NCBI GenBank assembly: GCA_021779935.1
Contig: JAJXZT010000016.1
Span: 1-64,000, forward strand
DNA: 64,000 nt
Direction: 5' to 3'
DNA from: Acidobacteriota bacterium
GTDB taxonomy: Bacteria; Acidobacteriota; Terriglobia; Terriglobales; Acidobacteriaceae
The notes below the pieces were generated by a model. The model had not been told where the DNA came from, ran no database searches, and saw nothing but the letters and a program-made list of their open reading frames with translations. Each line of letters begins with the position of its first letter. The first letter of the stretch is position 1. Shown here piece by piece: positions 1-64,000 of the stretch. Made by a program: the position numbers and the translations under genes.

Positions 1-698
1 GGCGTTGGCCAGTGATGTCTGAACCCGCAAGCCGCCCGAAACGCCCCCGGAAAACGCCGGCAACTTTGCTTCCGCACGCCCACAAAACCGGAACCCCGCC
101 ACGCTTCACAACTTGTGCAGAGGTTCCTTAGGACGGACCGCGAGGGATTATCGAGGCGAGTGGCGATTACTTCATAGCCAACCGAGTACAGCAACATCCT
201 TGCCGTCCTGGCAGTATAGAAATTGATATGCCCGACAGGGTTAAAAACGTTTTCATCCTTCAGTCGCACTGTATGTTCCAGCGGAACCTCAACGCACACA
301 TATCGGCCCACTCGGGCTGCTTCCACCAGGAGCGACCGTGGGTCTTCCAAATGTTCTACGACATGCGACATCACTACCAGGTCAACAGACTTGTCGGCCA
401 GCGCCACGTGGTGGCCGTCAAAGACTTCGGCTTGGAACCCTTTATCTTTCAATATGGCGACAGCTGAATCACTGATCTCCAGCGCCCGCCATTCACTTCC
501 GAAATTATTCTTGCGCAGGGATTCGAGCACTGCACCATCGCCCGCACCGATCTCAAGAATGCTTTCGTGCTGGACGGACTGGCAGAGTTCCATGATATTG
601 GCTGATTTGTCCAAGGCGCCCAGTGCGCGCCATTCCTGGCCGGAATAGTTTGCGTATCCTTGTTCATAGTGCTTCTTTAAATTCGCACTGATTGTCAT
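1..698 (-). CDS. Class I SAM-dependent methyltransferase (C-terminus off the window)
   Basis: The frame opens with ATG at 698 and stays open to the window edge (232 codons seen), so the end is missing. Residues 47-55 read ILEIGAGDG, the glycine-rich SAM-binding motif I. Residues 106-120 hold DLVVMSHVVEHLEDP, the motif after beta-4 typical of the Methyltransf_11/25 families, where EHL/EHV is common. A later stretch with GHINFYT at about residue 150 resembles C-terminal parts of small-molecule or glycan methyltransferases. The substrate cannot be told. Every other frame over this interval is a shadow of this gene. Confidence 0.85.
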   Translation of the reverse strand, partial: MTISANLKKHYEQGYANYSGQEWRALGALDKSANIMELCQSVQHESILEIGAGDGAVLESLRKNNFGSEWRALEISDSAVAILKDKGFQAEVFDGHHVALADKSVDLVVMSHVVEHLEDPRSLLVEAARVGRYVCVEVPLEHTVRLKDENVFNPVGHINFYTARTARMLLYSVGYEVIATRLDNPSRSVLRNLCTSCEAWRGSGFVGVRKQSCRRFPGAFRAACGFRHHWPT

Positions 699-830
699 GT
701 TCTCCGCTCCCGTGGCATTTGGTAGCTGCTATCGCATCGAGTCCCAGTGTCGTCCCAGTTGGTCCAGTCCGACTTTTTCTGGAAGTCGGGCTGGTGTCCA
801 CATCTTACCTGCTACGGTTTATGAGGGTGC

Positions 831-868
831 CCCATATCTGCCAGCAGTTGGCAGATGTGGGTCTTTTC
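831..868 (+). repeat. CCCATATCTG hairpin element, copy 1
   Basis: CCCATATCTGCC (831-842) and GGCAGATGTGGG (850-861) form a near-perfect stem around a 7-base loop, followed by TCTTTTC. It looks like a rho-independent terminator on the plus strand, but no plus-strand gene lies directly upstream. The same hairpin recurs at 1832-1864 and, in a related form, inside the 82-bp repeats near 30.4 and 31.2 kb. This points to a dispersed REP-like element rather than a dedicated terminator. Confidence 0.65.
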
Positions 869-947
869 GCTTCCGGCCTCCAACCCACTCAATTGCGTTC
901 ATCACTTTACTCGTCCATGTCCGTCAACGCGAATGAATTCTTCCGAC

Positions 948-1186
948 TCCCGCTCTTCATTCGTCATTCGTACTTCGTCCCTCGTACTTTCCCTCCGTGC
1001 CCTCCGTGGTGATCCTTTGTCTTTTGCTTTTCAATTCGAAAATTCGAAAATCCGGCAATTCGAAAATCCCGCTCTTCATTCGTCATTCGTACTTCGTCCT
1101 TCGTACTTTCCCTCCGTGCCCTCCGTGGTGATCCTTTGTCTTTTGCCTTTCAATTCGAAAATTCGAAAATCCGGCAATTCGAAAAT
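948..1186. repeat. 119-bp tandem duplication
   Basis: The stretch starting TCCCGCTCTTCATTCG at 948 is repeated from 1067 with an offset of exactly 119 bases and about two mismatches. Each unit contains the word CCTCCGTGGTGATCC, whose relative also occurs upstream of recX near 41.2 kb, and ends with short AATTCGAAAAT iterations. It is non-coding. Confidence 0.85.
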
Positions 1187-1301
1187 CTCGCCTATCCGGC
1201 CCGAAAGTGCCCATTGCCAGCAGCTACTTTCTCTTGACCCTCAACCTGCACGGCGCTACGCTTTCGGGCCATCTTCCCCAAATTCACCAAGGATGGTGAC
1301 T

Positions 1302-1820
1302 ATGGCTGCGTTCACGCGTCAACGTCTTTCCCTTCGAGCGGGTCTCGTCCTGCTCGCGCTTGTAGTTCTCGTCATGTTGCCTCTGGCCGGCTGCTACGAC
1401 CTCGACGAGCAGGTCATTCCCGCGCCCCAGGGAGACATCAACCCGTACCGCTACAACGATGCCACGATGGACAATGGCGGACACATGTACCTCAGTTCGG
1501 CGGGGTACTACAACGACTATCGCTTCCGCCAGGTCGCCAAAGATGGAACGACCACCACCGGCACCTTCCGCATGATGCACATTTACGGAGATGTGTACGC
1601 CGTCCAGTCCGTGGACGACAGCGACAAGAGCATCAGTCTGCTCTTCTACCACATCACTTCCAACCACTTCGCGCCGACCGACTATGCCGACGCAAACGCG
1701 GCCCAGAACCTGGCGTCGCAGTACAGCGTGAAGCTCGACGTCGCCGACGAGGACATGTCAGGAGCCGCCAGCAACATTCTCGCCTTCCTGCGCGCTTCGA
1801 GCTCACTGCAGTTCAAGTAA
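1302..1820 (+). CDS. Putative secreted lipoprotein
   Basis: 172 residues from ATG 1302, chosen because AAGGA ends 8 bases upstream; an ATG at 1293 in the same frame has no such site. A basic N-terminus (TRQRLSLR), a hydrophobic core and the lipobox LAGC at about residues 27-30 predict signal peptidase II processing and lipid attachment. The mature part is polar and tyrosine-rich with no family I recognise. A hairpin followed by CTTTTTG directly after the stop (1832-1870) should end the transcript. The gene sits between two copies of a composite repeat. Confidence 0.75.
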   Translation: MAAFTRQRLSLRAGLVLLALVVLVMLPLAGCYDLDEQVIPAPQGDINPYRYNDATMDNGGHMYLSSAGYYNDYRFRQVAKDGTTTTGTFRMMHIYGDVYAVQSVDDSDKSISLLFYHITSNHFAPTDYADANAAQNLASQYSVKLDVADEDMSGAASNILAFLRASSSLQFK

Positions 1821-1831
1821 CCAGCCGGGCG

Positions 1832-1870
1832 ACCCATATCTGCCAGCAATCGACAGATATGGGTCTTTTT
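1832..1870 (+). terminator. Terminator-like hairpin, copy 2 of the CCCATATCTG element
   Basis: ACCCATATCTG (1832-1842) pairs perfectly with CAGATATGGGT (1854-1864), followed by CTTTTTG. It lies 12 bases after the lipoprotein stop, so it very probably acts as that gene's terminator. The flanking sequence (to about 1891) and a 38-base word at 1912-1949 match 829-890 and 929-966. Confidence 0.7.
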
Positions 1871-1955
1871 GTCTCGGCCGAAAACCCACTCCGCCGCCTC
1901 TCCACCATCGCGCGAATGAATTCTTCCGAATCCCGCCCTTCATTCGTCAATCTCT

Positions 1956-2429
1956 CTATTTTGCGGACACGGACGGCATCTTGAACTGCTCGCGCACATT
2001 TGCGCGGGTGAACAGCCACGCCCACCATCCGCCGATGATCGCGAACAGCCCGAAGACCGCAGCGACGACGAGCTTGACGATCACGATGATGTGTTGCGTG
2101 GAGGGGCCGAGCACAGGCATTGGCACGGCGAATATCGACAGCGCCCCAAGGACTCCGATCACGATCAATATCCATCCGAAGATCAGGGTGCTGATGCGCG
2201 CCCATCGCTTCAGCGCCAGCACGCCTATTGCCGTGGCAGTCCCCAGCGATCCCAGCGCGAGATAGAAACAGCCGCCAACAATCAGGACGGCCTTGATGAA
2301 TGGAAGGTTCGGGGCGAAGCGGTTCGACATCGCGAATCCCACGAGATGGCCAATCGCCATCAGCAGCGTAAACGCGCTTCCCGCAAATTGCACGACGGCA
2401 GCGAGAGTGACACCGAGTGATCGTTTCAT
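1956..2429 (-). CDS. Hypothetical four-TM membrane protein
   Basis: 157 residues with four hydrophobic segments, roughly at residues 6-32, 44-72, 79-104 and 112-143, and a short polar C-terminus. It starts MKRSLGV at 2429. I recognise no catalytic motif. The pattern resembles small DUF4064-like or other uncharacterised integral membrane proteins. It lies downstream of the secreted protein ending at 2578, separated by a strong inverted repeat, so it is probably its own transcription unit. Confidence 0.7.
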   Translation of the reverse strand: MKRSLGVTLAAVVQFAGSAFTLLMAIGHLVGFAMSNRFAPNLPFIKAVLIVGGCFYLALGSLGTATAIGVLALKRWARISTLIFGWILIVIGVLGALSIFAVPMPVLGPSTQHIIVIVKLVVAAVFGLFAIIGGWWAWLFTRANVREQFKMPSVSAK

Positions 2430-2498
2430 TTCGCGCAGAGTCTAGCGCAAATTGCGCGATATGTCGCGCCAGAATGATTGTCTTTCAGAAATGAGAAT

Positions 2499-2523
2499 GG
2501 CCGCCAGATTCCGGCTGGCGGCC
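2499..2523 (-). terminator. Perfect 9-bp inverted repeat between two minus-strand genes
   Basis: GGCCGCCAG (2499-2507) and CTGGCGGCC (2515-2523) enclose a 7-base loop. It lies just past the stop of the 2578-3003 gene and before the start of the next, where a terminator is expected. The following T-tract is weak (ATTCTCATTTCT). Confidence 0.5.
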
Positions 2524-2577
2524 TTCGGGGGAAAGGAGGGTGGCTGGGGCACCCCTGTCCCAGCCACGGGGGACGGC

Positions 2578-3003
2578 TCAATCACCATGAGCCGGGGAGG
2601 AGGTTGTTGCGGAACTCGCGACTTCCAGATTGTGTTGTTCCGGATAAAGGAACTTCATGCCCATCGTGTCGCCACCGAAGTAGAAACCTTCAATGCGACT
2701 GATGCCGTCGACTTCCTTCGTAACGACCTTGGTCGGACCCGGTTCCGTGCGATCCGTCATGCGAACCTGGAAGAGTCCATACGCATTCGTGTGGTTTGCC
2801 TTGTAAACCTCCACGATGGCCGGGCCATCCGTACCGCTCTCGACGCGGACGACATAGTGTCCCGGTTGCAGCACGCGTCCGGGAATCTCAACCGGCTGCT
2901 TGGTCGTGAAATTGATTGCCTGGCTTGTCTGCGCCTGCGCGGCGACGCCAAGGATGACTACCGTAAACATGGCCGCAAAAAGAATCGAAAGAATTCGCTT
3001 CAT
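2578..3003 (-). CDS. Small secreted protein, function unknown
   Basis: 141 residues. The start at 3003 (MKRILSILFAAMF) is set by AAGGAG upstream and gives a clean Sec signal peptide ending near AAQAQ; the frame runs further upstream without signal-like sequence. The mature part begins with a short beta-rich region (QPVEIPGRVLQPGHYVV) seen in many small acidobacterial exported proteins. A glycine/proline-rich beta-sandwich is likely. No enzyme motif is visible. Confidence 0.7.
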   Translation of the reverse strand: MKRILSILFAAMFTVVILGVAAQAQTSQAINFTTKQPVEIPGRVLQPGHYVVRVESGTDGPAIVEVYKANHTNAYGLFQVRMTDRTEPGPTKVVTKEVDGISRIEGFYFGGDTMGMKFLYPEQHNLEVASSATTSSPAHGD

Positions 3004-3142
3004 GGTCAATCTCCTTACGCTTGCGACCCCGCAGCCCGCACGGCGGCACACTCCGGATGCGCGCGGCTTATGCCGCCGCACGGGGACGGATCGCTATGAA
3101 ACAAATGAATTGGATTGGCGAAGGCGCTTGCACGCCTCCAGC

Positions 3143-3472
3143 TTATGAATCGAACAATGAGCCGAAAGGCGGCGGCCGTATAAATAGATCGATGTTTCGT
3201 CCGGAAGAGGGCCGCGGCGCTGCTCCATCGACTGGTATGAATGAATAGCGGTCGGGCGTCGCCGGCAATCCGAACGCGACATTGGGGGTGGACGCAAACG
3301 ATCCCAGGCACAACTGGCAGACAACGTTAGTGTCGGCGACCGTCTTGCCGTGGGACTTCACGTGATGGGAGTAGGGGAAGTGCCACGCGTGCGCGCATGT
3401 CATGCCGAAGAACAGCACCATCGTACTGACGGTGACTCTCCGGAATCGAATTTGATTTAGCGTGGCTCGCAT
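3143..3472 (-). CDS. Small exported DUF2946-like protein with a CxxC pair
   Basis: 109 residues from ATG 3472 (MRATLNQIRF), with an AAGGGA site a few bases upstream; the open frame further 5' crosses a terminator and is not coding. A hydrophobic segment ending CAHA at about residue 27 looks like a signal peptide. It is followed by a histidine-rich patch (WHFPYSHHVKSH), VCQLCLG with a CxxC pair, and a proline-rich tail (RPPP). This layout resembles the DUF2946 family, which is often near copper genes, but the match is loose and there is no metal-transport neighbour here. Confidence 0.55.
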   Translation of the reverse strand: MRATLNQIRFRRVTVSTMVLFFGMTCAHAWHFPYSHHVKSHGKTVADTNVVCQLCLGSFASTPNVAFGLPATPDRYSFIPVDGAAPRPSSGRNIDLFIRPPPFGSLFDS

Positions 3473-4031
3473 ACATTCCCTTGATGCACTCGTAACAACC
3501 CGCGGTTGTTTCGGAAGTCGCGTTGCGGCCCGATGGTGCCTTCCACCCGCATGTTTAGCGGCTATTTCTGCGACGTTCGTGTGCGCTTCTCTTGGCAATG
3601 ATGAATGCAGCATGAAAAAAGGGCCGGGGGAGGATCCGGCCCATCGCGTCGTTTCCGGGAAACGACAAAACATGAGAGGTTAGCGGCCTCTTGAATTTGT
3701 CTGCGCGGATGCGCCTTCTGCGGACGAGATCTCCGTCGGCGCCAGAGTCGCCTCGCTGGCGGATGGTGAGGTCCATCACGGAGTACATAGCGTGACTGGT
3801 ATGCCATGTACTGCCGCGATGGAACGAGCTCCAGTCGAACTACCAGGTTGGGCTTTCCGCTGGATTGCTACAACCAAATGGTACGAAGAATCCGCTTCAA
3901 CGTCTAATTCAAACAATTTTGGTTAGCGATAGAAAAATCAAATGATGATTTGAGAATCTTTTTCTGTTTGTGCGCGCGAGAAATAAAATCCATGTATGTC
4001 GATGTATTGAAAAAATCCAATACTTCCCGGC
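3473..4031. other. Gap with leader-like structure, no gene supported
   Basis: About 560 bases between ffh's terminator and the DUF2946-like gene. It holds an intrinsic terminator on the minus strand (3615-3642) preceded by further small hairpins such as TCGTTTC/GAAACGA. Short frames here run through the terminator and have no recognisable product. The part near 3900-4020 is A+T-rich and could hold a promoter. Confidence 0.5.
3615..3642 (-). terminator. Intrinsic terminator in the leader of the DUF2946-like gene
   Basis: On the minus strand GGGCCGG (3642-3636), an 8-base loop and CCGGCCC (3627-3621) are followed by six T residues (3620-3615). No minus-strand gene is evident between it and the ffh terminator. 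It therefore lies about 145 bases inside the 5' side of the gene starting at 3472, either ending a small RNA or acting as a conditional terminator. Confidence 0.7.
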
Positions 4032-4060
4032 AAAAATAAAGCCGCTGCTCGGGCAGCGGC
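4032..4060 (-). terminator. Rho-independent terminator of ffh
   Basis: On the minus strand GCCGCTGC pairs with GCAGCGGC around a 4-base loop, followed by TTTATTTTTG. It starts 25 bases past the ffh stop codon. Confidence 0.85.
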
Positions 4061-4084
4061 CATGCGTTTCGGGGAAATGCCGGG

Positions 4085-5446
4085 TTACATGCCGTTGGGT
4101 AGCTTCATGCCGGCCAGTCGCTTTGCGAAACTTGGTTTCGACATTGACTTGAACATCTTGCGCATTTGCGCGTACTGCCGCAGCAGGTTGTTCACTTCCT
4201 GCACGCTCGTTCCGGAGCCGCGGGCGATGCGCTTGCGGCGCGATCCGTTGATCGCCTCGTGATGTTCGCGCTCGTAAGACGTCATGCTGTTGATGATTGC
4301 CTCGACTCGCGTGATCTGTTTTTCGTCCACCTTGTCGGAAACCTGGTGCATCTGCGCGAACGGTCCGATCTTCGGCAGCATGCCGACGATCGATTGCAGC
4401 GAGCCCAGCTTCTTCACCTGCCGCAACTGGTCGCGGAAATCTTCCAGCGAGAATCCGTCGCCGCTCAGCGCTTTTCTTGCGAACTCCTCGGACTTCTTCT
4501 TGTCGAGTTTTTCTTCGGCGCGTTCAATCAGCGAAAGTATGTCGCCCATGCCGAGGATGCGGCTGACGATGCGGTCGGGGTGAAACGGTTCGAGCGCGTC
4601 GTATTTTTCGCCGATACCGATGAACTTGATCGGCTGCCCGGTGACGTTGCGAATGGAGAGTGCCGCGCCGCCGCGTGCGTCGCCGTCCATCTTTGTCAGC
4701 ACCACGCCCGTCAGGCTCAGCTTGTCGTGGAATTCCTTCGCCGAGTTGACCGCGTCCTGGCCCGTCATCGCATCGGCCACGAACAGAATTTCCTGCGGGT
4801 TCAGCAGCCGTTTCAGCGACTGCATCTCTTCCATCAGTTGTTCGTCGATGTGGAGGCGTCCGGCGGTATCGACGATGAGCACGTCGCAACCGTTATTGAT
4901 GGCTTCCTTGCGTGCTTCCTTGGCCAGTCGCTCCACCGTGGCGGTGTTGGCCTCCACGTTGCTGCCCTCGTAGAGATGCGCGCTGATCGCCTTGGCGACG
5001 ACTTTCAGTTGCTCGCGTGCGGCCGGACGGTAAACGTCCACCGAGACCAGCATCGGTCGGTGACCGCCCTTTTTCAGCCATCCCGCCAGCTTGCCGGAGG
5101 TTGTCGTCTTACCGGAACCTTGCAGGCCCGCCATCAGGACGACCGTGGGCGGCTGCGAGGCAAATTTCAGCTTCGCCGTGTCCGTGCCCAGGATCGCGAC
5201 CAGTTCGTCGCGGACGACCTTCACCACCATTTCGGCCGGTGAGAGTGAGGTCATCACTTCCTGCCCCGAGGCCTTCTCGCGGATGTGGTCGATCAGTTCC
5301 TTGACCACCTTGAAGTTGACGTCGGCTTCCAGCAGGGCTACGCGGATTTCGCGCAGCGCCTCGTTCATGTTCTCCTCGGTCAGGGTGCCCTGTCCGCGGA
5401 GGCTCTTAAATGCGCGTTGCAGTTTGTCGCTTAGATTCTCAAACAT
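4085..5446 (-). CDS. ffh: Signal recognition particle protein Ffh (SRP54)
   Basis: 453 residues, normal length. The N-terminal four-helix domain (MFENLSDKLQRAFKSL) is followed by the SRP GTPase domain with P-loop GLQGSGKTTT at about residues 105-114, DTAGRLHID (G3), TKMDGDARGG (G4) and a GIGEKYDALEPF closing box. The C-terminal M domain carries the NSMTSYEREHHEAI region and the RRKRIARGSG RNA-binding helix. It binds signal sequences on ribosomes and 4.5S RNA and delivers them to FtsY at the membrane. It is monocistronic by appearance, with a strong terminator. Confidence 0.98.
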   Translation of the reverse strand: MFENLSDKLQRAFKSLRGQGTLTEENMNEALREIRVALLEADVNFKVVKELIDHIREKASGQEVMTSLSPAEMVVKVVRDELVAILGTDTAKLKFASQPPTVVLMAGLQGSGKTTTSGKLAGWLKKGGHRPMLVSVDVYRPAAREQLKVVAKAISAHLYEGSNVEANTATVERLAKEARKEAINNGCDVLIVDTAGRLHIDEQLMEEMQSLKRLLNPQEILFVADAMTGQDAVNSAKEFHDKLSLTGVVLTKMDGDARGGAALSIRNVTGQPIKFIGIGEKYDALEPFHPDRIVSRILGMGDILSLIERAEEKLDKKKSEEFARKALSGDGFSLEDFRDQLRQVKKLGSLQSIVGMLPKIGPFAQMHQVSDKVDEKQITRVEAIINSMTSYEREHHEAINGSRRKRIARGSGTSVQEVNNLLRQYAQMRKMFKSMSKPSFAKRLAGMKLPNGM

Positions 5447-5555
5447 CGGGGATTCCGGGAAACGATCTTTTATCGCTCAATAGGAATGGATCGCGGCCAG
5501 CGCTGTGCAGCGCCAACCTGCGAAATTAAAGGATAGCACGGCTCCGGAGTGCCGA

Positions 5556-6314
5556 TTACAGGGAGACAACTTCTCCGTCTGCGGGAATCAGAACCTGGTC
5601 GCGTAATCCCTCTCGTTCCAGCGCTTCCGCCAGGTCCGCCCGGCTGACTCCGCAGTGGTTGATCGCTTCCATGTGGACGGCGATCACCTTTGTCCATGGC
5701 GCCGCGCGACACACTTCCACCACGTCTTCGGCAGCCATCGTGATCGCGTCTCCCTCGTTGAAGCGCGCTCCCCCGGCATTCACCACCGTATATTTCGGCT
5801 TGTGTTCCGCCAGCGCCTGGCCCACTTCGTCGCAGAAGATCGTGTCTCCGGCGATGTAGAGTTCTTCTCCCGTGCGCGCGCGCAGGGAATACCCCGAGAC
5901 GGGCGCCATCGCCTTGCCGATTTCTCCCGTGCCATGCTGTCCGCCGGTGCGGTACATCGTCGTGTGAGCAAAGACTGCGGCGGCATAAATCGGCCGCACG
6001 TCCTCGAATCCCCACTCGTGGAATTTCTCGCGGTCTTCCGGCTGGCAGAGGATCGGCATGTGTTTGTGAACCAGGCTGGTGGCGGCGGCGTCCCAGTGGT
6101 CGCGATGCGTATGCGTAACCAGTATTGCGTCAACTCCGTCGAGCACTTCCTCAACCGCCATTGGCATCTCGACAAGCGGATTCCGCAGATCGTTTGCCGT
6201 ATTGTCGATGGCGGGCATGGTTCCGGCGGGACTCAGCATTGGGTCCACCAGGAAGGTGGAGCCGCCGATCTTTACCCGCAAGGTTGCGTGACGGATCAGT
6301 TGCAGGCTTCTCAC
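5556..6314 (-). CDS. MBL-fold metal-dependent hydrolase
   Basis: 252 residues. The metallo-beta-lactamase signature THTHRDHWD lies at residues 67-75, so the first two zinc ligands come from HxHxDH. A later AGDTIFCDE segment carries the bridging Asp, and HMEAINHCG near the C-terminus should supply the last His. The N-terminus RHATLRVKIGGSTFLVDPM is typical of the UlaG/UPF0173-like branch acting on small phosphodiesters or lactones. The substrate is unknown. It lies downstream of a histone-deacetylase-like gene on the same strand, 35 bases away, so the two may be co-transcribed. Confidence 0.88.
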   Translation of the reverse strand: MRSLQLIRHATLRVKIGGSTFLVDPMLSPAGTMPAIDNTANDLRNPLVEMPMAVEEVLDGVDAILVTHTHRDHWDAAATSLVHKHMPILCQPEDREKFHEWGFEDVRPIYAAAVFAHTTMYRTGGQHGTGEIGKAMAPVSGYSLRARTGEELYIAGDTIFCDEVGQALAEHKPKYTVVNAGGARFNEGDAITMAAEDVVEVCRAAPWTKVIAVHMEAINHCGVSRADLAEALEREGLRDQVLIPADGEVVSL

Positions 6315-6349
6315 GTTTCTAGCCTATCAAATCGGCAGGGTTCAACTCT

Positions 6350-7339
6350 TCAGCGGAAAATCGCCGCGGCCTCGGCGACCGTGTTGGCGTGGATCGTCAC
6401 CGTGTCCTCCACGCGATCGGCGTAGCCTCCCGCCATCGTCACCATCACCGGAATGCCGTGGTCGCGGGCAAATTGCAGCACCATGCGGTCGCGCTGCGCC
6501 AGCCCGTCTATGCTCAGCGCAAGTCCGCCGAGCTGGTCCTCCACGTATGGATCGGCGCCTGCGATGTAGCATAGAAGTTCCGCGTCAAAACGCTCCCGTG
6601 CCGATGCCAGTGCCTGCCCGAGCCAGTGCAGGTATTCCTCGTCTCGTGTGCCGTCCGGAAGATTTACATCAATCGATGAAGCAGGCTTCCATGACGGATA
6701 ATTGTTTTCCTGGTGCAGCGAGATCGTGAAGACGTTGCCGTTGTCTCCGGTCTTCATGTGCGCCGGGCGCCGGGGCGCAAACATGGAAGCCGACCAAGCG
6801 GGTTTTGGAAAGGGCTCCGGTTCGCCGCTCCCGAAGATGGCCGCCGTGCCGTTGCCCTGGTGAACGTCGCAATCCACCACCATCGCTTTTGCAATCCGTC
6901 CCTGCCGTTGCATCTTGCGGATGGCCACGGCTACGTCATGGAGCATGCAGAATCCCTCGCCGTGATCGGGGAATGCGTGATGAAATCCACCGCCCAGATG
7001 GATGCATATCCCTTCGCGCAGCGCAATTTCGGCGGCCAGGATCGAACCTCCGGTCATGACGTAGAAGGCTTCCACCAGTTCCGGACTGTAGGGCACTTCC
7101 AGTTCGAGCTCTTCCCGGGTTGAGAGCATCCCCTTCTTGAGCTTCTCCACGTAGAGCGGCGTATGTACCAGCAGCACGTCTTCATCGCTGGCGCGCACCG
7201 GTTCAACGAAGTCGGAACTTTCCGCGAGGTGTGACTGGAGAATTCTTTCGGCGATCTTCCGGTACTTGTCTGCCGGAAAGACATGGGTGCCCATCGGCAG
7301 GATGCACTGTTCGCCGTAGACGATCTTGAACGGCAGCAT
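6350..7339 (-). CDS. Histone deacetylase family protein (AcuC-like amidohydrolase)
   Basis: 329 residues from ATG 7339 (MLPFKIVYGE); the frame upstream to 7582 overlaps the neighbouring gene and lacks homology-like sequence. The arginase/deacetylase fold is shown by GGGFHHAFPDHGEGF (catalytic His pair at 120-121), DCDVHQGNGT (zinc ligands D158 and H160), a later YIAGADPYVEDQLGG (third zinc Asp) and a C-terminal MAGGYA loop. Family members remove acetyl groups from lysine, acetyl-CoA synthetase or polyamines; which one applies here cannot be seen. Confidence 0.92.
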   Translation of the reverse strand: MLPFKIVYGEQCILPMGTHVFPADKYRKIAERILQSHLAESSDFVEPVRASDEDVLLVHTPLYVEKLKKGMLSTREELELEVPYSPELVEAFYVMTGGSILAAEIALREGICIHLGGGFHHAFPDHGEGFCMLHDVAVAIRKMQRQGRIAKAMVVDCDVHQGNGTAAIFGSGEPEPFPKPAWSASMFAPRRPAHMKTGDNGNVFTISLHQENNYPSWKPASSIDVNLPDGTRDEEYLHWLGQALASARERFDAELLCYIAGADPYVEDQLGGLALSIDGLAQRDRMVLQFARDHGIPVMVTMAGGYADRVEDTVTIHANTVAEAAAIFR

Positions 7340-7487
7340 GACCGGGCAGGACCTTTCCACTAAAAGCAGAAATTGTCTGCGAAATCGGTGTCCCGGCGCA
7401 ACTCTTCTGCCGCCTGGGCAGGAGCGGCATCGAATGCGATACGGTGGATCGGCCGCGCGGAAGCGCCGAACGAATCCCCGTTCCCGG

Positions 7488-8030
7488 TCAGAACATATGT
7501 GAAACCGTACTGGCGTCCGAAGGAAATCGCCGCCTGACGAAATATCCGGCGCGCGCCGAAAGTCCCATGTAATCTTCCGCAATCGGCGACCCGGCAGGTG
7601 TCTGCCAGGGAAACAACGCGCACCAGTAAATCCGCAACAGGGCCGAGAGCGCCTGCATACGGAGTTGCAGGGCGTCTCGCGCCAGCGTGTTTGCCGCCGC
7701 CGCTATTTCCGGGTCGTCGTTCTGCAGGTTGGCCTCGGCCATGCTCATCATTACCGACGCGTTGCGTGCCACCGCCAGGACATATTGCGCTGCCGCAAGC
7801 TGGCGGCTGCGCTGTACCCGGCGGAAGCTCCGCGCAGACAGGCTCCGGCGCAGAAATGCCGATTCCGTGGGGCTCATCAGGTTGCGGAATCCGGCCACGT
7901 CGACAGGTACAAAGAGCGATGTAATGTCAGCGGGTGTCCTCACCTCTGGTTTATTTCCGCGTACCGCGCGCAGCAGGAAGAACAACGCTCCGCCAAGCGC
8001 AATCGCGATCAATATCAGCGAAGGGATCAA
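7488..8030 (-). CDS. Hypothetical single-TM membrane-anchored protein (TTG start)
   Basis: 180 residues if started at TTG 8030, which I choose because AGGAG lies about 6 bases upstream and the product then begins with one clean TM helix (LILIAIALGGALFFLL). ATG starts further upstream would add sequence that looks non-coding. The cytoplasmic part is helical and arginine-rich (FLRRSLSARSFRRVQRSRQLAAAQYVLAVARN). Its function is unknown. It precedes the deacetylase-like gene on the same strand by about 150 bases. Confidence 0.65.
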   Translation of the reverse strand: MIPSLILIAIALGGALFFLLRAVRGNKPEVRTPADITSLFVPVDVAGFRNLMSPTESAFLRRSLSARSFRRVQRSRQLAAAQYVLAVARNASVMMSMAEANLQNDDPEIAAAANTLARDALQLRMQALSALLRIYWCALFPWQTPAGSPIAEDYMGLSARAGYFVRRRFPSDASTVSHMF

Positions 8031-8246
8031 TGCCGGCTCCTGATATTTACATATATAAATAAATGACGGCGTCCGATGCCATTCCGCTAAAGCATAATCG
8101 GGATCGCCCGCCCTGCCAAGAACGGAGTCTCGATTTCGCGGAAAGTATGTTGCCCGGGAGTGCATGTCCCGCCAGCCATTGTCTCCGCTTCCAGTTCGTG
8201 GTATTTTCCGCCTGGGCCTTGTGTTTGTGACTGTGTTTATAAACTC

Positions 8247-8675
8247 ATGCCGGTGATGACCCTGTTGCACCCGATGGAAGACTTCTCGAAGCGGACGCTC
8301 GCTTCGATAGCGGGCGGTCTGCCCAGGATGTTGTATCTCTCCAGCCTGCGTGGCGACGACGGCGAGTATCTGCATTGGGGCATGGAGCGCATCTACGGCA
8401 AGCCGGCAACCAGCGATGCCATTGCCGCTTGTCATTTGCAGGTTCTGCGCGACACTCTGCGGACGCCGCTAGGCGAGCTGCTGGCGGAATTGCTGACCAT
8501 CGCCGGAACCGCCGAAGTCGCGGAGAGCGCACTCGCTGACATGCGCGCAAACCTGCCGAAACTCATTCCCCCCGCGGCTCCCAGGCTTATGCATGCTCAC
8601 TTTAGTTCAGTGCTTGTTTCGTTGGGCGCGTTGATCCACGCGGCGCCGCGGGACTCCACTCCCCAAGCCGCATAG
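8247..8675 (+). CDS. Conserved-looking hypothetical protein overlapping a convergent regulator gene
   Basis: 142 residues from ATG 8247 (MPVMTLLHPMEDFSKRTL); no strong SD is visible, so the ATG at 8256 is also possible. Codon third positions are G/C-rich as in real genes here. The protein is soluble and mostly helical, with LYLSSLRGDDGEYLHWGMER and a C-terminal HAHFSSVLVSLGALI pattern. I have the impression of a small acidobacterial family found next to XRE regulators, but I cannot confirm it. Its last 74 bases overlap the end of the minus-strand XRE gene. Confidence 0.65.
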   Translation: MPVMTLLHPMEDFSKRTLASIAGGLPRMLYLSSLRGDDGEYLHWGMERIYGKPATSDAIAACHLQVLRDTLRTPLGELLAELLTIAGTAEVAESALADMRANLPKLIPPAAPRLMHAHFSSVLVSLGALIHAAPRDSTPQAA

Positions 8676-9411
8676 CGATCGCCACCACCTGCCCGAGTAT
8701 CTCCGCGTCCTGGCCGTGCCTCAGCATGCGCGGCTGTACCGGGGAAAGTGGATGCGGCTGCAGGACCAGCAAATCGCCCTGCAATGAACACCAGCAGCAC
8801 ACGAAGCCATCCCTCAACTCCACAAAGTAGACCGGCCGCTCAAACTCGGAGCGCCAGACTCCCTCCTGTACACGGTTGCGCGATTCGTCAATCTGGACGA
8901 ACGAACCTGGCAACAGCAGCGGGTACATCGTGAAATCCTCGCTCCCGATATAGCCGTAGGCAAACTTCTCCGGTGACAGCGCCGCCAGGTGGGCCAGTGG
9001 TACAACGCCCCACTTCTGCACCATCCTGCCCATGTTCGTCGTCTTTTTCTGATCGAAACCTGGATCCAGCGAAACCGGAACCTCGCTGCTGTTCAGGCCC
9101 AGCAGGGCATCTGACATGTGTGACTTGGGCGGTTCAGCCAGGTGCAGGTCCGCCACCGTCTGGTTCACGTCCACGCCGAACCACAAAAGCATTTCGCGAA
9201 CATCGCGCCGGTAAATCACGCTCAGTGAATACAAGCGGTATATGCTCGGAATTACGTTCTTCGTTTCGATGTCGGAGAGCCGGCTGAGAGGTATGGCAAA
9301 ATCGTCGTTATGGTGTTTTGCCGCTACCCTCAGACTTGCGGCTTCCACATCCCGTATCGTGTAGCCAAGCTGCTCACGAAGCTGCCGAAGTCTTTGCCCT
9401 GCGTTAATCAC
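8602..9411 (-). CDS. XRE-family regulator with S24-like C-terminal domain
   Basis: 269 residues. An N-terminal helix-turn-helix (GQRLRQLREQLGYTIRDVEAAS, then IPLSRLSDIETKNVIPSIYRL) is followed by a linker and a beta-rich C-terminal part (LLLPGSFVQIDESRN, VYFVELRDGFVCCWCSLQG) resembling the LexA/CI-type S24 fold. I do not see the Ser-Lys dyad clearly, so it may be a non-cleaving relative. Candidate operator dyads lie upstream at 9553-9567 and 9595-9619. The gene overlaps its convergent neighbour by 74 bases. Confidence 0.85.
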   Translation of the reverse strand: MINAGQRLRQLREQLGYTIRDVEAASLRVAAKHHNDDFAIPLSRLSDIETKNVIPSIYRLYSLSVIYRRDVREMLLWFGVDVNQTVADLHLAEPPKSHMSDALLGLNSSEVPVSLDPGFDQKKTTNMGRMVQKWGVVPLAHLAALSPEKFAYGYIGSEDFTMYPLLLPGSFVQIDESRNRVQEGVWRSEFERPVYFVELRDGFVCCWCSLQGDLLVLQPHPLSPVQPRMLRHGQDAEILGQVVAIAMRLGEWSPAAPRGSTRPTKQALN

Positions 9412-9711
9412 AACTTGTCACCTGCATTAGAGTAACTTCGCAGAGTACCTCGTATCGGATGGCGACCGGAAAGAAAAACGCGAGAATTTATCCAAGTTCA
9501 CCAAATTCATCGGCAATGAACTGTGGAATCTTCATAAATCTCAAACCTAGCCAATAAGTGGCTTATTCCATTGATGTTGATGACTGCTGACCAGGTGATT
9601 ATCGGGATAAATCAATCACGATTAACTGTCTCGTTTTAGACACAGAGCCGTCACAATCTGTCTTCTCCAGCTTTCCTCTTCACTGCCTTGAATCGCCCGT
9701 CCGGCGCGGCC
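9412..9711. other. Gap with two dyad symmetries upstream of the XRE gene
   Basis: No coding frame is supported. AATAAG-TGG-CTTATT (9553-9567) and GTGATT-(13)-AATCAC (9595-9619) are inverted repeats 140-210 bases upstream of the XRE/S24 start. They could be operators for that regulator. Confidence 0.4.
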
Positions 9712-11421
9712 TTAGCCGCCACCGACAATGTTGCTCGGAAGGTCGATCTTATTCAGGGGCGTTGAGTGTGCATAGGGTTCGGGACACGGGTCTTTGGCGT
9801 CCGCGTTGATCCACCACGCGTGCCGGTTATGGAAATAGTCGATCAGCTCCTGGTTCTTTGGTCCCATGTCCCGCGCCCAGATGATCTTTTCGCCGTTGAT
9901 GTCCGCTCCATTGAACACCCATTCGTCATACGGAAAGTGCCCGGGGGAGTAGTGAACGATGACGAGTTGTTTGCCCGGAGCCTTGTCCAGCAGTTTCACG
10001 ATGCTGGCGCGCGTATCGTTGAAGTAGTGCTTCGGCGGATTCGCGGCCATCGAGTAGATGCCCCACACGATCCAGAACCCCAGCACCGCCACGATTGCGC
10101 GGGAGTATGCCAGTCCAAGGCCGGAGTGCCGCTTCCATGTGCGCAGATAGCGCAGCCCGAAGATGGCTATGGCTGCTGCCAGGGCCGTTGCGGGTGCCGT
10201 GTAGGGCTCGGTCGGCTTCCACACTACCAGCGACAGTCCGGCCATAAAGATCAGCAGCGTCCACGAAAGCAGGCTCTTCCGCCGATTTCGTCCCAGGAAG
10301 AACCAGCCCACGGCAAACGGAATTTCCAGCCGCCAGAAGAAGACGTCGTAGAAGAACCGCATTTTCTCCGACAGGAGCGAAAACAACCCGAGCCCCGAAT
10401 GATACGAATCCCACAATGCGCGCTCATGCATGTAATAGAACATCTGCATCTCGCGGAAGCGGTAATGCGGCGCCGGCCGGAGTGGCTGCCAGATGAAAGG
10501 GTTCGTCGGGTGATACTGCTCCAGGTTGACTTCGTAGGGCGTCACCAGCGAATGTCCCGTTCCGCGGTAGTTGTAATACATCATTCCGGCTGCCGTGATT
10601 GCCAGCAGCAGCGCCGCCGGAGCCAGGATTCTTCGCAGCGTAATGGAAGCGTGCCAGCGTTTCCAGGTTCCCCACAGCAGCGCCAGCACCAGCGGAATGG
10701 AGATCACCAGTCCTTCGTAGGGCCGGCTGTTGGCCATGATGGCCAATCCCAGTGCGCCCAGCAGAGCATCCCTCATGCGAGCCTTGCGCACGATCCGCGG
10801 CAGCGCGCCCAGCAGCAGTGCTCCTCCAATCGCCGCCACCGCCCCGCCCCAGTAGGAGTTCACCCACTCGTGGACGATTCCGTAGCGCAGCGCCGCGATC
10901 ATTCCTCCCAGCAACGCCCATTCCGGCGGCATCCAGCCCTGCAGCGCCCAGCAGATCACGCCTGCCATCAGCGCCACGCTCAGCAGCACTCCCCACCACG
11001 GGTTTCCCGTCAGCCACTCCGACGCACCCAGCACCAGCCCCTGTCCCACCGGGTACATCGACTGGTAGGTCGGAACCTGGTTCACGTGCATCGTCTCGAA
11101 GTGCTGCCACATCGGACTGGTCGGATTGGTCAGCCGTCCGTGCGCGAACGTATCGCCCATCAGCAGGTAGCTGAATTCGTCGTGGATCATCGGGTTCTCC
11201 ACCTTGATCCACGGCAGCGCCGCCAGCCGCAGCACAATCACCATCAGGATGACCGTGACCACCGCCGTGCGCTTGCGCCGCGCAAATTGCCGGAACTTCG
11301 CCTCTGCCTGCGCAAACCGCTTCTTCACCTGTCGCAACATCAGCAGGGGAGCGAGAATCAGCGCAAGAATGCTTACCAGCAGTGGCGAGTGTCCTGTGAG
11401 CGCCAGCGTCGCGAAGAGCAC
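9712..11421 (-). CDS. Polytopic membrane protein, glycosyltransferase-39-like
   Basis: 569 residues from a GTG at 11421 with AAAGGA 5 bases upstream. About ten to twelve hydrophobic segments fill residues 1-470. The first periplasmic loop carries ENPMIHDEFSYLLMGDTFAHGRLT, the acidic D-E motif typical of PMT/ArnT-type GT-C transferases that use polyprenyl-phosphate sugars. The C-terminal ~100 residues are soluble and extracytoplasmic (VIVHYSPGHFPYDEWVFNGADI). The donor and acceptor are unknown. No glycan genes adjoin it. Confidence 0.75.
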   Translation of the reverse strand: MLFATLALTGHSPLLVSILALILAPLLMLRQVKKRFAQAEAKFRQFARRKRTAVVTVILMVIVLRLAALPWIKVENPMIHDEFSYLLMGDTFAHGRLTNPTSPMWQHFETMHVNQVPTYQSMYPVGQGLVLGASEWLTGNPWWGVLLSVALMAGVICWALQGWMPPEWALLGGMIAALRYGIVHEWVNSYWGGAVAAIGGALLLGALPRIVRKARMRDALLGALGLAIMANSRPYEGLVISIPLVLALLWGTWKRWHASITLRRILAPAALLLAITAAGMMYYNYRGTGHSLVTPYEVNLEQYHPTNPFIWQPLRPAPHYRFREMQMFYYMHERALWDSYHSGLGLFSLLSEKMRFFYDVFFWRLEIPFAVGWFFLGRNRRKSLLSWTLLIFMAGLSLVVWKPTEPYTAPATALAAAIAIFGLRYLRTWKRHSGLGLAYSRAIVAVLGFWIVWGIYSMAANPPKHYFNDTRASIVKLLDKAPGKQLVIVHYSPGHFPYDEWVFNGADINGEKIIWARDMGPKNQELIDYFHNRHAWWINADAKDPCPEPYAHSTPLNKIDLPSNIVGGG

Positions 11422-11582
11422 GGTGGTCCTTTACGTGGCCCGGATGACCAGCTACGTATCCTCGCTTCCCATGGCAATGTGGTCAAGAGGGGAGTGCTCG
11501 CGGACCGGTTACGGGAGTGTCACCGCTTCTGGCGGAGCGGCGGGAAATCGTCTGCGGATTGCCCGCCTCTCTGCCATCTTTC

Positions 11583-13319
11583 TTAGCGCGCTCGTGGCGC
11601 TTTATGCATTGCATGTACCGCCGGTCTCGGCGCTGCATTCGCCATCATCGCCAGTTCCGAACGCGCCCCCGAGTGCTCAATGTACGGTGTCGGACAGATA
11701 TTCTCCGCATGGCGAAACATGGCCGCAGCCTCGATGCGATGGCCCTTCGCCAGTTCATCTTCGCCAACGTAGAACGTCGACTCGCACTTCTGTACCTCGG
11801 TCTGCGCCGGGTCATTTGCCTCCGCCTTGCTCAGCAGTTGTGCCTTGGTGATGCCCCCCCGGTAGTAGTTCAGGATCGGCCCGGGCCATACCGTCAGATC
11901 GAGGTTGGCCATGTTATGCATCAACTCGTCGCGGTCGTTCGTTCCGGCGTGGCTGCGAATGATATGCAGCCACAGTACCCCGTAGGAGTACGTTGGATCG
12001 CCCTTGACCGCCTCGGCCATGTCGTCCCCTGCCGCCGCATAGTTCTTGCGCGACAGTTCAATCATTGCCTTCAGGCGGAGCGAGGCATAGTCCGTAGGAG
12101 ACAGCAGCAACGACTTGTCCGCATCGGCCATTGCCTTGTTCGCGTCGCCCCGGCCCTGCATCCACTCTGCCCAGGCCCGTTCGCCGTACACGTTGCCGTT
12201 TGTGGGATCGATTTGCATTGCCTTGTCCAGGTCGGCATAGACTTTGTCCCACTCGCCCAGGTACTCGTAGTTACCGGCCTGCGTAAGGTAAAGCGTGGAG
12301 TCTTTCGGGGTAAGCTGAATCGCCGATTCCTCATCGCGGATCGCGTCAGCGAAGTCGAGCTTGTTCTGGTAGAGTTGGCCACGAATCCAGTATGCCCACT
12401 CGTACTTGGGATTGAGACTGAGGGCTTTACTGGCGGCTTCGATTCCCAGGTCGTATTGGCGTTTGCCTTCATACGCGGCCGCCAGGCCGCCGTAGGAACT
12501 CACTTTGTTGGGGTCAACGGCGAGGGACGCCTTGTAATCCGCGATGGCCTTGTCGTAGTTGCCCATTCCCCGGTCGATCTCGCCGGCCAGCCACAGCGAG
12601 AGCGCATAGTTCGGACGGAGCTTCAGACTCTCCTGGATATTGGCTTCCGCGTCCTTATAGTCAAGCTTGTCGTAGTAAGCCAGCGCCAGGTCGTGATATG
12701 CCGGGGCCTGTTCGTCCACGCCGGAGGCATGTTGAAGCGCCGTGAGTTCGTCTTGAATGGCGTTGTCGTAATCCTTCTTATCCAGGTAGAGATCGAAGCG
12801 GACCCCATACGCGTACATGTATGTGGGATCGAGACTGATTGCTTTGCTGGCGGCGTCGATTCCCAGATCGTATTGGCCCTTATCCTCGTACGCCGCCGCC
12901 AGGCCGCCGTAGGAACTCAATTTGTCGGGTTGGGCCGCGATGGATGCCTGGTAATCCGCGATAGCCTTGTCGTAGTTACCCATCTCCCGGTCGATTTCGC
13001 CGCTCAGCCACAGCGAGAGCGCATTGTTAGGGCGTATCCTTAAACACTCCTGGATGTCGGCTTCCGCGCTGTCGTACTTCTTCTCGCCAAGGTACGCCAA
13101 TGCCCGGTTGTGATAGGCCGCAGCCAGTCCTTTTGTAGTCAGCCGGTTGGCCTCGTTGATGGCCGTCGTGCAATATTGGATCGCAACGTCATTGTTGTTG
13201 CTAACCACATTCTTGTAGCACTGGTCGAGATCGTTTTGGACCTGGGCTGGAGTTTTAGTCTGGGCAAATACTGTCGTGGTTAGGGTGAATAGCAGGACGA
13301 CTAACCAGCGGAATCGCAT
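11583..13319 (-). CDS. Secreted/periplasmic TPR-repeat protein with a long internal duplication
   Basis: 578 residues from ATG 13319, preceded by GGAGG; the signal peptide (FRWLVVLLFTLTTTVFAQ) ends at about residue 20. Tandem tetratricopeptide repeats fill most of the rest (MGNYDKAIADYQAS, AYEDKGQYDLGIDAASKA). Residues 68-171 recur at 207-310 with an offset of 139 and high identity, also at the DNA level. The C-terminal 200 residues carry more degenerate TPRs. It probably acts as a protein-interaction scaffold; no enzyme domain is seen. Confidence 0.88.
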   Translation of the reverse strand: MRFRWLVVLLFTLTTTVFAQTKTPAQVQNDLDQCYKNVVSNNNDVAIQYCTTAINEANRLTTKGLAAAYHNRALAYLGEKKYDSAEADIQECLRIRPNNALSLWLSGEIDREMGNYDKAIADYQASIAAQPDKLSSYGGLAAAYEDKGQYDLGIDAASKAISLDPTYMYAYGVRFDLYLDKKDYDNAIQDELTALQHASGVDEQAPAYHDLALAYYDKLDYKDAEANIQESLKLRPNYALSLWLAGEIDRGMGNYDKAIADYKASLAVDPNKVSSYGGLAAAYEGKRQYDLGIEAASKALSLNPKYEWAYWIRGQLYQNKLDFADAIRDEESAIQLTPKDSTLYLTQAGNYEYLGEWDKVYADLDKAMQIDPTNGNVYGERAWAEWMQGRGDANKAMADADKSLLLSPTDYASLRLKAMIELSRKNYAAAGDDMAEAVKGDPTYSYGVLWLHIIRSHAGTNDRDELMHNMANLDLTVWPGPILNYYRGGITKAQLLSKAEANDPAQTEVQKCESTFYVGEDELAKGHRIEAAAMFRHAENICPTPYIEHSGARSELAMMANAAPRPAVHAMHKAPRAR

Positions 13320-13468
13320 AGGCCTCCTTCGTTGTCTTCGGGCTAGTACCGCGCAACGCGCGGAAAACACTCTTGGGGAAATGCTTATAGCTATAAATCC
13401 GAAGAACGTGAAGACCGTGTGGACCTATGAATTTTGCATCCTACCACGCATGTGGCGCGTGCGGAACA

Positions 13469-13966
13469 TCAATCGAACTCATACTTTGGTGCCATCTGCT
13501 CCGTCCCCACTCTTCCGGCGGCAATATCAGCCTTGAAGTAGTTCTCGCCTTTCATCGGTGTTCCGGCAATTCTCCGCAGCATTGCAATCTGCCCCGTGTG
13601 CGTCAGAGCATCCGCAATCGGCCCCTGGAAAATCTTTTCTTCCGGGTATCCCAGCGGCTTGGGATCGCTCAGTCTCGCGTCGAACTTTTCCATCCCCGCA
13701 AAGAATCGTTCTATTTCCTTGTTCCACGGCAGTGGCTCTGAGTCGTGCCATTCGTGGCGTCCCTCGCACAACCCCAGCGACCAATCCAGCAGGTCGCCGA
13801 TGTGAGCCAGTATCTGCCCCGGCGTACGCGATACCTCCGCCACGCGAAACGCCGCAAACTCCGGCGGCGCATTCCGTACTGCTTTGCCGCAGCGATACGC
13901 CAGCGTAGCCAACGTGTGTCTCAACATCTCGCGGCATGTTGTCATCGTTCCTCCCGTAATCTTCAT
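13469..13966 (-). CDS. DinB-like four-helix metal-binding protein
   Basis: 165 residues from ATG 13966, preceded by GGAGGA; ATG 13921 also has a GGGAGGA site and would give MTTCREML. The DinB/YfiT fold is suggested by the helical pattern and by histidines in ILAHIGDLLDW and ALTHTGQIAMLRR, the HxxxD/HxxQ positions that bind a metal in this family. Some members are thiol-S-transferases. No partner gene adjoins it. Confidence 0.8.
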   Translation of the reverse strand: MKITGGTMTTCREMLRHTLATLAYRCGKAVRNAPPEFAAFRVAEVSRTPGQILAHIGDLLDWSLGLCEGRHEWHDSEPLPWNKEIERFFAGMEKFDARLSDPKPLGYPEEKIFQGPIADALTHTGQIAMLRRIAGTPMKGENYFKADIAAGRVGTEQMAPKYEFD

Positions 13967-14340
13967 TAGGATTCCTCCGATTCTTTCACGAGCCGCGACC
14001 AGCCGTTCCATTTTTCTCCGCATTGACACTCATGGCCTACTTGTTTACCTTGACCATGGAACGCCGGGCGAATTCTCCGGCGCGATGCAATGGAACTTCT
14101 TTCATCCAGTGAAGACCAACCCGGACCTGAACGGCTGGTGAAGTGAGGCCAGCGAAGCCGCAGTTTTGAAGCATCCCTTCATGCCGCCTCGTTGCCTCCG
14201 GCGGCGCTTTCTCCGCATTTTCACCCGATTCTCGGACCGGTGCGTTACCTTATATTCCGGCGTGCAACAACCGTCGCGTTGTTATCGCGTGTCGCATTTG
14301 CAGTTGCCTGTTTTCCGGGAAGATCGTTCAGGGGGCATCC
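13967..14340. other. Gap between DinB-like and ABC transporter genes
   Basis: No gene is supported in these 374 bases. It should hold the promoters of the divergent DinB-like and ABC transporter genes. GGGGG lies shortly before the GTG start at 14341. Confidence 0.4.
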
Positions 14341-15681
14341 GTGGAACCGATCATTGAAGCCATCAACGTCGAAAAGTTTTTCCAGCAACCCGAGGGCAAT
14401 CGCATCCAGGTGATCGCCCCCACCAGCCTGTCGATTTATCCCGGCGCGATTGTAGCGCTGCTCGGTCCCTCCGGTTCGGGGAAGTCCACCATGTTGCGCA
14501 TGCTCACCGGACTGGCCACGCCTTCCGCCGGAGAAGTCCTCTGGCACGGCAAGCAGCTCGACGGTGAAATTCCGCACGTCGCCATCGTCTTCCAGAGCTT
14601 CGCGCTCTTCCCCTGGCTCACCGTTCTCGACAACGTGGAAGCCCCGTTGGTGGCGCGCGGCATGGGCGCCGTTGAGCGTCACAAGCGCGCTTTGCGCATG
14701 CTCGACACCGTCGGCCTCGACGGTTTCGAAACCGCCTATCCCAAGGAACTCTCCGGCGGCATGAAGCAGCGCGTTGGATTCGCGCGCGCCATGGTCGTCG
14801 AGCCCGAAGTCCTCTTCATGGACGAACCTTTCTCCGCGCTCGACGTGCTTACAGCCGAGACGCTCCGCGGTGAACTCCTCGAACTCTGGCTCAATCGCAA
14901 GATGCCCATCAGCACCATCTTTATTGTCACGCACAATATTGAGGAAGCCGTGCTGCTCGCTGATCGTGTCGTCGTCCTCGGCCGCAACCCTGGCCGCATT
15001 CGCGCCGACTTCCAGATTCCGCTTGCGCACCCGCGCGAGCGCAAGGCCCCGGAGTTCGTCGAGTTCGTCGATTACATCTACACCGTCATGACCCAGCTCG
15101 ACGCCGAGGTGGCTCCACCGCCGCAGCCCTTGGAGCAGGCCACGGTCGCTGCCGCACCGCGTCCCGAGCGCAAATACACCATGCTGCCGCACGCCCGTCC
15201 CGGCGGCATCGCGGGCTTGCTCGAACTGCTTGCCGACCGTGGCGGTCGCGACGACCTCTATCATCTCGCCGAGCAATTGCGGCTGGAAGTTGACGACCTG
15301 CTGCCCATCACCGAAGCCGCCGTGCTGCTCGGCTTCGCCACACTCGATAAAGGCGACGCGCACATTACCGCCGATGGCATGAAGTACGCCGAGGCCGGCA
15401 TTCTTCAGCGCAAGGAGCTTTTCCGCGACGCCGCCCTTGCGCACATTGCGCTCTTCCAGCAGGTAGACCAGACCTTGCGCGCCAAGACCAATCACACGAT
15501 TCCGCTCGAATTTTTCCGCGACGTCCTCGACGAATATTTCTCCGAGGAAGAACTTGAGCGCCAGCTTGAAACTGTTCTCGACTGGGGCCGTTACGCTGAA
15601 ATCTTCGACTACGATTCGCACACCGGCCGCATGGTTCTCTCCGAACCCGGCACGGATCACGCGGAGGTCGCTGCGCAATGA
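14341..15681 (+). CDS. ABC transporter ATP-binding protein, nitrate/sulfonate/taurine type
   Basis: 446 residues from GTG 14341. Walker A GPSGSGKST at about residues 42-50, Q-loop FQSFALFPW, signature LSGGMKQR, Walker B VLFMDEPFSALD and switch VTHN are all intact. After residue ~265 comes a second domain (GGIAGLLELLADRGGRDDLYHLAEQL) matching the AAA-associated C-terminal domain (PF09821) seen in NitT/TauT-family ATPases. Its stop overlaps the permease start by 4 bases (ATGA), so the two are translationally coupled. No periplasmic binding protein is nearby. Confidence 0.92.
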   Translation: MEPIIEAINVEKFFQQPEGNRIQVIAPTSLSIYPGAIVALLGPSGSGKSTMLRMLTGLATPSAGEVLWHGKQLDGEIPHVAIVFQSFALFPWLTVLDNVEAPLVARGMGAVERHKRALRMLDTVGLDGFETAYPKELSGGMKQRVGFARAMVVEPEVLFMDEPFSALDVLTAETLRGELLELWLNRKMPISTIFIVTHNIEEAVLLADRVVVLGRNPGRIRADFQIPLAHPRERKAPEFVEFVDYIYTVMTQLDAEVAPPPQPLEQATVAAAPRPERKYTMLPHARPGGIAGLLELLADRGGRDDLYHLAEQLRLEVDDLLPITEAAVLLGFATLDKGDAHITADGMKYAEAGILQRKELFRDAALAHIALFQQVDQTLRAKTNHTIPLEFFRDVLDEYFSEEELERQLETVLDWGRYAEIFDYDSHTGRMVLSEPGTDHAEVAAQ

Positions 15682-17432
15682 CGAAGCGAGTGCGCGCCAT
15701 CAGCCGGCGTCCCGCCACCGCCTGGGGATTCGTTCCCCACGGCGCATGGTCATTGCTCACCGACATACCTATCTTCGCCGCCGGCCTCGCGTTCTTTTAC
15801 TCCATCATTCTGCTCGCGCGATATTGGGCCGGCCCTTTCACGCCCGAGGCACAAATTTCGCACAGCCCCAGCGCGCTGCCGCAATACGCGCTGTATTCAT
15901 TCTTGCGAATCTTTATCGCCTACGTTCTCTCGCTTGCCTTCACGCTCGTCTACGGATACATCGCCGCCTACAACCCCAAGGCCGAGCGCGTCATGATTCC
16001 GTTGCTCGACATCCTGCAATCCATCCCCGTCCTCAGTTTTCTTCCTGGCGTCATGCTCGCCATGGTCTCGCTCTTTCCCCATCACCAGCTCGGTGTGGAA
16101 GCCGGGGCCATCCTGCTCATCTTTACCGGCCAGGTCTGGAACATGGCCTTCAGTTTTTATTCCTCGCTCAAGAGCATTCCCAAGGAGATGCGCGAAGCTG
16201 CCCGCCTCTATCGCTTCACCGCGTGGCAGCGCTTCACCCGGCTTGAATTGCCCTACGCCGCCATCGGCCTCATCTGGAATTCCATGATGTCCGTTGCCGG
16301 CGGATGGTTTTTCCTCATGGCCTGCGAGATGTTCGTGCTCGGCAATCGCGACTTCCGTCTCCCCGGTCTCGGCTCTTACCTCCAGACCGCTGCCAGCACT
16401 GGGGACACGCGTTCCATCCTCTGGGGACTTGGGGCCATGATCGCCGTTATCGTTCTTCTCGACCAGCTTGTCTGGCGGCCCATCATCGCCTGGGCGCAGA
16501 AGTTCAAAATCGAGCAGGTCGAATCCGCCGACGTCCCGCGCTCGCCCATCCTCAATTTTCTCCGTCGTTCGCGCCTCGTGAACACCTTGCAACATCGCAT
16601 CACCCGCCCGCTTGGTGAGCAAATCGCCCTGCACTTCGCCGTCGCGCAGCAAAAGGAAACGCACGCCGCGCCGCCTTCCGCTGCCAGGACCTGGCTCCTT
16701 CGAACCATCGGAGTGCTCATCGCCATCGGCGTCGTTTACGGAGTCTTCGATGCCATCCGTTTTCTCAGTGGTCTGCGTGGAGCCGACCTTCGCGTGCTTG
16801 CCCTCGGTGCGTCCGCCACATTTCTGCGCGTCGTCTGTGCCCTCGTCATCGCCTCTGCCTGGACGATTCCCGTCGGTGTCTGGATCGGCTTCAATCCCAA
16901 ACTGGCGCGCATCGCGCAACCGCTCGCGCAGATCGCCGCCTCGGTTCCGGCCACCGCGTTATTTCCCGTCATCCTGTTATTGTTGATTCGCGTCGGCGGA
17001 GGACTCGGCATCGGGTCCATCGTGCTTCTCCTGCTTGGCACGCAGTGGTACGTGCTCTTCAATGTCATCGCCGGAGCCATGGCCATCCCCACCGACCTCA
17101 AGGAAGCTTCGCGCGTCTTTCGCTTCTCGCGTGTCGAGCGCTGGCGTCGCCTCATCCTTCCCGGCATCTTTCCTTATCTCGTCACCGGACTCGTCACCGC
17201 CGGTGGTGGCGCGTGGAACGCCAGCATTGTCGCCGAATATTTCCATTTCGCCGGACACACCATCTCCACCGTCGGACTCGGCGCCACCATCAGCCTCGCC
17301 TCTGACACCGGCAATTTCCGTCTGCTCCTCGCCGCCACCGTCGTCATGTCCGCCATCGTCGTCACCATCAACCGCACCATCTGGCGACCCATGTATCGCC
17401 TCGCTGAAACCCGCTTCCGCCTCGAAACCTGA
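15678..17432 (+). CDS. Fused double permease of a NitT/TauT-type ABC importer
   Basis: 584 residues, about twice the usual length. It contains two BPD_transp_1 halves, each with its cytoplasmic EAA loop: MREAARLYRFTAWQRFTRLELP-like at ~175-197 and LKEASRVFRFSRVERWRRL at ~475-493. About twelve TM helices in all. The fusion replaces the usual permease dimer. It works with the ATPase encoded just upstream, with which it overlaps by 4 bases. The substrate is unknown (oxyanion or organosulfur by family). Confidence 0.9.
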   Translation: MTKRVRAISRRPATAWGFVPHGAWSLLTDIPIFAAGLAFFYSIILLARYWAGPFTPEAQISHSPSALPQYALYSFLRIFIAYVLSLAFTLVYGYIAAYNPKAERVMIPLLDILQSIPVLSFLPGVMLAMVSLFPHHQLGVEAGAILLIFTGQVWNMAFSFYSSLKSIPKEMREAARLYRFTAWQRFTRLELPYAAIGLIWNSMMSVAGGWFFLMACEMFVLGNRDFRLPGLGSYLQTAASTGDTRSILWGLGAMIAVIVLLDQLVWRPIIAWAQKFKIEQVESADVPRSPILNFLRRSRLVNTLQHRITRPLGEQIALHFAVAQQKETHAAPPSAARTWLLRTIGVLIAIGVVYGVFDAIRFLSGLRGADLRVLALGASATFLRVVCALVIASAWTIPVGVWIGFNPKLARIAQPLAQIAASVPATALFPVILLLLIRVGGGLGIGSIVLLLLGTQWYVLFNVIAGAMAIPTDLKEASRVFRFSRVERWRRLILPGIFPYLVTGLVTAGGGAWNASIVAEYFHFAGHTISTVGLGATISLASDTGNFRLLLAATVVMSAIVVTINRTIWRPMYRLAETRFRLET

Positions 17433-17573
17433 TCCTCGCCGGGTGCTCCATATCTGCTCCCCGCGACGGGTACGGCCAGCGCTATTTGTTTTTCGAGACT
17501 CGCGACCAACGACTCGCGACTCTCCCGGTGTTATCCTATTCAGTATCCCGTAGCACAAGACTGTATCCTCATC

Positions 17574-19259
17574 ATGTCCAACGCGAATATTCCTGACTCT
17601 CCATCCACTCCCGAATCCAACGAGTCTTTCGCCGACGCGCTTTCTCAGTACGAACACAGCCATTCGCATAAGCGCGAAGATGGCGGCCGTCAGCTCGAAG
17701 GCATCGTCGTCACCGTCACCGCCGAATCCGTCCTGCTCGACATCGGCTTCAAGACCGAAGGCATCCTGCCCTTGACCGCTTTTCCACGCGGCGGGGAAGG
17801 CGTGAAGTCCGGCGACAAGTTTCCCGTCACCGTCAAGGGACGCGATCCCGAGGGCTACTACGAACTTTCGCTATTCAAGGTCGCGCAGCCAACCGACTGG
17901 ACATCTCTTGAAAAAGCTTTCGCCGAAAAGTCGACCATTGTCGGCACTGTGACTGCGGTGATTAAAGGTGGCGTCAGCGTGGATGTTGGCGTGCGTGCTT
18001 TCATGCCCGCCTCGCGCAGTGGAGCGCGCGAAGCCGCCGACCTGGAGAAACTTGTCGGAGAGGAAATTCGCTGCCGCATTATCAAGCTCGATGTGCAGGA
18101 CGAGGATGTTGTCGTCGATCGCCGCATCGTCGCCGAGGAAGAGGAGCGCTCCGTTCGCGAGCAGCGCTACTCTGAAGTGGCCGAGGGCGCGATTGTCACT
18201 GGAGTTGTCCGCAGCCTCACTGATTACGGCGCCTTCGTCGACATCGGCGGCGTCGATGGTCTGCTCCACGTTGGAGACATTTCATGGGCGCGCATTGCGA
18301 ACCCCGCCGATGTCCTCGTTGTCGGCCAGGAAATCGAAGCCAAGGTACTCAAGGTTGATTCCGAGAAGCGGCGCATCTCGCTCGGCATGAAGCAGCTTCA
18401 GCCCGACCCTTGGGATTCCGCCGCCGCGAAATATCCGGCGAACTCTCGCGTGCGCGGTCCCGTCACGCGCGTCGCCGAGTTCGGAGCATTCGTTGAACTT
18501 GAGCCCGGGCTGGAAGGCCTCATCCACGTCTCCGAAATGTCGTGGACAAGGAAGATGAAGAAGGCCAACACCATCGTTACTCCCGGAGAAACCGTCGAAG
18601 CCGTCGTCCTTGGCGTCGATGTCGCCCAGCGCCGCATCTCGCTTGGTCTCAAGCAGGCGCTCGGAGATCCGTGGGAGGACGCCGTCCGCCGCTTCCCGGT
18701 TGGCTCCGAGGCGGAAGGCCCCGTCACCAGCATCATGAAGTTCGGAGCCTTCGTCCAACTCGCCGATGGCATCGAGGGCCTGGTGCACGTCAGCGAAATC
18801 AGCGCCGAGAAGCGCATCAATCACCCGCAGGACGTTCTCAAGTCCGGGCAGGTCGTCAAGGTTCTCGTGCTCGCCATTGACAGAGAGAAGCGTCAGCTTC
18901 GCCTCAGCATGAAGCAACTCATTCCCACCGGCCTCGATGAATACATCGTCGAGCACAAGCCGGGCGACATCGTTACCGGGCGCATTGTCGAGGAGTCAGG
19001 CGGACGCGCGCGCGTCGAACTCGGTGAAGGCGTTCTCGCCACGTGCCAAATCGCCGCGCAATCTGCGGCACAGCCGGAAGCGCCGTCCGAGTCCAAGGCC
19101 GATCTCTCTTCGCTCTCTGCCATGTTGAATGCTCGTTGGAAGGGTGGTGCGCCTGCCGGCGGTTCCAAGCCGGAAGCCGTTCGCGCTGGCCAAATCCGCA
19201 GCTTCCGCATCGTCAGTCTCGATCCCGCCAGCAAGGCGATTGAGTTGGAACTGGCGTAA
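17574..19259 (+). CDS. rpsA: 30S ribosomal protein S1
   Basis: 561 residues with six S1 OB-fold repeats: GIVVTVTAESVLLDIGFKTEG, GTVTAVIKGGVSVDVG, GVVRSLTDYGAFVDIGG, GPVTRVAEFGAFVELEPG, GPVTSIMKFGAFVQLADG and a more divergent GRIVEESGGRARVELGEG (near residues 40, 120, 210, 295, 380, 465). The GAF-D/E and LLHVGDISW/LIHVSEMSW cores are typical of repeats 3-5. It binds mRNA on the 30S subunit. No Shine-Dalgarno sequence is visible before ATG 17574, as is common for S1 mRNAs that are autoregulated. Confidence 0.95.
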   Translation: MSNANIPDSPSTPESNESFADALSQYEHSHSHKREDGGRQLEGIVVTVTAESVLLDIGFKTEGILPLTAFPRGGEGVKSGDKFPVTVKGRDPEGYYELSLFKVAQPTDWTSLEKAFAEKSTIVGTVTAVIKGGVSVDVGVRAFMPASRSGAREAADLEKLVGEEIRCRIIKLDVQDEDVVVDRRIVAEEEERSVREQRYSEVAEGAIVTGVVRSLTDYGAFVDIGGVDGLLHVGDISWARIANPADVLVVGQEIEAKVLKVDSEKRRISLGMKQLQPDPWDSAAAKYPANSRVRGPVTRVAEFGAFVELEPGLEGLIHVSEMSWTRKMKKANTIVTPGETVEAVVLGVDVAQRRISLGLKQALGDPWEDAVRRFPVGSEAEGPVTSIMKFGAFVQLADGIEGLVHVSEISAEKRINHPQDVLKSGQVVKVLVLAIDREKRQLRLSMKQLIPTGLDEYIVEHKPGDIVTGRIVEESGGRARVELGEGVLATCQIAAQSAAQPEAPSESKADLSSLSAMLNARWKGGAPAGGSKPEAVRAGQIRSFRIVSLDPASKAIELELA

Positions 19260-19474
19260 TCGTTCGGGTGGAATGGATTGCTGAAGCATCGTTTGCTTGG
19301 GATGGATTTATGGGGAATGGATCTTAAAAGTATCGTTCGGACGCCCCATCCGGGTGCCCGGTCCTGAGCGCAGCGAAGAATGGGATCAGCAGTTCAGTAG
19401 CTCAGCACTGCCGCTGACTTTGCTTTCTCTAGTACCTAACACCCAGTACCCAGTACCCGCTTTTGGAGCAGTTC

Positions 19475-19828
19475 ATGTCGTCCACCACCGAAACCACTCA
19501 CGTCGATCTCAACCAGGCAATCCTTACGTCTCGCACTGCGCAGCCGAATCCCACGGGCAAGGTCACCACGGCGCTCGTCAGTTTTGCCGCGCTTCGTGTC
19601 GTCCTTGTCACCATGCCTGGCGGCTCGCTCTGGGAGCAGCATCAAACCACCGGCCGCATCACCGTCCAGGTGCTCGCCGGACACATCCGTTTGAACGCCG
19701 AAGGCGCCACCCACGACTTGCCCACCGGACATCTGCTCGCGCTGGAAAGCAATATCCCGCACGATGTCGAGGCTCTCGTCGACAGCACGTTCCTTCTCAC
19801 CGTCGCCCGCCAGCCGTCCACCGCGTAG
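19475..19828 (+). CDS. Small cupin-domain protein
   Basis: 117 residues from ATG 19475, chosen for the GGAG 6 bases upstream. One cupin barrel covers most of the protein: SLWEQHQTTGRITVQVLAGHIRLNAEG (motif 1, with few metal-ligand histidines) and LLALESNIPHDVEALVDS (motif 2). The scarcity of His ligands suggests a binding or sensory role rather than dioxygenase activity. The region upstream (19390-19455) is made of dispersed short-word repeats. Confidence 0.75.
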   Translation: MSSTTETTHVDLNQAILTSRTAQPNPTGKVTTALVSFAALRVVLVTMPGGSLWEQHQTTGRITVQVLAGHIRLNAEGATHDLPTGHLLALESNIPHDVEALVDSTFLLTVARQPSTA

Positions 19829-19934
19829 ATCGGCCCCGCCGGCAAAATTTGCGGACGTGGCAGTGCTCTCGGCTGGGCGGACGTTCGCATCCGCGCAAAT
19901 GTCCGCCCAGCCGCCAATAGCTGTTAGCTACCAG

Positions 19935-20387
19935 CTATGAAGCCGTTTGCATCGGTTCGTGTGTGTCGTTCTGTCCGTGCAAGCCCAGCAGAATATTTGT
20001 CGCGTCGCTGAGCAGGAACAGCACTTCACCGAGCTTCGCGCTGTCCGATGTCGCCAACCCTGAGAGCAGGGCAACACAGCGGTCCAGCTTACCCACCAGT
20101 TTTGCCATGGACGTCTCGTCCTGCAAAACTGGCATGCCCAGCGACGGCTCGGAGATATCTCCTTGCGTCAACCCGGCGCGCTCGTAGAAGTACCAGCAGT
20201 CCTGCGGCCCGGCAAATTTCGCCAGTCGCAGCCACATCAGCGCCGAGGGCTTTGAGATACCCCGCTCCCAACGAGAGATCGTCATTTTTGAAGTGTTGAT
20301 TTGTGCGGCAAATGCAGCGCCCGTCAGTTGCATGCTCAGGCGCATGTGCCGAATCTTCTGTGCCCATTCGGGCATTGGTTCTGTCAT
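19935..20387 (-). CDS. XRE-family transcriptional regulator
   Basis: 150 residues. A Cro/CI-type helix-turn-helix spans about residues 10-60 (RHMRLSMQLTGAAFAAQI then TSKMTISRWERGISKPSALM). The C-terminal half is helical (AKLVGKLDRCVALLSGL) and probably dimerises. It stands alone. A 454-base gap lies upstream of it. Confidence 0.85.
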   Translation of the reverse strand: MTEPMPEWAQKIRHMRLSMQLTGAAFAAQINTSKMTISRWERGISKPSALMWLRLAKFAGPQDCWYFYERAGLTQGDISEPSLGMPVLQDETSMAKLVGKLDRCVALLSGLATSDSAKLGEVLFLLSDATNILLGLHGQNDTHEPMQTAS

Positions 20388-20841
20388 CGGTGAGGGTCCC
20401 CCAAAACAGTCTTGAGAACTCCGTCAGGTCCAGCCCGTGCTCTACCCGAGGCTCTCGTTGCGGATCACGTCGCCGCCGTTATTACGGTCGGTTCTCCATG
20501 GCCTTCGTCCACGGATCGACAACTTCTAGACACAAAAAAACCTTGATGTTGGGGAAAGTATGCGACAGATGGGACGGCCTGTCACTGCCAATTTAGGGGA
20601 ATACACACAAAAAATGTAAGGTCTGGAGCACCCTCACAGCCGCTCTGGATGCGGTTCTACGCCTCTTAGCTCGCGCCCTACCCGTTGCCGCAAGGCTTAG
20701 TGATGCATTTCCAGTAACTTACGGATACCGTAACTTGCGGCGCGCTTTCGCGCTCCATCACATCGCCAAATGTGAATGAAACAGGAACTGGCTCGAACGT
20801 GCCGCCGGTGATTTGGAGCCACAATGGAACACCGCGCGCCG
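20388..20841. other. Gap without a supported gene
   Basis: 454 bases upstream of the XRE regulator and downstream of the PilZ gene. The short frames here lack coding character. GCGCGCTTTCGCGC at about 20738-20752 is a small self-complementary patch. I see nothing else. Confidence 0.4.
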
Positions 20842-21117
20842 TTAGACGAAGCGCACTCCCACGCAGTTTGTCCGCGTGTGCACCACTTCAATATTCATCG
20901 TGATCGTGTCTCTCGTGGTTGGTTCCTGGATGGATACGCACATCTTCCGCCCTGCGGCCAGCCGCAGTTGTGCGTCTTCCGATGACGTGTAAATCAACAT
21001 GCCTCCGCCGCTCACTTGCGCAACCCGTCCCAGTTCAAACCCGGTATCGTCCAGCACCAGCGCATCTTCCGTCAGCGTGAGGCGTTGCCACTCCCGGCGA
21101 TTTCCTGTCGTTTCCAT
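20842..21117 (-). CDS. Single-domain PilZ protein
   Basis: 91 residues. The PilZ layout is present: an arginine-rich N-terminus (NRREWQRL), a QVSGGGMLIYT segment equivalent to the D/NxSxxG motif, and a C-terminal VGVRFV strand. The canonical RxxxR is only partly matched (RREWQR) and the Asp before SGGG is replaced by Gln, so c-di-GMP binding is uncertain. It lies downstream of acyl-CoA dehydrogenase on the same strand. Confidence 0.8.
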   Translation of the reverse strand: METTGNRREWQRLTLTEDALVLDDTGFELGRVAQVSGGGMLIYTSSEDAQLRLAAGRKMCVSIQEPTTRDTITMNIEVVHTRTNCVGVRFV

Positions 21118-21187
21118 AGGCGTTCATGAGCGAACGCCCCAGCGGCCTTCTTCCGGTGGGGCGTCTTGATTGTTTCGGATTGTAACG

Positions 21188-22354
21188 CTACTTCCCGCCG
21201 ATCACCAGTTTTGCAATCGTTGCGAGCTGCATATTGCTCGTTCCCTCGTAGATCTTTCCGATCTTCGAGTCGCGGAAGTACTTCTCCACCGGGTAGTCTT
21301 TCGTGAAGCCGTACCCGCCGTAGATCTCCACCGCCTGTGACGCCACTCTTTCCGCCACCTGCGACGCGAACAGCTTGGTCATTGCGGCTTCCTTCACAAA
21401 GTTCATCTTCGCGTCCTTCATGCGCGCCGCGTTGTACACCATCATCCGCACCGCCGTGATCTCCGTCGCCATCTGCGCCAGTTGGAACTGGATCGCCTGG
21501 AAGTTCGAGATCGGCTGTCCGAACTGTTTGCGCTCCTGCGCATACTTCACTGCGCACTCCCATGCTCCTTGCGCCACGCCCAGCATCTGCGCGCCAATCC
21601 CGATCCGCCCCTCGTTCAGCGTCTCGATTGCGATCTTGTAGCCCTTGCCTTTTTCTCCCAGCAGGTTTTCCTTCGGAACCTTGCAGTCCTCCAGGATCAG
21701 TTCGCACGTCGACGACGCCCTGATTCCCAGCTTGTCTTCCTTCTTGCCCACCGTGAATCCGGGGAAGTCCTTCTCCACGATGAATGCCGTGATCCCCTTG
21801 TATCCCGCCGCCAGGTCCACCGAGGCGATCATGATGAACAGGTTCGCTTCTTTACCGTTCGTGATCCACAACTTCTGTCCGTTCAGCAGCCAGTGGTCGC
21901 CCTTGTCTTCCGCGCGCGTCGTCAGCGCAAACGCGTCCGATCCGCTGCCCGCCTCGCTCAGTGCATAGGCGCCCACCCACTCGGTGGCCATCTTCGGCAG
22001 ATATTTTTTCTTCTGCTCGTCCGTGCCCCAGCGCAGCAGCGCGTTGTTCACCAGCGTGTTCTGCACGTCCACCACCACGCCCGCCGAAGCGTCCACTCGC
22101 GACAACTCTTCCACCGCCAGGATCGCCTCGAAGAACGTGCCGCCGCCGCCGCCGTACTGCTCGGGAACCTCGATTCCCATCAATCCAAGCTGGAAGAACT
22201 GCTCGATGAGCGAGTGGTCAAACATTCCCTTCTCGTCCATCTCTTTTGCCCGCGGCCTTACTGCTTCTTCGGCAAACTGTCGAATGTTGTCGCGGAACAT
22301 CTGTTCATCTTCCGTCAGCGCAACCAGCGGCTGCGGAGCGTATTCATTAGCCAT
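21188..22354 (-). CDS. Acyl-CoA dehydrogenase
   Basis: 388 residues, the full family length. It contains YALSEAGSGSDAFALTTRAE (acyl-CoA and FAD contact region, about 130-150), GIRASSTCELILEDCKVP, and the C-terminal QIYGG-like EIYGGYGFTKDYPVEKYFRDSKI with the catalytic-base region and the YEGTSNMQL motif of short/medium-chain enzymes. It oxidises acyl-CoA to enoyl-CoA, passing electrons to ETF. No other beta-oxidation gene is adjacent. Confidence 0.95.
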   Translation of the reverse strand: MANEYAPQPLVALTEDEQMFRDNIRQFAEEAVRPRAKEMDEKGMFDHSLIEQFFQLGLMGIEVPEQYGGGGGTFFEAILAVEELSRVDASAGVVVDVQNTLVNNALLRWGTDEQKKKYLPKMATEWVGAYALSEAGSGSDAFALTTRAEDKGDHWLLNGQKLWITNGKEANLFIMIASVDLAAGYKGITAFIVEKDFPGFTVGKKEDKLGIRASSTCELILEDCKVPKENLLGEKGKGYKIAIETLNEGRIGIGAQMLGVAQGAWECAVKYAQERKQFGQPISNFQAIQFQLAQMATEITAVRMMVYNAARMKDAKMNFVKEAAMTKLFASQVAERVASQAVEIYGGYGFTKDYPVEKYFRDSKIGKIYEGTSNMQLATIAKLVIGGK

Positions 22355-22584
22355 ATAAGACTCCCACCTGATTTAGGCAAACCGGAGATTATACCCATTA
22401 CACCGCATCTCTGGCGAGTGAACGTTGCGTCGGGAACTTATCCAGTTTCGTTGCTTTTCGATTTTGTTCTTGATTTGACTCGCGACTTGCGACTCGTGAC
22501 TGACGCTGCCTTTGCAGTAGCTCAGCGGCTTAGCAGCTCTTTTGTCTTTGCTTGTGGCTTGCAGCTAACAGCTTGCTTCTGCAG

Positions 22585-23460
22585 CTATCTTCTGTACACC
22601 ACTTTCAGGCTTTCCGCATTCAGCAGTTTTCTGATCTGGCTTTTTGCATGGACGGCCCATGCGCCATTCGCGTCCAGCCGCACATAAGCCTTCCAGTGGT
22701 AGAGAGCCTTGCGCGGTTCTTTCTTGCGTTCATATGCCAGTGCCAGGTTGTAATGCGCGTCGGCGTACGTGGGGGCCAGCGCCACCGCCGCCCGGTATGC
22801 CCGGATCGCCTCGTCCACGCGTTCCGTTTCGTCCAGCACGTTTCCCAGGTCGAAGTACGCCAGCGCGTAGCGGTCATCGCACTCGATGGCTCCGCGATAA
22901 TGTTTCTCCGCCAGCGCGTAGTCACCCTGGTTGTAGTAGAGCGTGCCCAGGTTGATGTGTGCCGGTGCGTAGCGCGGGTCCAGCGTCAGAACTTTCTCGT
23001 ATGCCGCAATCGCCTCATAGGCCGTTGCCGGGTCGTCTTCCAGCATGATCCCGCGCGCAAAAAATTCTGCTGCCGTTTCCGTCAGCGCGATCGCCTTTAC
23101 GTTTCCGGCCTCCACCACGGTGCCCGTCTCCGCAAAGTCCATCACAAACTGCCCGTTGATCGGATCCACGGCGCGCCCTTCGTGACGGTAAGCCACGCGC
23201 GAGCCCACGGAGAACGTTCCCGCCTCAATCAGCGGATTCTCCATGCCGCTCACCTGCCGTTGCATTGCCTGCAGCGACTGGCGAATCACCGCTGACCGTA
23301 CACGCTTGGCACGCAGGTCGCGAACTTTCTTTAATTGCAGGAGATCGAAAAACGAAAAGGACTCGCCAACAGCAACCAGGCCGGCCCGCTGCCAGCCACT
23401 CAGTTGCCGCGGGGAAATGCGAAGGATCCGCAGTACGTCCGTTCGGTTAAATAGGGTCAC
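22585..23460 (-). CDS. MerR-type HTH domain fused to TPR repeats
   Basis: 291 residues. The N-terminal ~70 residues (LFNRTDVLRILRISPRQLSGWQRAGLV then YFSFFDLLQLKKVRDLRAKRV-like) form a MerR-type winged helix. A middle region (residues ~75-130) has no clear family. Four TPR units follow from ~150 (AYEKVLTLDPRYAPAHINLG, HYRGAIECDDRYALAYFDLG, AYRAAVALAPTYADAHYNLA). It is probably a DNA-binding regulator that senses a protein partner rather than a small ligand. Confidence 0.85.
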   Translation of the reverse strand: MTLFNRTDVLRILRISPRQLSGWQRAGLVAVGESFSFFDLLQLKKVRDLRAKRVRSAVIRQSLQAMQRQVSGMENPLIEAGTFSVGSRVAYRHEGRAVDPINGQFVMDFAETGTVVEAGNVKAIALTETAAEFFARGIMLEDDPATAYEAIAAYEKVLTLDPRYAPAHINLGTLYYNQGDYALAEKHYRGAIECDDRYALAYFDLGNVLDETERVDEAIRAYRAAVALAPTYADAHYNLALAYERKKEPRKALYHWKAYVRLDANGAWAVHAKSQIRKLLNAESLKVVYRR

Positions 23461-23658
23461 ATGCTCACTTACGGGCGTTACTCACCGCGATTATCGTTGT
23501 CACGCCTTTCGGAATCAAGCGGAAAATAGTGCCACTCCCTCTGAAAACTGTTGAAAACGATATAGTTGCACCACGGCAGCGACACTTCCTTGAGGCTGTT
23601 TCTGACACGCTGCTTGCCCGTCGTGCGAAAATGACTTCCGCTTCGTTGGAGGTTGCGC

Positions 23659-23895
23659 GTGTGCTCCAGTTCCATTCGTTCGCGCCAGAACTTCATCGTC
23701 CGGCATCCACTGTTGTCGGTCCTGTTCTGTTGGTTCTTGGCGATGCTCGCTGAGTTCATCACTTTTTTTCTTTCCATTCGCGGCATCATCCCAGAGCCGT
23801 TGGCCGAGACGATCTTCTATACTGCGATTCCTTGCGTCGCGGGTACCGCGTCTCTCATGCTTCTCTCCTATGCTTTTCTCAACCGCTTTTTCTAG
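23659..23895 (+). CDS. Small two-TM membrane protein
   Basis: 78 residues from GTG 23659, chosen because GGAGG lies 6 bases upstream; a TTG at 23653 sits directly on the SD. Two hydrophobic segments (LLSVLFCWFLAMLAEFITFFL and AIPCVAGTASLMLLSYAFL) with few charges between. No family is recognised. Just upstream of the tRNA-Thr gene. Confidence 0.6.
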   Translation: MCSSSIRSRQNFIVRHPLLSVLFCWFLAMLAEFITFFLSIRGIIPEPLAETIFYTAIPCVAGTASLMLLSYAFLNRFF

Positions 23896-24023
23896 CAGTC
23901 CCGTTTTGCAAGTGCCTTCTCTCGCGACTCGCGACTATTGACTCGCGTCTCCTAACCGTCGCCTCGCATCTGGCCCCGTCCGCTTTACGAATCTGTCACG
24001 TCCATTTAAAATCGTTCCGGCGG

Positions 24024-24099
24024 GCCGAAGTAGCTCAGTTGGTAGAGCAGCCGATTCGTAATCGGCAGGTCACCGGTTCAAGTCCGGTCTTCGGCTCCA
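24024..24099 (+). tRNA. tRNA-Thr (anticodon CGT)
   Basis: 76 bases including an encoded CCA. The acceptor arms GCCGAAG and CTTCGGC pair perfectly. A standard D arm (AGCTCAGTTGGTAGAGC) is followed by anticodon stem GCCGA/TCGGC around TTCGTAA, giving anticodon CGT for codon ACG. The T arm ACCGGTTCAAGTCCGGT is intact. A terminator follows 15 bases later. Confidence 0.97.
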
Positions 24100-24114
24100 T
24101 GCTCTCATATCCAG

Positions 24115-24139
24115 GCCCCTCCCTCCGGAGGGGCTTTTT
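24115..24139 (+). terminator. Terminator after tRNA-Thr
   Basis: GCCCCTCC (24115-24122) pairs with GGAGGGGC (24127-24134) around a 4-base loop, followed by TTTTT. Confidence 0.9.
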
Positions 24140-24169
24140 CCGTCTGCCGACAGTGGACTCCTGCCTTGT

Positions 24170-24212
24170 TTTACCTAACACCTAGCACCTAGCACCTAAC
24201 ACCTAGTACCTG
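24170..24212. repeat. CCTAGCACCTAG tandem short-word repeat
   Basis: Six iterations of a 7-base word of the type CCTAGTA/CCTAGCA/CCTAACA. Related arrays occur at about 19430-19456, 30310-30331 and 32279-32310, always between genes. Confidence 0.75.
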
Positions 24213-24225
24213 TCGAAACAGCAAA

Positions 24226-24243
24226 GCCGCCCATGCAGGCGGC
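24226..24243 (-). terminator. Terminator of the small-peptide/7-TM operon
   Basis: On the minus strand GCCGCC and GGCGGC form a hairpin with a 6-base loop, followed by TTTGCTGTTT, about 30 bases after the stop of the last gene (24275). Confidence 0.7.
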
Positions 24244-24274
24244 TCGCGCTTGTTGAGTCTCATCCACCGCGGAT

Positions 24275-24478
24275 TTATCCGCTTTTCCGTCGTGGCATTT
24301 CTTTCGTGTTTTCCGCTCGCATCATCAACTGGTCCAGCTCATTGAGATACTTCTGCAGACGGTCGATTTCTTCCTCGACCTTGTTTTTCTGCGCACGCAG
24401 AAATTCCAGGGCTTGTACACGCTTCTCGTTGATCTCGAATGAATCCATAAATCTGCCGTTTGATTCCGCGAGTTCCAT
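24275..24478 (-). CDS. Small coiled-coil protein
   Basis: 67 residues with a continuous heptad pattern over residues 15-57 (KRVQALEFLRAQKNKVEEEI, DRLQKYLNELDQLMM) and a basic C-terminus. Its ATG overlaps the upstream stop by one base (TAATG), so it is translationally coupled to the 138-residue protein. No family is recognised; an adaptor or partner-binding role is likely from the coiled coil. Confidence 0.7.
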   Translation of the reverse strand: MELAESNGRFMDSFEINEKRVQALEFLRAQKNKVEEEIDRLQKYLNELDQLMMRAENTKEMPRRKSG

Positions 24479-24894
24479 TAGCTGTGCTGAGTAGCCGCGT
24501 CAAACCAGTCCAGTAGGAATGGATTCTGCAGCCCGCAAATCGCCCGGCAGTTGCGGACGATATCTTCATACCGGTCCAGCAGGATACGTATATGCTCTCC
24601 CGGTTCCTGCCGCATAAACGTCAGTGTGCGCGCCATCTGCACCTTGCGCAGACAATGCACCATCTCCAGCGCCGCCTTGCGGATCTCCAGCCCATCCTGG
24701 AGCAGCTCCGGGTTGTGCTCGCCGTGGCACACGTCGGCCACAATCGCTGAAAACAGTAAAGCCGCTTCGCAGAAGCGTTCTACTTTTTGCAGGTCTTCGC
24801 GCGTATATCTTCCTCCGCGCAACGTGCTCACGGGGATCGTCTGGAACTCCCGGCTCAGCGCGGCCAACTGCTCAAGGATTCTATCTTCCGTCAT
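24478..24894 (-). CDS. Hypothetical helical protein
   Basis: 138 residues, soluble and all-helical by pattern (LEQLAALSREFQTI, CEAALLFSAIVADVCHGEHN, LRKVQMARTLTFMRQE). One His/Cys patch (VCHGEH) could bind metal, but that is weak. It lies 31 bases after the 7-TM gene and overlaps the next gene by one base, as the third member of a four-gene operon. Its function is unknown. Confidence 0.65.
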   Translation of the reverse strand: MTEDRILEQLAALSREFQTIPVSTLRGGRYTREDLQKVERFCEAALLFSAIVADVCHGEHNPELLQDGLEIRKAALEMVHCLRKVQMARTLTFMRQEPGEHIRILLDRYEDIVRNCRAICGLQNPFLLDWFDAATQHS

Positions 24895-24925
24895 GGGCTA
24901 CCTCGATCCTTTGCAGGCGAACATC

Positions 24926-25738
24926 TTAGTCGCCTTGATGTTCGCTACTTTCCGCATACGCCATCCGATGTACGGCCGTCAGCATGTATCCCACTGCCGA
25001 TCTCGCGTCGTCCTGCACTTGCCGGATCGCCGCCAGCACCTTGTCGGACGGCTCCGTCCGCTCCGCTTCCTGCCGCAGGAAGTACCCAATCCAGACTACT
25101 TCCGCAATCAGAAACGCAACTTGCGAGAGCACGTAAATAGTAGGCACCCACTCCGGCCTGCTGACCGCAATCACCGCGCTCACCGTCAGATCCACGGAAT
25201 TCATAAACATGAATCCCGCCGCGATTCCGAATGTCTGTCTCCGCCACGGTACCCCGAAGTATCGGGCAAACAAAACCACGAACGCGAACGCGACAGCGGT
25301 CGCGAACGTCGTGCTGCGGTCCATCGTCAGAATGAGGTTCGATATTGCGTGAGGATTTGTGCTGGGCATCCAGAGTCCAACAGCGGCGCTGAGCGAAACG
25401 ATGGCGGCCAGAACGTAGATGAATACGGTCCCGGCGTGTTTCGGCAGTGTCCATAGAGGCATGAACAGGTCTGTAAAGACCTCATAGATCACCCCTGCCA
25501 TGAGCATGGTCCCTAGCGCGGTTCCCGTCCAGTAGAGGTAATAATAGGCATCCGACCTCGTTCCAAGCGTAAGGCTGGTAGCGATCAACGCGCCTGAACG
25601 GACGCACGAGAATACCAAAAACCCACTGAACAATGGGAAACGGCTTCGGTTGGATGGGCGCAACAAAAGCAGCGCTGCCCATACCTCCCCCACTACCGCA
25701 ATTATCCACACGATATTTGTGATTTGTGAAACGGTCAT
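24926..25738 (-). CDS. Seven-TM membrane protein of unknown function
   Basis: 270 residues with about seven hydrophobic segments between residues 5 and 220 (TNIVWIIAVVGEVWAALLLL, TFATAVAFAFVVLFARYFGV, IYVLSQVAFLIAEVVWIGYF) and a ~50-residue charged cytoplasmic tail. I have the impression of an acidobacterial family, but no sensor or transporter motif is visible. A 54-residue secreted peptide is encoded 49 bases upstream on the same strand. Confidence 0.75.
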   Translation of the reverse strand: MTVSQITNIVWIIAVVGEVWAALLLLRPSNRSRFPLFSGFLVFSCVRSGALIATSLTLGTRSDAYYYLYWTGTALGTMLMAGVIYEVFTDLFMPLWTLPKHAGTVFIYVLAAIVSLSAAVGLWMPSTNPHAISNLILTMDRSTTFATAVAFAFVVLFARYFGVPWRRQTFGIAAGFMFMNSVDLTVSAVIAVSRPEWVPTIYVLSQVAFLIAEVVWIGYFLRQEAERTEPSDKVLAAIRQVQDDARSAVGYMLTAVHRMAYAESSEHQGD

Positions 25739-25787
25739 AGGCCACCCCCATTATCGACTGGCTGATGGCCTCTAGACCGGCCACCAG

Positions 25788-25952
25788 CTACTTCGTCATC
25801 GGCGGGATCGGATCGGGTCCGTTGGTCGTATCGTACGCCGTCGCCGAAACTGTTGTACTCGTGTGCAGAGCCGTGTTCGAAGTCGTGAAGCGAGGACCGA
25901 AGGCAGCATAACCAAGGGCAAGAGTCAGGGAAAGCCACAGAACGAAGCGCAT
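25788..25952 (-). CDS. 54-residue secreted peptide
   Basis: A short frame from ATG 25952 to TAG 25788 with AAGGAG 7 bases upstream. Residues 1-18 (MRFVLWLSLTLALGYAAF) make a signal peptide or N-terminal anchor. The rest is polar, rich in Thr/Ser and Pro, without Cys (TSTTVSATAYDTTNG, ending DPIPPMTK). First gene of a minus-strand operon with the 7-TM protein and two small proteins. It could be an exported peptide ligand or an accessory subunit; both are inference. Confidence 0.65.
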   Translation of the reverse strand: MRFVLWLSLTLALGYAAFGPRFTTSNTALHTSTTVSATAYDTTNGPDPIPPMTK

Positions 25953-26195
25953 TGTATCTCCTTGTAGGCAGCATTTGGCTGCCAGAGGAGATTACATCAA
26001 CATGCATAGCTCCGCCATCTGCGTCAATACCTTGTACGCAAAGCGCCATGGTTCACTCTCCGGTTTCGCACAACTCCCCGAGTTTTCAGCAGCTTACAAC
26101 AAAATCGCTTTTCATGCCAATCTGAAACTACGGCTTACATTTGTTTTGATTTTGGAACAAGCCGCACTTCCAGCCATGAAAATGCCTTTAGCTGA

Positions 26196-27896
26196 TCATC
26201 GGACAGTCGTCACTGCAAGCATCACTTCCGCTAGTTCGTCCCCCAAATGCTCTTGCACATCCAAGGCAATCGCAAATGCCACGTCTTCGCTTCTCGTCCC
26301 TTGCTCAGCCTTTTGCAGGGAACAACGGTAACCTTCCAACTCTATGAATCGCCCAGCTCCGTCCAGGGTCCGCGCACGCATTGCGATTCCCCATGCCACG
26401 TTTGTCATCGCCAATAATGCCAGGCTCCAGCCAAACAGTGCTGAAGACCCAAGACTCACTCTGTAACCGACGTATCCGGCAGCACCCACAAAAACCGGCA
26501 GCACTACCAGCCCCGGCCATGCCGAACGCACCTTTAGTCTCCGGTCGAGAACGTCCGTCGTCAAGGGTACGATGGTCACCGCCAGTACCGCCCCAAGCAA
26601 CAGGCTAAATGTAAGAAACCAAAAGGACAAGAGCCATGGGCTTCCGGTTGTCCGGTACTCGGACGCCATCCACACCCCTGCTGCCACGGAGCCGAGTGAC
26701 CCCGCCACCAGGTATTTCGTGTTCCAGTGGAAGTACCGTGCTCCTACCCGGGCGGTCAACGTTTGTTGGACCCCAAGCACCATGTCCGAAAGTAATTGCC
26801 TGTCGTCTTTTCGCACTACCCGTTCGGCCATGCTCGCCGGCAGCAATTTTGTATAGACGAATTTCTCCTCCGGAGGAAGGTCGTCGCCCAGTGCTCGCAG
26901 TCGCCGCACCGTGCACTCGTCTTTTGTGCACTGCACGCTGACGTACCCGCGCGCTGCCAGGTCCACCAATGCGCTTGCCACGCTCTTGCGGTCACTTCCT
27001 CCCGTCCGCAGGTAGCGCGCCTCCGCCGGGGACATCCCGCGCGGCGCCTCGTTTTGTAGAGCCAGCGCTCGCAGTTTGGGATTTCGTGCTTTCGCCACCC
27101 AAACCACCAGGTAATAGCAGAACGCCCCAAGCGGAAGCCAAAGTGGTGACAGTCGTCGCTCAATCGCCGGGCGTGGTAGCGCCACATAACCCTGCGGCCA
27201 CTCCACCACCACCGCCAGACTTTCGCCCGCCGCCAGGCCGTGCGCCGTATAGGTCATCGTGTTGGCCGCGCCGTCCACTCGCTGCGGTTTGCCCGCCGCC
27301 AGTCTTACGCCCCGTTTGTCCAGGTACGCGTTCGCCGTCACGTCTTTCCACGGGAGATTCTCAGGCAGGCGCACTGCCACCGTTGCCGACTCCACCGGCA
27401 ATCCCCATTCATGTCCCACCGCGTTCCAGTACAGTGCGTCTTTGTCCGTTCCGTCTCGCGCAACATTCACCGCGCCCGTCACGCGATAACGAAGTTCATA
27501 CGTCCAGTCGCCCTCGGGCAACGGTTTTCCCAACTCCACGCGAGTGGCTTCTCCGTTTACTTCCGCTGTTGTCTCGATCGGCTTTCCATTCAGCCGCGCG
27601 CTCAGCAACTCCGCCTTCGCTCCTTCGTCATCCGACGCTCTTGTGTAGCGCGAATCCCATCGGTCTTCCGTTCCCACTGGAAGAAAGCGATACGTGTCGT
27701 AGTGGAAATATCGTCCCTCGCTGTGAATTTGGAATTGCTCATTCACCAGCAGCGATCCGTCCTGTTGCACCGTCACGTCCGCATGGAATCTATCGATGCG
27801 CTCTCCCGTGCTGGCCTGTCCCAGCAGTGCCGCGCTGCACAGCAGCACCGCCGCCAACACCGTCGCTTTGCCCTTTGCCGCCACGAATCCTCGCAT
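26196..27896 (-). CDS. DUF2207-family membrane protein
   Basis: 566 residues. A signal peptide (residues 1-29) is followed by a ~215-residue extracytoplasmic beta-rich domain (FHADVTVQQDGSLLVNEQFQI, YRFLPVG) typical of DUF2207. Next come a TM helix (LWLPLGAFCYYLVVWVA), a cytoplasmic wedge-like domain (MSPAEARYLRTGG, ASALVDLAARGYVSV) and two or more TM helices, ending in a soluble tail that repeats the DUF2207 C-terminal pattern. Its role is unknown; it may sense or stabilise the envelope. Confidence 0.88.
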   Translation of the reverse strand: MRGFVAAKGKATVLAAVLLCSAALLGQASTGERIDRFHADVTVQQDGSLLVNEQFQIHSEGRYFHYDTYRFLPVGTEDRWDSRYTRASDDEGAKAELLSARLNGKPIETTAEVNGEATRVELGKPLPEGDWTYELRYRVTGAVNVARDGTDKDALYWNAVGHEWGLPVESATVAVRLPENLPWKDVTANAYLDKRGVRLAAGKPQRVDGAANTMTYTAHGLAAGESLAVVVEWPQGYVALPRPAIERRLSPLWLPLGAFCYYLVVWVAKARNPKLRALALQNEAPRGMSPAEARYLRTGGSDRKSVASALVDLAARGYVSVQCTKDECTVRRLRALGDDLPPEEKFVYTKLLPASMAERVVRKDDRQLLSDMVLGVQQTLTARVGARYFHWNTKYLVAGSLGSVAAGVWMASEYRTTGSPWLLSFWFLTFSLLLGAVLAVTIVPLTTDVLDRRLKVRSAWPGLVVLPVFVGAAGYVGYRVSLGSSALFGWSLALLAMTNVAWGIAMRARTLDGAGRFIELEGYRCSLQKAEQGTRSEDVAFAIALDVQEHLGDELAEVMLAVTTVR

Positions 27897-28103
27897 TCCA
27901 CTTAGGCGCGAGATACTACCACTTCACGGCGCGACGTGGAGCGAATACAGAATTTTGTTCTGAAATCATGAGTCGATGTCCCTTCGAACATCGTGCACAT
28001 CATCGTGGTGATGTTTTTTCTGATCGCACGCTCTTCCATCGCGCAGAGTTTTTCGCGTTCTCGCGCGCGTCGCAAACTGCACTGCAACTTTTTTGCGCAA
28101 ACG

Positions 28104-28134
28104 AAAAGGCCGCCCGGCAACAGGGCGACCTTTC
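28104..28134 (-). terminator. Terminator-like hairpin
   Basis: On the minus strand GGTCGCCC and GGGCGGCC pair with one G-U wobble around a 7-base loop, followed by TTTTCG. In the plus direction the same pair would be a C-A mismatch, so the minus strand is the likely one. The nearest upstream minus-strand gene ends 270 bases away, so it may end a long 3' UTR or a small RNA. Confidence 0.55.
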
Positions 28135-28285
28135 CTTCAAGGGAGAATAGTTCCAACGGAGGCTAGACCGTCAAAACTTTCTGGAAAAATACTATGAGGG
28201 TTCAAAACAGGGTGTCAAGGAATTTTTCGGAATTAAATGCCTTTAAAATCAATCACTTACATTTTAAGTAACCAGTCGCCATCCT

Positions 28286-28302
28286 GTGACAAAATTTGTC
28301 AC
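28286..28302. promoter_or_regulatory. 17-base near-perfect dyad, candidate operator
   Basis: GTGACAAA and TTTGTCAC arms flank a single central base. It lies about 100 bases past the stop of the DUF6599-like gene and not directly upstream of any gene I can see, so a target promoter is not evident. Confidence 0.4.
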
Positions 28303-28401
28303 TTTGCCTCTCCGGCGACCTTAAGTTCTTCCCCCTGTACCTCTTACGGCCTCTCAGGCCCACACTTCTGGACCCTTTGCTCCACCCAGTCGGCCCTCGT
28401 T

Positions 28402-29481
28402 TCAGTCCTCCAGGTGCAGCCGTATGAACTCCGTTTCGTCTGTTTTCGGCTTGAACCGGCCCGGAAAAATCTTCTGCAGGATCACTCGTCCGAAGCCAAA
28501 CATCGCTCCCGTGCCCACCGACATCACGAAGATGATGATGGCCAGTGTGATGGCTGCGACCACCAGGCTCCCGACATTATCGTGCTGACTCAGCCATGTG
28601 TTTTCGTTCCACGTCACGTCTGCTTCGTAATTCACGCGGCCCAGCACTGACTTCGCATCGCCTGTCGAGATCGGTCCCATCGTCACTGCGATGATCGGTC
28701 CCGTGCGCTTCACCACGTAGGTTTCTTTCGGATTCGGATTCGCCGCCTGGAATGCCGCAAGTTTTTCCATCGCGATCAGCGGCGTCGGATAGCTCACCAG
28801 CATTGTCACTGCCGTATTCGCGTCGAACTTCATCTGCGCCGTTATGATTTCCGGGCTCTTTGAGAAGTCGATCAGTTGCGCGCTCAGCGGAATTCCTGTC
28901 GCCGCGTATGCCACCGGCCCCAGTATGTATTTCCCCGTGTTCTCCACCAGATGTTCGTGGGGCATGTAACTTGGCAGCGTGGGAAGGTTCGCACCCGGCC
29001 CCTGCAATTGCGGCAGGTCTCCCGACAGGTCGCGCAACTCCGCCGCGGACATTGCCGTAATTTCGTCGAACCGCGCTTCCACCAGCACGTTGTCTTTGAA
29101 GAACAGCACGCGGTCGTTGTCCGATACCGCCAGTGTGCCGATCGTCTCGTCGCGCATCTGCGGCTGGCGATAGAACGTGAACGCCCCATACGCTCCCGTC
29201 GCGTCCTGGAACCGCGCTGCCCTCAGCACCAGCTTGTGCCCGTTCCGCGTATAGGTCGCCTGCTCGAAATCCTTGAAGCCGTACTCTTTCAGCGCCGCGG
29301 CCTGTGCCGGGTCGGCCACTGCCGGGTCCGTGCTCTGCTGGTGTTCCGTCTGCACCCAGCCGGCGAACGCCTCGGGCAGCAGCGCCTGCTTCGTCTCTGT
29401 CTTGGGAGATCTCTGCGCGCCTGCCACACTCAGCGACAGCGCCACTATTGCGATTAACGGGAGAATTTGTTTGCGGATCAT
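28402..29481 (-). CDS. DUF6599-like exported/membrane-anchored protein
   Basis: 359 residues from ATG 29481 (MIRKQILPLIAIVAL); a GTG at 29496 in the same frame is also possible. A signal peptide ends near VAGAQ. The extracytoplasmic domain has repeated alpha/beta units (LPEAFAGWVQ, YTRNGHKLVLRAARFQDATGAYGAFTFY, LVSYPTP) as in DUF6599 proteins of acidobacteria. A single TM helix near residue 315 (LVVAAITLAIIIFVMSVGTGA) anchors it, followed by a short basic tail. Its function is unknown. Confidence 0.75.
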   Translation of the reverse strand: MIRKQILPLIAIVALSLSVAGAQRSPKTETKQALLPEAFAGWVQTEHQQSTDPAVADPAQAAALKEYGFKDFEQATYTRNGHKLVLRAARFQDATGAYGAFTFYRQPQMRDETIGTLAVSDNDRVLFFKDNVLVEARFDEITAMSAAELRDLSGDLPQLQGPGANLPTLPSYMPHEHLVENTGKYILGPVAYAATGIPLSAQLIDFSKSPEIITAQMKFDANTAVTMLVSYPTPLIAMEKLAAFQAANPNPKETYVVKRTGPIIAVTMGPISTGDAKSVLGRVNYEADVTWNENTWLSQHDNVGSLVVAAITLAIIIFVMSVGTGAMFGFGRVILQKIFPGRFKPKTDETEFIRLHLED

Positions 29482-29697
29482 CACGAAGAGAGACACCTTC
29501 TCGCCCCTCTTCTAATTAGACTACCGGCCCGCCGTTAAAGTTTCCACCCCGCGCCCATTTCTGCCTTCTCTGTCCCAACGCGGGTGGGGATGTTGAAGCC
29601 GCCCGAAGCGCGTCCGAGATTTTTCAGCAGAACTGTGCTGCACTGCGACACACGTTGCGCGTTGCAGGAAAGTCGGCCATGGTATGTGGGAGGTAGC

Positions 29698-29751
29698 GAC
29701 GGCCTTCAGGCCGTCGAAATAATGATGGTGCGGAAAAATGGGCTTCAGCCC
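29698..29751. repeat. Paired TTCAG-loop hairpins (REP-like)
   Basis: GACGGCCT-TC-AGGCCGTC (29698-29715) and GGGCT-TC-AGCCC (29740-29751) are two adjacent perfect palindromes sharing the loop CTTCAG, separated by an A-rich spacer. Between genes, next to a fragment (AAGCGCGTCCGAGATT at about 29608-29623) that also occurs in the 82-bp repeats nearby. Confidence 0.7.
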
Positions 29752-29777
29752 CGGCTTCCTCAATGTCTTGACAGGCC

Positions 29778-30116
29778 TCAGTTTAACCCAAGTGGGCCTG
29801 AACCGTTGGATCTCACGGAGTCACAGGATCGGAGCTTCGGTGGTGCAAAGTGTCGCGTCCAAAACAGTGTCAAGAAACCAACAGGTATCCACGCCAGTAC
29901 GGAAAAAAGAAAGAGAGTCAACCCGCGCGCACCGAACATGAAGCATATGAGGCCGGAGATCAGGAGGGCTCGCAAAGCAGATACAACCGACCAGGCGCGT
30001 GGAACGCACAGAAATCGGGCGCACGCAGGACAACGAAATGGCTCTGCGAAGTCCAGTTCGTCTATGGCAAATTCGGCCCTGCACAAGGGGCACTGGGGAG
30101 ATCTTGACGCCATCAT
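29778..30116 (-). CDS. Small zinc-ribbon membrane protein
   Basis: 112 residues. An N-terminal CPLC-x17-CPAC arrangement (residues ~9-33) forms a probable zinc ribbon. Two TM segments follow (SALRALLISGLICFMFGA and LTLFLFSVLAWIPVGFLTLF) and a polar tail. The start at 30116 or the next ATG at 30113 cannot be separated; no clear SD is present. Function unknown. It sits in a repeat-rich stretch. Confidence 0.65.
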   Translation of the reverse strand: MMASRSPQCPLCRAEFAIDELDFAEPFRCPACARFLCVPRAWSVVSALRALLISGLICFMFGARGLTLFLFSVLAWIPVGFLTLFWTRHFAPPKLRSCDSVRSNGSGPLGLN

Positions 30117-30570
30117 TCGCTTTGGACTTTCGGCTCGGCGGTCGGTCCCATCTTGTAAGGTCTCACTTCGTCAAAAGCTCTATTAATCCGTAAAGAGTAA
30201 CCGAGATTCTATCAATGAGGAAAGACTCGCAAAAGGATGATGTGAAAGCTCGCTTTCAGTGGCGCTGGCTTTCGCTGTTTCTTTTGCCGTTGCTCTTGCT
30301 CTTGTCTTTCCTAATACCTAGTACCTGGCACCTTTACTGGCTGATAGCCCACATCTGCGCTCCTAACCGAGGGTGCCCCGTATCTGGTCGCCTCTGTTGG
30401 CGGGCAGATACGGGAAGAGACAAAGCCGCGCGAAGCGCGTCCGAGATTCTTACTTGTAGCCTCATCCACTCTGCTCGCGCAGCAATGTAGGGTATCCCCC
30501 GGGCTGCTTTGCAAGGCTGCTCTTGGGACTCGGCAATCTTCCTGCCTGACCTGGTGTGGATGGCGGGACG
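30117..30570. other. Repeat-filled gap
   Basis: 454 bases. It contains a CCTAATACCTAGTACCTGG short-word array (30308-30331) and one 82-bp direct repeat (30374-30455). The open frame at 30215-30490 is made mostly of these repeats and I do not call it a gene. Confidence 0.6.
30374..30455 (+). repeat. 82-bp direct repeat, copy 1 (contains a hairpin)
   Basis: TGCCCCGTATCTGG at 30374 begins an 82-base unit repeated at 31186-31267 with only a handful of differences. Inside, CCCGTATCTG and GCAGATACGGG pair, with an inner CGCC/GGCG stem, giving a REP-like cruciform. The 3' part (GCGAAGCGCGTCCGAGATT) also occurs alone near 29610. Confidence 0.9.
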
Positions 30571-31044
30571 TTAGTGGATCAGGGACACGGTTGACACTCC
30601 CCACCCTACTTCATCAGTGCCGAAGTAGACCACTATCCGCGCGCCGCTTTCCGGTAGATCGTAGACGAGGCTCCGTGACCGCCTGTATGTTCCGTGACTT
30701 CTCATTGGGTCTAGCCAGATGAGTGAGGCTGTCTTGTTGTTGTGCAATACCGGACAGATGCGCGTTGGGTCCTCACGCAGTCGTTCGCGAACGATCTGTT
30801 CGCAGCGGCTTGTTCTCAGGTCGAGAATAAGTGATTCCGCTGTCGCTTCGTCGGTTCGGTTGCGAAACGGATTCAGAACCGCAACCGCCGTGCCTTTCGG
30901 AACCTCGGGCGAGGCCCCGTAATAATAAAGCACCGGGTGATCGACCCGCACCGCATAGAGAACCAAAGCGCCTGTCACCACAAGTATCGCGATCCCCGCC
31001 AACGCCATTCCTGCCGTACGATGTCTCGACCAAAGTTCTGTCAT
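30571..31044 (-). CDS. Hypothetical membrane-anchored protein
   Basis: 157 residues from ATG 31044 (MTELWSRHRTAG); the frame upstream to 31170 runs into repeat sequence. One TM helix at ~14-36 (LAGIAILVVTGALVLYAV) is followed by an extracytoplasmic domain (VLNPFRNRTDEATAESLILDLRT, VCPVLHNNKTASLIWL-like). Family not recognised. The gene lies exactly between the two 82-bp direct repeats. Confidence 0.65.
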   Translation of the reverse strand: MTELWSRHRTAGMALAGIAILVVTGALVLYAVRVDHPVLYYYGASPEVPKGTAVAVLNPFRNRTDEATAESLILDLRTSRCEQIVRERLREDPTRICPVLHNNKTASLIWLDPMRSHGTYRRSRSLVYDLPESGARIVVYFGTDEVGWGVSTVSLIH

Positions 31045-31185
31045 ATGCTTCTTCACTGAACCCCGACACTGGAAATCAGGGCGGGTGGCCCGGGTTACCA
31101 ACACACTGACGGTGGCCCGTTCAAGCCTGACGTTGGCTTGAGCGGGGTAGTTGGCTTGCGCCCCCATCACTCTTCAGTCTGCCTG

Positions 31186-31267
31186 TGCCCCGTATCTGGC
31201 CGCCTCTGTTGGCGGGCAGATGTGGGAAGAGACAAAGCCGAGCGAAGCGCGTCCGAGATTCTTACTT
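31186..31267 (+). repeat. 82-bp direct repeat, copy 2
   Basis: Matches 30374-30455 in the same orientation. It begins TGCCCCGTATCTGG and ends ATTCTTACTT; the hairpin core is CCCGTATCTG...GCAGATGTGGG. Both copies flank the gene at 30571-31044. The GIY-YIG gene starts 73 bases further on. Confidence 0.9.
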
Positions 31268-31340
31268 TTGGCAGATGCGAGTTTATTGCGTGTCGTACAT
31301 CACAGCAACGGCAAATTGCCCCTGCTATCGTCACCCGGAC

Positions 31341-32150
31341 ATGCTTACCTTCAATGCGATTTTGCGTCACGAGAATATTGATCCCAAGAACGTCCGGCTT
31401 GTTCGCCATCAAGATACCCGCTCAACCGCGATTTGCACGCCTTATAACCTCTGGAGAGCCGGGGACGGCCGTTTCGAACTCTATCAACGAATTCAGAAGC
31501 GCGAAGTGTTTACCGTTGGCGACCTTATCGCAAGCTTTGTTGCCACACCCACGGACGATACCTTGTTCATCGGTGTTTACCGTGTAAGTAGCAAAGGAAT
31601 TGCCCCAGAAGGCACGATCGATCCTGTGATCCAGACGGATCAGGTTGGTTTGCTGCTTTACGACATTCAGCCGGAAGCAATAATGTCCGAATACGCAGGA
31701 CACCTGGTTATCGATTGGGGAAAGGGTTTTCGAGCCTGGGTACAACGTGCTGAATGGAATGACAAGGCGGTGCTGGAAATTAGACCGGAAACAAATGAGC
31801 AGCCGTTCCCCGGATTCACACACTTCAATTGGGATATCAACGAAATCGCTGCCGTACCGTTGGCGTGGCAGGAAGTACTCAAATCCGTCAAAGGCGTATA
31901 TCTGCTGGTCTGCAACGAGACTGGTAAGCAGTATGTCGGATCGGCCAAGGGCGACGGGGGCTTTTGGGGAAGATTCGTTGAATACGCAAGAACCGGACAC
32001 GGTGGCAACGTTGAATTGATGCGTCAGGGACGCGGACAGTATAGGGTCTCTGTTTTGGAAATAGTGAACTCGGATGCGGGGATCGAGCGCGTGGAAGAAG
32101 CGTGGAAGCAAAAGCTGATGAGTCGAAAGTTCGGGCTAAACAAGAACTGA
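31341..32150 (+). CDS. GIY-YIG nuclease-domain protein
   Basis: 269 residues from ATG 31341 (MLTFNAILRHENIDPKNVRL); upstream frame extends into the repeat. An N-terminal ~180-residue domain of unknown type (RHQDTRSTAICTPYNLW) precedes a C-terminal GIY-YIG fold: GVYLLVCNETGKQYVGSA at ~193-210, the Arg in GRFVEYARTG, and the C-terminal Glu (ERVEEAWKQKL) with GLNKN at the end. Family members cut or nick DNA in repair, restriction or mobile elements. Its base composition seems less G+C-rich than its neighbours, and it stands beside repeats, so acquisition by transfer is plausible. Confidence 0.85.
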   Translation: MLTFNAILRHENIDPKNVRLVRHQDTRSTAICTPYNLWRAGDGRFELYQRIQKREVFTVGDLIASFVATPTDDTLFIGVYRVSSKGIAPEGTIDPVIQTDQVGLLLYDIQPEAIMSEYAGHLVIDWGKGFRAWVQRAEWNDKAVLEIRPETNEQPFPGFTHFNWDINEIAAVPLAWQEVLKSVKGVYLLVCNETGKQYVGSAKGDGGFWGRFVEYARTGHGGNVELMRQGRGQYRVSVLEIVNSDAGIERVEEAWKQKLMSRKFGLNKN

Positions 32151-32307
32151 GTTCGTTCCGACCGCGGATTCAGGAAAAGTCGTCATGCGGCAATTTAAAT
32201 GAACGCCAAAACAGCCCCACGTTTGCCCTCTGTTGGTAGACGTGCCATGTTGCCCCAGCTCAGTAGCTCAGCCGCTTTCCTAACGCCTAATACCTGGCAC
32301 CTAGCAC

Positions 32308-34368
32308 CTATTGCCCCGTATCCTCGTGCGGTTCAATCTTCGCCACCCGCACTCCGCTCAACGAATTCACGTACCGCACGATTCCGTTGTAGAGCGCCTC
32401 TGCGATCTTCTCGCGATACTGTGGCTTCTCCATGTCCCGCGCGTCTTTCGGATTGCTCACGAACGAAATTTCCGCCAGGATGCTTGGCATGTTTGCGCCG
32501 ATCAGCACGATGAACGGCGCTTTTTTTACGCCGCGGTTCCGTTCCCCTTTGTCATGCGCCGAAAGGCTCTTCCACATCGACTGCTGCACGTCGTGCGCAA
32601 ACTCCCTCGACTCCTCGATCTTGTCCTTCAGCGCGATCTTCTTCACCAGGTCCTGCAGTTCGTGGATCGACTGGTCCGACACCGCGTTTTCGCGCGCCGC
32701 CACCGCCAGTGCGTCCTGGTCGGTCGTAAAGTTCAGGTAATAGGTCTCTATTCCGCGCGCCGACGGATCACGGCTCGAATTCGCATGGATCGATATGAAT
32801 AAATCTGCCTGCGCCTGGTTTGCGATTGCCGTCCGTGTCTCCAGCGGAACGAACGTATCCGTGTCGCGCGTATACACCACGTCGGCGCCCATTTTTGTTT
32901 GCAGCAGTTTGCCCAGCCGCAGCGCCACGTCCAGCGTCAGGTTCTTTTCCAGCAGGCCGTTCGGACCGATCGATCCCGTATCGTGTCCGCCGTGTCCCGC
33001 GTCCACCACGATCTTGTTGATCTTCAATCCCAGCGCCCTTATCAGCGACCGTTGTCCATCCGAAGTCGGCTGTGCCTGGTGAATCTTCGGATACTCCGTC
33101 CGCGCTTCTTCATTCTTTTTGCGCGACGTCAGCGGGCCGTTCTCTGGCTCCCTCGGAGCCACCACCGCCACTGTCGGCTCGCTCGTCGGGCCGCGTGTCG
33201 ACTTCAGCTCCCGGCCTTTCATCTTTCCTACTTCTGTCTTTGCCGACTCGCCCGTCTCGCTATCGTCTTCCCACGGTCCCACCGCCGGATTCGTGCCCGT
33301 TGCCACTTTCTCTTTCGGAGCGTTCTGCGTCCCCGTCTTTGCCGCTTCCGTCTTCCGCTCCGTCGACTCTCCCTGTCTCTGCGCCGTGCTCGGACTTACC
33401 GGCGGAGTGACCTTTGCCACTTCCGTCTTCGGCATCCGTCCATGGATGTCGATGATCAGCCGGTACGGGTTCGGCAGCATAAACGCCGAGTAGTCGGAGA
33501 CGTTGCTCACCTCCAGCACCACTCGTGTCATGTCTGTTTTGAATTGCGCCACTCGTATGCGCTTCAGGAATCCGTCGCTCACGTCGAACGATTTGCCCAC
33601 CAGTGTCGACGCCAGTCTTGCGCCGTGCAGGTCGAAGAAGATGCGGTCCGGGTCCGGCACGCGACCCGCCTCGTATTTCACTTCACCGTTCAGGTCGATT
33701 GCCACCCGCGTGTAGTCCGGCGTCGACCAGTACCGTATGCCGGTCACCAGCGGCAGGGAAGCCAGCTTTGCGTCTTCCAGCTTTACCGCCGCTGCTGCCT
33801 TCGTGCCTCGTTTGGACTCCGCTGCTTCCCGGTCGATTTCCGCAATCGCGTCTCGCGCATCGCCTGCCAGGTGGTTTCGCGGATACCGCCTCAGAAACTC
33901 CTCGAACGTCTCCCGAGCCAGGTCGTTTTCGCCCAGGTCATCCTTATATATCTGTCCAATCGTAAACAGCGCGTCGAAGCGATGCGTGCTTCCCGGATAT
34001 TCCTTCCGCAGAAACTCGTAGCGCTTGATCGACATCCGCAGTGCCGCGTCGTCGTGGAATATCCTGCCCATTTCGGCCAGCACCTCGGCCTCTGCCACCA
34101 CGCTCGGGTCTGCCCTCATGCTCGTCGGCGCCAGGTAGTAGACGAGCCGGTACGCATTTGCAACCTTTTTATAATCGCGCTTCGTGCGTTCTTTTGCCGG
34201 AGTCCCGTTCAGCGCCTCGCGCATCCGCTCCGCCGCTGCGAACTGCCGGTTTGCCTGCGCCAGTTTTGACCGGGTCACTCGCCCAAAGGACGGAAGCGCG
34301 AGTAGGATCATCAGCGCAATCAGCGCTGTGTTTCGCGTGGCCCTCTGGCGATATAAAAAGCTCTTCAT
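32308..34368 (-). CDS. N-acetylmuramoyl-L-alanine amidase with AMIN domain
   Basis: 686 residues from ATG 34368 (MKSFLYRQRATR) with AAGGA just upstream. A signal anchor is followed by a TPR-like helical region (residues ~40-180), an AMIN domain (~205-310: YTRVAIDLNGEVKYEAGRV, PNPYRLIIDIHG), a long low-complexity Pro/Thr/Lys linker, and a C-terminal Amidase_3 domain with zinc motif VDAGHGGHDTGS, NLTLDVALRLG and ISIHANSS. It cleaves the amide between MurNAc and the stem peptide, probably at the septum. It lies directly upstream (transcription-wise downstream) of a lytic transglycosylase. Confidence 0.95.
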   Translation of the reverse strand: MKSFLYRQRATRNTALIALMILLALPSFGRVTRSKLAQANRQFAAAERMREALNGTPAKERTKRDYKKVANAYRLVYYLAPTSMRADPSVVAEAEVLAEMGRIFHDDAALRMSIKRYEFLRKEYPGSTHRFDALFTIGQIYKDDLGENDLARETFEEFLRRYPRNHLAGDARDAIAEIDREAAESKRGTKAAAAVKLEDAKLASLPLVTGIRYWSTPDYTRVAIDLNGEVKYEAGRVPDPDRIFFDLHGARLASTLVGKSFDVSDGFLKRIRVAQFKTDMTRVVLEVSNVSDYSAFMLPNPYRLIIDIHGRMPKTEVAKVTPPVSPSTAQRQGESTERKTEAAKTGTQNAPKEKVATGTNPAVGPWEDDSETGESAKTEVGKMKGRELKSTRGPTSEPTVAVVAPREPENGPLTSRKKNEEARTEYPKIHQAQPTSDGQRSLIRALGLKINKIVVDAGHGGHDTGSIGPNGLLEKNLTLDVALRLGKLLQTKMGADVVYTRDTDTFVPLETRTAIANQAQADLFISIHANSSRDPSARGIETYYLNFTTDQDALAVAARENAVSDQSIHELQDLVKKIALKDKIEESREFAHDVQQSMWKSLSAHDKGERNRGVKKAPFIVLIGANMPSILAEISFVSNPKDARDMEKPQYREKIAEALYNGIVRYVNSLSGVRVAKIEPHEDTGQ

Positions 34369-34408
34369 CCCTTCCTTACTGCAATGCAAATTCCCGCCCC
34401 ACTGCCTT

Positions 34409-35281
34409 TCAATCCACGTTGCTGAACGTCAACACCCCTTGCGCATCGCGCGTCATGCGGATCGGAGTCGATCGCACCAGGTTGCCCGTCGCCGATCCGT
34501 ACAGTCCCGTGATCCGGCGTACGTAATTCCGCGTCTCCGTGTAGGGAGGTATGCCGCCGTTCCGCGTCACTGCTCCCGCTCCTGCATTGTAGGCTGCCAG
34601 GCTCAGCGGCACATTGCCGCCGAAATCATCTAGTAAACCCCTCAAATGTCGCACGCCCGCGTCCACGTTCTGCTCCGGATCGAACGGGTTCGTCACCTTC
34701 AACTCCCGCGCCGTCTGCGGCATCAGTTGCATCAACCCCATCGCGCCCGTGCGCGACACTGCCCTCGGATTGAAGTTCGATTCCACCTTGATGATTGCCT
34801 TCACCAGGTTCGGGTCCACGTCGTGCCGCCGCGCCGACGTCTCAATCATCCTGTCGATCTCCGCCGACGTCACCGCCCGCCCTCTTGCCGCCATCCTGTA
34901 ATTCGGATCGAGCGCCGCCTTCTGCTTTGTGGTCTTGTCCGAGTGCGGTTGCGCCGCGATAAAGTTCGTCACTTCCTGCGCCGCGTAGTGCGCCGCCTTC
35001 CACGCGTAGGGCGATGGAGCCGGCACCGGCTTCCACCTGTGCTCCGTATTGCTCCAATAGATCAGCCGCCGCGTCCCCGGCACATATTTCTTGCGCGCGT
35101 TCGTCGGAGTCTGCGGTTCGGCGTTCACGTAAACCGTGCGCCCGTTCACCAGCGTCGCCTTGATCCCCTGCGCAAACCCCGGCGCCGCCGCGCACGCCAT
35201 CGTCGCGGCCATTGACAGCGCGCAGCTCCACTTTGCTTTCCGGTGCAGGTCGCGGCGAACGTAGGTGGGACGCAGGTCCAT
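34409..35281 (-). CDS. Lytic transglycosylase (SLT family)
   Basis: 290 residues if started at ATG 35281, which puts a signal peptide (KAKWSCALSMAATMACAAAPGFA) near the N-terminus; in-frame ATGs at 35347 and 35380 are possible. The C-terminal SLT domain has IIKVESNFNPRAVS with the catalytic Glu, GAMGLMQLMPQTA, and AAYNAGAGAV, the classic three motifs of family 1 enzymes that cut the MurNAc-GlcNAc bond with anhydro product. It is 40 bases upstream of the amidase gene, same strand, so the two wall enzymes probably share a transcript. Confidence 0.93.
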   Translation of the reverse strand: MDLRPTYVRRDLHRKAKWSCALSMAATMACAAAPGFAQGIKATLVNGRTVYVNAEPQTPTNARKKYVPGTRRLIYWSNTEHRWKPVPAPSPYAWKAAHYAAQEVTNFIAAQPHSDKTTKQKAALDPNYRMAARGRAVTSAEIDRMIETSARRHDVDPNLVKAIIKVESNFNPRAVSRTGAMGLMQLMPQTARELKVTNPFDPEQNVDAGVRHLRGLLDDFGGNVPLSLAAYNAGAGAVTRNGGIPPYTETRNYVRRITGLYGSATGNLVRSTPIRMTRDAQGVLTFSNVD

Positions 35282-36115
35282 GAGGATGCTCAACTCGGTC
35301 TCTCGTGCGGAGCCTGCTTCCGCTCCGGTTTGCGATCGCGCCGCCATCGGGTCCGTCACTCCCGTGTGGGACGGCCGCATGGGATCGTCAGGAAAACAAT
35401 GATCCCGAGGAGAGGATTATATTGCGGTTAATACACGAGGAGCAATCTATACGAACCCCGGAATCAGGGAAGTGAAGGGCATAAAACGCGGCGTATCTTC
35501 GGCAAAACCCGCAGTTCTCGGCATAATCCCCGTCCCCTTGGGTACGAAAGTCCACTGCCTTCTGCCCAAGCAGTCACGGTTATTGGCGCTGCCGGTGCCC
35601 ATCCTGGGCATTGCAAAGGGGGGAATGGTTCTTGCTGTTGCTTATGTGGCGCGGGCGCCCTCGCCCGCGGTAGTTCGCATTTGCTGTTGCGTTTGCTTTT
35701 GATCCTGCTTACAGCTTGTTGCTTGCATGGGAGCAGGAGTGCACTTCAACCGGCAATCTCTGTCCAGGCGCTCCTCGTTCGCGGCCATATGCCGGTCGAT
35801 ATCGTGGAGATGTCTGTTTTGCTGCTGGCCCATGGACTGCCAATCGTCAAATAGGCATGATGCTGCGATACTCCCCGTTTGGCTCTTGTGGACATCCCCT
35901 GCAATTCGGCTATCTTGAAATTGACATTTGAAACATCCGCTCTTAATATTCATCCCACGGAAGTTTGCGACGCTGAGATTCTCCAGGTTGGCTCAGTCGA
36001 AGTACGGGATGCACTTGTGCATTGACCGGCATCTGACGTGTTTTCCTTGTCTCTGGATGGTGACAATCAATTTTGAACCGGGATCCCCTATGCCCGGGCT
36101 AGAGTATGGCTCTCT
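35282..36115. other. Long gap before the glycan operon
   Basis: 834 bases with no convincing gene. It includes a GCGGGCG/CGCCCGC hairpin (35651-35668) of the widespread GCGGGCG...CGCCCGC type, and should carry promoters for the wall-enzyme genes and the operon starting at 36116. The short frames here lack coding bias or recognisable products. Confidence 0.5.
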
Positions 36116-37108
36116 ATGCCTAAGTTGCCCGAGTTATCCGTGGTTGTCCCCTGCTACAACGAGCAGGACGTGATCCGTGAGTGCCATCGCCGTCTAACTG
36201 AAGCAATTAGGCCCCACGTCTCTTCCTTCGAAATCGTCTACGTCAACGACGGATCCAGTGACAATACGTTGTCCTTGCTCCTTGGTTTGTACTCCTCCAA
36301 CGCGGAAGTCCGTATCGTAAATTTCTCCAGAAATTTTGGCCACCAGTTGGCGGTTTCTGCTGGGCTCGAATATGCCGAAGGTGAAGCTGTCGCTATCATC
36401 GATGCCGATCTTCAGGATCCTCCTGAGGTCCTTGTCCAGATGCTGCAGAAATACCGTGAAGGCTATGATGTCGTTTATGGTGTTCGTCGTACCCGTCTTG
36501 GAGAAAGTCTTTTCAAGCTTCAAACAGCCAAGTTTTTCTATCGCTTCATCAATCTCCTCTCCGATACTCCAATTCCTCTGGATACCGGCGACTTTCGCTT
36601 GATGAGTCGACGCGCAGTCGCAGCGCTCACTTCGATGCGTGAGTCTCATCGCCTCTTGCGTGGGATGGCGAGCTGGATCGGTTTTCGGCAGTTCGGGCTC
36701 GAGTACGAACGTGCTCCTCGCTTCGCGGGAACCACCAAGTACCCATTTCGCAAAATGCTTAGCCTCGCGATTGATGGCGTTCTTTCGTTTTCTACATTGC
36801 CGCTGCGGTTGTTCACCTTCGCGGGCATTGCAGCTGCCGTTTTTGCCCTCCTGGGTATTTTCTACGCCTTGGCGCTCCGGTTATTTACCAACATCTGGGT
36901 GAGAGGTTGGACTCTCCTTTTCATTGGCATGCTCTTTCTCGGAGGACTTCAATTGATTAGCCTTGGCATTGTTGGCGAGTATGTCGGCCGCATTTATACC
37001 GAGACCAAGCGCCGTCCTCTTTTTCTCGTACAGGAATTCTTTGGCGCGAAGAATGCCGGCAAACCAGGTTCCGAGTCTATGCTGACGGTGAAACAGTGGC
37101 GAGAATAA
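36116..37108 (+). CDS. Family 2 glycosyltransferase, GtrB/DPM1-like
   Basis: 330 residues. The GT-A domain shows VVVPCYNEQDVI at 9-20, VNDGSSDNT, the metal-binding AIIDADLQDPPEV (DxD-like DAD at ~98), and TGDFRLMSRRA. Two C-terminal TM helices (FTFAGIAAAVFALLGIFYAL, WTLLFIGMLFLGGLQLI) and a GEYVGRIYTETKRRP juxtamembrane motif fit enzymes that load glucose or mannose onto undecaprenyl phosphate. First gene of a four-gene operon; its end overlaps the next by 13 bases. Confidence 0.93.
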   Translation: MPKLPELSVVVPCYNEQDVIRECHRRLTEAIRPHVSSFEIVYVNDGSSDNTLSLLLGLYSSNAEVRIVNFSRNFGHQLAVSAGLEYAEGEAVAIIDADLQDPPEVLVQMLQKYREGYDVVYGVRRTRLGESLFKLQTAKFFYRFINLLSDTPIPLDTGDFRLMSRRAVAALTSMRESHRLLRGMASWIGFRQFGLEYERAPRFAGTTKYPFRKMLSLAIDGVLSFSTLPLRLFTFAGIAAAVFALLGIFYALALRLFTNIWVRGWTLLFIGMLFLGGLQLISLGIVGEYVGRIYTETKRRPLFLVQEFFGAKNAGKPGSESMLTVKQWRE

Positions 37109-38124
37109 CTGGCGGAACACGGCGAACCAGATTCTTTATAGGCGTTCTGATCAGTGTCCTTTGTGTCTGGGTGGCCCTTCGACTTCTCAATTTCCACGCC
37201 GTCCTCCATGCGTTGCGGGCCACTCGGCTGTGGTTGCTTGCGGTCGGTGTGCTTTGTCTCGCTTGTGGTTACGGGCTGCGCATCCTTCGCTGGCGAATGA
37301 TGATTCATCGTTCGGGCAGCAAGGCCGGATTTGGCACTTGCGCCCTTGTCTTTTTTGCGGGTATTGCTGGAAATAACGTCTTGCCGCTTCGCGCCGGCGA
37401 CGTGATGCGCGCATTTTCTTATCCTGGACATCTTGACGCCTCTCCAGCCTTCCTGCTTGGGACGATTGTGCTGGAGCGCGCCCTCGACCTGCTCGCCGTC
37501 CTTACGCTTGCCGTGATTGTCACTTTCGCCGCGGATGTCGCATTACCATACCCTGGACTCTTAAGAATCGTTGCCTTCCTGCTGGTGCTGGGTGTCTTCG
37601 CTATTGTCGCTGTTCTGACATTTGCCGCGACCATCGAGCGATGGGCACTTCGCCTGTGCTCCATGATCTTCTCGTCGCCGAAGCTTCGTGAACGCGTGTC
37701 GTGCCACATCCGTTCTTTTCTTGAGATCTTCGCGCAGACTGGGCCGGCAGCCATCGCCCGCCTGAGTGCATTGTCGCTAGGCGCGTGGGTTTTCGAAGGT
37801 ACCGTCTTCGTTTCCATCGCAGCCGCCCTCGACTTGCGGCTCCCGCTCGTGGCACCCTGGATCGCTTTTGTTCTTGCCACTTTTGTCGCCATGGTCCCCA
37901 GCGCTCCGGGTTATGTTGGCACATTTGATATGGCTGTCATGGCAGCGCTTGTCTCCTCAGGTACGTCGACAGATAGCGCTGCTGCCTTTGCGCTTCTCGT
38001 TCATGCCACTCTGTGGGTCTCGGTGACTCTTGCGGGTGCCATCAGCTTCTTCATCCTCCAGCGGATACCCCCCAAGAATAAACTCTCTCCCCCAACCGTA
38101 GCTTTCACGGAGGTCCGGGAATGA
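37096..38124 (+). CDS. Lysylphosphatidylglycerol synthase TM-region-like membrane protein (UPF0104)
   Basis: 342 residues from GTG 37096, overlapping the glycosyltransferase by 13 bases. About eight TM helices. FFAGIAGNNVLPLRAGDVMRAF at ~85-105 and VPSAPGYVGTFD at ~270 match the two conserved loops of the LPG_synthase_TM/YbhN family (PF03706). Such proteins lack the lysyl transferase domain and probably flip or bind lipid-linked sugars. The next gene overlaps by 4 bases (ATGA). Confidence 0.88.
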   Translation: MARITGGTRRTRFFIGVLISVLCVWVALRLLNFHAVLHALRATRLWLLAVGVLCLACGYGLRILRWRMMIHRSGSKAGFGTCALVFFAGIAGNNVLPLRAGDVMRAFSYPGHLDASPAFLLGTIVLERALDLLAVLTLAVIVTFAADVALPYPGLLRIVAFLLVLGVFAIVAVLTFAATIERWALRLCSMIFSSPKLRERVSCHIRSFLEIFAQTGPAAIARLSALSLGAWVFEGTVFVSIAAALDLRLPLVAPWIAFVLATFVAMVPSAPGYVGTFDMAVMAALVSSGTSTDSAAAFALLVHATLWVSVTLAGAISFFILQRIPPKNKLSPPTVAFTEVRE

Positions 38125-39473
38125 CGGATGTTGTCGTGGTGGGAGGAGGCTTTACGGGGCTTTCGGCTGCGCTGGCGCTTTCAAAAAACGGAGTCAGAGT
38201 TCAGCTCTTCGAAAAGGAACCCGAACCCGGTGGACTTGCCGGGTCGTTCCTGGCGGGCAACCAGTACCTAGAAAAGTTTTATCACCACTGGTTCACTAGT
38301 GACCACTACGTCTATGACCTTGTCCGAATGCTGGGTTCGGAAGACGATATCATCTCACGTCCAGGCCGTACCGGCATGTATTACGGAAACCGCTTCTTCA
38401 AACTTGCCGGGCCGCTCGACCTGTTGCGCTTTACTCCTCTGAGTTTCATCGGTCGGCTTCGCCTCGGCATGCTCACCCTTGCCGCACGCCGCGTTACTGA
38501 TTGGCGCAAGCTGGAGGATGTAACCGCGCGTGATTGGCTCATTGGCATCTGCGGTGAGGAGGCTTACAAAGTCGTTTGGGAACCGCTTCTCAACGGAAAA
38601 TTCGGCGAGTTCGCCAATGAAGTTTCCGCCGTATGGTTCTGGAACAAGCTCAAACTTCGTGGAGGCAGCCGTGGCAAGGGAGGTCGCGAAATGCTTATGT
38701 ATTACCGCGGAGGCTTTGCCACGCTCGCGGGGCAAATCGTCGATCGAATCCGCAAAAATGGTAGCGAGATCCACACCTCTGTTTCTGTCGATTCACTAAT
38801 TGTTGCCGACGGCAGGATTGTTGGTGTATCCACGAGTCGTGGTTCTGTGGAGTGTCAACGCGCTGTCCTTACTACTCCATTGCCGGTTGCCGCAGAACTC
38901 TTGAGGGAGCATGTATCATCTGCGTACCATGACTCCCTTCTCCGTATCCGTTATCTCTCGAACATCTGCATCGTGCTTGAGCTTGATCGCAGTCTTTCTT
39001 CTCTGTACTGGGTCAATGTCAACGACCCCTCGTTTCCCTTCGTCGCGGTCATTGAGCATACCAACTTTGAGCCCTCGGAAACCTATGGTGGCCGCCACAT
39101 TGTTTACCTCTCCAAGTATCTGCCGCCCTCCTCTCCTCTGTTTCTCATGGCCGATGCCGACGCAGTTCGCTTCGGCACCGCAGCGCTCCGCCGCATGTTC
39201 CCTGACATCACGTCCTCCAACATCCTCGGAGCTCACGTTTGGCGCGCCAATTACTCACAACCTATCGTCGAGAAGCGTTACAGCAGCTTGATCCCTTCTG
39301 TGCATACCGAGTTAGACGGGGTCTTTCTCTCAACCATGGCCCAGATCTATCCCGAGGACCGCGGTACCAATTACGCCATTCGGAGCGGTTTCCAGGTGGC
39401 CCAGGCCGTTTCTGTTGATTTGGCGTCGGCAGTATCATCTTCTTCCAGCCCATCGGAGCCTGAATCCCAATGA
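38121..39473 (+). CDS. FAD-dependent oxidoreductase, amine-oxidase/UDP-galactopyranose-mutase-like
   Basis: 450 residues. The N-terminal dinucleotide-binding motif VVVGGGFTGLSAALAL (5-20) and FEKEPEPGGLAGS (second FAD motif) define an NAD(P)-binding-like amine oxidase fold. The C-terminal MAQIYPEDRGTNYAIRSG holds the FAD-isoalloxazine contact. Proteins of this branch sit in polysaccharide and lipid-linked sugar operons and may be isomerases or desaturases; the substrate is unknown. Overlaps both neighbours by 4 bases. Confidence 0.88.
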   Translation: MTDVVVVGGGFTGLSAALALSKNGVRVQLFEKEPEPGGLAGSFLAGNQYLEKFYHHWFTSDHYVYDLVRMLGSEDDIISRPGRTGMYYGNRFFKLAGPLDLLRFTPLSFIGRLRLGMLTLAARRVTDWRKLEDVTARDWLIGICGEEAYKVVWEPLLNGKFGEFANEVSAVWFWNKLKLRGGSRGKGGREMLMYYRGGFATLAGQIVDRIRKNGSEIHTSVSVDSLIVADGRIVGVSTSRGSVECQRAVLTTPLPVAAELLREHVSSAYHDSLLRIRYLSNICIVLELDRSLSSLYWVNVNDPSFPFVAVIEHTNFEPSETYGGRHIVYLSKYLPPSSPLFLMADADAVRFGTAALRRMFPDITSSNILGAHVWRANYSQPIVEKRYSSLIPSVHTELDGVFLSTMAQIYPEDRGTNYAIRSGFQVAQAVSVDLASAVSSSSSPSEPESQ

Positions 39474-41101
39474 ACACGATTTCCGCAATTGCGCCCTCTC
39501 GATCCTTTTCCAACGGCAAACTCGCCGCGATCAGCGCACTGCTTTCGCTGTCACTTCCGAATCAAGCGCTCTGGATGCGGGATATTCCCAACGACCCCTC
39601 CGTATTTGAATACATTGGTTGGTCCATGACCAAGGGCAGGATTCCCTATGTCGACGTCTGGGATCACAAGGGACCGCTTATCTATTTCATGAACGAACTG
39701 GGGTTTCGTATTACTCCTAACAGCATCTTCGGCGTGGGATTTCTGGAATTTATTTCCCTCGCCGTAACTTTCTTCCTGCTTCTGAAAGTAGTCAGTGAAT
39801 TTGCCGGTCGCAACTGGTCCCTGTTGTCCATGATCGTGGCAATTCCTTGCCTCGCCGCCAGTATGTCGGGTGGCAACATGACCGAAACTTGGTCATTACC
39901 GTTTATTGCGGCCGCGATTTTTGCACTATGGCGTTCGTCTGTGTCGGGATTGTGCTTCTCACATGCGTTTCTTGTTGGCATCTGCATTGGAGCGGTCGCA
40001 TGGCTGCGTCCCAATCAAGACACAATACCCATTCTAGCGGCGCTTGTTCTCTTCCTCATCGCGCTTGTCGCGAAGGACATCTCCGGCGCTATTACCCAGG
40101 CTGTCGCCGTTATCGTCGGTGTCGTGCTCACCTCTGTGGCCATTCTTTTTCCCATTTGGAGAGATCACGCACTCGTTGCGATGAAAAATGCCTATCTTGA
40201 CTACAACCTGGAGTATTCCCGGGCACTTTCTTTTCCAGAAAGGGTTAAACAAACCTATCAATACTTCTCCTATGTCCACGGGTTCACTCTAATTCTGTTT
40301 GCGTGGATCGCAATTGCACTTCTCGTAGGACGAATGGAGTGGAGGCGCTCCGCTATACTACCCTCATTGTTCTCCGTCTTCCTCATTCTTGGCATTCCTC
40401 TAGAATTGGCCTCGGAACTAATCTCAGGACGCAACTACAATCATTACCTCGTACCTGTCATACCAATTGCCGTAATCGTCGTTGGTTATCTGCTTCGGGC
40501 CGTGTTCGGCGAGGAGTTCCCGCGCACAGGCGCCGCCCGCCGCATTGCCATCGTCATGGTGATGTTCGTGGTGGGGTTGGATAGTATCCACTACTTAGTG
40601 GCTATGCAGAGACTAGTTTTGCGTTCCGGGAAATCCGAAATTGCAGTCGCCCAATTTATTCGCAGCATTACAGGTCCTTCGGACCGCATCGTCGTTCTAG
40701 GTGATCCTCGCGCAGCATATGTTGCTCTTCATGCGCAGCGCCTTTCCGAAGTTCGCTTCTTTTACCAGCTACCAATTGTGTTTCGCCTTAACCCCCGTGC
40801 TCCCGCAGACCGCGCGAAATTTGTCGCAGACGTGGAGGCAGCACCCCCGAAGGTGATCGCATCCACTCCCGGTTATGTCGGTGGTCTTTGTGCGCCAGTG
40901 GCAGACTGTCCCTCCGTGCCAGCAGGTCCGGTTACCTATGAATCGAACGTGCTACCCCTTATGCTCGCCAACTTTCTCCAGGCTAATTATGTCCGAGTCG
41001 ACAAACCGGGCTTCGGCGGGTTGACCGTCTACGTGCGAGTCGATATCGCCCGTTCTTTTCATTTAATGTCGGTGAACCAGGATGCGACTGCAATCCATTG
41101 A
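39470..41101 (+). CDS. GT39-like polytopic glycosyltransferase
   Basis: 543 residues, ten or more TM segments. DIPNDPSVFEYIGWSMTKGR and YVDVWDHKGPLIY near residues 37-70 match the first periplasmic loop of PMT-type GT-C enzymes, with the acidic Asp. GRNYNHYLVPVIP is in a later loop. The last ~150 residues form an extracytoplasmic soluble domain. Likely transfers a sugar from the polyprenyl carrier made by the operon's first gene. Start ATG overlaps the upstream stop (ATGA). Confidence 0.85.
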   Translation: MNTISAIAPSRSFSNGKLAAISALLSLSLPNQALWMRDIPNDPSVFEYIGWSMTKGRIPYVDVWDHKGPLIYFMNELGFRITPNSIFGVGFLEFISLAVTFFLLLKVVSEFAGRNWSLLSMIVAIPCLAASMSGGNMTETWSLPFIAAAIFALWRSSVSGLCFSHAFLVGICIGAVAWLRPNQDTIPILAALVLFLIALVAKDISGAITQAVAVIVGVVLTSVAILFPIWRDHALVAMKNAYLDYNLEYSRALSFPERVKQTYQYFSYVHGFTLILFAWIAIALLVGRMEWRRSAILPSLFSVFLILGIPLELASELISGRNYNHYLVPVIPIAVIVVGYLLRAVFGEEFPRTGAARRIAIVMVMFVVGLDSIHYLVAMQRLVLRSGKSEIAVAQFIRSITGPSDRIVVLGDPRAAYVALHAQRLSEVRFFYQLPIVFRLNPRAPADRAKFVADVEAAPPKVIASTPGYVGGLCAPVADCPSVPAGPVTYESNVLPLMLANFLQANYVRVDKPGFGGLTVYVRVDIARSFHLMSVNQDATAIH

Positions 41102-41212
41102 ACTGGCTGGCGGTGGCCCATGCAAGCCTCCTTTGTCCAGTTCCAAGACATCCTTTGCTTGCGTGGGAAATCTGCGCCCTCTGCGTTCATCCTTTGCGTT
41201 TGACTTTCCCCT

Positions 41213-41250
41213 GTGTTCCTCTGTGCCCTCTGTGGTGATCCTTTCTTTTC
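41213..41250. repeat. CCTCTGTGGTGATCC dispersed word
   Basis: TTCCTCTGTGCCCTCTGTGG followed by TGATCCTTTCTTTT resembles CCTCCGTGCCCTCCGTGGTG followed by ATCCTTTGTC in both 119-bp units near 1 kb. It lies in the gap before recX, where GCCCTCTGCGTTCATCCTTT just upstream is another word of the same style. Confidence 0.6.
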
Positions 41251-41289
41251 CCCTTGCCCCCTCGCCCCTCTTTCCCCGACACTGTCCTC

Positions 41290-41853
41290 GTGGCGTTCAA
41301 ACGTTCCTCAAAGACCTACGACGAAGCTTCTCTTTACGAGTACGCGGTTGGTGCCCTCGGACGCCAGATGCGTACCGTCGCCGAGATCAAGCGACTGATG
41401 CGCCAACGTGTCTCTCGCCAGCTCAACGGCGATGCGCTCATTGAGGCCGTCGTCGAACGTCTCAAACAGAACCGTTATCTCAACGACACCAACTACGCCA
41501 CCGTCTACTCCCAGTACCGCCGCGAGAATGAGAAGTTCGGACGCATCCGCGTCGTCCAGGACCTCAAGGCCAAGGGAGTTCACGGCGATGTCATCGACAA
41601 GGTGATCACTTCCGCCTATGAGGGAGTCAGCGAAGATAAACTCGCCCGCGAGTTCGTCGCCCGCAAGCGTCTCCACCAACCGAAGGACCAGAAGGAAGCC
41701 GCGCGCATCTTTCGCATGATGGCGCGCGCCGGCTTCTCCTCGCGGACGATTGTTTCGATTCTGAAGAAGTGGAATGTCGAGACCGAAACGCTCACCGCTC
41801 TCGAGCAGGAACGCTCCGACTCCGAGGACAATGCCGGGTCTGACGACTCCTAA
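41290..41853 (+). CDS. recX: Regulatory protein RecX
   Basis: 187 residues from GTG 41290 (MAFKRSSKTYDEASLYEYAVGAL); the ORF extends 12 codons upstream without a better start. Three-helix RecX repeats are seen: YEYAVGALGRQMRTVAEIKRLM, VVERLKQNRYLNDTNYATVYSQY and RAGFSSRTIVSILKKW. RecX limits RecA filament growth. No recA is adjacent; the neighbour is an AlkA-like glycosylase, which suggests a small DNA-repair cluster. Confidence 0.9.
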   Translation: MAFKRSSKTYDEASLYEYAVGALGRQMRTVAEIKRLMRQRVSRQLNGDALIEAVVERLKQNRYLNDTNYATVYSQYRRENEKFGRIRVVQDLKAKGVHGDVIDKVITSAYEGVSEDKLAREFVARKRLHQPKDQKEAARIFRMMARAGFSSRTIVSILKKWNVETETLTALEQERSDSEDNAGSDDS

Positions 41854-41980
41854 AACCACCCCGTTCCGCAGCGCGGCTTTGTCAAGACCCGCCGGGCCGG
41901 AAATCGTTGACAGCATGGTCACAGCCCGGTGATCAACCAGTAACCAACAAAATGTACTCCTGAGCTACTCGTTACCTTTT

Positions 41981-42667
41981 ATGAAACAGCCCGATTATAC
42001 CGCCGCCGTTGAACACCTGAAGGCCTCGGACCCGCGCCTGGCGCGGCTTATCGAGCAGGTCGGTCCGCCCACTGGGCACCTGCGCACCGAGTTGACCATT
42101 TTTTACTCGCTTGCCCGTTCCATCCTGTATCAGCAACTCGCCGGCGCTGCCGCCAGCGCCATTCTTGCGCGTGTCGACGCACTCTTTCCCAGCGGCAAAA
42201 TGACGCCGCAAGAGATGCTTGAATTGCCGGAAGAGAAGTTGCGCGCCGCCGGACTCTCGCGCAATAAACTCGCCGCACTGCGCGATTTAGCCGCGAAAAC
42301 ACTGGATGGAACCGTACCCACCGCGCGCGCCTGTCGCCGCATGACCGACGAGGAAATCATCGAACACTGCGTGCAGGTCAAAGGCATCGGCCGCTGGACA
42401 GTCGAGATGCTGCTGCTCTTTCGCCTCGGCCGTCCCGACGTCATGCCCTACGACGACTATGGCATTCGCAAGGCAATGCAACTCGCGTATCGTATGCGCG
42501 AGTTGCCGAAGAAAAAGCGGATGCAGCAATTGGACGCCAGGTGGCGCCCCTATCGCAGCCTTGCCGCGTGGTATTTGTGGCGTTCGCTTGAGCTGCCCGG
42601 CGCCCGCGAAATCCTTCTGCGCGAGCGAAAGAAGGTCGCGAAAAAGCCGCATAAACAGCGGCGATGA
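41981..42667 (+). CDS. DNA-3-methyladenine glycosylase II (AlkA-like)
   Basis: 228 residues with HhH-GPD architecture: SILYQQLAGAAASAI (helix region near 45-60), the helix-hairpin-helix VQVKGIGRWTVEMLLLF at ~128-144 and the catalytic Asp in DVMPYDDYGIRKA. It excises alkylated bases in the base-excision pathway. The C-terminus is lysine/arginine-rich (KKVAKKPHKQRR). It follows recX on the same strand, 127 bases on. Confidence 0.92.
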   Translation: MKQPDYTAAVEHLKASDPRLARLIEQVGPPTGHLRTELTIFYSLARSILYQQLAGAAASAILARVDALFPSGKMTPQEMLELPEEKLRAAGLSRNKLAALRDLAAKTLDGTVPTARACRRMTDEEIIEHCVQVKGIGRWTVEMLLLFRLGRPDVMPYDDYGIRKAMQLAYRMRELPKKKRMQQLDARWRPYRSLAAWYLWRSLELPGAREILLRERKKVAKKPHKQRR

Positions 42668-42673
42668 CGCGTC

Positions 42674-43069
42674 TTACTTGAGTTCCACGTCAACCACCGG
42701 ATGGCAGTTCATCCCCGGCTCAAACGGCACGACTTTTGTTTTGCCGTCTTTTGAAATTTCGAAATTCACCGCGCGCTTCGTGTAGTCCGGCAACCCCGTA
42801 ATCTTCGCCAGTCCGTTTGAATTCGTTCCGATCTGCAGGTCCGTTTTTTTAATTCCAAACAGCCCCGTGCGAATCAGCGTGTGAATTTTCGCGTCGTAAA
42901 TTGGCTTGCCGTTGCCGTCGGTCACTTTGAAGTTTGCGTAGCATGCGCCGAGTCCGGCATCGATCTTGGGGACTTCAATTTTTGGCTGCGAATCATCCGC
43001 GGCAAGTGCGCTCAAAGATAAGGTTGCGGCGAGAAACAGGAATGCGATCAGGCGTGCAATGTTTTTCAT
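42674..43069 (-). CDS. Small secreted protein, Ig-like/carboxypeptidase-regulatory-like
   Basis: 131 residues. A signal peptide (ARLIAFLFLAATLSLSALAA) is followed by a single beta-sandwich-like domain (ACYANFKVTDGNGKPIYDAKI, TNSNGLAKITGLPDYTKRAV) resembling CarboxypepD_reg-type folds. Two cysteines (residues ~43 and ~122) could form a disulfide. Function unknown. It ends 7 bases from the convergent AlkA-like gene. Confidence 0.7.
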   Translation of the reverse strand: MKNIARLIAFLFLAATLSLSALAADDSQPKIEVPKIDAGLGACYANFKVTDGNGKPIYDAKIHTLIRTGLFGIKKTDLQIGTNSNGLAKITGLPDYTKRAVNFEISKDGKTKVVPFEPGMNCHPVVDVELK

Positions 43070-43110
43070 CCGTGGGATCCTTCCAACTCCATCCTACAGC
43101 GTTGAGACGC

Positions 43111-43947
43111 TTAGACGGTGGGCTTTGGTTGGATCGCGCGTCTCTGATTGTCAAGGACTGCCTGCGACGCCATAAGTAAGCGCCCAATGTGTTCCGGTAA
43201 TCCCGGGACGATCTTCTGTGGACTTTTTCTCACAATCTCGTCCAGTTCCCGCACGCAGCTCAATATGCGCTGAATGTGGGCCAGCACTTGAGCGGTGGTC
43301 GCCGGGTCGCCTGCGAATTCCGCCGCCAGCGGCTGCAAAACTTCGCGAAGCACTTCCAGGTCCTCGCTTGTCAGTACCTTGAAGCGCAAACCCATTCCCA
43401 CGTGCTGATGCGCCGTGCAGGCAACGCTGCGCGCGCGAAACACATGATTGCCAAACGTCAACGTGACGTCCAGTTCTTCTCCGGGCTGAAAAGGCGACAG
43501 CGTTTCCACATAACAGCCGAATTCGCTGAGGTCGGTCACGCGGCCCCACTGTGTAAAGTCTTCATCGAGGCGCTTGAAGTCGGCACCGCCGTTACAGGGA
43601 TATCGAATTGTGCGGCGACGTTCTCCCTGGTTCGTTGTGCTGTAGCCCGGTCCCAACGCGGCCAGCATCTGTACCTTCCAGATGCAGCGATCCGGTTCCA
43701 GCGATTCAACCGTTGCCTCGTATGGGGCATTGCCGCCGTTGATCGAGTGGATACGGAAGCGGGATTTCTGCGGGCCAACCTGGATACCAATGACGTCATC
43801 GGGATTGAGAGGCGCGGTAATCCCCGCGAGGATTGCGGTCGTCTCTGTCAGATCTCTCGCTATGGCAGCCTGGTTGAATGCCTTGCCATTTGCGTCGAGT
43901 CCCCATATACGCACTGGAACCGACACTTCCGTAATAGGGCTTTCCAT
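43111..43947 (-). CDS. PilZ-domain protein with N- and C-terminal extensions
   Basis: 278 residues. An N-terminal ~100-residue region with PilZ-like spacing precedes a PilZ domain: GERRRTIRYPC (RxxxR), DLSEFGCYVETL (DxSxxG) and VGMGLRFK. This one keeps the c-di-GMP-binding signature better than the PilZ gene at 20842. The last 80 residues are helical (LAAEFAGDPATTAQVLAHI). Starts at 43947. A pilT gene lies about 6 kb away. Confidence 0.85.
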   Translation of the reverse strand: MESPITEVSVPVRIWGLDANGKAFNQAAIARDLTETTAILAGITAPLNPDDVIGIQVGPQKSRFRIHSINGGNAPYEATVESLEPDRCIWKVQMLAALGPGYSTTNQGERRRTIRYPCNGGADFKRLDEDFTQWGRVTDLSEFGCYVETLSPFQPGEELDVTLTFGNHVFRARSVACTAHQHVGMGLRFKVLTSEDLEVLREVLQPLAAEFAGDPATTAQVLAHIQRILSCVRELDEIVRKSPQKIVPGLPEHIGRLLMASQAVLDNQRRAIQPKPTV

Positions 43948-44204
43948 GTTCTTGACCTGCCTTCCGATCTCCGTCTGTTGGCGGTGACTGCCATCCAGGC
44001 TCTGGATCGTCTGTCAGCACAAATTATGAACGCAAGAGAGCTTGCGTGCTGTGCCGTATCGGTGATGCTCTGTCGCGAAATGGTACATCGTCCGCCGGAT
44101 CACCGCAAACAGCTTGACCCGCGCCGAGTGCTAAAATGGCAAGTTCCAGTTCCTCGACTCATCTGCCTTATTGGCGCAATTCCCTGGGAACTGTCCTTAT
44201 ACCT

Positions 44205-46925
44205 ATGCTCAGCGGCAACCAGATTCGTCGCATGTTCCTGGACTTTTTTGTCCAGAAGGGCCACCGCGAGGTGCATTCTTCCTCGCTTGTTCCGGCAAAC
44301 GACCCGACACTTCTATTTACCAACGCCGGCATGAACCAGTTCAAGGATGTCTTTCTCGGACTGGAAAAGCGCGAATACACACGTGCCACCACTTCGCAGA
44401 AGTGCGTGCGTGCCGGCGGCAAGCACAACGATCTCGAGAACGTCGGCTTCACCAATCGCCATCACACCTTCTTCGAGATGCTCGGCAATTTTTCATTCGG
44501 CGACTACTTCAAGCGCGATGCCGTTGCGTATGCGTGGGAACTCGTCACTTCGCCGCAGTGGTTTGGGATTGCCAAAGACAAGCTCTTCGTCACCATTTTC
44601 AAAGGCGAGAACGGAGTTGGCCGTGACGACGAAGCCTATGGCTACTGGGTCGAACAGGGTGTGCCGAAAGATCGCATTTACGAAATGGGCATGAAGGACA
44701 ACTTCTGGTCCATGGGTGATACCGGTCCGTGCGGTCCCTGTTCGGAGATTCACTATGACATGGGAGTTGCCGCCAGCGGCGAGGGTCACACCGATTGTGA
44801 ATTCGGTTGCGAGTGCGGACGCTATGTCGAGATCTGGAACCTGGTCTTCATGCAGTTCGACCGCGGCCCCGATGGCGTGCTTCACCCGCTTCCCAAGCCG
44901 TCGATCGACACCGGCGCAGGGCTCGAACGTGTGACCTCGGTTCTACAGGGCGTCATCTCCAACTACGACACCGACCTCTTTCTGCCGCTCATTAAACGCG
45001 CCGCGGATATTACCGGCGTCTCGCTGGAGAAGGAAGAAGAGAAGGAAGCGCACGCCAAGGGTGCTGCTTCACTCCGCGTAATCGCCGACCATGCTCGCGC
45101 GGCCACATTTCTGATTTCCGATGGAGTGATGCCGGCCAACGATGGACGCGGATACGTCCTGCGCAAAATCATTCGCCGCGCCATTCGTCACGGACGCCTG
45201 CTCGGACAGAACAAGCCGTTCCTCAGCGAGATGGTTTTTGCCGTACGCGACGAAATGAAGAACGCGTACCCGGAACTCATCGAGTCCGCTGAACGAGTCG
45301 CGAAAGTCGTGTTAACCGAAGAGACCCGCTTCGCGCATACGCTCGATATAGGATTGAAGCGCCTGGAAGACGATCTCGCTCCGTTGGTGGAAGGGAAGCG
45401 TGCGAACGCCGAAGCTCGCGCAATTTACTCAGGCGAGAAAGCGTTCAAACTCTACGACACCTTCGGACTTCCGCTCGACTTCATGGTGGATGCCGCGCGC
45501 GATCAGGGCATTCTCTTTGACCAGGCTGGTTTCGACCGCGCCATGGATGAGCAGCGTGCCACGGCGCGTGCTAGTTGGAAGGGCGCGAACAAGGCTACGG
45601 CTGCGCCTGTTTACGGAACACTGCCGCGGACCGACTTCGAAGGCTATCGGCAGATACAATCGAACGGCAGCGAAGTCCTTGCCATTATCAAAGATCAGCA
45701 GGGCGTGAAGGAACTCAAGCCCGGCGAGATCGGCGAGATCGTTCTTGATCACACTCCGTTCTACGCCGAGAGCGGCGGCCAGGTTGGCGATCGCGGCAAA
45801 CTTCTTGCCTCGGACCACGCGACCGTCGTCGCCGAAGTCGCCAGCGTGCATTATCCGATTCAGGGCGTACGCGCGCATGTTGTCACGGCGAAGAATTCCA
45901 TCGTCGTTGGCGATCTTGTCGATGCGGTTGTCGACCGCGAAACGCGCGAAGCTACGATGCGTCACCACACCGGCACGCATCTTTTGCATGCCGCGCTGCG
46001 CCAGGTGCTTGGAACGCATGTGAAGCAGGCGGGATCGCTCGTCGACCCGGGGCATCTGCGCTTCGACTTCTCGCACTTCACCGGCGTTGCCGACGAAGAG
46101 TTGCAGGACATTGAAGACATTGCGAACAGGGAAGTTCTGCGCAATGATCGCGTGGAGATCGTCGAAGACGTGCCGATCGATGTGGCTGTCAATGAGTACC
46201 ACGCCATGGCGCTCTTCGGAGAGAAGTACGGCGAGCGCGTTCGGGTCATCAAGATCGGAGATTTCTCCACCGAACTTTGTGGTGGCACGCACACGGGAGC
46301 GACGGGTGAGATCGGCCTCATCAAGATTCTCAAGGAAGGCTCGGTTTCCAGTGGCGTGCGCCGCCTGGAAGCAGTCGCCGGCGAAGTTTCGTTGCAGCAC
46401 TTCCGCAAGGATCACCAGCTTGAGAACGTTGTCTCCACGATTGTTGGACGCACCGACCACACACCGGCCGATGCGCTGCGTATCGAACTTGACCGTCGCG
46501 AAGAAGAACTGAAGCGGCTGCGAAAGGAACTCGAACAAGTACGCATGAAGTCGGCGGCATCAGCGGTGTCGTCCGCCGATGAACAAGCGAGGGACGTAAA
46601 GGGAATCAAGGTTCTCGTTCATCGCGCCGACAACCTCGAACGCCCGCAGTTGCGCACGCTGGTCGACAACTTTCGAAACAAGATCGGCTCCGGAGTCGTT
46701 GTTATCGGTTCGGTGGCTGATGGTAAGGTTGCGATCATCGCCGGCGTAACGAAGGATCTCACCAGCCGCATACAGGCGGGCAAGATCGTGGGCCAGGTGG
46801 CGCAGAAAGTTGGCGGCTCCGGCGGCGGACGTCCCGACATGGCGGAGGCCGGCGGCAAGAATCCTGAAGCGCTCGACCAGGCATTGCGCGAGGCCTACGC
46901 GGTCGTCGAGTTGTTGCTCGGCTAG
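44205..46925 (+). CDS. alaS: Alanyl-tRNA synthetase
   Basis: 906 residues from ATG 44205 ([20 protein letters not shown]), which matches the normal N-terminus; ATG 44136 would add 23 atypical residues. Class II catalytic motifs, e.g. [14 protein letters not shown] and [21 protein letters not shown], lie in the first 250 residues. The editing domain has [14 protein letters not shown] and [15 protein letters not shown] zinc ligands. The C-terminal oligomerisation domain ends [15 protein letters not shown]. It charges tRNA-Ala and removes mischarged Ser/Gly. A strong terminator follows. Confidence 0.98.
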
Positions 46926-46945
46926 AGATACAGGGAAGTCAGAAC

Positions 46946-46980
46946 AAAGGCCACGGCTTCGGTCGTGGCCTTTTTCTTTT
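46946..46980 (+). terminator. Terminator of alaS
   Basis: GGCCACG (46949-46955) and CGTGGCC (46964-46970) form a stem with an 8-base loop, followed by TTTTTCTTTT. Confidence 0.9.
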
Positions 46981-46992
46981 GGTGTTCGGCGT

Positions 46993-48237
46993 TCAGCGGG
47001 CGACGGGTATCTCCGGCTTCTTGTCGAATTTTTCCGACCAGCGGATGCGGCCAGTCATTTGCATTACCACGAACAGGGTCGCGATTGACCCAATCGTTAT
47101 CGACAATCCAGTGAACCCCTTAAAGAAAAACGCATACGAAAACAGCACCAGGTAGATGAACTGCGAAATACCTGCTTCCACAGCCGCAAATCGCATGCCC
47201 AGCACGAGTCTCAGATAACTGACGACAAGGAAGATCGAGACCACAGAACAGATGATGAACGCAAGGTGGATTGAGATGTGGTCCACCAGGTATGCCATCA
47301 GTAAATGAAAGGCGAAGAACGCGGCCGCAAGGAAGAAGTAGTTCATCGGATGCAATTCGATGCCGCGAATCGTGGTGATGATGAACATGATGAAGAAGAA
47401 AAAGAACAGCGACACGGGCGCAAAGAAACTGATTTGTCCGGCGAGCGGCCCGGGTTGCAGTTTTTCCGGCATCACCATGGCGATCTGGAAACCGGAAAGC
47501 AGGTTCGAGTAGCGCCAGGTGAGTTCCCATCCGCCCGCGATCCGCTTTTTGTCTGTTGGGGAGAGAGAATTGTCCGGAAAATCGATGGCGTTGAAGTTCG
47601 TCGTCATCACCAGCGAGAAATTCCTGATCTGCGTAACGTCATCACCGAACCGATACCACCAATTGTCCATTCCCTGTGACTTGTACGCGACCGAATAGCG
47701 AACGACCTGTCCTGGTTGCATGTGCAGTGAGGTTGCCGCACCCGCGTTCGTGATTGCCGTGGCGACCGGAACGCCGTCCACGGTGACATGGAAGCCGTCA
47801 TAGACCGCCTTCCCCGCTGGAAAAGGAAACTGAATCGTGACTTGCTCGTCTTTGGTGCTTGTATTTGTAAATGTGTATGCTCCGTCAAATTGCACGCCAT
47901 AGGTGCTGTACCAGAGCAATCCCTTCTGCCGATGATGGAGTTCAAAATTGACATGAATGTCGCTGCTCTCGAGCGGGAGCGAAACGTTGGAGGTGGTATC
48001 GACGAAGTCGCTTACGGTTTTTCCAAACTGTTCCCGGTCAACCTTGACTTGCCTGGTGACGGTGAAGCTTGCGGACGGTGGCAGCTGATTTTGAGGGGTA
48101 CCCCATGTGCTGCCGACGGACGATTTCAATTTGCCCGATAAATCATTGGTTCGAGCAGAGATTGTCCCTCCCAGGATCATCCATGCGACGGACGTGCAAA
48201 AGAAGATGAAGGCAATTGCAGCGATGCGTTTGACCAT
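46993..48237 (-). CDS. CreD-family inner membrane protein
   Basis: 414 residues from ATG 48237 (MVKRIAAIAFIFFC), with GGAG upstream. One N-terminal TM helix, a ~260-residue periplasmic beta-rich domain (SSDIHVNFELHHRQKGLLWY, YTFTN), then about six TM helices at ~290-400 with HPMNYFFLAAAFFAFHLLMAYLVDH, the CreD signature. E. coli CreD responds to the CreBC system and affects envelope integrity and colicin tolerance; no CreBC pair is visible here. A sigma70-type promoter and a palindrome precede it. Confidence 0.88.
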   Translation of the reverse strand: MVKRIAAIAFIFFCTSVAWMILGGTISARTNDLSGKLKSSVGSTWGTPQNQLPPSASFTVTRQVKVDREQFGKTVSDFVDTTSNVSLPLESSDIHVNFELHHRQKGLLWYSTYGVQFDGAYTFTNTSTKDEQVTIQFPFPAGKAVYDGFHVTVDGVPVATAITNAGAATSLHMQPGQVVRYSVAYKSQGMDNWWYRFGDDVTQIRNFSLVMTTNFNAIDFPDNSLSPTDKKRIAGGWELTWRYSNLLSGFQIAMVMPEKLQPGPLAGQISFFAPVSLFFFFFIMFIITTIRGIELHPMNYFFLAAAFFAFHLLMAYLVDHISIHLAFIICSVVSIFLVVSYLRLVLGMRFAAVEAGISQFIYLVLFSYAFFFKGFTGLSITIGSIATLFVVMQMTGRIRWSEKFDKKPEIPVAR

Positions 48238-48314
48238 CTTGTCTCCGTGGCCACTTGCGAATTGCCGCTTGTCCGTTGTGCAAGCAACCGCGGCTGCAAA
48301 TGGATCGTGGAGCA

Positions 48315-48366
48315 TATTTATTCATGGTAGTAGTATTTGTCAACAAGAACTTTATAGTATAAAGTT
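48315..48366 (-). promoter_or_regulatory. Promoter and 19-base palindrome upstream of the creD-like gene
   Basis: On the minus strand TTGACA (48343-48338), a 17-base spacer and TAAATA (48320-48315) make a good sigma70-type promoter. Just upstream, AACTTTATA-G-TATAAAGTT (48348-48366) is a palindrome with 9-base arms, extendable with CAAGAA/TTCTTG outer arms. Its place right before the -35 box fits an activator or repressor site. Confidence 0.55.
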
Positions 48367-48379
48367 ATTCTTGCTGGAA

Positions 48380-48407
48380 AAGGAAAAGGCGTGGAGTAAT
48401 CCACGCC
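48380..48407 (-). terminator. Terminator of the MscS-like gene
   Basis: On the minus strand GGCGTGG, a 6-base loop and CCACGCC are followed by TTTTCCTTTT, 22 bases past the mscS stop. Confidence 0.85.
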
Positions 48408-48428
48408 CTATGTCTGTCAGCTAAGGGG

Positions 48429-49523
48429 CTATTTCAATTGTTCCGGCTGGTGCATGTAAACGGTGTGGATCGGGAAGGGGATGTTGATTCCTTCCCGGCG
48501 GTAGCGCGCGGTCAGGCGCTTGATGAATTCGTGTTTGATCAGGTATTGGTCCGTGAATTCCTTCCCGCGAAGGATGACGGAAAAGTTGATGCTGGAGCCG
48601 CCGAATTCGTTATAGCGGATGAATGGCGCGTGGGTAGGCACTCCGCCCTGTACCTGTTGCATCACTTCGCGCGCCACTTCAATGGTCACCCGCTCCACCT
48701 TTTCCAGGTCGCTGTCATACGCCACGCCAAGGTTAATAACCACCGACAATTCCTGTTCCGGTTGGTAGTAGTTGGTGGTAACCGTGGTGGCCAGTTTGGA
48801 GTTTGGCAGCACGAACATGTTGTTCGACAGGCCGCGCACCATCGTGTGGCGCCATCCGATATCGGTGACGTAGCCCTCTTCGCCGGTTGCCAGCTTGATG
48901 TAGTCGCCGACCTTTACCTGGCCCGACGCGATGATCTGCAATCCCGCGAAAAGGTTTGCGAGCGTGTCTTGCAGCGCGAGTGCGACGGCGAGTCCGCCAA
49001 CACCCAATGCGGTGAGCACCGGAGTGATGGAGATGCCGAGCGTCTGCAGAATGACCAGGAAGCCCAGGAGATAGACGACAATCGCGGCCAAATTTCTGAG
49101 TATCGACGTGGACGGGAATCGTCCATCGGAATGCCCGGAGTAAAGGGAAGTGAGGTTGGTGACCAGACGGGCAACGCCAACAGTGATAGTCAGGATTACC
49201 AGGCCCACAATCGAATTGACGAGGATCGTGTCAAGACGAGGCCGCAGGTTCATCGCATCGATGGCTGCGTCCATACCGCCCAGCATGCACCAGATCCATG
49301 GCAACCCGTGGAGGGCCGAAATGATGGCCGTGTCGGTTTTCCGTTTTGTTCGCTTTACCAGCCGTTGAAGGTATCCAAGCAGCGCTTTTTCAATCAGCCA
49401 GCCAAGCGCAATGCCGCCAAGTACCCAAGCGACAGGCACGATCCAAGGATTGTCCGCGAGAAGTTTTTGAAGTTCAGGGTTGGACAGAACGTCGCTACGA
49501 AAAGAAGACAGTACGCCCCACAT
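48429..49523 (-). CDS. MscS-family mechanosensitive channel
   Basis: 364 residues. Four to five TM segments in the first 200 residues; the pore helix TM3 is shown by GVGGLAVALALQDTLANLFAGLQI with its Gly/Ala zipper at ~175-200. The cytoplasmic beta domain follows (KVGDYIKLATGEEGYVTDIGWR, VLPNSKLATTVTTNYYQPE). It opens on membrane tension to release solutes during osmotic downshock. It is transcribed next to, but terminated before, the creD-like gene. Confidence 0.94.
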   Translation of the reverse strand: MWGVLSSFRSDVLSNPELQKLLADNPWIVPVAWVLGGIALGWLIEKALLGYLQRLVKRTKRKTDTAIISALHGLPWIWCMLGGMDAAIDAMNLRPRLDTILVNSIVGLVILTITVGVARLVTNLTSLYSGHSDGRFPSTSILRNLAAIVVYLLGFLVILQTLGISITPVLTALGVGGLAVALALQDTLANLFAGLQIIASGQVKVGDYIKLATGEEGYVTDIGWRHTMVRGLSNNMFVLPNSKLATTVTTNYYQPEQELSVVINLGVAYDSDLEKVERVTIEVAREVMQQVQGGVPTHAPFIRYNEFGGSSINFSVILRGKEFTDQYLIKHEFIKRLTARYRREGINIPFPIHTVYMHQPEQLK

Positions 49524-49643
49524 GCATCAAGAGTACAGCCCCTTGCCCGCCAGCGCAAAGGGTACGGCTACGCCGGGGCCTTTCAGCGAGTCGAGCCAGC
49601 CGCGCAAACCCGATAAACAGGAATCGATATATGTCTATGCCGC

Positions 49644-50759
49644 TTATTTCCCGAAGCCGTGCATGTCGTTGCGCGTGGCCTCGGCGGTGCCGGAGATTCC
49701 CTGTACCCGAAGCTTGAAGTCGTCGGGATTGGATGCGTTCTCCATGGCCGTTTCGTAATTGATGAGACCTTTCTGCAATAGGTCATAGAGCGACTGATCG
49801 AAGGTCTGCATCCCGTATTGCGACGTTCCCTGGGAGAGCAGTTCCTTGATATTGCGCGTCTTCTCCGGCGTGATGATGCATTCGCGAATGTACGCGGTGG
49901 AGATAAGCACCTCGACGGCCGGCACGCGGCCGGGTCCGTCGGAGCGCCTGACGAGTCGCTGGCTGATGACGGCGCGGAGCGTGGCCGCGAGTTGCATTCG
50001 GACCTGTTTCTGCTCGGGCGGGGGAAAGACTGAGATGATGCGGTTGACAGTTTCCACGGCGTCCAGCGTGTGCAGAGTGGAGAACACCATGTGGCCGGTT
50101 TCAGCGGCATGCAGAGCAGTGGAGATCGTTTCCAGGTCACGCATTTCGCCGACGAGGATCACGTCTGGATCCTGGCGGAGACTGGAGCGCAACGCCGAAC
50201 CGAAGGACGGAGTGTCAACCTCGACCTCGCGCTGGTTCACAAAGCCCTTCTTGTCGCGATGGAGGAATTCGATCGGGTCTTCGATGGTGATGATGTGTTC
50301 GGAGCGCGTGGAGTTAATGCGGTCGATCATGGCCGCAAGCGTGGTCGATTTTCCGGAGCCGGTCACTCCCGTCACCAGCACAAGGCCGCGCGCCTCTTCG
50401 CAGATCTTTTCGATGATCGACGGCAGGAAGAGCTCGTCGAGTGCACGGATCTTGGTGGGAATGACGCGGAGCACGATTCCGACGTTTCCACGCTGCTGGA
50501 AAACGTTGACGCGAAAGCGCCCCAGTCCGGCGACGCCATATGCCATGTCGAGTTCGGCAGACTCCTTGAACTTCTGTTTCTGCCGGTTTGACATCATGCT
50601 GAAGGCCATATTCAGCATGTCCTCGGCGGTGACGCGCGTTTGTTCGGTCAGCGGGAGTAATTCCCCATCGATGCGGATGTGCGGGTAGTTGCCGACCTTC
50701 AGGTGAAGGTCGGACGCTTTGCGGTCCATCGCAATCCGTAGCAGATCATCTATTTGCAT
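49644..50759 (-). CDS. pilT: Type IV pilus retraction ATPase PilT
   Basis: 371 residues from ATG 50759 (MQIDDLLRIAMDRKASDLHLKVGNYPHIRI), the usual PilT start. Walker A GVTGSGKSTT at ~128-137, Asp box TIEDPIEFLH, Walker B SSLRQDPDVILVGEMRDLET and the His box HMVFSTLHT are all intact. It powers pilus retraction for twitching motility. No pilB/pilC is adjacent, so it is separate from the main pilus operon; two PilZ proteins occur elsewhere in the window. Confidence 0.95.
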   Translation of the reverse strand: MQIDDLLRIAMDRKASDLHLKVGNYPHIRIDGELLPLTEQTRVTAEDMLNMAFSMMSNRQKQKFKESAELDMAYGVAGLGRFRVNVFQQRGNVGIVLRVIPTKIRALDELFLPSIIEKICEEARGLVLVTGVTGSGKSTTLAAMIDRINSTRSEHIITIEDPIEFLHRDKKGFVNQREVEVDTPSFGSALRSSLRQDPDVILVGEMRDLETISTALHAAETGHMVFSTLHTLDAVETVNRIISVFPPPEQKQVRMQLAATLRAVISQRLVRRSDGPGRVPAVEVLISTAYIRECIITPEKTRNIKELLSQGTSQYGMQTFDQSLYDLLQKGLINYETAMENASNPDDFKLRVQGISGTAEATRNDMHGFGK

Positions 50760-50997
50760 GAAGGTATCCGGTGAAAACGAGCCTCGCTGCTGGAAATTAT
50801 CACGTCCGAGCGGCGGACGCAATGAAGTGCCTCAGCAATCGGAAGTACATGTATCAAATGTGGTCAGGCGGGCATCTCACGGCGACTGTTCTCCTCGTGA
50901 CAATCGGTCCCGGAAGATTTTCCTTCAAGGCATGGTCAACGAGCAGACGAAAATCCCCTTGAAGCTTCTTCCGGCGTGGCGCATCTGTAGAGGAAGC

Positions 50998-52401
50998 ATG
51001 AGTACACAGCCAACCACGGCCACAGATCCGGAGCGCACGGCCCACAGAAACCGCGGCTCAGAGCCAGAAGGCAGATATCGTTTCCCTCCGGGGCTTGATG
51101 TCAATCTTCTATGGTATGCGCTGCGGCGCTTTCTCCCGGTAGACCCGATTGCGTTGTTCTCCCACCTTGGCAACACATACGGCGACATCGCGCACTATAA
51201 GCTCGCGCACCGGCACATCGTGTACCTCAACCATCCTGAATATATTCGCGAAGTGCTGGTTGTGCAGCACGCCAACTTCATCAAGGAAAGGGTGCAGCAA
51301 CGCTCGAAGATCCTGCTTGGCAATGGCATGATTACGGCCGATGGCGATACACACTGGGGCCAGCGGAGGGTTGCGCAGCCGGCCTTCCACCGTCAGCGCA
51401 TCGCCACGCATGCAGGCGAAATCGTGCGGCGCGCCGTAGAATTGCGCGAGCAATGGCAGCCAGACTCCGAGGTGGATATCTATCGCGAGATGATGCACTA
51501 CAGTCTCGGCGTCGTCGGCAGCGCGTTTTTTGGCCGCGACCTCGGCGAGGAAGTTGTCGCGCTCAACAGTGCGGTCAGCGACATCATGGACGTCTACCAC
51601 CCGCTGGTGCTTCTGCCGGGAATCCGCACTTTGCTGAAGATTCCGTTCACGCCACTGCGCAAGGCCATCCGTGCAAGGGATGCAATACACGCGATGGCTG
51701 ACAGGTTGATCGACCAACACCGGCTGCAGGATGACAACGGCGACCTGCTCTCGATGATGTTGAACGCTGAGCGGCAGATGCAATGGTCAGACGAAGATCT
51801 GCGCGGGCAGGTGGTCACGATCTTTCTTGCAGGATACGAGACCATGGCGATTGCGCTGACGTGGACCTGGTATTTCCTTTCGCAAAACCCGGATGTGGAG
51901 GCGCGGATGCACGCGGAGATTCAAGAAGCGCTCGGCGACCGGGTGCCCGTGTATGAAGACCTTCCACGATTGCAGTACACGGAGATGGTGCTGGCCGAAT
52001 CGATGCGCCTGTATCCCCCGGCGTGGGCGATGGGGCGGGAGGCCGTGCGGGATTTCGCTCTCGGCGAGTGGTCGTTTCCCGCGGGGACCACGGTGCTGAT
52101 GAGCCAATACGTGATGCATCGTGATCCGAGGTATTTTGATGACCCGCTGAAGTTTGTTCCCGAGCGACACACGCCGGAGGCGCGGGCTGGGCGTCCTCGC
52201 GGGACGTACTTGCCGTTCGGCATGGGGCCGCGTCAATGCATTGGGGAGTCTTTTGCATGGATGGAGGGCGTGTTGACGCTGGCCACGCTGGTGCAGCGCT
52301 TTCGTGTTGAACTCGTACCCGGCCAGCGCATTGAACCGCAGCCACTGTTTACGCTACGTCCGAAGTATGGAATCTGCATGACGCTGAAATCTCGGGGCTG
52401 A
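50998..52401 (+). CDS. Cytochrome P450
   Basis: 467 residues from ATG 50998, with AGAGGAAGC upstream. The I-helix motif AGYET lies at 278-282 (G-x-E-T instead of the common G-x-D-T), the K-helix ESMR at ~335, and the heme-binding loop FGMGPRQCIGE at 407-417 with the axial Cys at 414. The WGQRRVAQPAF and FVPERHT regions are typical of CYP102/CYP4-like bacterial monooxygenases. The redox partner is not in the window. The substrate is unknown. Confidence 0.95.
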   Translation: MSTQPTTATDPERTAHRNRGSEPEGRYRFPPGLDVNLLWYALRRFLPVDPIALFSHLGNTYGDIAHYKLAHRHIVYLNHPEYIREVLVVQHANFIKERVQQRSKILLGNGMITADGDTHWGQRRVAQPAFHRQRIATHAGEIVRRAVELREQWQPDSEVDIYREMMHYSLGVVGSAFFGRDLGEEVVALNSAVSDIMDVYHPLVLLPGIRTLLKIPFTPLRKAIRARDAIHAMADRLIDQHRLQDDNGDLLSMMLNAERQMQWSDEDLRGQVVTIFLAGYETMAIALTWTWYFLSQNPDVEARMHAEIQEALGDRVPVYEDLPRLQYTEMVLAESMRLYPPAWAMGREAVRDFALGEWSFPAGTTVLMSQYVMHRDPRYFDDPLKFVPERHTPEARAGRPRGTYLPFGMGPRQCIGESFAWMEGVLTLATLVQRFRVELVPGQRIEPQPLFTLRPKYGICMTLKSRG

Positions 52402-52525
52402 ATTGTCCCGGGCGAAACGCGCCACACACATCCGTGAACTATCTTTTCCGAATCGCCCCGCTGCCGGTGCTAAAATTCATGCCGCGCACGATATATCGTT
52501 AGACTCATCCAAGGAGGACCGAGCC

Positions 52526-52822
52526 ATGGTGAACGTTATAGTTCGTCACAAGGTGCAGGATTTCGAGCGCTGGAAGGGCACGTTCGATAGCTGTCTGAAC
52601 ATGCGCAAGGCGGGCGGAGAGCTGAACTACCGGATTTTTCATCAGCACAATAACGCCGATGAGATCGTCCTCCTGTTCGAATACAGCTCGCTGGAAATGG
52701 CGCAGGAGTACATGGCTTCTGACTACCTGAAGAAGGCCATGGCGGACGCCGGAGTAGTTGGGCCGCCGGACATCCTCTTCCTGGATGAAGTGCGGTCGCT
52801 GCGCCGCACCGCAGCAGACTAA
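52526..52822 (+). CDS. Small dimeric alpha-beta barrel (ABM-like) protein
   Basis: 98 residues from ATG 52526, with AAGGAGG upstream. Ferredoxin-like pattern: VNVIVRHKVQDFERWKGTFD, YRIFHQHNNADEIVLLFEY, MAQEYMASDYLKKAMADAG. It resembles antibiotic-biosynthesis-monooxygenase or dimeric alpha-beta barrel proteins. No catalytic residue can be named. It follows the P450 gene by 124 bases on the same strand; a link is possible but not shown. Confidence 0.75.
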   Translation: MVNVIVRHKVQDFERWKGTFDSCLNMRKAGGELNYRIFHQHNNADEIVLLFEYSSLEMAQEYMASDYLKKAMADAGVVGPPDILFLDEVRSLRRTAAD

Positions 52823-52937
52823 ACCGCAGAATCTCCCGTGCCGACCCGGCGTGCGCCACGCGCGTCCGCGATTCCGCTTGGCTTCGCTTCTCCAACTCTA
52901 ATTACAAATTTCGGAAACCCGGACATTCCCTGCGACT

Positions 52938-53867
52938 TCAGCCGCGTGGCGGGGTGATCGCCATCCGCGTAGCGGCATCCGGCACAGAGTTCTGGAAACT
53001 CACACTGTGGCCATTGGTTTCCACGCCAAGCTGTTTCCATAATTGATCCAAATCGACGTTCACGGGCTTGTCGCGCATCTTGCCGTAGAGGTTTTCCAGC
53101 ACATGCGTCCCAGTGGCGCGGTCGCCAGTGGCGAGAGCCTTTTCAATCGTCCAGTCCTGCGAAATCACTCCGCCGTGGTTGACGATTGCTCGCAACGCAT
53201 CCTGCAACCCCATGCGATTGTGCGTCTGTTCGCGAATTTGCACGTCGGCCAACAGGCAGAACATCGCCCCGCCCCAGTACGTTCGTCCCCAGGTCGATGT
53301 GCGGTCCAGGCCCATGTCTCCCGGGGCCGGTTCGCCCTGCGGCATGTCGCGGACGAACTGCCGCCACACGGAACTCACGGGGTACTCGTCGACCTCGGCA
53401 CGCGCGATTGGCTCCACGTAGGTTGCGATTCCTTCCTCGATCCAATGATGGTTGTCGGCCATGGAAGGGAAGGCGAGGTGAACCATTTCGTGCGTCAGCA
53501 TCCAGTCACGTTTCAACTCGGCGACCGTGGTTTCCGTTCCGACATGAATCATGATGGTGCCGCCATGCCAGGGAAATGTGACTCCGTGACGCACGCCTGA
53601 GCCCTCGAAACTCCGAATGCGCAGCGTGACATGAGCCACCGGGTAGTGGCCATAGTAGTGCGTCACGGCCGTGGCCGCAGCTCGAACCCAGTGGAGCAAT
53701 TCGGCGCGCGAAAGCGCCATTGAACTGTCAGGCAATCTGACGTCGATGGTACCGCCGCCCATCACGATCATTGTGCGTTGCGGCCCGGCTTGTCCCGCGA
53801 GCGCCAGCGGAAAGGTTCCGAATAACAGAGACAACAGCATCAACAGTCCGGCAGATTTCACTCGCAT
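52938..53867 (-). CDS. Secreted zinc metallopeptidase-like protein (gluzincin HExxH)
   Basis: 309 residues. A signal peptide (LLMLLSLLFGTFPLALA) precedes a domain with THEMVH at ~128-133, whose HExxH pattern gives two zinc His ligands, and WIEEGIATYVEP about 20 residues later, where the first Glu of EEG is the third ligand. This is the M1/M61-like gluzincin arrangement. The N-terminal half (YYGHYPVAHVTLRI) resembles M61-associated regions. The target is unknown. Confidence 0.85.
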   Translation of the reverse strand: MRVKSAGLLMLLSLLFGTFPLALAGQAGPQRTMIVMGGGTIDVRLPDSSMALSRAELLHWVRAAATAVTHYYGHYPVAHVTLRIRSFEGSGVRHGVTFPWHGGTIMIHVGTETTVAELKRDWMLTHEMVHLAFPSMADNHHWIEEGIATYVEPIARAEVDEYPVSSVWRQFVRDMPQGEPAPGDMGLDRTSTWGRTYWGGAMFCLLADVQIREQTHNRMGLQDALRAIVNHGGVISQDWTIEKALATGDRATGTHVLENLYGKMRDKPVNVDLDQLWKQLGVETNGHSVSFQNSVPDAATRMAITPPRG

Positions 53868-54022
53868 GAGAACTTCTCTCGTCGTGGCTCACTCGAACTG
53901 GGAGCTCGTTCTTTTAAGATGCTTCCTAATGCAGAATTGAGGCGGATACATCCATCGCTGGAAGATATATTGTTAGCTTCACATTAATACGTACGAGGGA
54001 GACAAACCCTCCACAGGAGGAC

Positions 54023-54607
54023 GTGTTGCGCAGGATATGCGTATTTTGTGGTTCGAGTGCTGGTGTCCGGAATGAATACCGCTCGGCGGCGGAAAGCGTT
54101 GGCCGTTATCTTGCCGCGCAGGGAATTGGCGTGGTCTACGGCGGAGGCAAGGTCGGACTGATGGGCGTGGTTGCCGACGCCGCGCTGGCCGCTGGCGGGG
54201 AAGTCATTGGCGTGATTCCCGATGCACTGATGCGAAAAGAGATTGGACACGGCACGCTGACGCGCCTCCACGTAGTACCGTCGATGCACGAGCGCAAGGC
54301 GAAGATGGCCGAGCTATCGGATGCCTTCATTGCGCTGCCGGGAGGCTTCGGCACTTTCGAGGAATTCTGCGAAGTGATCACATGGAGCCAGCTTGGGCTG
54401 CATCGTAAGCCGTGCGGGTTGCTCAACGTGGAGGGCTACTACACGCCCATGCTGAAGATGTTCGACCATGCGGTGAGCGAAGGATTTCTGCGCGCGGAGA
54501 ATCGCCGTCTGGTGATCGCCAATGGCAACATTGAAGCGATGGTGGAAGCATTTCGCAACTTCCGTCCGGTAGCGGTCGAGAAGTGGATCGGCCGAAAAGA
54601 AATTTAA
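54023..54607 (+). CDS. LOG family protein (TIGR00730, nucleoside-5'-monophosphate phosphoribohydrolase type)
   Basis: 194 residues from GTG 54023; TTG 54026 is also well placed relative to CAGGAGG. Rossmann-type core: ICVFCGSSAGVRNEYRSAAE, VVYGGGKVGLMG at ~36-47, and the family signature PGGFGTFEEFCEVITWSQLG at ~109-128. Characterised LOG proteins release free base from nucleotide monophosphates. A GGGAGCCG/CGGCTCCC hairpin (54612-54633) lies after the stop. Confidence 0.92.
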   Translation: MLRRICVFCGSSAGVRNEYRSAAESVGRYLAAQGIGVVYGGGKVGLMGVVADAALAAGGEVIGVIPDALMRKEIGHGTLTRLHVVPSMHERKAKMAELSDAFIALPGGFGTFEEFCEVITWSQLGLHRKPCGLLNVEGYYTPMLKMFDHAVSEGFLRAENRRLVIANGNIEAMVEAFRNFRPVAVEKWIGRKEI

Positions 54608-54651
54608 ATACGGGAGCCGCCGGCTCGGCTCCCTCATGTCTGGTCTCGCGT

Positions 54652-55821
54652 CTAAAGTTCGCGGAGTGCATATGCGATGCGTGTGCGTGCCGCGCGAACC
54701 GCCGGCGGAACTCCTCCCAGAATTCCCATCAGCAGTGAAAAGACGATTCCCGCGATAAGCAAACTCGGCGTGATGCGGAAGGCGAATGCCAGGTGCGAGA
54801 ACGTCTGCCAGTTCATTGTTCCCGTCGTCAGTCCGTTCAGCGGCAACACGATGATGCATCCGATTGCGCCGCCGATCAGTGCGATGCATATCGCTTCAAA
54901 GAGGAAAGAGAGCACGATTATTCCCGAGCCGAAGCCTATGGCGCGCATGGTGGCGATCTCACGCGAACGCTCCGAGACCGCCGAGTACATGGTGTTGAGC
55001 GCTCCAAAGATAGCGCCGATGCCCATGATGGCGGCGACCATCGAGCCCAGCACGGTGATGAGCGTCGTGAGCGCGCGCGATTGCTTGTCGTAGTATTCGA
55101 TCTCGCGATCCACAGTCACGGTCATGCGCGGATCGGAGGTCAGCGCATCCTTGAACTGTGTCAGCGCAGCCGGTGAAGTCAAGCGCGCGGTGACCGACTG
55201 AAAGATGTTTAGTGGACGCTGATACACCTGGTCGAGCACGGCCGCATCGCACCATATCTCGGAATCGAAGGCGCTGCCACCCGCGTCGAAAACACCGACG
55301 ACCTTCCATTGGCCGCCGCCGAATTTGACGGTGTCTCCCAGGCCGAGGCCGCTGTAACTGGCCGCCACGTTTCGTCCCACCACAAGTTCGTTGAGGCCCG
55401 AATGAAAGAATCTCCCGTCGACGATTTTTACCGAAGGACGAACGGAAAGAGCCTTGGGCGAGACGCCACGGACTTGTACGTTGGCATCGGTGCCGCTCGA
55501 TTTGAGCGGGAAGGCCGCGATCACCACGACTTCCGGGCTCACTAGCGGACCGGTGTTGTCGCGCGCGACACCGGGCGCGTCTTCCATGATCTTTACCTGG
55601 TCGAGCGTGACCGCGCTTTCCATCTCAGATGTGGAACCGGCGCGTCGGACGATGGCGTTATCCGCGGACCCCGAAGCGACCAGGGTGGCGTGGAATCCTC
55701 GTGCCAGCGCAAGCATGGCGACAAAGACACCGACGGTGCCAGCGATGCCGAGCACGGCAACCACCGTGGAGGTCCAGCGAACGCGCAGGCTCCGCAAGTT
55801 GTAGGAAAGTGGAATCGCCAT
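54652..55821 (-). CDS. FtsX-like ABC permease, second of the exporter
   Basis: 389 residues. A TM helix at ~18-40, a ~220-residue MacB-type periplasmic domain (KSSGTDANVQVRGVSPKALSV, VVGRNVAAS), then three C-terminal TM helices with VSERSREIATMRAIGFG between, the FtsX motif. It is the last gene of the operon and starts 3 bases after its upstream neighbour's stop. Two different permeases in one operon imply a heterodimer. Confidence 0.92.
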   Translation of the reverse strand: MAIPLSYNLRSLRVRWTSTVVAVLGIAGTVGVFVAMLALARGFHATLVASGSADNAIVRRAGSTSEMESAVTLDQVKIMEDAPGVARDNTGPLVSPEVVVIAAFPLKSSGTDANVQVRGVSPKALSVRPSVKIVDGRFFHSGLNELVVGRNVAASYSGLGLGDTVKFGGGQWKVVGVFDAGGSAFDSEIWCDAAVLDQVYQRPLNIFQSVTARLTSPAALTQFKDALTSDPRMTVTVDREIEYYDKQSRALTTLITVLGSMVAAIMGIGAIFGALNTMYSAVSERSREIATMRAIGFGSGIIVLSFLFEAICIALIGGAIGCIIVLPLNGLTTGTMNWQTFSHLAFAFRITPSLLIAGIVFSLLMGILGGVPPAVRAARTRIAYALREL

Positions 55822-55824
55822 CTC

Positions 55825-56964
55825 TTAAACCCTCCGCAATGCGTCAACCACGCGTAACCGGCTGGCCGAAAGCGCCGGGATAATGCCGGACGCCAATCCC
55901 ACGACGATAGCAAGTGCAACGCCTGCTGTGAGCGCTCCCGCGGGAAGGAAAAAGAATGGCAACATGCCATGCGTGGGATCTCCCGCGAGCGTGAGCAACT
56001 TGGCCGCACCGAGCCCAAGTCCTGCGCCAGCCAGCGCGACGATCACCGACTCGAAGAGCACCAGGAGCATCACGAAGACGTCGGAGAATCCAATCGCCTT
56101 CAGCACCGCGAGTTCGCGCACGCGTTCGCGGACGGCGATTGCCATGGTGTTGCCCGTCACCAGCAGCAGCGTGAAGAACACTACGCCACCGATGCTCATG
56201 ATGAGGAACTGGATGTTGCCCATCTGTTTCACAAAGCCCGTGGCGAACGCCTTCTCCGTATCGGTCTTTGTCTCCCACGGAGAGTTGGCAAACGTCGTGT
56301 CGATGGCCTTTGCGACTTTCACCGCGTCATCTGGATTATTGACGCGAATCGTGTACCAGCCGACCATTCCTTTGCTATATGTTCGCCGCTCATCGAGATA
56401 TTTCCAATGGAACCAGAATTGGGTTGTGTCGTCCTGACGCCGCGCACCGGTGTAGATACCGCGAACATTAAATTCCCACGCGCCGGGGAAAATTGTGCCC
56501 TTGATCGGGATGCGGTCGCCAATCTTCCAACCGAATCGCTTGGCAAGATCGGCGCCGACGAGGCAACCCTCGCGGTCAGCTTCGAAAGCCTTCCATTGAT
56601 CGGGCGGTACTTTGAACTCCGTGAACATCTGGAGATACGTCGGAGTATCGATGGCCATCTGCGCGAAGAAGTTGCGCTCATCCTGGTAGACGCCGCCAAA
56701 CCAGTTGGCGAAGGTCACCTGCTTCACGCCGGGAATTTGCAGCAACCGGTCGCGATAGGAGAGTGGCAGCGGCTGGATCAGCGAAACCTTATTAATAATG
56801 ACGAGGCGGTCTGCGCCTGCCACGTCGAGTCCCTGGTTGAACGATCCGCGAACAATCGCCAATAGTCCAAAGAGGAAGAGCGCGACCCCGAAGGACCCGA
56901 TCGTGAGGATGGTGCGTACTGGTTTGCGAAATAAATTGGCCAGTATCAATGGAACGTATTTCAT
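55825..56964 (-). CDS. FtsX-like ABC permease, first of the exporter
   Basis: 379 residues with the same layout: TM at ~17-40, a periplasmic MacB_PCD-like domain (GVKQVTFANWFGGVYQDERNF, ADLAKRFGWKIGDRIPI), and three TM helices with VRERVRELAVLKAIGFSD. Its start overlaps the ATPase stop by 4 bases (ATGA). With its sister permease it should form the exporter membrane part. Confidence 0.92.
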   Translation of the reverse strand: MKYVPLILANLFRKPVRTILTIGSFGVALFLFGLLAIVRGSFNQGLDVAGADRLVIINKVSLIQPLPLSYRDRLLQIPGVKQVTFANWFGGVYQDERNFFAQMAIDTPTYLQMFTEFKVPPDQWKAFEADREGCLVGADLAKRFGWKIGDRIPIKGTIFPGAWEFNVRGIYTGARRQDDTTQFWFHWKYLDERRTYSKGMVGWYTIRVNNPDDAVKVAKAIDTTFANSPWETKTDTEKAFATGFVKQMGNIQFLIMSIGGVVFFTLLLVTGNTMAIAVRERVRELAVLKAIGFSDVFVMLLVLFESVIVALAGAGLGLGAAKLLTLAGDPTHGMLPFFFLPAGALTAGVALAIVVGLASGIIPALSASRLRVVDALRRV

Positions 56965-57686
56965 TGCGCTGCTCCCGCTTTCTTTCCTTCGGTCAGTACC
57001 CCCTTGTCGAGGTGCAGGATGCAGTGTGCGCGCTCGGCGGCCAGCGGATCGTGCGTCACCATCAGGATCGTCTTGCCATGCTGGCGCGAGAGTGTCTCGA
57101 GCAGTGAGAGCACTTCATCGGCGCTCTTGCGGTCGAGATCGCCGGTTGGCTCGTCACAGAGCAGGAAGGTAGGATCGGCCACGATCGCGCGCGCAATGCC
57201 GACGCGCTGTTCCTGTCCACCGGAGAGCTGACGCGGGTAGTGGTACATACGATCCGACAGCTCTACGAGCGCCATCGCCGTCTCCACATGCTTGCGCCGC
57301 TCCGCCTTCGAGAGCTTCGTCAGCAGCAGCGGCAGTTCGACGTTCTGGAAGGCCGTCAGCACGGGGATGAGGTTGTACATCTGGAAGACGAATCCCACGT
57401 GGCGCGCCCGCCATTCGGTGAGCTTGCTGCCGGAAAGATGCGTGATTTCGTCGTTCGCGACGGTGATGGTGCCCGCGGTTGGCAGGTCAATGCCGCCGAG
57501 TAAATTCAGCAGAGTACTTTTGCCGGAACCGCTCGGTCCCATGAACGCGACGAATTCGCCCGCGTCCACGTCGAGGTTCAGTCCCTGGAGTACGTGGATT
57601 TCCTCGCTGCCGCGCTGATATTTTTTGTCGAGTCCGCGCACGCGGACCAGGCTGTCGCCGTTGCCGTTTCCGTCTACCCTGACCAT
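56961..57686 (-). CDS. ABC exporter ATPase, MacB/LolD type
   Basis: 241 residues. Walker A GPSGSGKST at ~51-59, Q-loop VFQMYNLIPVLTAFQNVELPL, signature LSGGQEQR, Walker B LLCDEPTGDLD and the His switch VTHD are intact. LIPVLTAFQN is typical of the LolD/MacB/FtsE subfamily. It drives export by mechanotransmission together with the two permeases and the adaptor gene 10 bases upstream. Confidence 0.94.
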   Translation of the reverse strand: MVRVDGNGNGDSLVRVRGLDKKYQRGSEEIHVLQGLNLDVDAGEFVAFMGPSGSGKSTLLNLLGGIDLPTAGTITVANDEITHLSGSKLTEWRARHVGFVFQMYNLIPVLTAFQNVELPLLLTKLSKAERRKHVETAMALVELSDRMYHYPRQLSGGQEQRVGIARAIVADPTFLLCDEPTGDLDRKSADEVLSLLETLSRQHGKTILMVTHDPLAAERAHCILHLDKGVLTEGKKAGAAQ

Positions 57687-57696
57687 CGGCTGCTCC

Positions 57697-58905
57697 TTAC
57701 TGTTTGATCTTCACCGCTTCGCCGTCGCGAAGATTCGCGAGGTCGCGGCTTACGATCTGGTCGCCGTCCGTGAGACCGGCGACGATCTCTTCCTGGTTCT
57801 CGTTCACATCGCCGACCTTCACTGCGCGGCGCTCCAGCTTGCCGTCGCGATAAAGGAAGACGATCGTTGAACCGTTGTCGTTTCGCACCGCTGCGCTTGG
57901 CACCATAATTTTCGGGGCTTTGCTCGCCGAACGCGGTTGATCTTCGAGGAACGATACCTTCACGCCCATGTCGGGGATGATGCGTGGGTCGAGCTCGTCG
58001 AACGAGATGCGCACCTTGACCGTGGCCTTCTGCCGGTCGGCCGTCGGAATGATCGTTCGCACATGGGCCGGAATTTTCCAGTCCGGATAGGCATCGAGCA
58101 CTGCGATGACGCGCTGTCCCGGGACCACGCGAGCGATGTAGGACTCATTCACGTCGACTTCGATTTCCAGCGAATTCATATCGACGAGTGTCGCGATGCC
58201 GGTGCGCGTAAAGCCGCCGCCAGCCGAGATCGGCGACACCATCTCTCCAACCTGCGCATCCTTGGAGACGACCAGTCCCGCGTACGGCGCACGCACGATG
58301 CAGTTGTCCAAATCCTGTTGCGCGACTTGTACCTTGCTCTCGGCGGCGAGCACCTGTTCCTTCGTCAACATGATTCGCGCCTCGTAACTCTCGACGTTTG
58401 TGCGCGCGAGGTCGAGTGCCTGCTGAGTGCCGACCCCGGCTGCCGCAAGGCCCTTGGCGCGAGTCAGGTCAAGCTTTGCGTTTGCAAGGTTCACCCGCAG
58501 GTCGGCGAGTCCGGCGCGCGTTGCCATCATGTCGGCCTTTGCCGAGTCGAGTCTTACTTTTGCGTCCGACTCATCCAGGGTTGCCAGCACTTGTCCCTCG
58601 CGGACGTGCATGCCTTCATCGGCGTACACGGCGGTGACTCGCCCGGTGATCTTGGCGGCGATCGTTGACCGGCGCCGTGGCGTTACATAGCCGCTGGCAT
58701 TCAGCAGCGTGACGTTGTTGTCGCCGCTTGTGGCGTGGACGGTCATCACTTCCACCGCGGCATCCCTGCTGCGAAGCGCGTAAACCGACAACACTACCAA
58801 GACAGATATAAGGATGATTCCAAGCGTCCAGCGCAACCAGGGCTTGCCCTGGCTACTGCGCTTGTGGTCGTCGATTCTGAGGGACGAAAGGTCTGGAGCA
58901 CTCAT
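57697..58905 (-). CDS. Periplasmic adaptor (membrane fusion) protein of the ABC exporter
   Basis: 402 residues. An N-terminal TM anchor (WTLGIILISVLVVLSVYAL) is followed by a lipoyl half-motif (VTPRRRSTIAAKITGRVTAVY, GMHVREGQVLATLDES), a coiled-coil hairpin (~100-190), the second lipoyl half (CIVRAPYAGLVVSKDAQVGEMV), a beta-barrel (SLEIEVDVNESYIARVVPGQ) and a membrane-proximal domain. It is the first gene of the operon. An outer membrane TolC partner is not seen here. Confidence 0.93.
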   Translation of the reverse strand: MSAPDLSSLRIDDHKRSSQGKPWLRWTLGIILISVLVVLSVYALRSRDAAVEVMTVHATSGDNNVTLLNASGYVTPRRRSTIAAKITGRVTAVYADEGMHVREGQVLATLDESDAKVRLDSAKADMMATRAGLADLRVNLANAKLDLTRAKGLAAAGVGTQQALDLARTNVESYEARIMLTKEQVLAAESKVQVAQQDLDNCIVRAPYAGLVVSKDAQVGEMVSPISAGGGFTRTGIATLVDMNSLEIEVDVNESYIARVVPGQRVIAVLDAYPDWKIPAHVRTIIPTADRQKATVKVRISFDELDPRIIPDMGVKVSFLEDQPRSASKAPKIMVPSAAVRNDNGSTIVFLYRDGKLERRAVKVGDVNENQEEIVAGLTDGDQIVSRDLANLRDGEAVKIKQ

Positions 58906-59269
58906 GCGGGTGCGTCTCCCGTTGGTAGTGGATGCTCAAATGTAGAGGGACTTCCTGCCCAGCAAGGTACACCGCGACACTCCTCGAAGCAACCGCCGTT
59001 TCCACCTCGTCCGTTAGATTGATCTTTATGCATTTTTATTTCCCGCCGTTAAATATCCGGCTATTGCTCGTTGCCAAAAACATATTGGATCGGGCATCCC
59101 TGACCTGCCAGTGTGCTGCGTCATGGGGATGGCATGACAGTTGTCATTCCCGCGAACCGTGGCACCCAAGTTTGCCGGGCAACTACATAGACAAATCTGG
59201 GTTCAAAAGGAAGTGTGAATGGGTGTGCGGCGCGGCTGCAAAGCGTTGGTGCACGTGGAAAGGAGAACC
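58906..59269. other. Divergent promoter gap
   Basis: 364 bases between the exporter operon and the BON-domain gene. No gene is supported. ATGACA-GT-TGTCAT (59133-59146) is a short palindrome that could be an operator; otherwise I see nothing. Confidence 0.4.
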
Positions 59270-59923
59270 ATGCGCAAGGCTTCATTTGTGATGTGCGCTT
59301 TGTTGGTAGTGGGACTATTCATGACAGGCATTCCCCTGTCGGCTCAGAATTCGGGCGGTGCAAAGAAATCTACCCAGAAGAAGGGACAGGCTGCGGCTTG
59401 GTGGAACGAGCCGGGCAGCAATATGATCCTGGTTTTTCCAGGGCTGAAACAGACCTTTACGTTCCGCAATCCCGACGAACAGCGCATTGCCAACAAGGTG
59501 CGGCACGAGATCGCGATGTTGCCGTATTACACGCTGTACGACATCATCTCGTTCCGCGTGGATGGCGATACGGTGATTCTTGGCGGCGAAGTGGTGAATC
59601 CCACCCTGAAGAGTGATGCCGAAGGCGTCGTGAAGCGAATTGAAGGCGTAAAGAATGTGATCAACCGAATTGATGTTCTGCCGCCGTCGCCGGACGATTA
59701 TTGGATCCGCATTGCGGAAGCGCGCACGATCTTCAGCTTCGGCGGGTTGTCGCGCTATGGCTGGGAGGCGGCTCCGGCCATTCATATTCTCGTGAAGTCG
59801 GGGCATGTGCGGTTGGTTGGGGTGGTGGACTCGCAAGCCGACAAGGACGCAGCGGGCATCCGGGCGAACTCCGTGCCTGGAGTGTTCTCCGTGAGTAACG
59901 ATTTGCAGGTAGCCAAGACCTAG
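59270..59923 (+). CDS. Secreted protein with two BON domains
   Basis: 217 residues from ATG 59270, with AAAGGAG upstream. A signal peptide ends at about PLSAQ (residue 25). Two BON modules follow: RIANKVRHEIAMLPYYTLYDI with VDGDTVILGGEVVNPTLKSDA (~70-140) and the second with HILVKSGHVRLVGVVDSQADKD (~160-215). BON domains bind phospholipid membranes; such proteins sit in the envelope and appear under osmotic stress. A GGGGAGCC/GGCTCCCC hairpin follows. Confidence 0.88.
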   Translation: MRKASFVMCALLVVGLFMTGIPLSAQNSGGAKKSTQKKGQAAAWWNEPGSNMILVFPGLKQTFTFRNPDEQRIANKVRHEIAMLPYYTLYDIISFRVDGDTVILGGEVVNPTLKSDAEGVVKRIEGVKNVINRIDVLPPSPDDYWIRIAEARTIFSFGGLSRYGWEAAPAIHILVKSGHVRLVGVVDSQADKDAAGIRANSVPGVFSVSNDLQVAKT

Positions 59924-59930
59924 ACGGACT

Positions 59931-59950
59931 GGGGAGCCGTGAGGCTCCCC
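59931..59950. terminator. Perfect hairpin between convergent genes
   Basis: GGGGAGCC-GTGA-GGCTCCCC lies between the BON gene stop (59923) and the DAHP synthase stop (59976). The T-tract is weak in both directions, so it may block both transcripts only partly. Confidence 0.55.
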
Positions 59951-59975
59951 TTACGCCCGTGCTGTGTTGGCGCAG

Positions 59976-60980
59976 TTATGCGAGGCGGCGCATCGGCTCG
60001 CGCAGGCTGTGCATCAGGTCGTCGAACTCGTTGAACTTCAGCGACTGCGTACCATCGGACAATGCGCTGTCCGGGTTGGGATGAACTTCGATCAGCAGGC
60101 CATCCGCCCCGGCGCCGATCGCCGCTTTCGCCGCCGGCGCCACCAGTTCGCGACGCCCGGTAGCATGTGATGGATCGGCGATGACCGGCAGATGGGAAAG
60201 CTGTTTGGCCAGTGCAATCGCATTGACGTCCAACGTGTTTCTCGTCTCCCGCTCGAAACCACGCACGCCACGCTCACAGAGAACGACGTCCGCGTTGCCG
60301 CCAACCAGCAGATACTCAGCTGCCAGCAACCACTCCCGGACCGTCGCCGCCGGACTTCGCTTGAGCATGACCGGTTTGCCGCAGGTGGCGAGCCGCCGCA
60401 GCAAGGCGAAGTTCTGCATGTTGCGCGCGCCGATCTGCAACATGTCCGCGTATTTGCAGACCAGGTCAACATCGTCGGTGCCCATGACTTCGGTGACGAT
60501 GGGAAGCCCGGTCAGTTCTCGCGCCTCGCGGAGCAGTTCCAGCGCAGTCACGCCAAGTCCCTGGAATTCATATGGCGATGTGCGTGGCTTGTAAGCTCCG
60601 CCGCGCAGTATCTTGGCACCCATCTTCTTGACGGCCACGGCCGTCGCCAGGATCTGTTCCCGCGACTCAACCGAACACGGGCCGGCCATCACCACGATAT
60701 CGCTGCCGCCGATCTTTACGCCAGATACATTGACAATGGTCGATTCATGCCGCGCCTGGCGGCTGGCCAGCTTGAATGGTTGATCGATGTCGAGTACCTT
60801 GTCGACTCCCGGCGAGCCGGAAAGCGAGCGTACATTGTCACCGCTGGATCCGTTGGCAACGATGACGACTGCGGATTCCGCTTGTCGTACGACTTGTGCG
60901 TCGATGCCTTGTTTCGAAAGCTGGTCGAGCACTGCGGCGATGTCGACGCGGCTTGCGGTTTTCTGCATGTTAATCAGCAC
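59976..60980 (-). CDS. 3-deoxy-7-phosphoheptulonate (DAHP) synthase
   Basis: 334 residues. I choose GTG 60980 because GGAGAA lies 7 bases upstream; ATG 60968 lacks an SD. An N-terminal ACT-like/ferredoxin-like regulatory domain (~70 residues: AAVLDQLSKQGIDAQVVRQAESAVVIV) precedes the TIM barrel with MAGPCSVES, LRGGAYKPRTSPYEFQGLG, EVMGTDDVDLV, PVMLKRSPAATVREWLLAAEY and DPSHATGRR. This is the AroA-Ibeta type, as in Bacillus and Thermotoga. It makes the first committed aromatic intermediate. Its start overlaps the pheA end by 11 bases. Confidence 0.93.
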   Translation of the reverse strand: MLINMQKTASRVDIAAVLDQLSKQGIDAQVVRQAESAVVIVANGSSGDNVRSLSGSPGVDKVLDIDQPFKLASRQARHESTIVNVSGVKIGGSDIVVMAGPCSVESREQILATAVAVKKMGAKILRGGAYKPRTSPYEFQGLGVTALELLREARELTGLPIVTEVMGTDDVDLVCKYADMLQIGARNMQNFALLRRLATCGKPVMLKRSPAATVREWLLAAEYLLVGGNADVVLCERGVRGFERETRNTLDVNAIALAKQLSHLPVIADPSHATGRRELVAPAAKAAIGAGADGLLIEVHPNPDSALSDGTQSLKFNEFDDLMHSLREPMRRLA

Positions 60981-61875
60981 GGGGAACTTCTCCTTTTGTG
61001 TGTCCAGCGATCTGCGCCTGCTGGTTGGCCAAATCAAAGCGGTTGGAAAGATAAGATCCGAAGATTCGGACCGAATGAGCCGATTTCTCCAACTCATCGA
61101 GCGCGTCGGCAAGAGGCCGGTGGCTGAGCGGAGCGGCCACGTCGAAAAAGAACCGGTAGTGCCATGGCTCTCCCTTTAACGGGCGACTGACAATATTGAG
61201 CAAGTCAAGATTGCGTGTCGCAAACGGGCCAAGCGACTTCCAGAGCGATCCGGCAACGTTGGGCAGCGTCAGTGCAATCGACGTCGTGTCTGCCTCGGGC
61301 GCGTACGGACGGGGCGGCGAGAGCAGAGCGAAGCGAGTGAAGTTATTCGGGTCGTCCTCGATGTGTTCCCGCAGAATCGTCCCGCCGTAGAGTCGCGCCG
61401 CGGCCGCACTGGCAATGGCCGCACGCGTCAGGTCGCCGGCGGCAAGGATGGCTTCCACGCTTGCAGCGGTGTCGTCCGCCGCCTTGCGCTGCAAGGTTGG
61501 ATGATCGCGGAGGAATCGTTCACACTGCGCGAGGGCAACCGGGTGCGATTCCACCGTCGCCAGAGTCGCCAGCGTTGCGCCCTCGCAGGCAATCAGACAG
61601 TGGACAACGGGAATCACTACTTCAGCGATGATCTGCAATTGGCTTTCGTGCAGCAGGTCATAGCAGCGATACACGGGGCCGGCCAGAGTGTTCTCGACAG
61701 GAGCCAGGATGAGCTCCGCAGTACCGGTGTCGATGGCCTCGAAGAGATCCTCGAAGGTGCGGCAGGGAACAGGCTCGGCGCCGAGCGGGAACAGCTTGCG
61801 TACTGCGCTTTCGCTGAAAGCGCCGCGTGCTCCCTGGAAGGCGACGCGAGGCTGGGATGATGAGGCGTTGTTCAC
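60970..61875 (-). CDS. pheA: Prephenate dehydratase
   Basis: 301 residues. Catalytic domain: VAFQGARGAFSESAVRKLFP, FEDLFEAIDTGTAELILAPVENTLAG, and the TAAS-like DDTAASVEAIL and NNFTRFALL motifs with the key Thr. A C-terminal ACT domain (TTSIALTLPNVAGSLWKSLGPF, ATRNLDLLNIVSRPLKGEPWHYRF) binds phenylalanine as inhibitor. It converts prephenate to phenylpyruvate. The start overlaps the chorismate mutase gene by 4 bases (ATGA). Confidence 0.95.
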   Translation of the reverse strand: MNNASSSQPRVAFQGARGAFSESAVRKLFPLGAEPVPCRTFEDLFEAIDTGTAELILAPVENTLAGPVYRCYDLLHESQLQIIAEVVIPVVHCLIACEGATLATLATVESHPVALAQCERFLRDHPTLQRKAADDTAASVEAILAAGDLTRAAIASAAAARLYGGTILREHIEDDPNNFTRFALLSPPRPYAPEADTTSIALTLPNVAGSLWKSLGPFATRNLDLLNIVSRPLKGEPWHYRFFFDVAAPLSHRPLADALDELEKSAHSVRIFGSYLSNRFDLANQQAQIAGHTKGEVPRAD

Positions 61876-62171
61876 GGACGATCCTCCGTCCGCCAGACTC
61901 GCTCTTCGATGCGGCGCGACTCGCGGATAATGCGCCGGAAAATTCTCTCGACTCCCGGCGCGTCCAGCGGACCCGCATTGTATGTGCGCAGACGCTGAAG
62001 TACGGCCTGTTCGCGGCTTGGGTCAGAAACGGGCGTGTTGGTGGCCTTTTTGATCGTGCCAATCTCGGCGACCACGCGCACGCGACGGTTCAGCAGTTCG
62101 AGCAACGTCGCGTCGATCTCATCGATTTCCGCTCGTCGCATCTCCATCCGATTGTTCGCCATATCCGTCAT
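61872..62171 (-). CDS. Chorismate mutase (AroQ type)
   Basis: 99 residues from 62171, with GAGG upstream. All-helical AroQ pattern: EMRRAEIDEIDATLLELLNRRVRVVAEIG, with the Arg and Lys that bind chorismate (NRRVRVV, TIKK) and VSDPSREQAVLQRL. It is the first structural gene of the operon and is translationally coupled to pheA (ATGA). Just upstream is a terminator with a Phe/Tyr leader peptide. Confidence 0.93.
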   Translation of the reverse strand: MTDMANNRMEMRRAEIDEIDATLLELLNRRVRVVAEIGTIKKATNTPVSDPSREQAVLQRLRTYNAGPLDAPGVERIFRRIIRESRRIEERVWRTEDRP

Positions 62172-62199
62172 ACCTCAATACCTGTTACTGAAAGTTGCC

Positions 62200-62235
62200 C
62201 AAAAAGCGAAAGCCGCGATTCTTAGAATCGCGGCT
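62200..62235 (-). terminator. Attenuator terminator (segments 3:4) of the phe operon
   Basis: On the minus strand AGCCGCGATTCT (62235-62224, segment 3) pairs perfectly with AGAATCGCGGCT (62222-62211, segment 4), followed by TTCGCTTTTT. It stands 29 bases before the chorismate mutase ATG, inside the transcript leader rather than after a gene. Segment 3 can also pair at 10 of 11 positions with AGAATAGCGGC (62314-62304), giving the competing antiterminator. Confidence 0.85.
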
Positions 62236-62263
62236 TCCTTCGGGATCTTGTGCTTTTATTGGG

Positions 62264-62365
62264 TTACCAGGTTGCTGGTCCACTGCACGCGAGCCTCGAC
62301 GGCGCCGCTATTCTAAAGTAATAGCGGTAAGCGTAGCCGAAGCTGGTAAATCGAGTTGCGTGCAT
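62264..62365 (-). CDS. Phe/Tyr-rich attenuator leader peptide
   Basis: 33 codons from ATG 62365 to TAA 62264, with AAGGA ending 9 bases upstream. Residues 6-17 read FTSFGYAYRYYF: three Phe and four Tyr within twelve residues. The Tyr-Tyr-Phe codons lie in or next to CCGCTATT (62327-62320, segment 1), which pairs with AATAGCGG (62312-62305, segment 2) as a pause hairpin. The position between a promoter and a leader terminator, in front of Phe-pathway genes, fits a regulatory peptide with no function of its own as a protein. Confidence 0.8.
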   Translation of the reverse strand: MHATRFTSFGYAYRYYFRIAAPSRLACSGPATW

Positions 62366-62390
62366 CGAAATTAGTCCTTGAGTTCCCCGT

Positions 62391-62420
62391 ACTCTACACG
62401 TATTTGAAATCCAATGTCAA
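62391..62420 (-). promoter_or_regulatory. Probable promoter of the phe attenuator and operon
   Basis: On the minus strand TTGACA (62420-62415) and TAGAGT (62396-62391) are separated by 18 bases. Transcription would start near 62385, about 20 bases before the leader peptide ATG, as is common for attenuator transcripts. Confidence 0.6.
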
Positions 62421-62531
62421 CACCCATTCGTCGGTATCCATTGACAGAGAATGAGACCTGCGGGCAGCATGACACATCTAAGTGTTGTCGCCGCTCTTGG
62501 TGCGACAATCAGTATCCGGTAAATTTCGCAT

Positions 62532-63488
62532 ATGCAGCAGTTTTTTCATATCCATGCGCTCGCAGATCATCCGTATGTATTCCTGTTCCTTGCACTGTTG
62601 CTTGAGCGGATGGGATTGCCGCTGATCGTCACTCCGCTGCTGATTGCCGTTGGCGCCTGGGCTGCTCTTGGCAGCATGAATTTTTCGGCGGCGCTTGCGG
62701 TCTCGCTTCTCGGCACCATGGTTGGCGATCAGGCGCTTTATGAACTTGGAGCTCGTCGCGGAACGGCCATCCTTCGTTTTCTCTGCCGCATTTCCCTTGA
62801 GCCTGAGGCATGTGTGCGACGTTCGCAGGAGTCGCTGGGGAAGAACGCATTGCGCACCCTGCTGGTTGCCAAGTTCATTCCCGGCGTCGCGCACGTAGCC
62901 CCCGCTGTTGCCGGCAGCACGCGCTTCGGACGAACGAAGTTTCTTCTCTGGAATACCGCCGGAACCTTCGTCTGGATGGTTGCGATGATGCTGATCGGCT
63001 ACCTGCCCGTGCGTCCCATGTCGCAAACGGACGTTGCGCGGAGCATAGGCATCTGGGCCCTTGGGTTGCTGATGGCGGGAACGCTCTTCAATATCGTTAT
63101 GAAGTGGTATCGCAAGCAGGCGTTCGTGCATGAGATTTCGCGCTCTCGCATCTCGCCCGAGGAACTGGCTGAGCGCATTGCCGCCGGAGAAGACTTCCAC
63201 ATCGTCGATCTTCGCCATCCTCTCGAGTTCGTCGTTGACCCGCGCGTACTGCCCGGAGCGATTCGCATCGCCCCCGACGAACTCAACGAGAAGAAGCAAT
63301 GGCTCACTTCGGATCGTGAGGTTGTCCTCTACTGCACTTGACCGAACGAAGCTACCAGCGCCCGGGTGGCGCAAAAGCTTCAACAGCTCGGTGTGACTCG
63401 TGTGCGTCCGCTTGCCGGAGGCTTCCAGGGCTGGCGTGACCTGCAATTGCCGCTTGACGATCGTTTTGTCGAGACGGGTTCCAGATGA
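62532..63488 (+). CDS. DedA-rhodanese fusion with in-frame TGA (candidate selenoprotein)
   Basis: 318 codons if TGA 63339-63341 (codon 270) is read through; 269 residues if it stops. The DedA domain fills residues ~1-195: LERMGLPLIVTPLLIAVGAW, LLGTMVGDQALYELGARRG, AKFIPGVAHVAPAVAGSTRF, and several TM helices. A rhodanese domain starts at ~207 (ISPEELAERIAAGEDFHIVD LR) and reaches the active-site loop VVLYCT at 264-269. After TGA the same frame continues PNEATSARVAQKLQQLG, VRPLAGGFQGW to TGA 63486. By my recollection relatives have Cys at codon 270 (YCxCPNE). The start at ATG 62532 has a weak SD. Confidence 0.8.
63348..63381 (+). promoter_or_regulatory. Candidate bacterial SECIS hairpin
   Basis: Beginning 6 bases after the in-frame TGA: GAAGCT (63348-63353) pairs with AGCTTC (63376-63381), an ACCA/AAA internal loop follows, then GCGCC (63358-63362) pairs with GGCGC (63368-63372) around the apical loop CGGGT. 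The loop begins 21 bases after the TGA and has G at its second position. Both fit the published bacterial SECIS description (apical loop about 16-37 bases from UGA, with a G among its first two bases). Confidence 0.6.
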
Positions 63489-63527
63489 ACATCCTCTCCG
63501 CGCGCGAAAGGTTACAATAAGCGCGTC

Positions 63528-63980
63528 ATGCCTCTCTACCGTGGAGACGCAACCGAACGTCGCGCCCTGAGCGCATACGTTAAGCTGATTCGCGCCAGCG
63601 AGTCGGTCCATGCTTTTGCCATGCGCGGGTTGATCGACGAGGGCCTTACTCCGACCCAGTTTTCCGTGCTGGAAGTTCTTTATCACCTCGGTCCGCTCTA
63701 TCTCTCGGATATCGCGCGAAAGGTGTTGAAGACCGGCGGTAACCTGACGATGGTTGTCAACAACCTCGTTCGCTGCGGGCTTGTTCGCCGTTCGAAAAAA
63801 GCAGAAGATCGCCGGTACGTCCTCATTGAACTTACAGCGAAAGGCAGGGAATTAATGCGGCAAGTCTTTCCACGGCACGCCGCGCAGATCGTCGAAGCCA
63901 TGGCTCGTCTGACGGCGTCTGAACAGAAACAACTGGCCGGCCTCTGTCGAAAGCTCGGAACATCACTAACCACAAAGTAA
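63528..63980 (+). CDS. MarR-family transcriptional regulator
   Basis: 150 residues. Winged-helix core: LTPTQFSVLEVLYHLGPLYLSDIARKVLKT, GNLTMVVNNLVRCGLVRRSKKAEDRRYVLIELTAKGRELM, with the DxRxxxxxLT wing motif (EDRRYVLIELT). Flanking helices should form the dimer. It starts 39 bases after the DedA-rhodanese gene on the same strand and may regulate it or itself. Confidence 0.92.
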   Translation: MPLYRGDATERRALSAYVKLIRASESVHAFAMRGLIDEGLTPTQFSVLEVLYHLGPLYLSDIARKVLKTGGNLTMVVNNLVRCGLVRRSKKAEDRRYVLIELTAKGRELMRQVFPRHAAQIVEAMARLTASEQKQLAGLCRKLGTSLTTK

Positions 63981-64000
63981 TGAAAACAGGGTAATAACTG

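Follow-up and report, generated by a model that had tools for sequence, protein, structure and literature searches.

In the Gram-positive Agr, Com, Rgg/SHP and PlcR/PapR systems, a small secreted peptide is encoded beside a membrane or XRE-type partner. In Agr, this partner includes AgrB, a membrane processing protein paired with the precursor AgrD. Fungal alpha-factor is made from a multi-repeat precursor. The acidobacteria are diderm hosts, as opposed to the Gram-positive hosts of quorum sensing, and the literature listings and abstract openings covered here contain no described peptide signaling for this phylum. They also contain no description of the system reported below, with preprints and many subscription papers lying outside that coverage. 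The locus under study is part of a 64,000-nucleotide stretch of an Acidobacteriaceae genome (hereafter the window). It is one divergent copy of a set of genes, present in many acidobacteria of soil, that pairs a small secreted peptide with a seven-transmembrane (7-TM) protein. That this conserved system is real is close to certain, and the peptide/7-TM gene sets look like an undescribed peptide-signaling system.

The locus consists of four genes on the minus strand. The first (25788–25952) encodes a secreted-peptide precursor of 54 amino acids, which has a Sec-type signal peptide with a hydrophobic N-terminus and a Pro-rich C-terminus (NGPDPIPPMTK), and lacks the Cys pair typical of most relatives. 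Its Shine-Dalgarno (SD) sequence, AAGGAG, is found at 25958–25963, five bases ahead of the ATG. The second gene (24926–25738) encodes a 7-TM protein of 270 amino acids with a predicted N-out/C-in, receptor-like topology and a cytoplasmic C-terminal helix (residues 232–268). After a spacing of 31 bases follows a companion gene for a 138-aa protein (24478–24894), which shares one base with a coiled-coil-like companion gene for a 67-aa protein (24275–24478), and a terminator-like hairpin lies 3' of the latter (24224–24245, minus strand). The four genes, the gap, the overlap, the terminator and the SD-led start of a gene with a signal peptide had been noted in the preliminary description and are present where it placed them. 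Its statement that none of the proteins belongs to a family that can be named also holds, as all four fall below the Pfam and NCBIfam cut-offs and have weak matches only in PHROGs, a database that gives no cut-offs (best E 0.0019, for the 67-aa protein). The locus is single-copy within its own 4.49-Mb genome.

The two companion genes have a different status from the first two. The 138-aa gene is present in one of 41 genomes, which is its own. It was considered as a member of the family that usually occupies the third position in this system (see below), and this candidacy was rejected: the hhalign probability was 99.4% with the gene itself in the alignment and 1.2% without it, and the third-gene HMM gave 1.5 bits, which ranked 552 of 3,001 against 3,000 shuffles of its own sequence. 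Homology to the usual third gene is thus unsupported. The 67-aa protein has a YicC-like C-terminal Pfam match of 23.5 bits, under the cut-off of 27, and tblastn over the loci of relatives found nothing better than E 0.70 and no convincing relative. Because these two genes are not demonstrably part of the conserved system, the four-gene module proposed at first is better described as a pair of genes to which two local companions are attached; the genes for the peptide and the 7-TM protein belong to a widespread system and are syntenic elsewhere, whereas the set of four is not conserved as a unit. The 138-aa and 67-aa genes may conceivably stand in locally for the third gene. The surroundings include a gene for a DUF2207 membrane protein immediately ahead of the peptide gene in the same orientation (26196–27896, minus; Pfam E 4.7e-21), a tRNA-Thr (cgt) gene that converges on the terminator (24024–24099, plus), short GTGCTAGGTGTTAGG-type repeats near this tRNA gene (about 24180–24205), and a gene for a MerR-like HTH fused to TPR repeats (22585–23460, minus; MerR_1 match under the Pfam cut-off).

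With the window 7-TM protein as query, relatives were found in 22 of 41 genomes, namely its own and 21 of the 24 others of its family, and in none of the 16 genomes outside that family. The nearest relatives are about 30% identical to the window protein. A profile built from 37 members matched 44 of 297 genomes across the phylum, of which 33 belong to the window's family, two to another family of the class, and nine, with weaker matches, to lineages elsewhere; among the genomes listed, one of the window's family (G010) had no match, and a further 233 unlisted genomes had none either. The loci with names belong to genome bins of Acidobacteriaceae, Ca. Sulfotelmatobacter and Terriglobales, and one is in a bin labelled Verrucomicrobia that may be misbinned. 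Two further profile matches (L189 and L190; E 1.7e-4 and 5e-4) looked like chance or partial matches, had no peptide, and were excluded from the distant loci. The 7-TM relatives often occur as paralogues, which may be undercounted because eight candidates per genome were scored in most genomes, so that the paralogue counts are lower bounds. The window's genome has four 7-TM matches in all, one of them with an in-frame TGA inside the matched stretch. Judging from these searches, the system is spread through Acidobacteriaceae and more thinly in other Acidobacteriota.

A small gene accompanies the 7-TM gene across this range. Among 40 diverse loci that were read, a short ORF preceded by an SD sequence lies near almost every 7-TM gene; its product starts with a Sec-type signal and has a C-terminus that is rich in Pro and often contains two Cys residues. 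A script found such ORFs in 32 of these 40 paralogues and inspection by hand added three (L059, L066 and L067); four loci (L051, L052, L061 and L068) have no convincing peptide and one at a contig end (L069) could not be judged. Of those 32 peptides, 24 also have a PxP-type motif, and none of 80 opposite-strand regions has an ORF of this kind. Peptides were also present in seven of eight further loci. No peptide was seen at L191 and L218, and L200, where the 7-TM gene is at the contig end, could not be judged. All seven distant loci (L182–L188), which belong to other families within the phylum, have Pro-rich signal-peptide ORFs nearby; these ORFs lack a clear SD in L182, L187 and L188 and lie on the opposite strand in L183, L185 and L188. 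In one genome, eight 7-TM paralogues are each accompanied by a different peptide.

The orthologous loci give a further comparison of this pairing. In 75 of 80 named loci, identified next to a DUF255-type gene, an SD-led signal-peptide ORF lies within 1,000 nt downstream of the 7-TM gene. When the full 1,000-nt stretch was available, the ORF was found in 71 of 75 loci, compared with two of 75 on the opposite strand and four of 482 control tiles. The consensus of 66 aligned orthologues is MKRAxRxxILMVGLVGTYxAAAVPxVPAPDGGPIPxCPPx(n)C, in which the Pro(/Cys) motif is DGGPIPxCPPx(n)C. The median pN/pS of these 66 peptides is 0.55, with 99.7% of 1,075 non-independent pairs below 1, and by this measure the orthologous peptide is under purifying selection. 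In addition, 25 genomes were searched with a profile of 32 peptides, and its 20 best matches (E ≤ 2.1e-8) are all beside 7-TM genes; 18 of these are among the profile's own rows, and the other two represent additional copies. Weaker matches (E 6e-4 to 1) occur away from 7-TM genes. In two family genomes without a 7-TM gene (G002 and G010) and nine sister-family genomes, the profile never gave a match better than E 0.009. The window 54-mer was not retrieved by this profile at E ≤ 1, though it is a row of the alignment, and it is placed in the peptide family by position, SD, signal peptide, Pro core and an operator-like site, not by sequence score. On sequence grounds, the peptide is established as a real, conserved, secreted-type precursor that is tied to the 7-TM gene.

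The composition of the precursors bears on what the peptide does. The mature unit is repeated nine times in the precursor of L067, seven times in L219, six times in L064 and five times in L066; it occurs three times in L057, L182, L199 and L213, and twice in L037, L127 and L170. Other loci have whole peptide genes in tandem, with three copies in L058, six in L215, three in L216 and four in L217 (one L217 copy and one L066 copy contain masked bases). The precursors of L219, L067, L064 and L066 consist almost entirely of five to nine tandem Pro-rich units, and their repeat number may be variable between strains. By analogy with pheromone precursors, such a repeat or tandem layout is how precursors that yield several ligands are built. 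The best reading of the 54-mer and the 7-TM protein is that they form a ligand/receptor-like pair of a peptide-signaling system, with the 7-TM protein as a kinase-less receptor, a reading that we hold, from the sequences, with about even confidence. The multi-copy precursors are the main reason for preferring a ligand over a subunit.

The subunit explanation is the main rival because the hydrophobic segment of the orthologous peptides is better conserved than their tail. Under this explanation, the small protein would remain uncleaved, its hydrophobic segment would be an extra membrane helix, and its Pro-rich tail would regulate a 7-TM transporter, channel or sensor. The first 22 positions have 3.08 bits, compared with 2.56 for the rest. 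As a counterpoint to the ligand reading, the signal/hydrophobic part also has a lower mean distance (0.44) than the mature part (0.63), and this pattern would suit a membrane subunit that stays uncleaved more than a signal that is discarded. The close spacing of the genes in many loci points in the same direction. However, units repeated behind a single signal and whole genes in tandem suit a ligand released in bulk rather than a stoichiometric subunit, and many of the peptides have small residues in AxA order ahead of the mature part. A regulatory subunit is considered unlikely. Co-divergence was also tried as proof of binding and was rejected; the test proves nothing specific, because divergence in step with the outer half of the 7-TM protein is seen for the signal part as well as for the mature part.

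The seven membrane segments assigned to the 270-aa protein in the preliminary description are borne out by an AlphaFold2 model (pLDDT 89.9, pTM 0.81), which has seven membrane-length helices and the C-terminal helix at 232–268. Lys plus Arg residues average 3.4, 1.8 and 1.5 in the inner loops and 0.57, 0.57 and 0.22 in the outer loops, and conservation rises from the outer to the inner quarter of the protein (1.20, 1.40, 1.68 and 1.89 bits). The family is thus predicted to be N-out/C-in with a cytoplasmic C-terminal tail, variable on the outside and conserved on the inside. A Foldseek search of the PDB with the model gave 606 matches at E ≤ 10, with a best E of 5e-3 and none at ≤ 0.001. GPCRs account for 49 of the best 50 among the 606, and the remaining match is a sensory rhodopsin; TM-scores are mostly 0.3–0.5. 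The best 50 VIA rows are all GPCRs or GPCR domains, led by the GPCR part of LYCHOS, with Z of 11.6–13.7, where values under about 13 can reflect a common helical arrangement and absence from the list excludes no fold or GPCR. As these Z values are uncalibrated and can have this cause, the fold is called GPCR-like, not homologous. An hmmsearch of the PDB with the 7-TM profile found no sequence at E ≤ 1.

The same protein could instead handle the peptide, i.e., export, trim, modify or take it up rather than sense it. The one-to-one pairing is compatible with such a role, and other systems pair a precursor with a membrane processing protein, as in the case of AgrB and AgrD. Nevertheless, a catalytic set of Cys, His or Ser residues is not conserved among the 37 members. 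Of the polar positions shared by more than half of them, most are basic loop residues, and those within helices are E86 (95%), R141 (89%), Q147, S158 and E/D183. None of the 37 members has a Pfam family at E ≤ 0.01, and a dedicated exporter is unnecessary because the precursor has a Sec-type signal. These points make a handling role rather improbable. An antimicrobial peptide with a 7-TM immunity protein, or a defense module, is very improbable. The presence next to a membrane protein of a small secreted peptide, in some cases with a Cys pair, speaks for it. The bacteriocin/immunity option raised in the preliminary description is a poor fit, since many genomes have kept the orthologous pair in synteny, with the peptide under purifying selection; moreover, the 25 genomes contain no strong peptide-profile match away from a 7-TM gene, PADLOC has no match for the five proteins checked, and the signals are of the Sec type rather than double-glycine leaders. 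The signaling set that it also proposed is favored for the first two genes by their conserved pairing, purifying selection, pheromone-like multi-copy precursors and receptor-like topology.

Fuller modules of the system contain additional genes. An XRE regulator of one family adjoins the peptide/7-TM pair in 13 of 60 diverse loci (tblastn, 45–63% identity to the XRE protein of the window), and in most of these 13 loci a divergent gene with an EYLHWG motif lies between the XRE and peptide genes on the opposite strand. A third gene, which encodes a membrane-anchored helical protein of 160–190 aa, follows the 7-TM gene. Neither the XRE gene nor the third gene was found in any of the 80 orthologous loci within the flanks covered. 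Against the PDB, the XRE profile matched only the HTH of DdrO chains (E 0.02–0.06), and the third-gene profile matched no sequence at E ≤ 1. Outside the window's family, L185, L187 and L188 have the 7-TM gene followed by a 136–137-aa membrane protein and a shorter, opposite-strand XRE gene, which is a second regulator type for the same system.

The window contains these genes at a distance from the pair. At 7488–9411, a XRE-family regulator of the module type (8602–9411, minus; HTH_19 match below the Pfam cut-off), an EYLHWG-motif gene for a helical protein of 139 aa (8256–8675, plus; no PADLOC match) of the type found between XRE and peptide genes, and a third-gene protein of 180 aa, membrane-anchored and helical, with a TTG start (7488–8030, minus; HMM E 4e-44) are ordered as in complete modules. 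The model of this third-gene protein has a pLDDT of 90.6 and no Foldseek match below E 0.97, and the window's genome has three third-gene matches. The 225-base gap of this set contains no peptide gene and no 7-TM gene, although these two normally precede the third gene, and the set can be read as a copy of the same system that was split or has decayed. In XRE modules, the regions upstream of peptide genes share the motif TTGTTCYAnnTTCCGAA, with GAACA behind it in many cases. When a matrix built on six loci was applied to 29 other upstream regions, 13 scored p < 0.02 and 15 scored p < 0.05 against dinucleotide shuffles; the motif had first been spotted by eye in the same regions, such that the test is held out from the matrix and not from the eye. 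The top site of the whole window (16.3 bits) is an operator-like palindrome, TTGTTCCAAAATCAAAACAA, at 26141–26160, about 190–210 bases upstream of the 54-mer gene; none of 500 dinucleotide shuffles reaches its score. Binding of the XRE regulator to this palindrome is inferred from the sequence. The module seems to be split here, with the regulator, EYLHWG and third genes at 7.5–9.4 kb and the ligand, receptor and operator-like site at 24.9–26.2 kb.

If the ligand/receptor reading is correct, the precursor would be exported by Sec and trimmed, in the periplasm or outside, to a short Pro-rich and often Cys-paired peptide. The mature peptide would bind the variable outer half of the 7-TM bundle, and the signal would pass to the conserved cytoplasmic face and C-tail of the 7-TM protein and then on to the membrane-anchored helical partner encoded by the third gene. 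In fuller modules, the XRE regulator may set ligand and receptor levels by acting on the palindrome that precedes the peptide gene. No histidine kinase was found in the module, by Pfam for the window proteins and by eye for the neighbors in relatives. A broader proposal, offered tentatively and at somewhat less than an even chance, is that acidobacteria have a form of peptide-hormone signaling in which families of cognate Sec-secreted peptides, some of them cut from repeats as yeast alpha-factor is, each act on their own kinase-less 7-TM receptor of a GPCR-like fold, with up to eight pairs per genome and an XRE-controlled operon. Such a system would be a bacterial counterpart of peptide-hormone/7-TM receptor signaling that arose or was retained outside eukaryotes, and its hosts belong to a phylum that is among the most abundant in soil and among the least understood. 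Synthetic versions of the mature peptides would also give acidobacteria a set of ligands to test, and the question of whether the GPCR-like fold has more than one origin would be affected. Should the 7-TM protein have another role than that of a receptor, the conserved system still comprises four protein families with no Pfam family above the cut-off.

Compared with class II bacteriocins, the precursors described here have Sec-type hydrophobic signals instead of a double-glycine leader, and no dedicated ABC exporter was seen by eye in the gene lists of relatives' loci. The Gram-positive peptide quorum-sensing systems resemble the pair in having a small secreted peptide encoded beside a membrane or XRE-type partner, but the module lacks a histidine kinase and an AgrB/ComQ-like gene; XRE genes are present in some loci only, and for Rgg/SHP the corresponding arrangement would be the 13 of 60 diverse loci in which XRE adjoins the pair. 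For AgrB/AgrC partners, Pfam gave no match in the four genes or in the XRE, third and EYLHWG genes, and none was seen by eye among the neighbors in relatives. The 7TMR-DISM and 7TMR-HD proteins are also bacterial 7-TM receptor modules, whereas the present family lacks both a DISM-type domain outside the cytoplasm and a fused output domain, its C-tail being the single helix at 232–268. Sequence relation to known GPCR families is not detected, either for the 37 members against Pfam (E ≤ 0.01) or for the profile against the PDB (E ≤ 1). In structure, class B1 GPCRs (the calcitonin, CGRP, CRF and PTH receptors), which have peptide ligands, provide the best Foldseek rows and many VIA rows, although the window protein, with TM1 from residue 3, has no extracellular hormone-binding domain. 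Finally, the fungal class D GPCR Ste2 differs in that the 7-TM profile has no match to it in the PDB and the bacterial proteins are about 250–310 aa, but it shares the 7-TM N-out/C-in arrangement (chain 7ad3_A, Foldseek rank 33, VIA Z 12.1), and its ligand, alpha-factor, is, like the putative mature products of some acidobacterial loci, a short secreted peptide cut from a repeat precursor.
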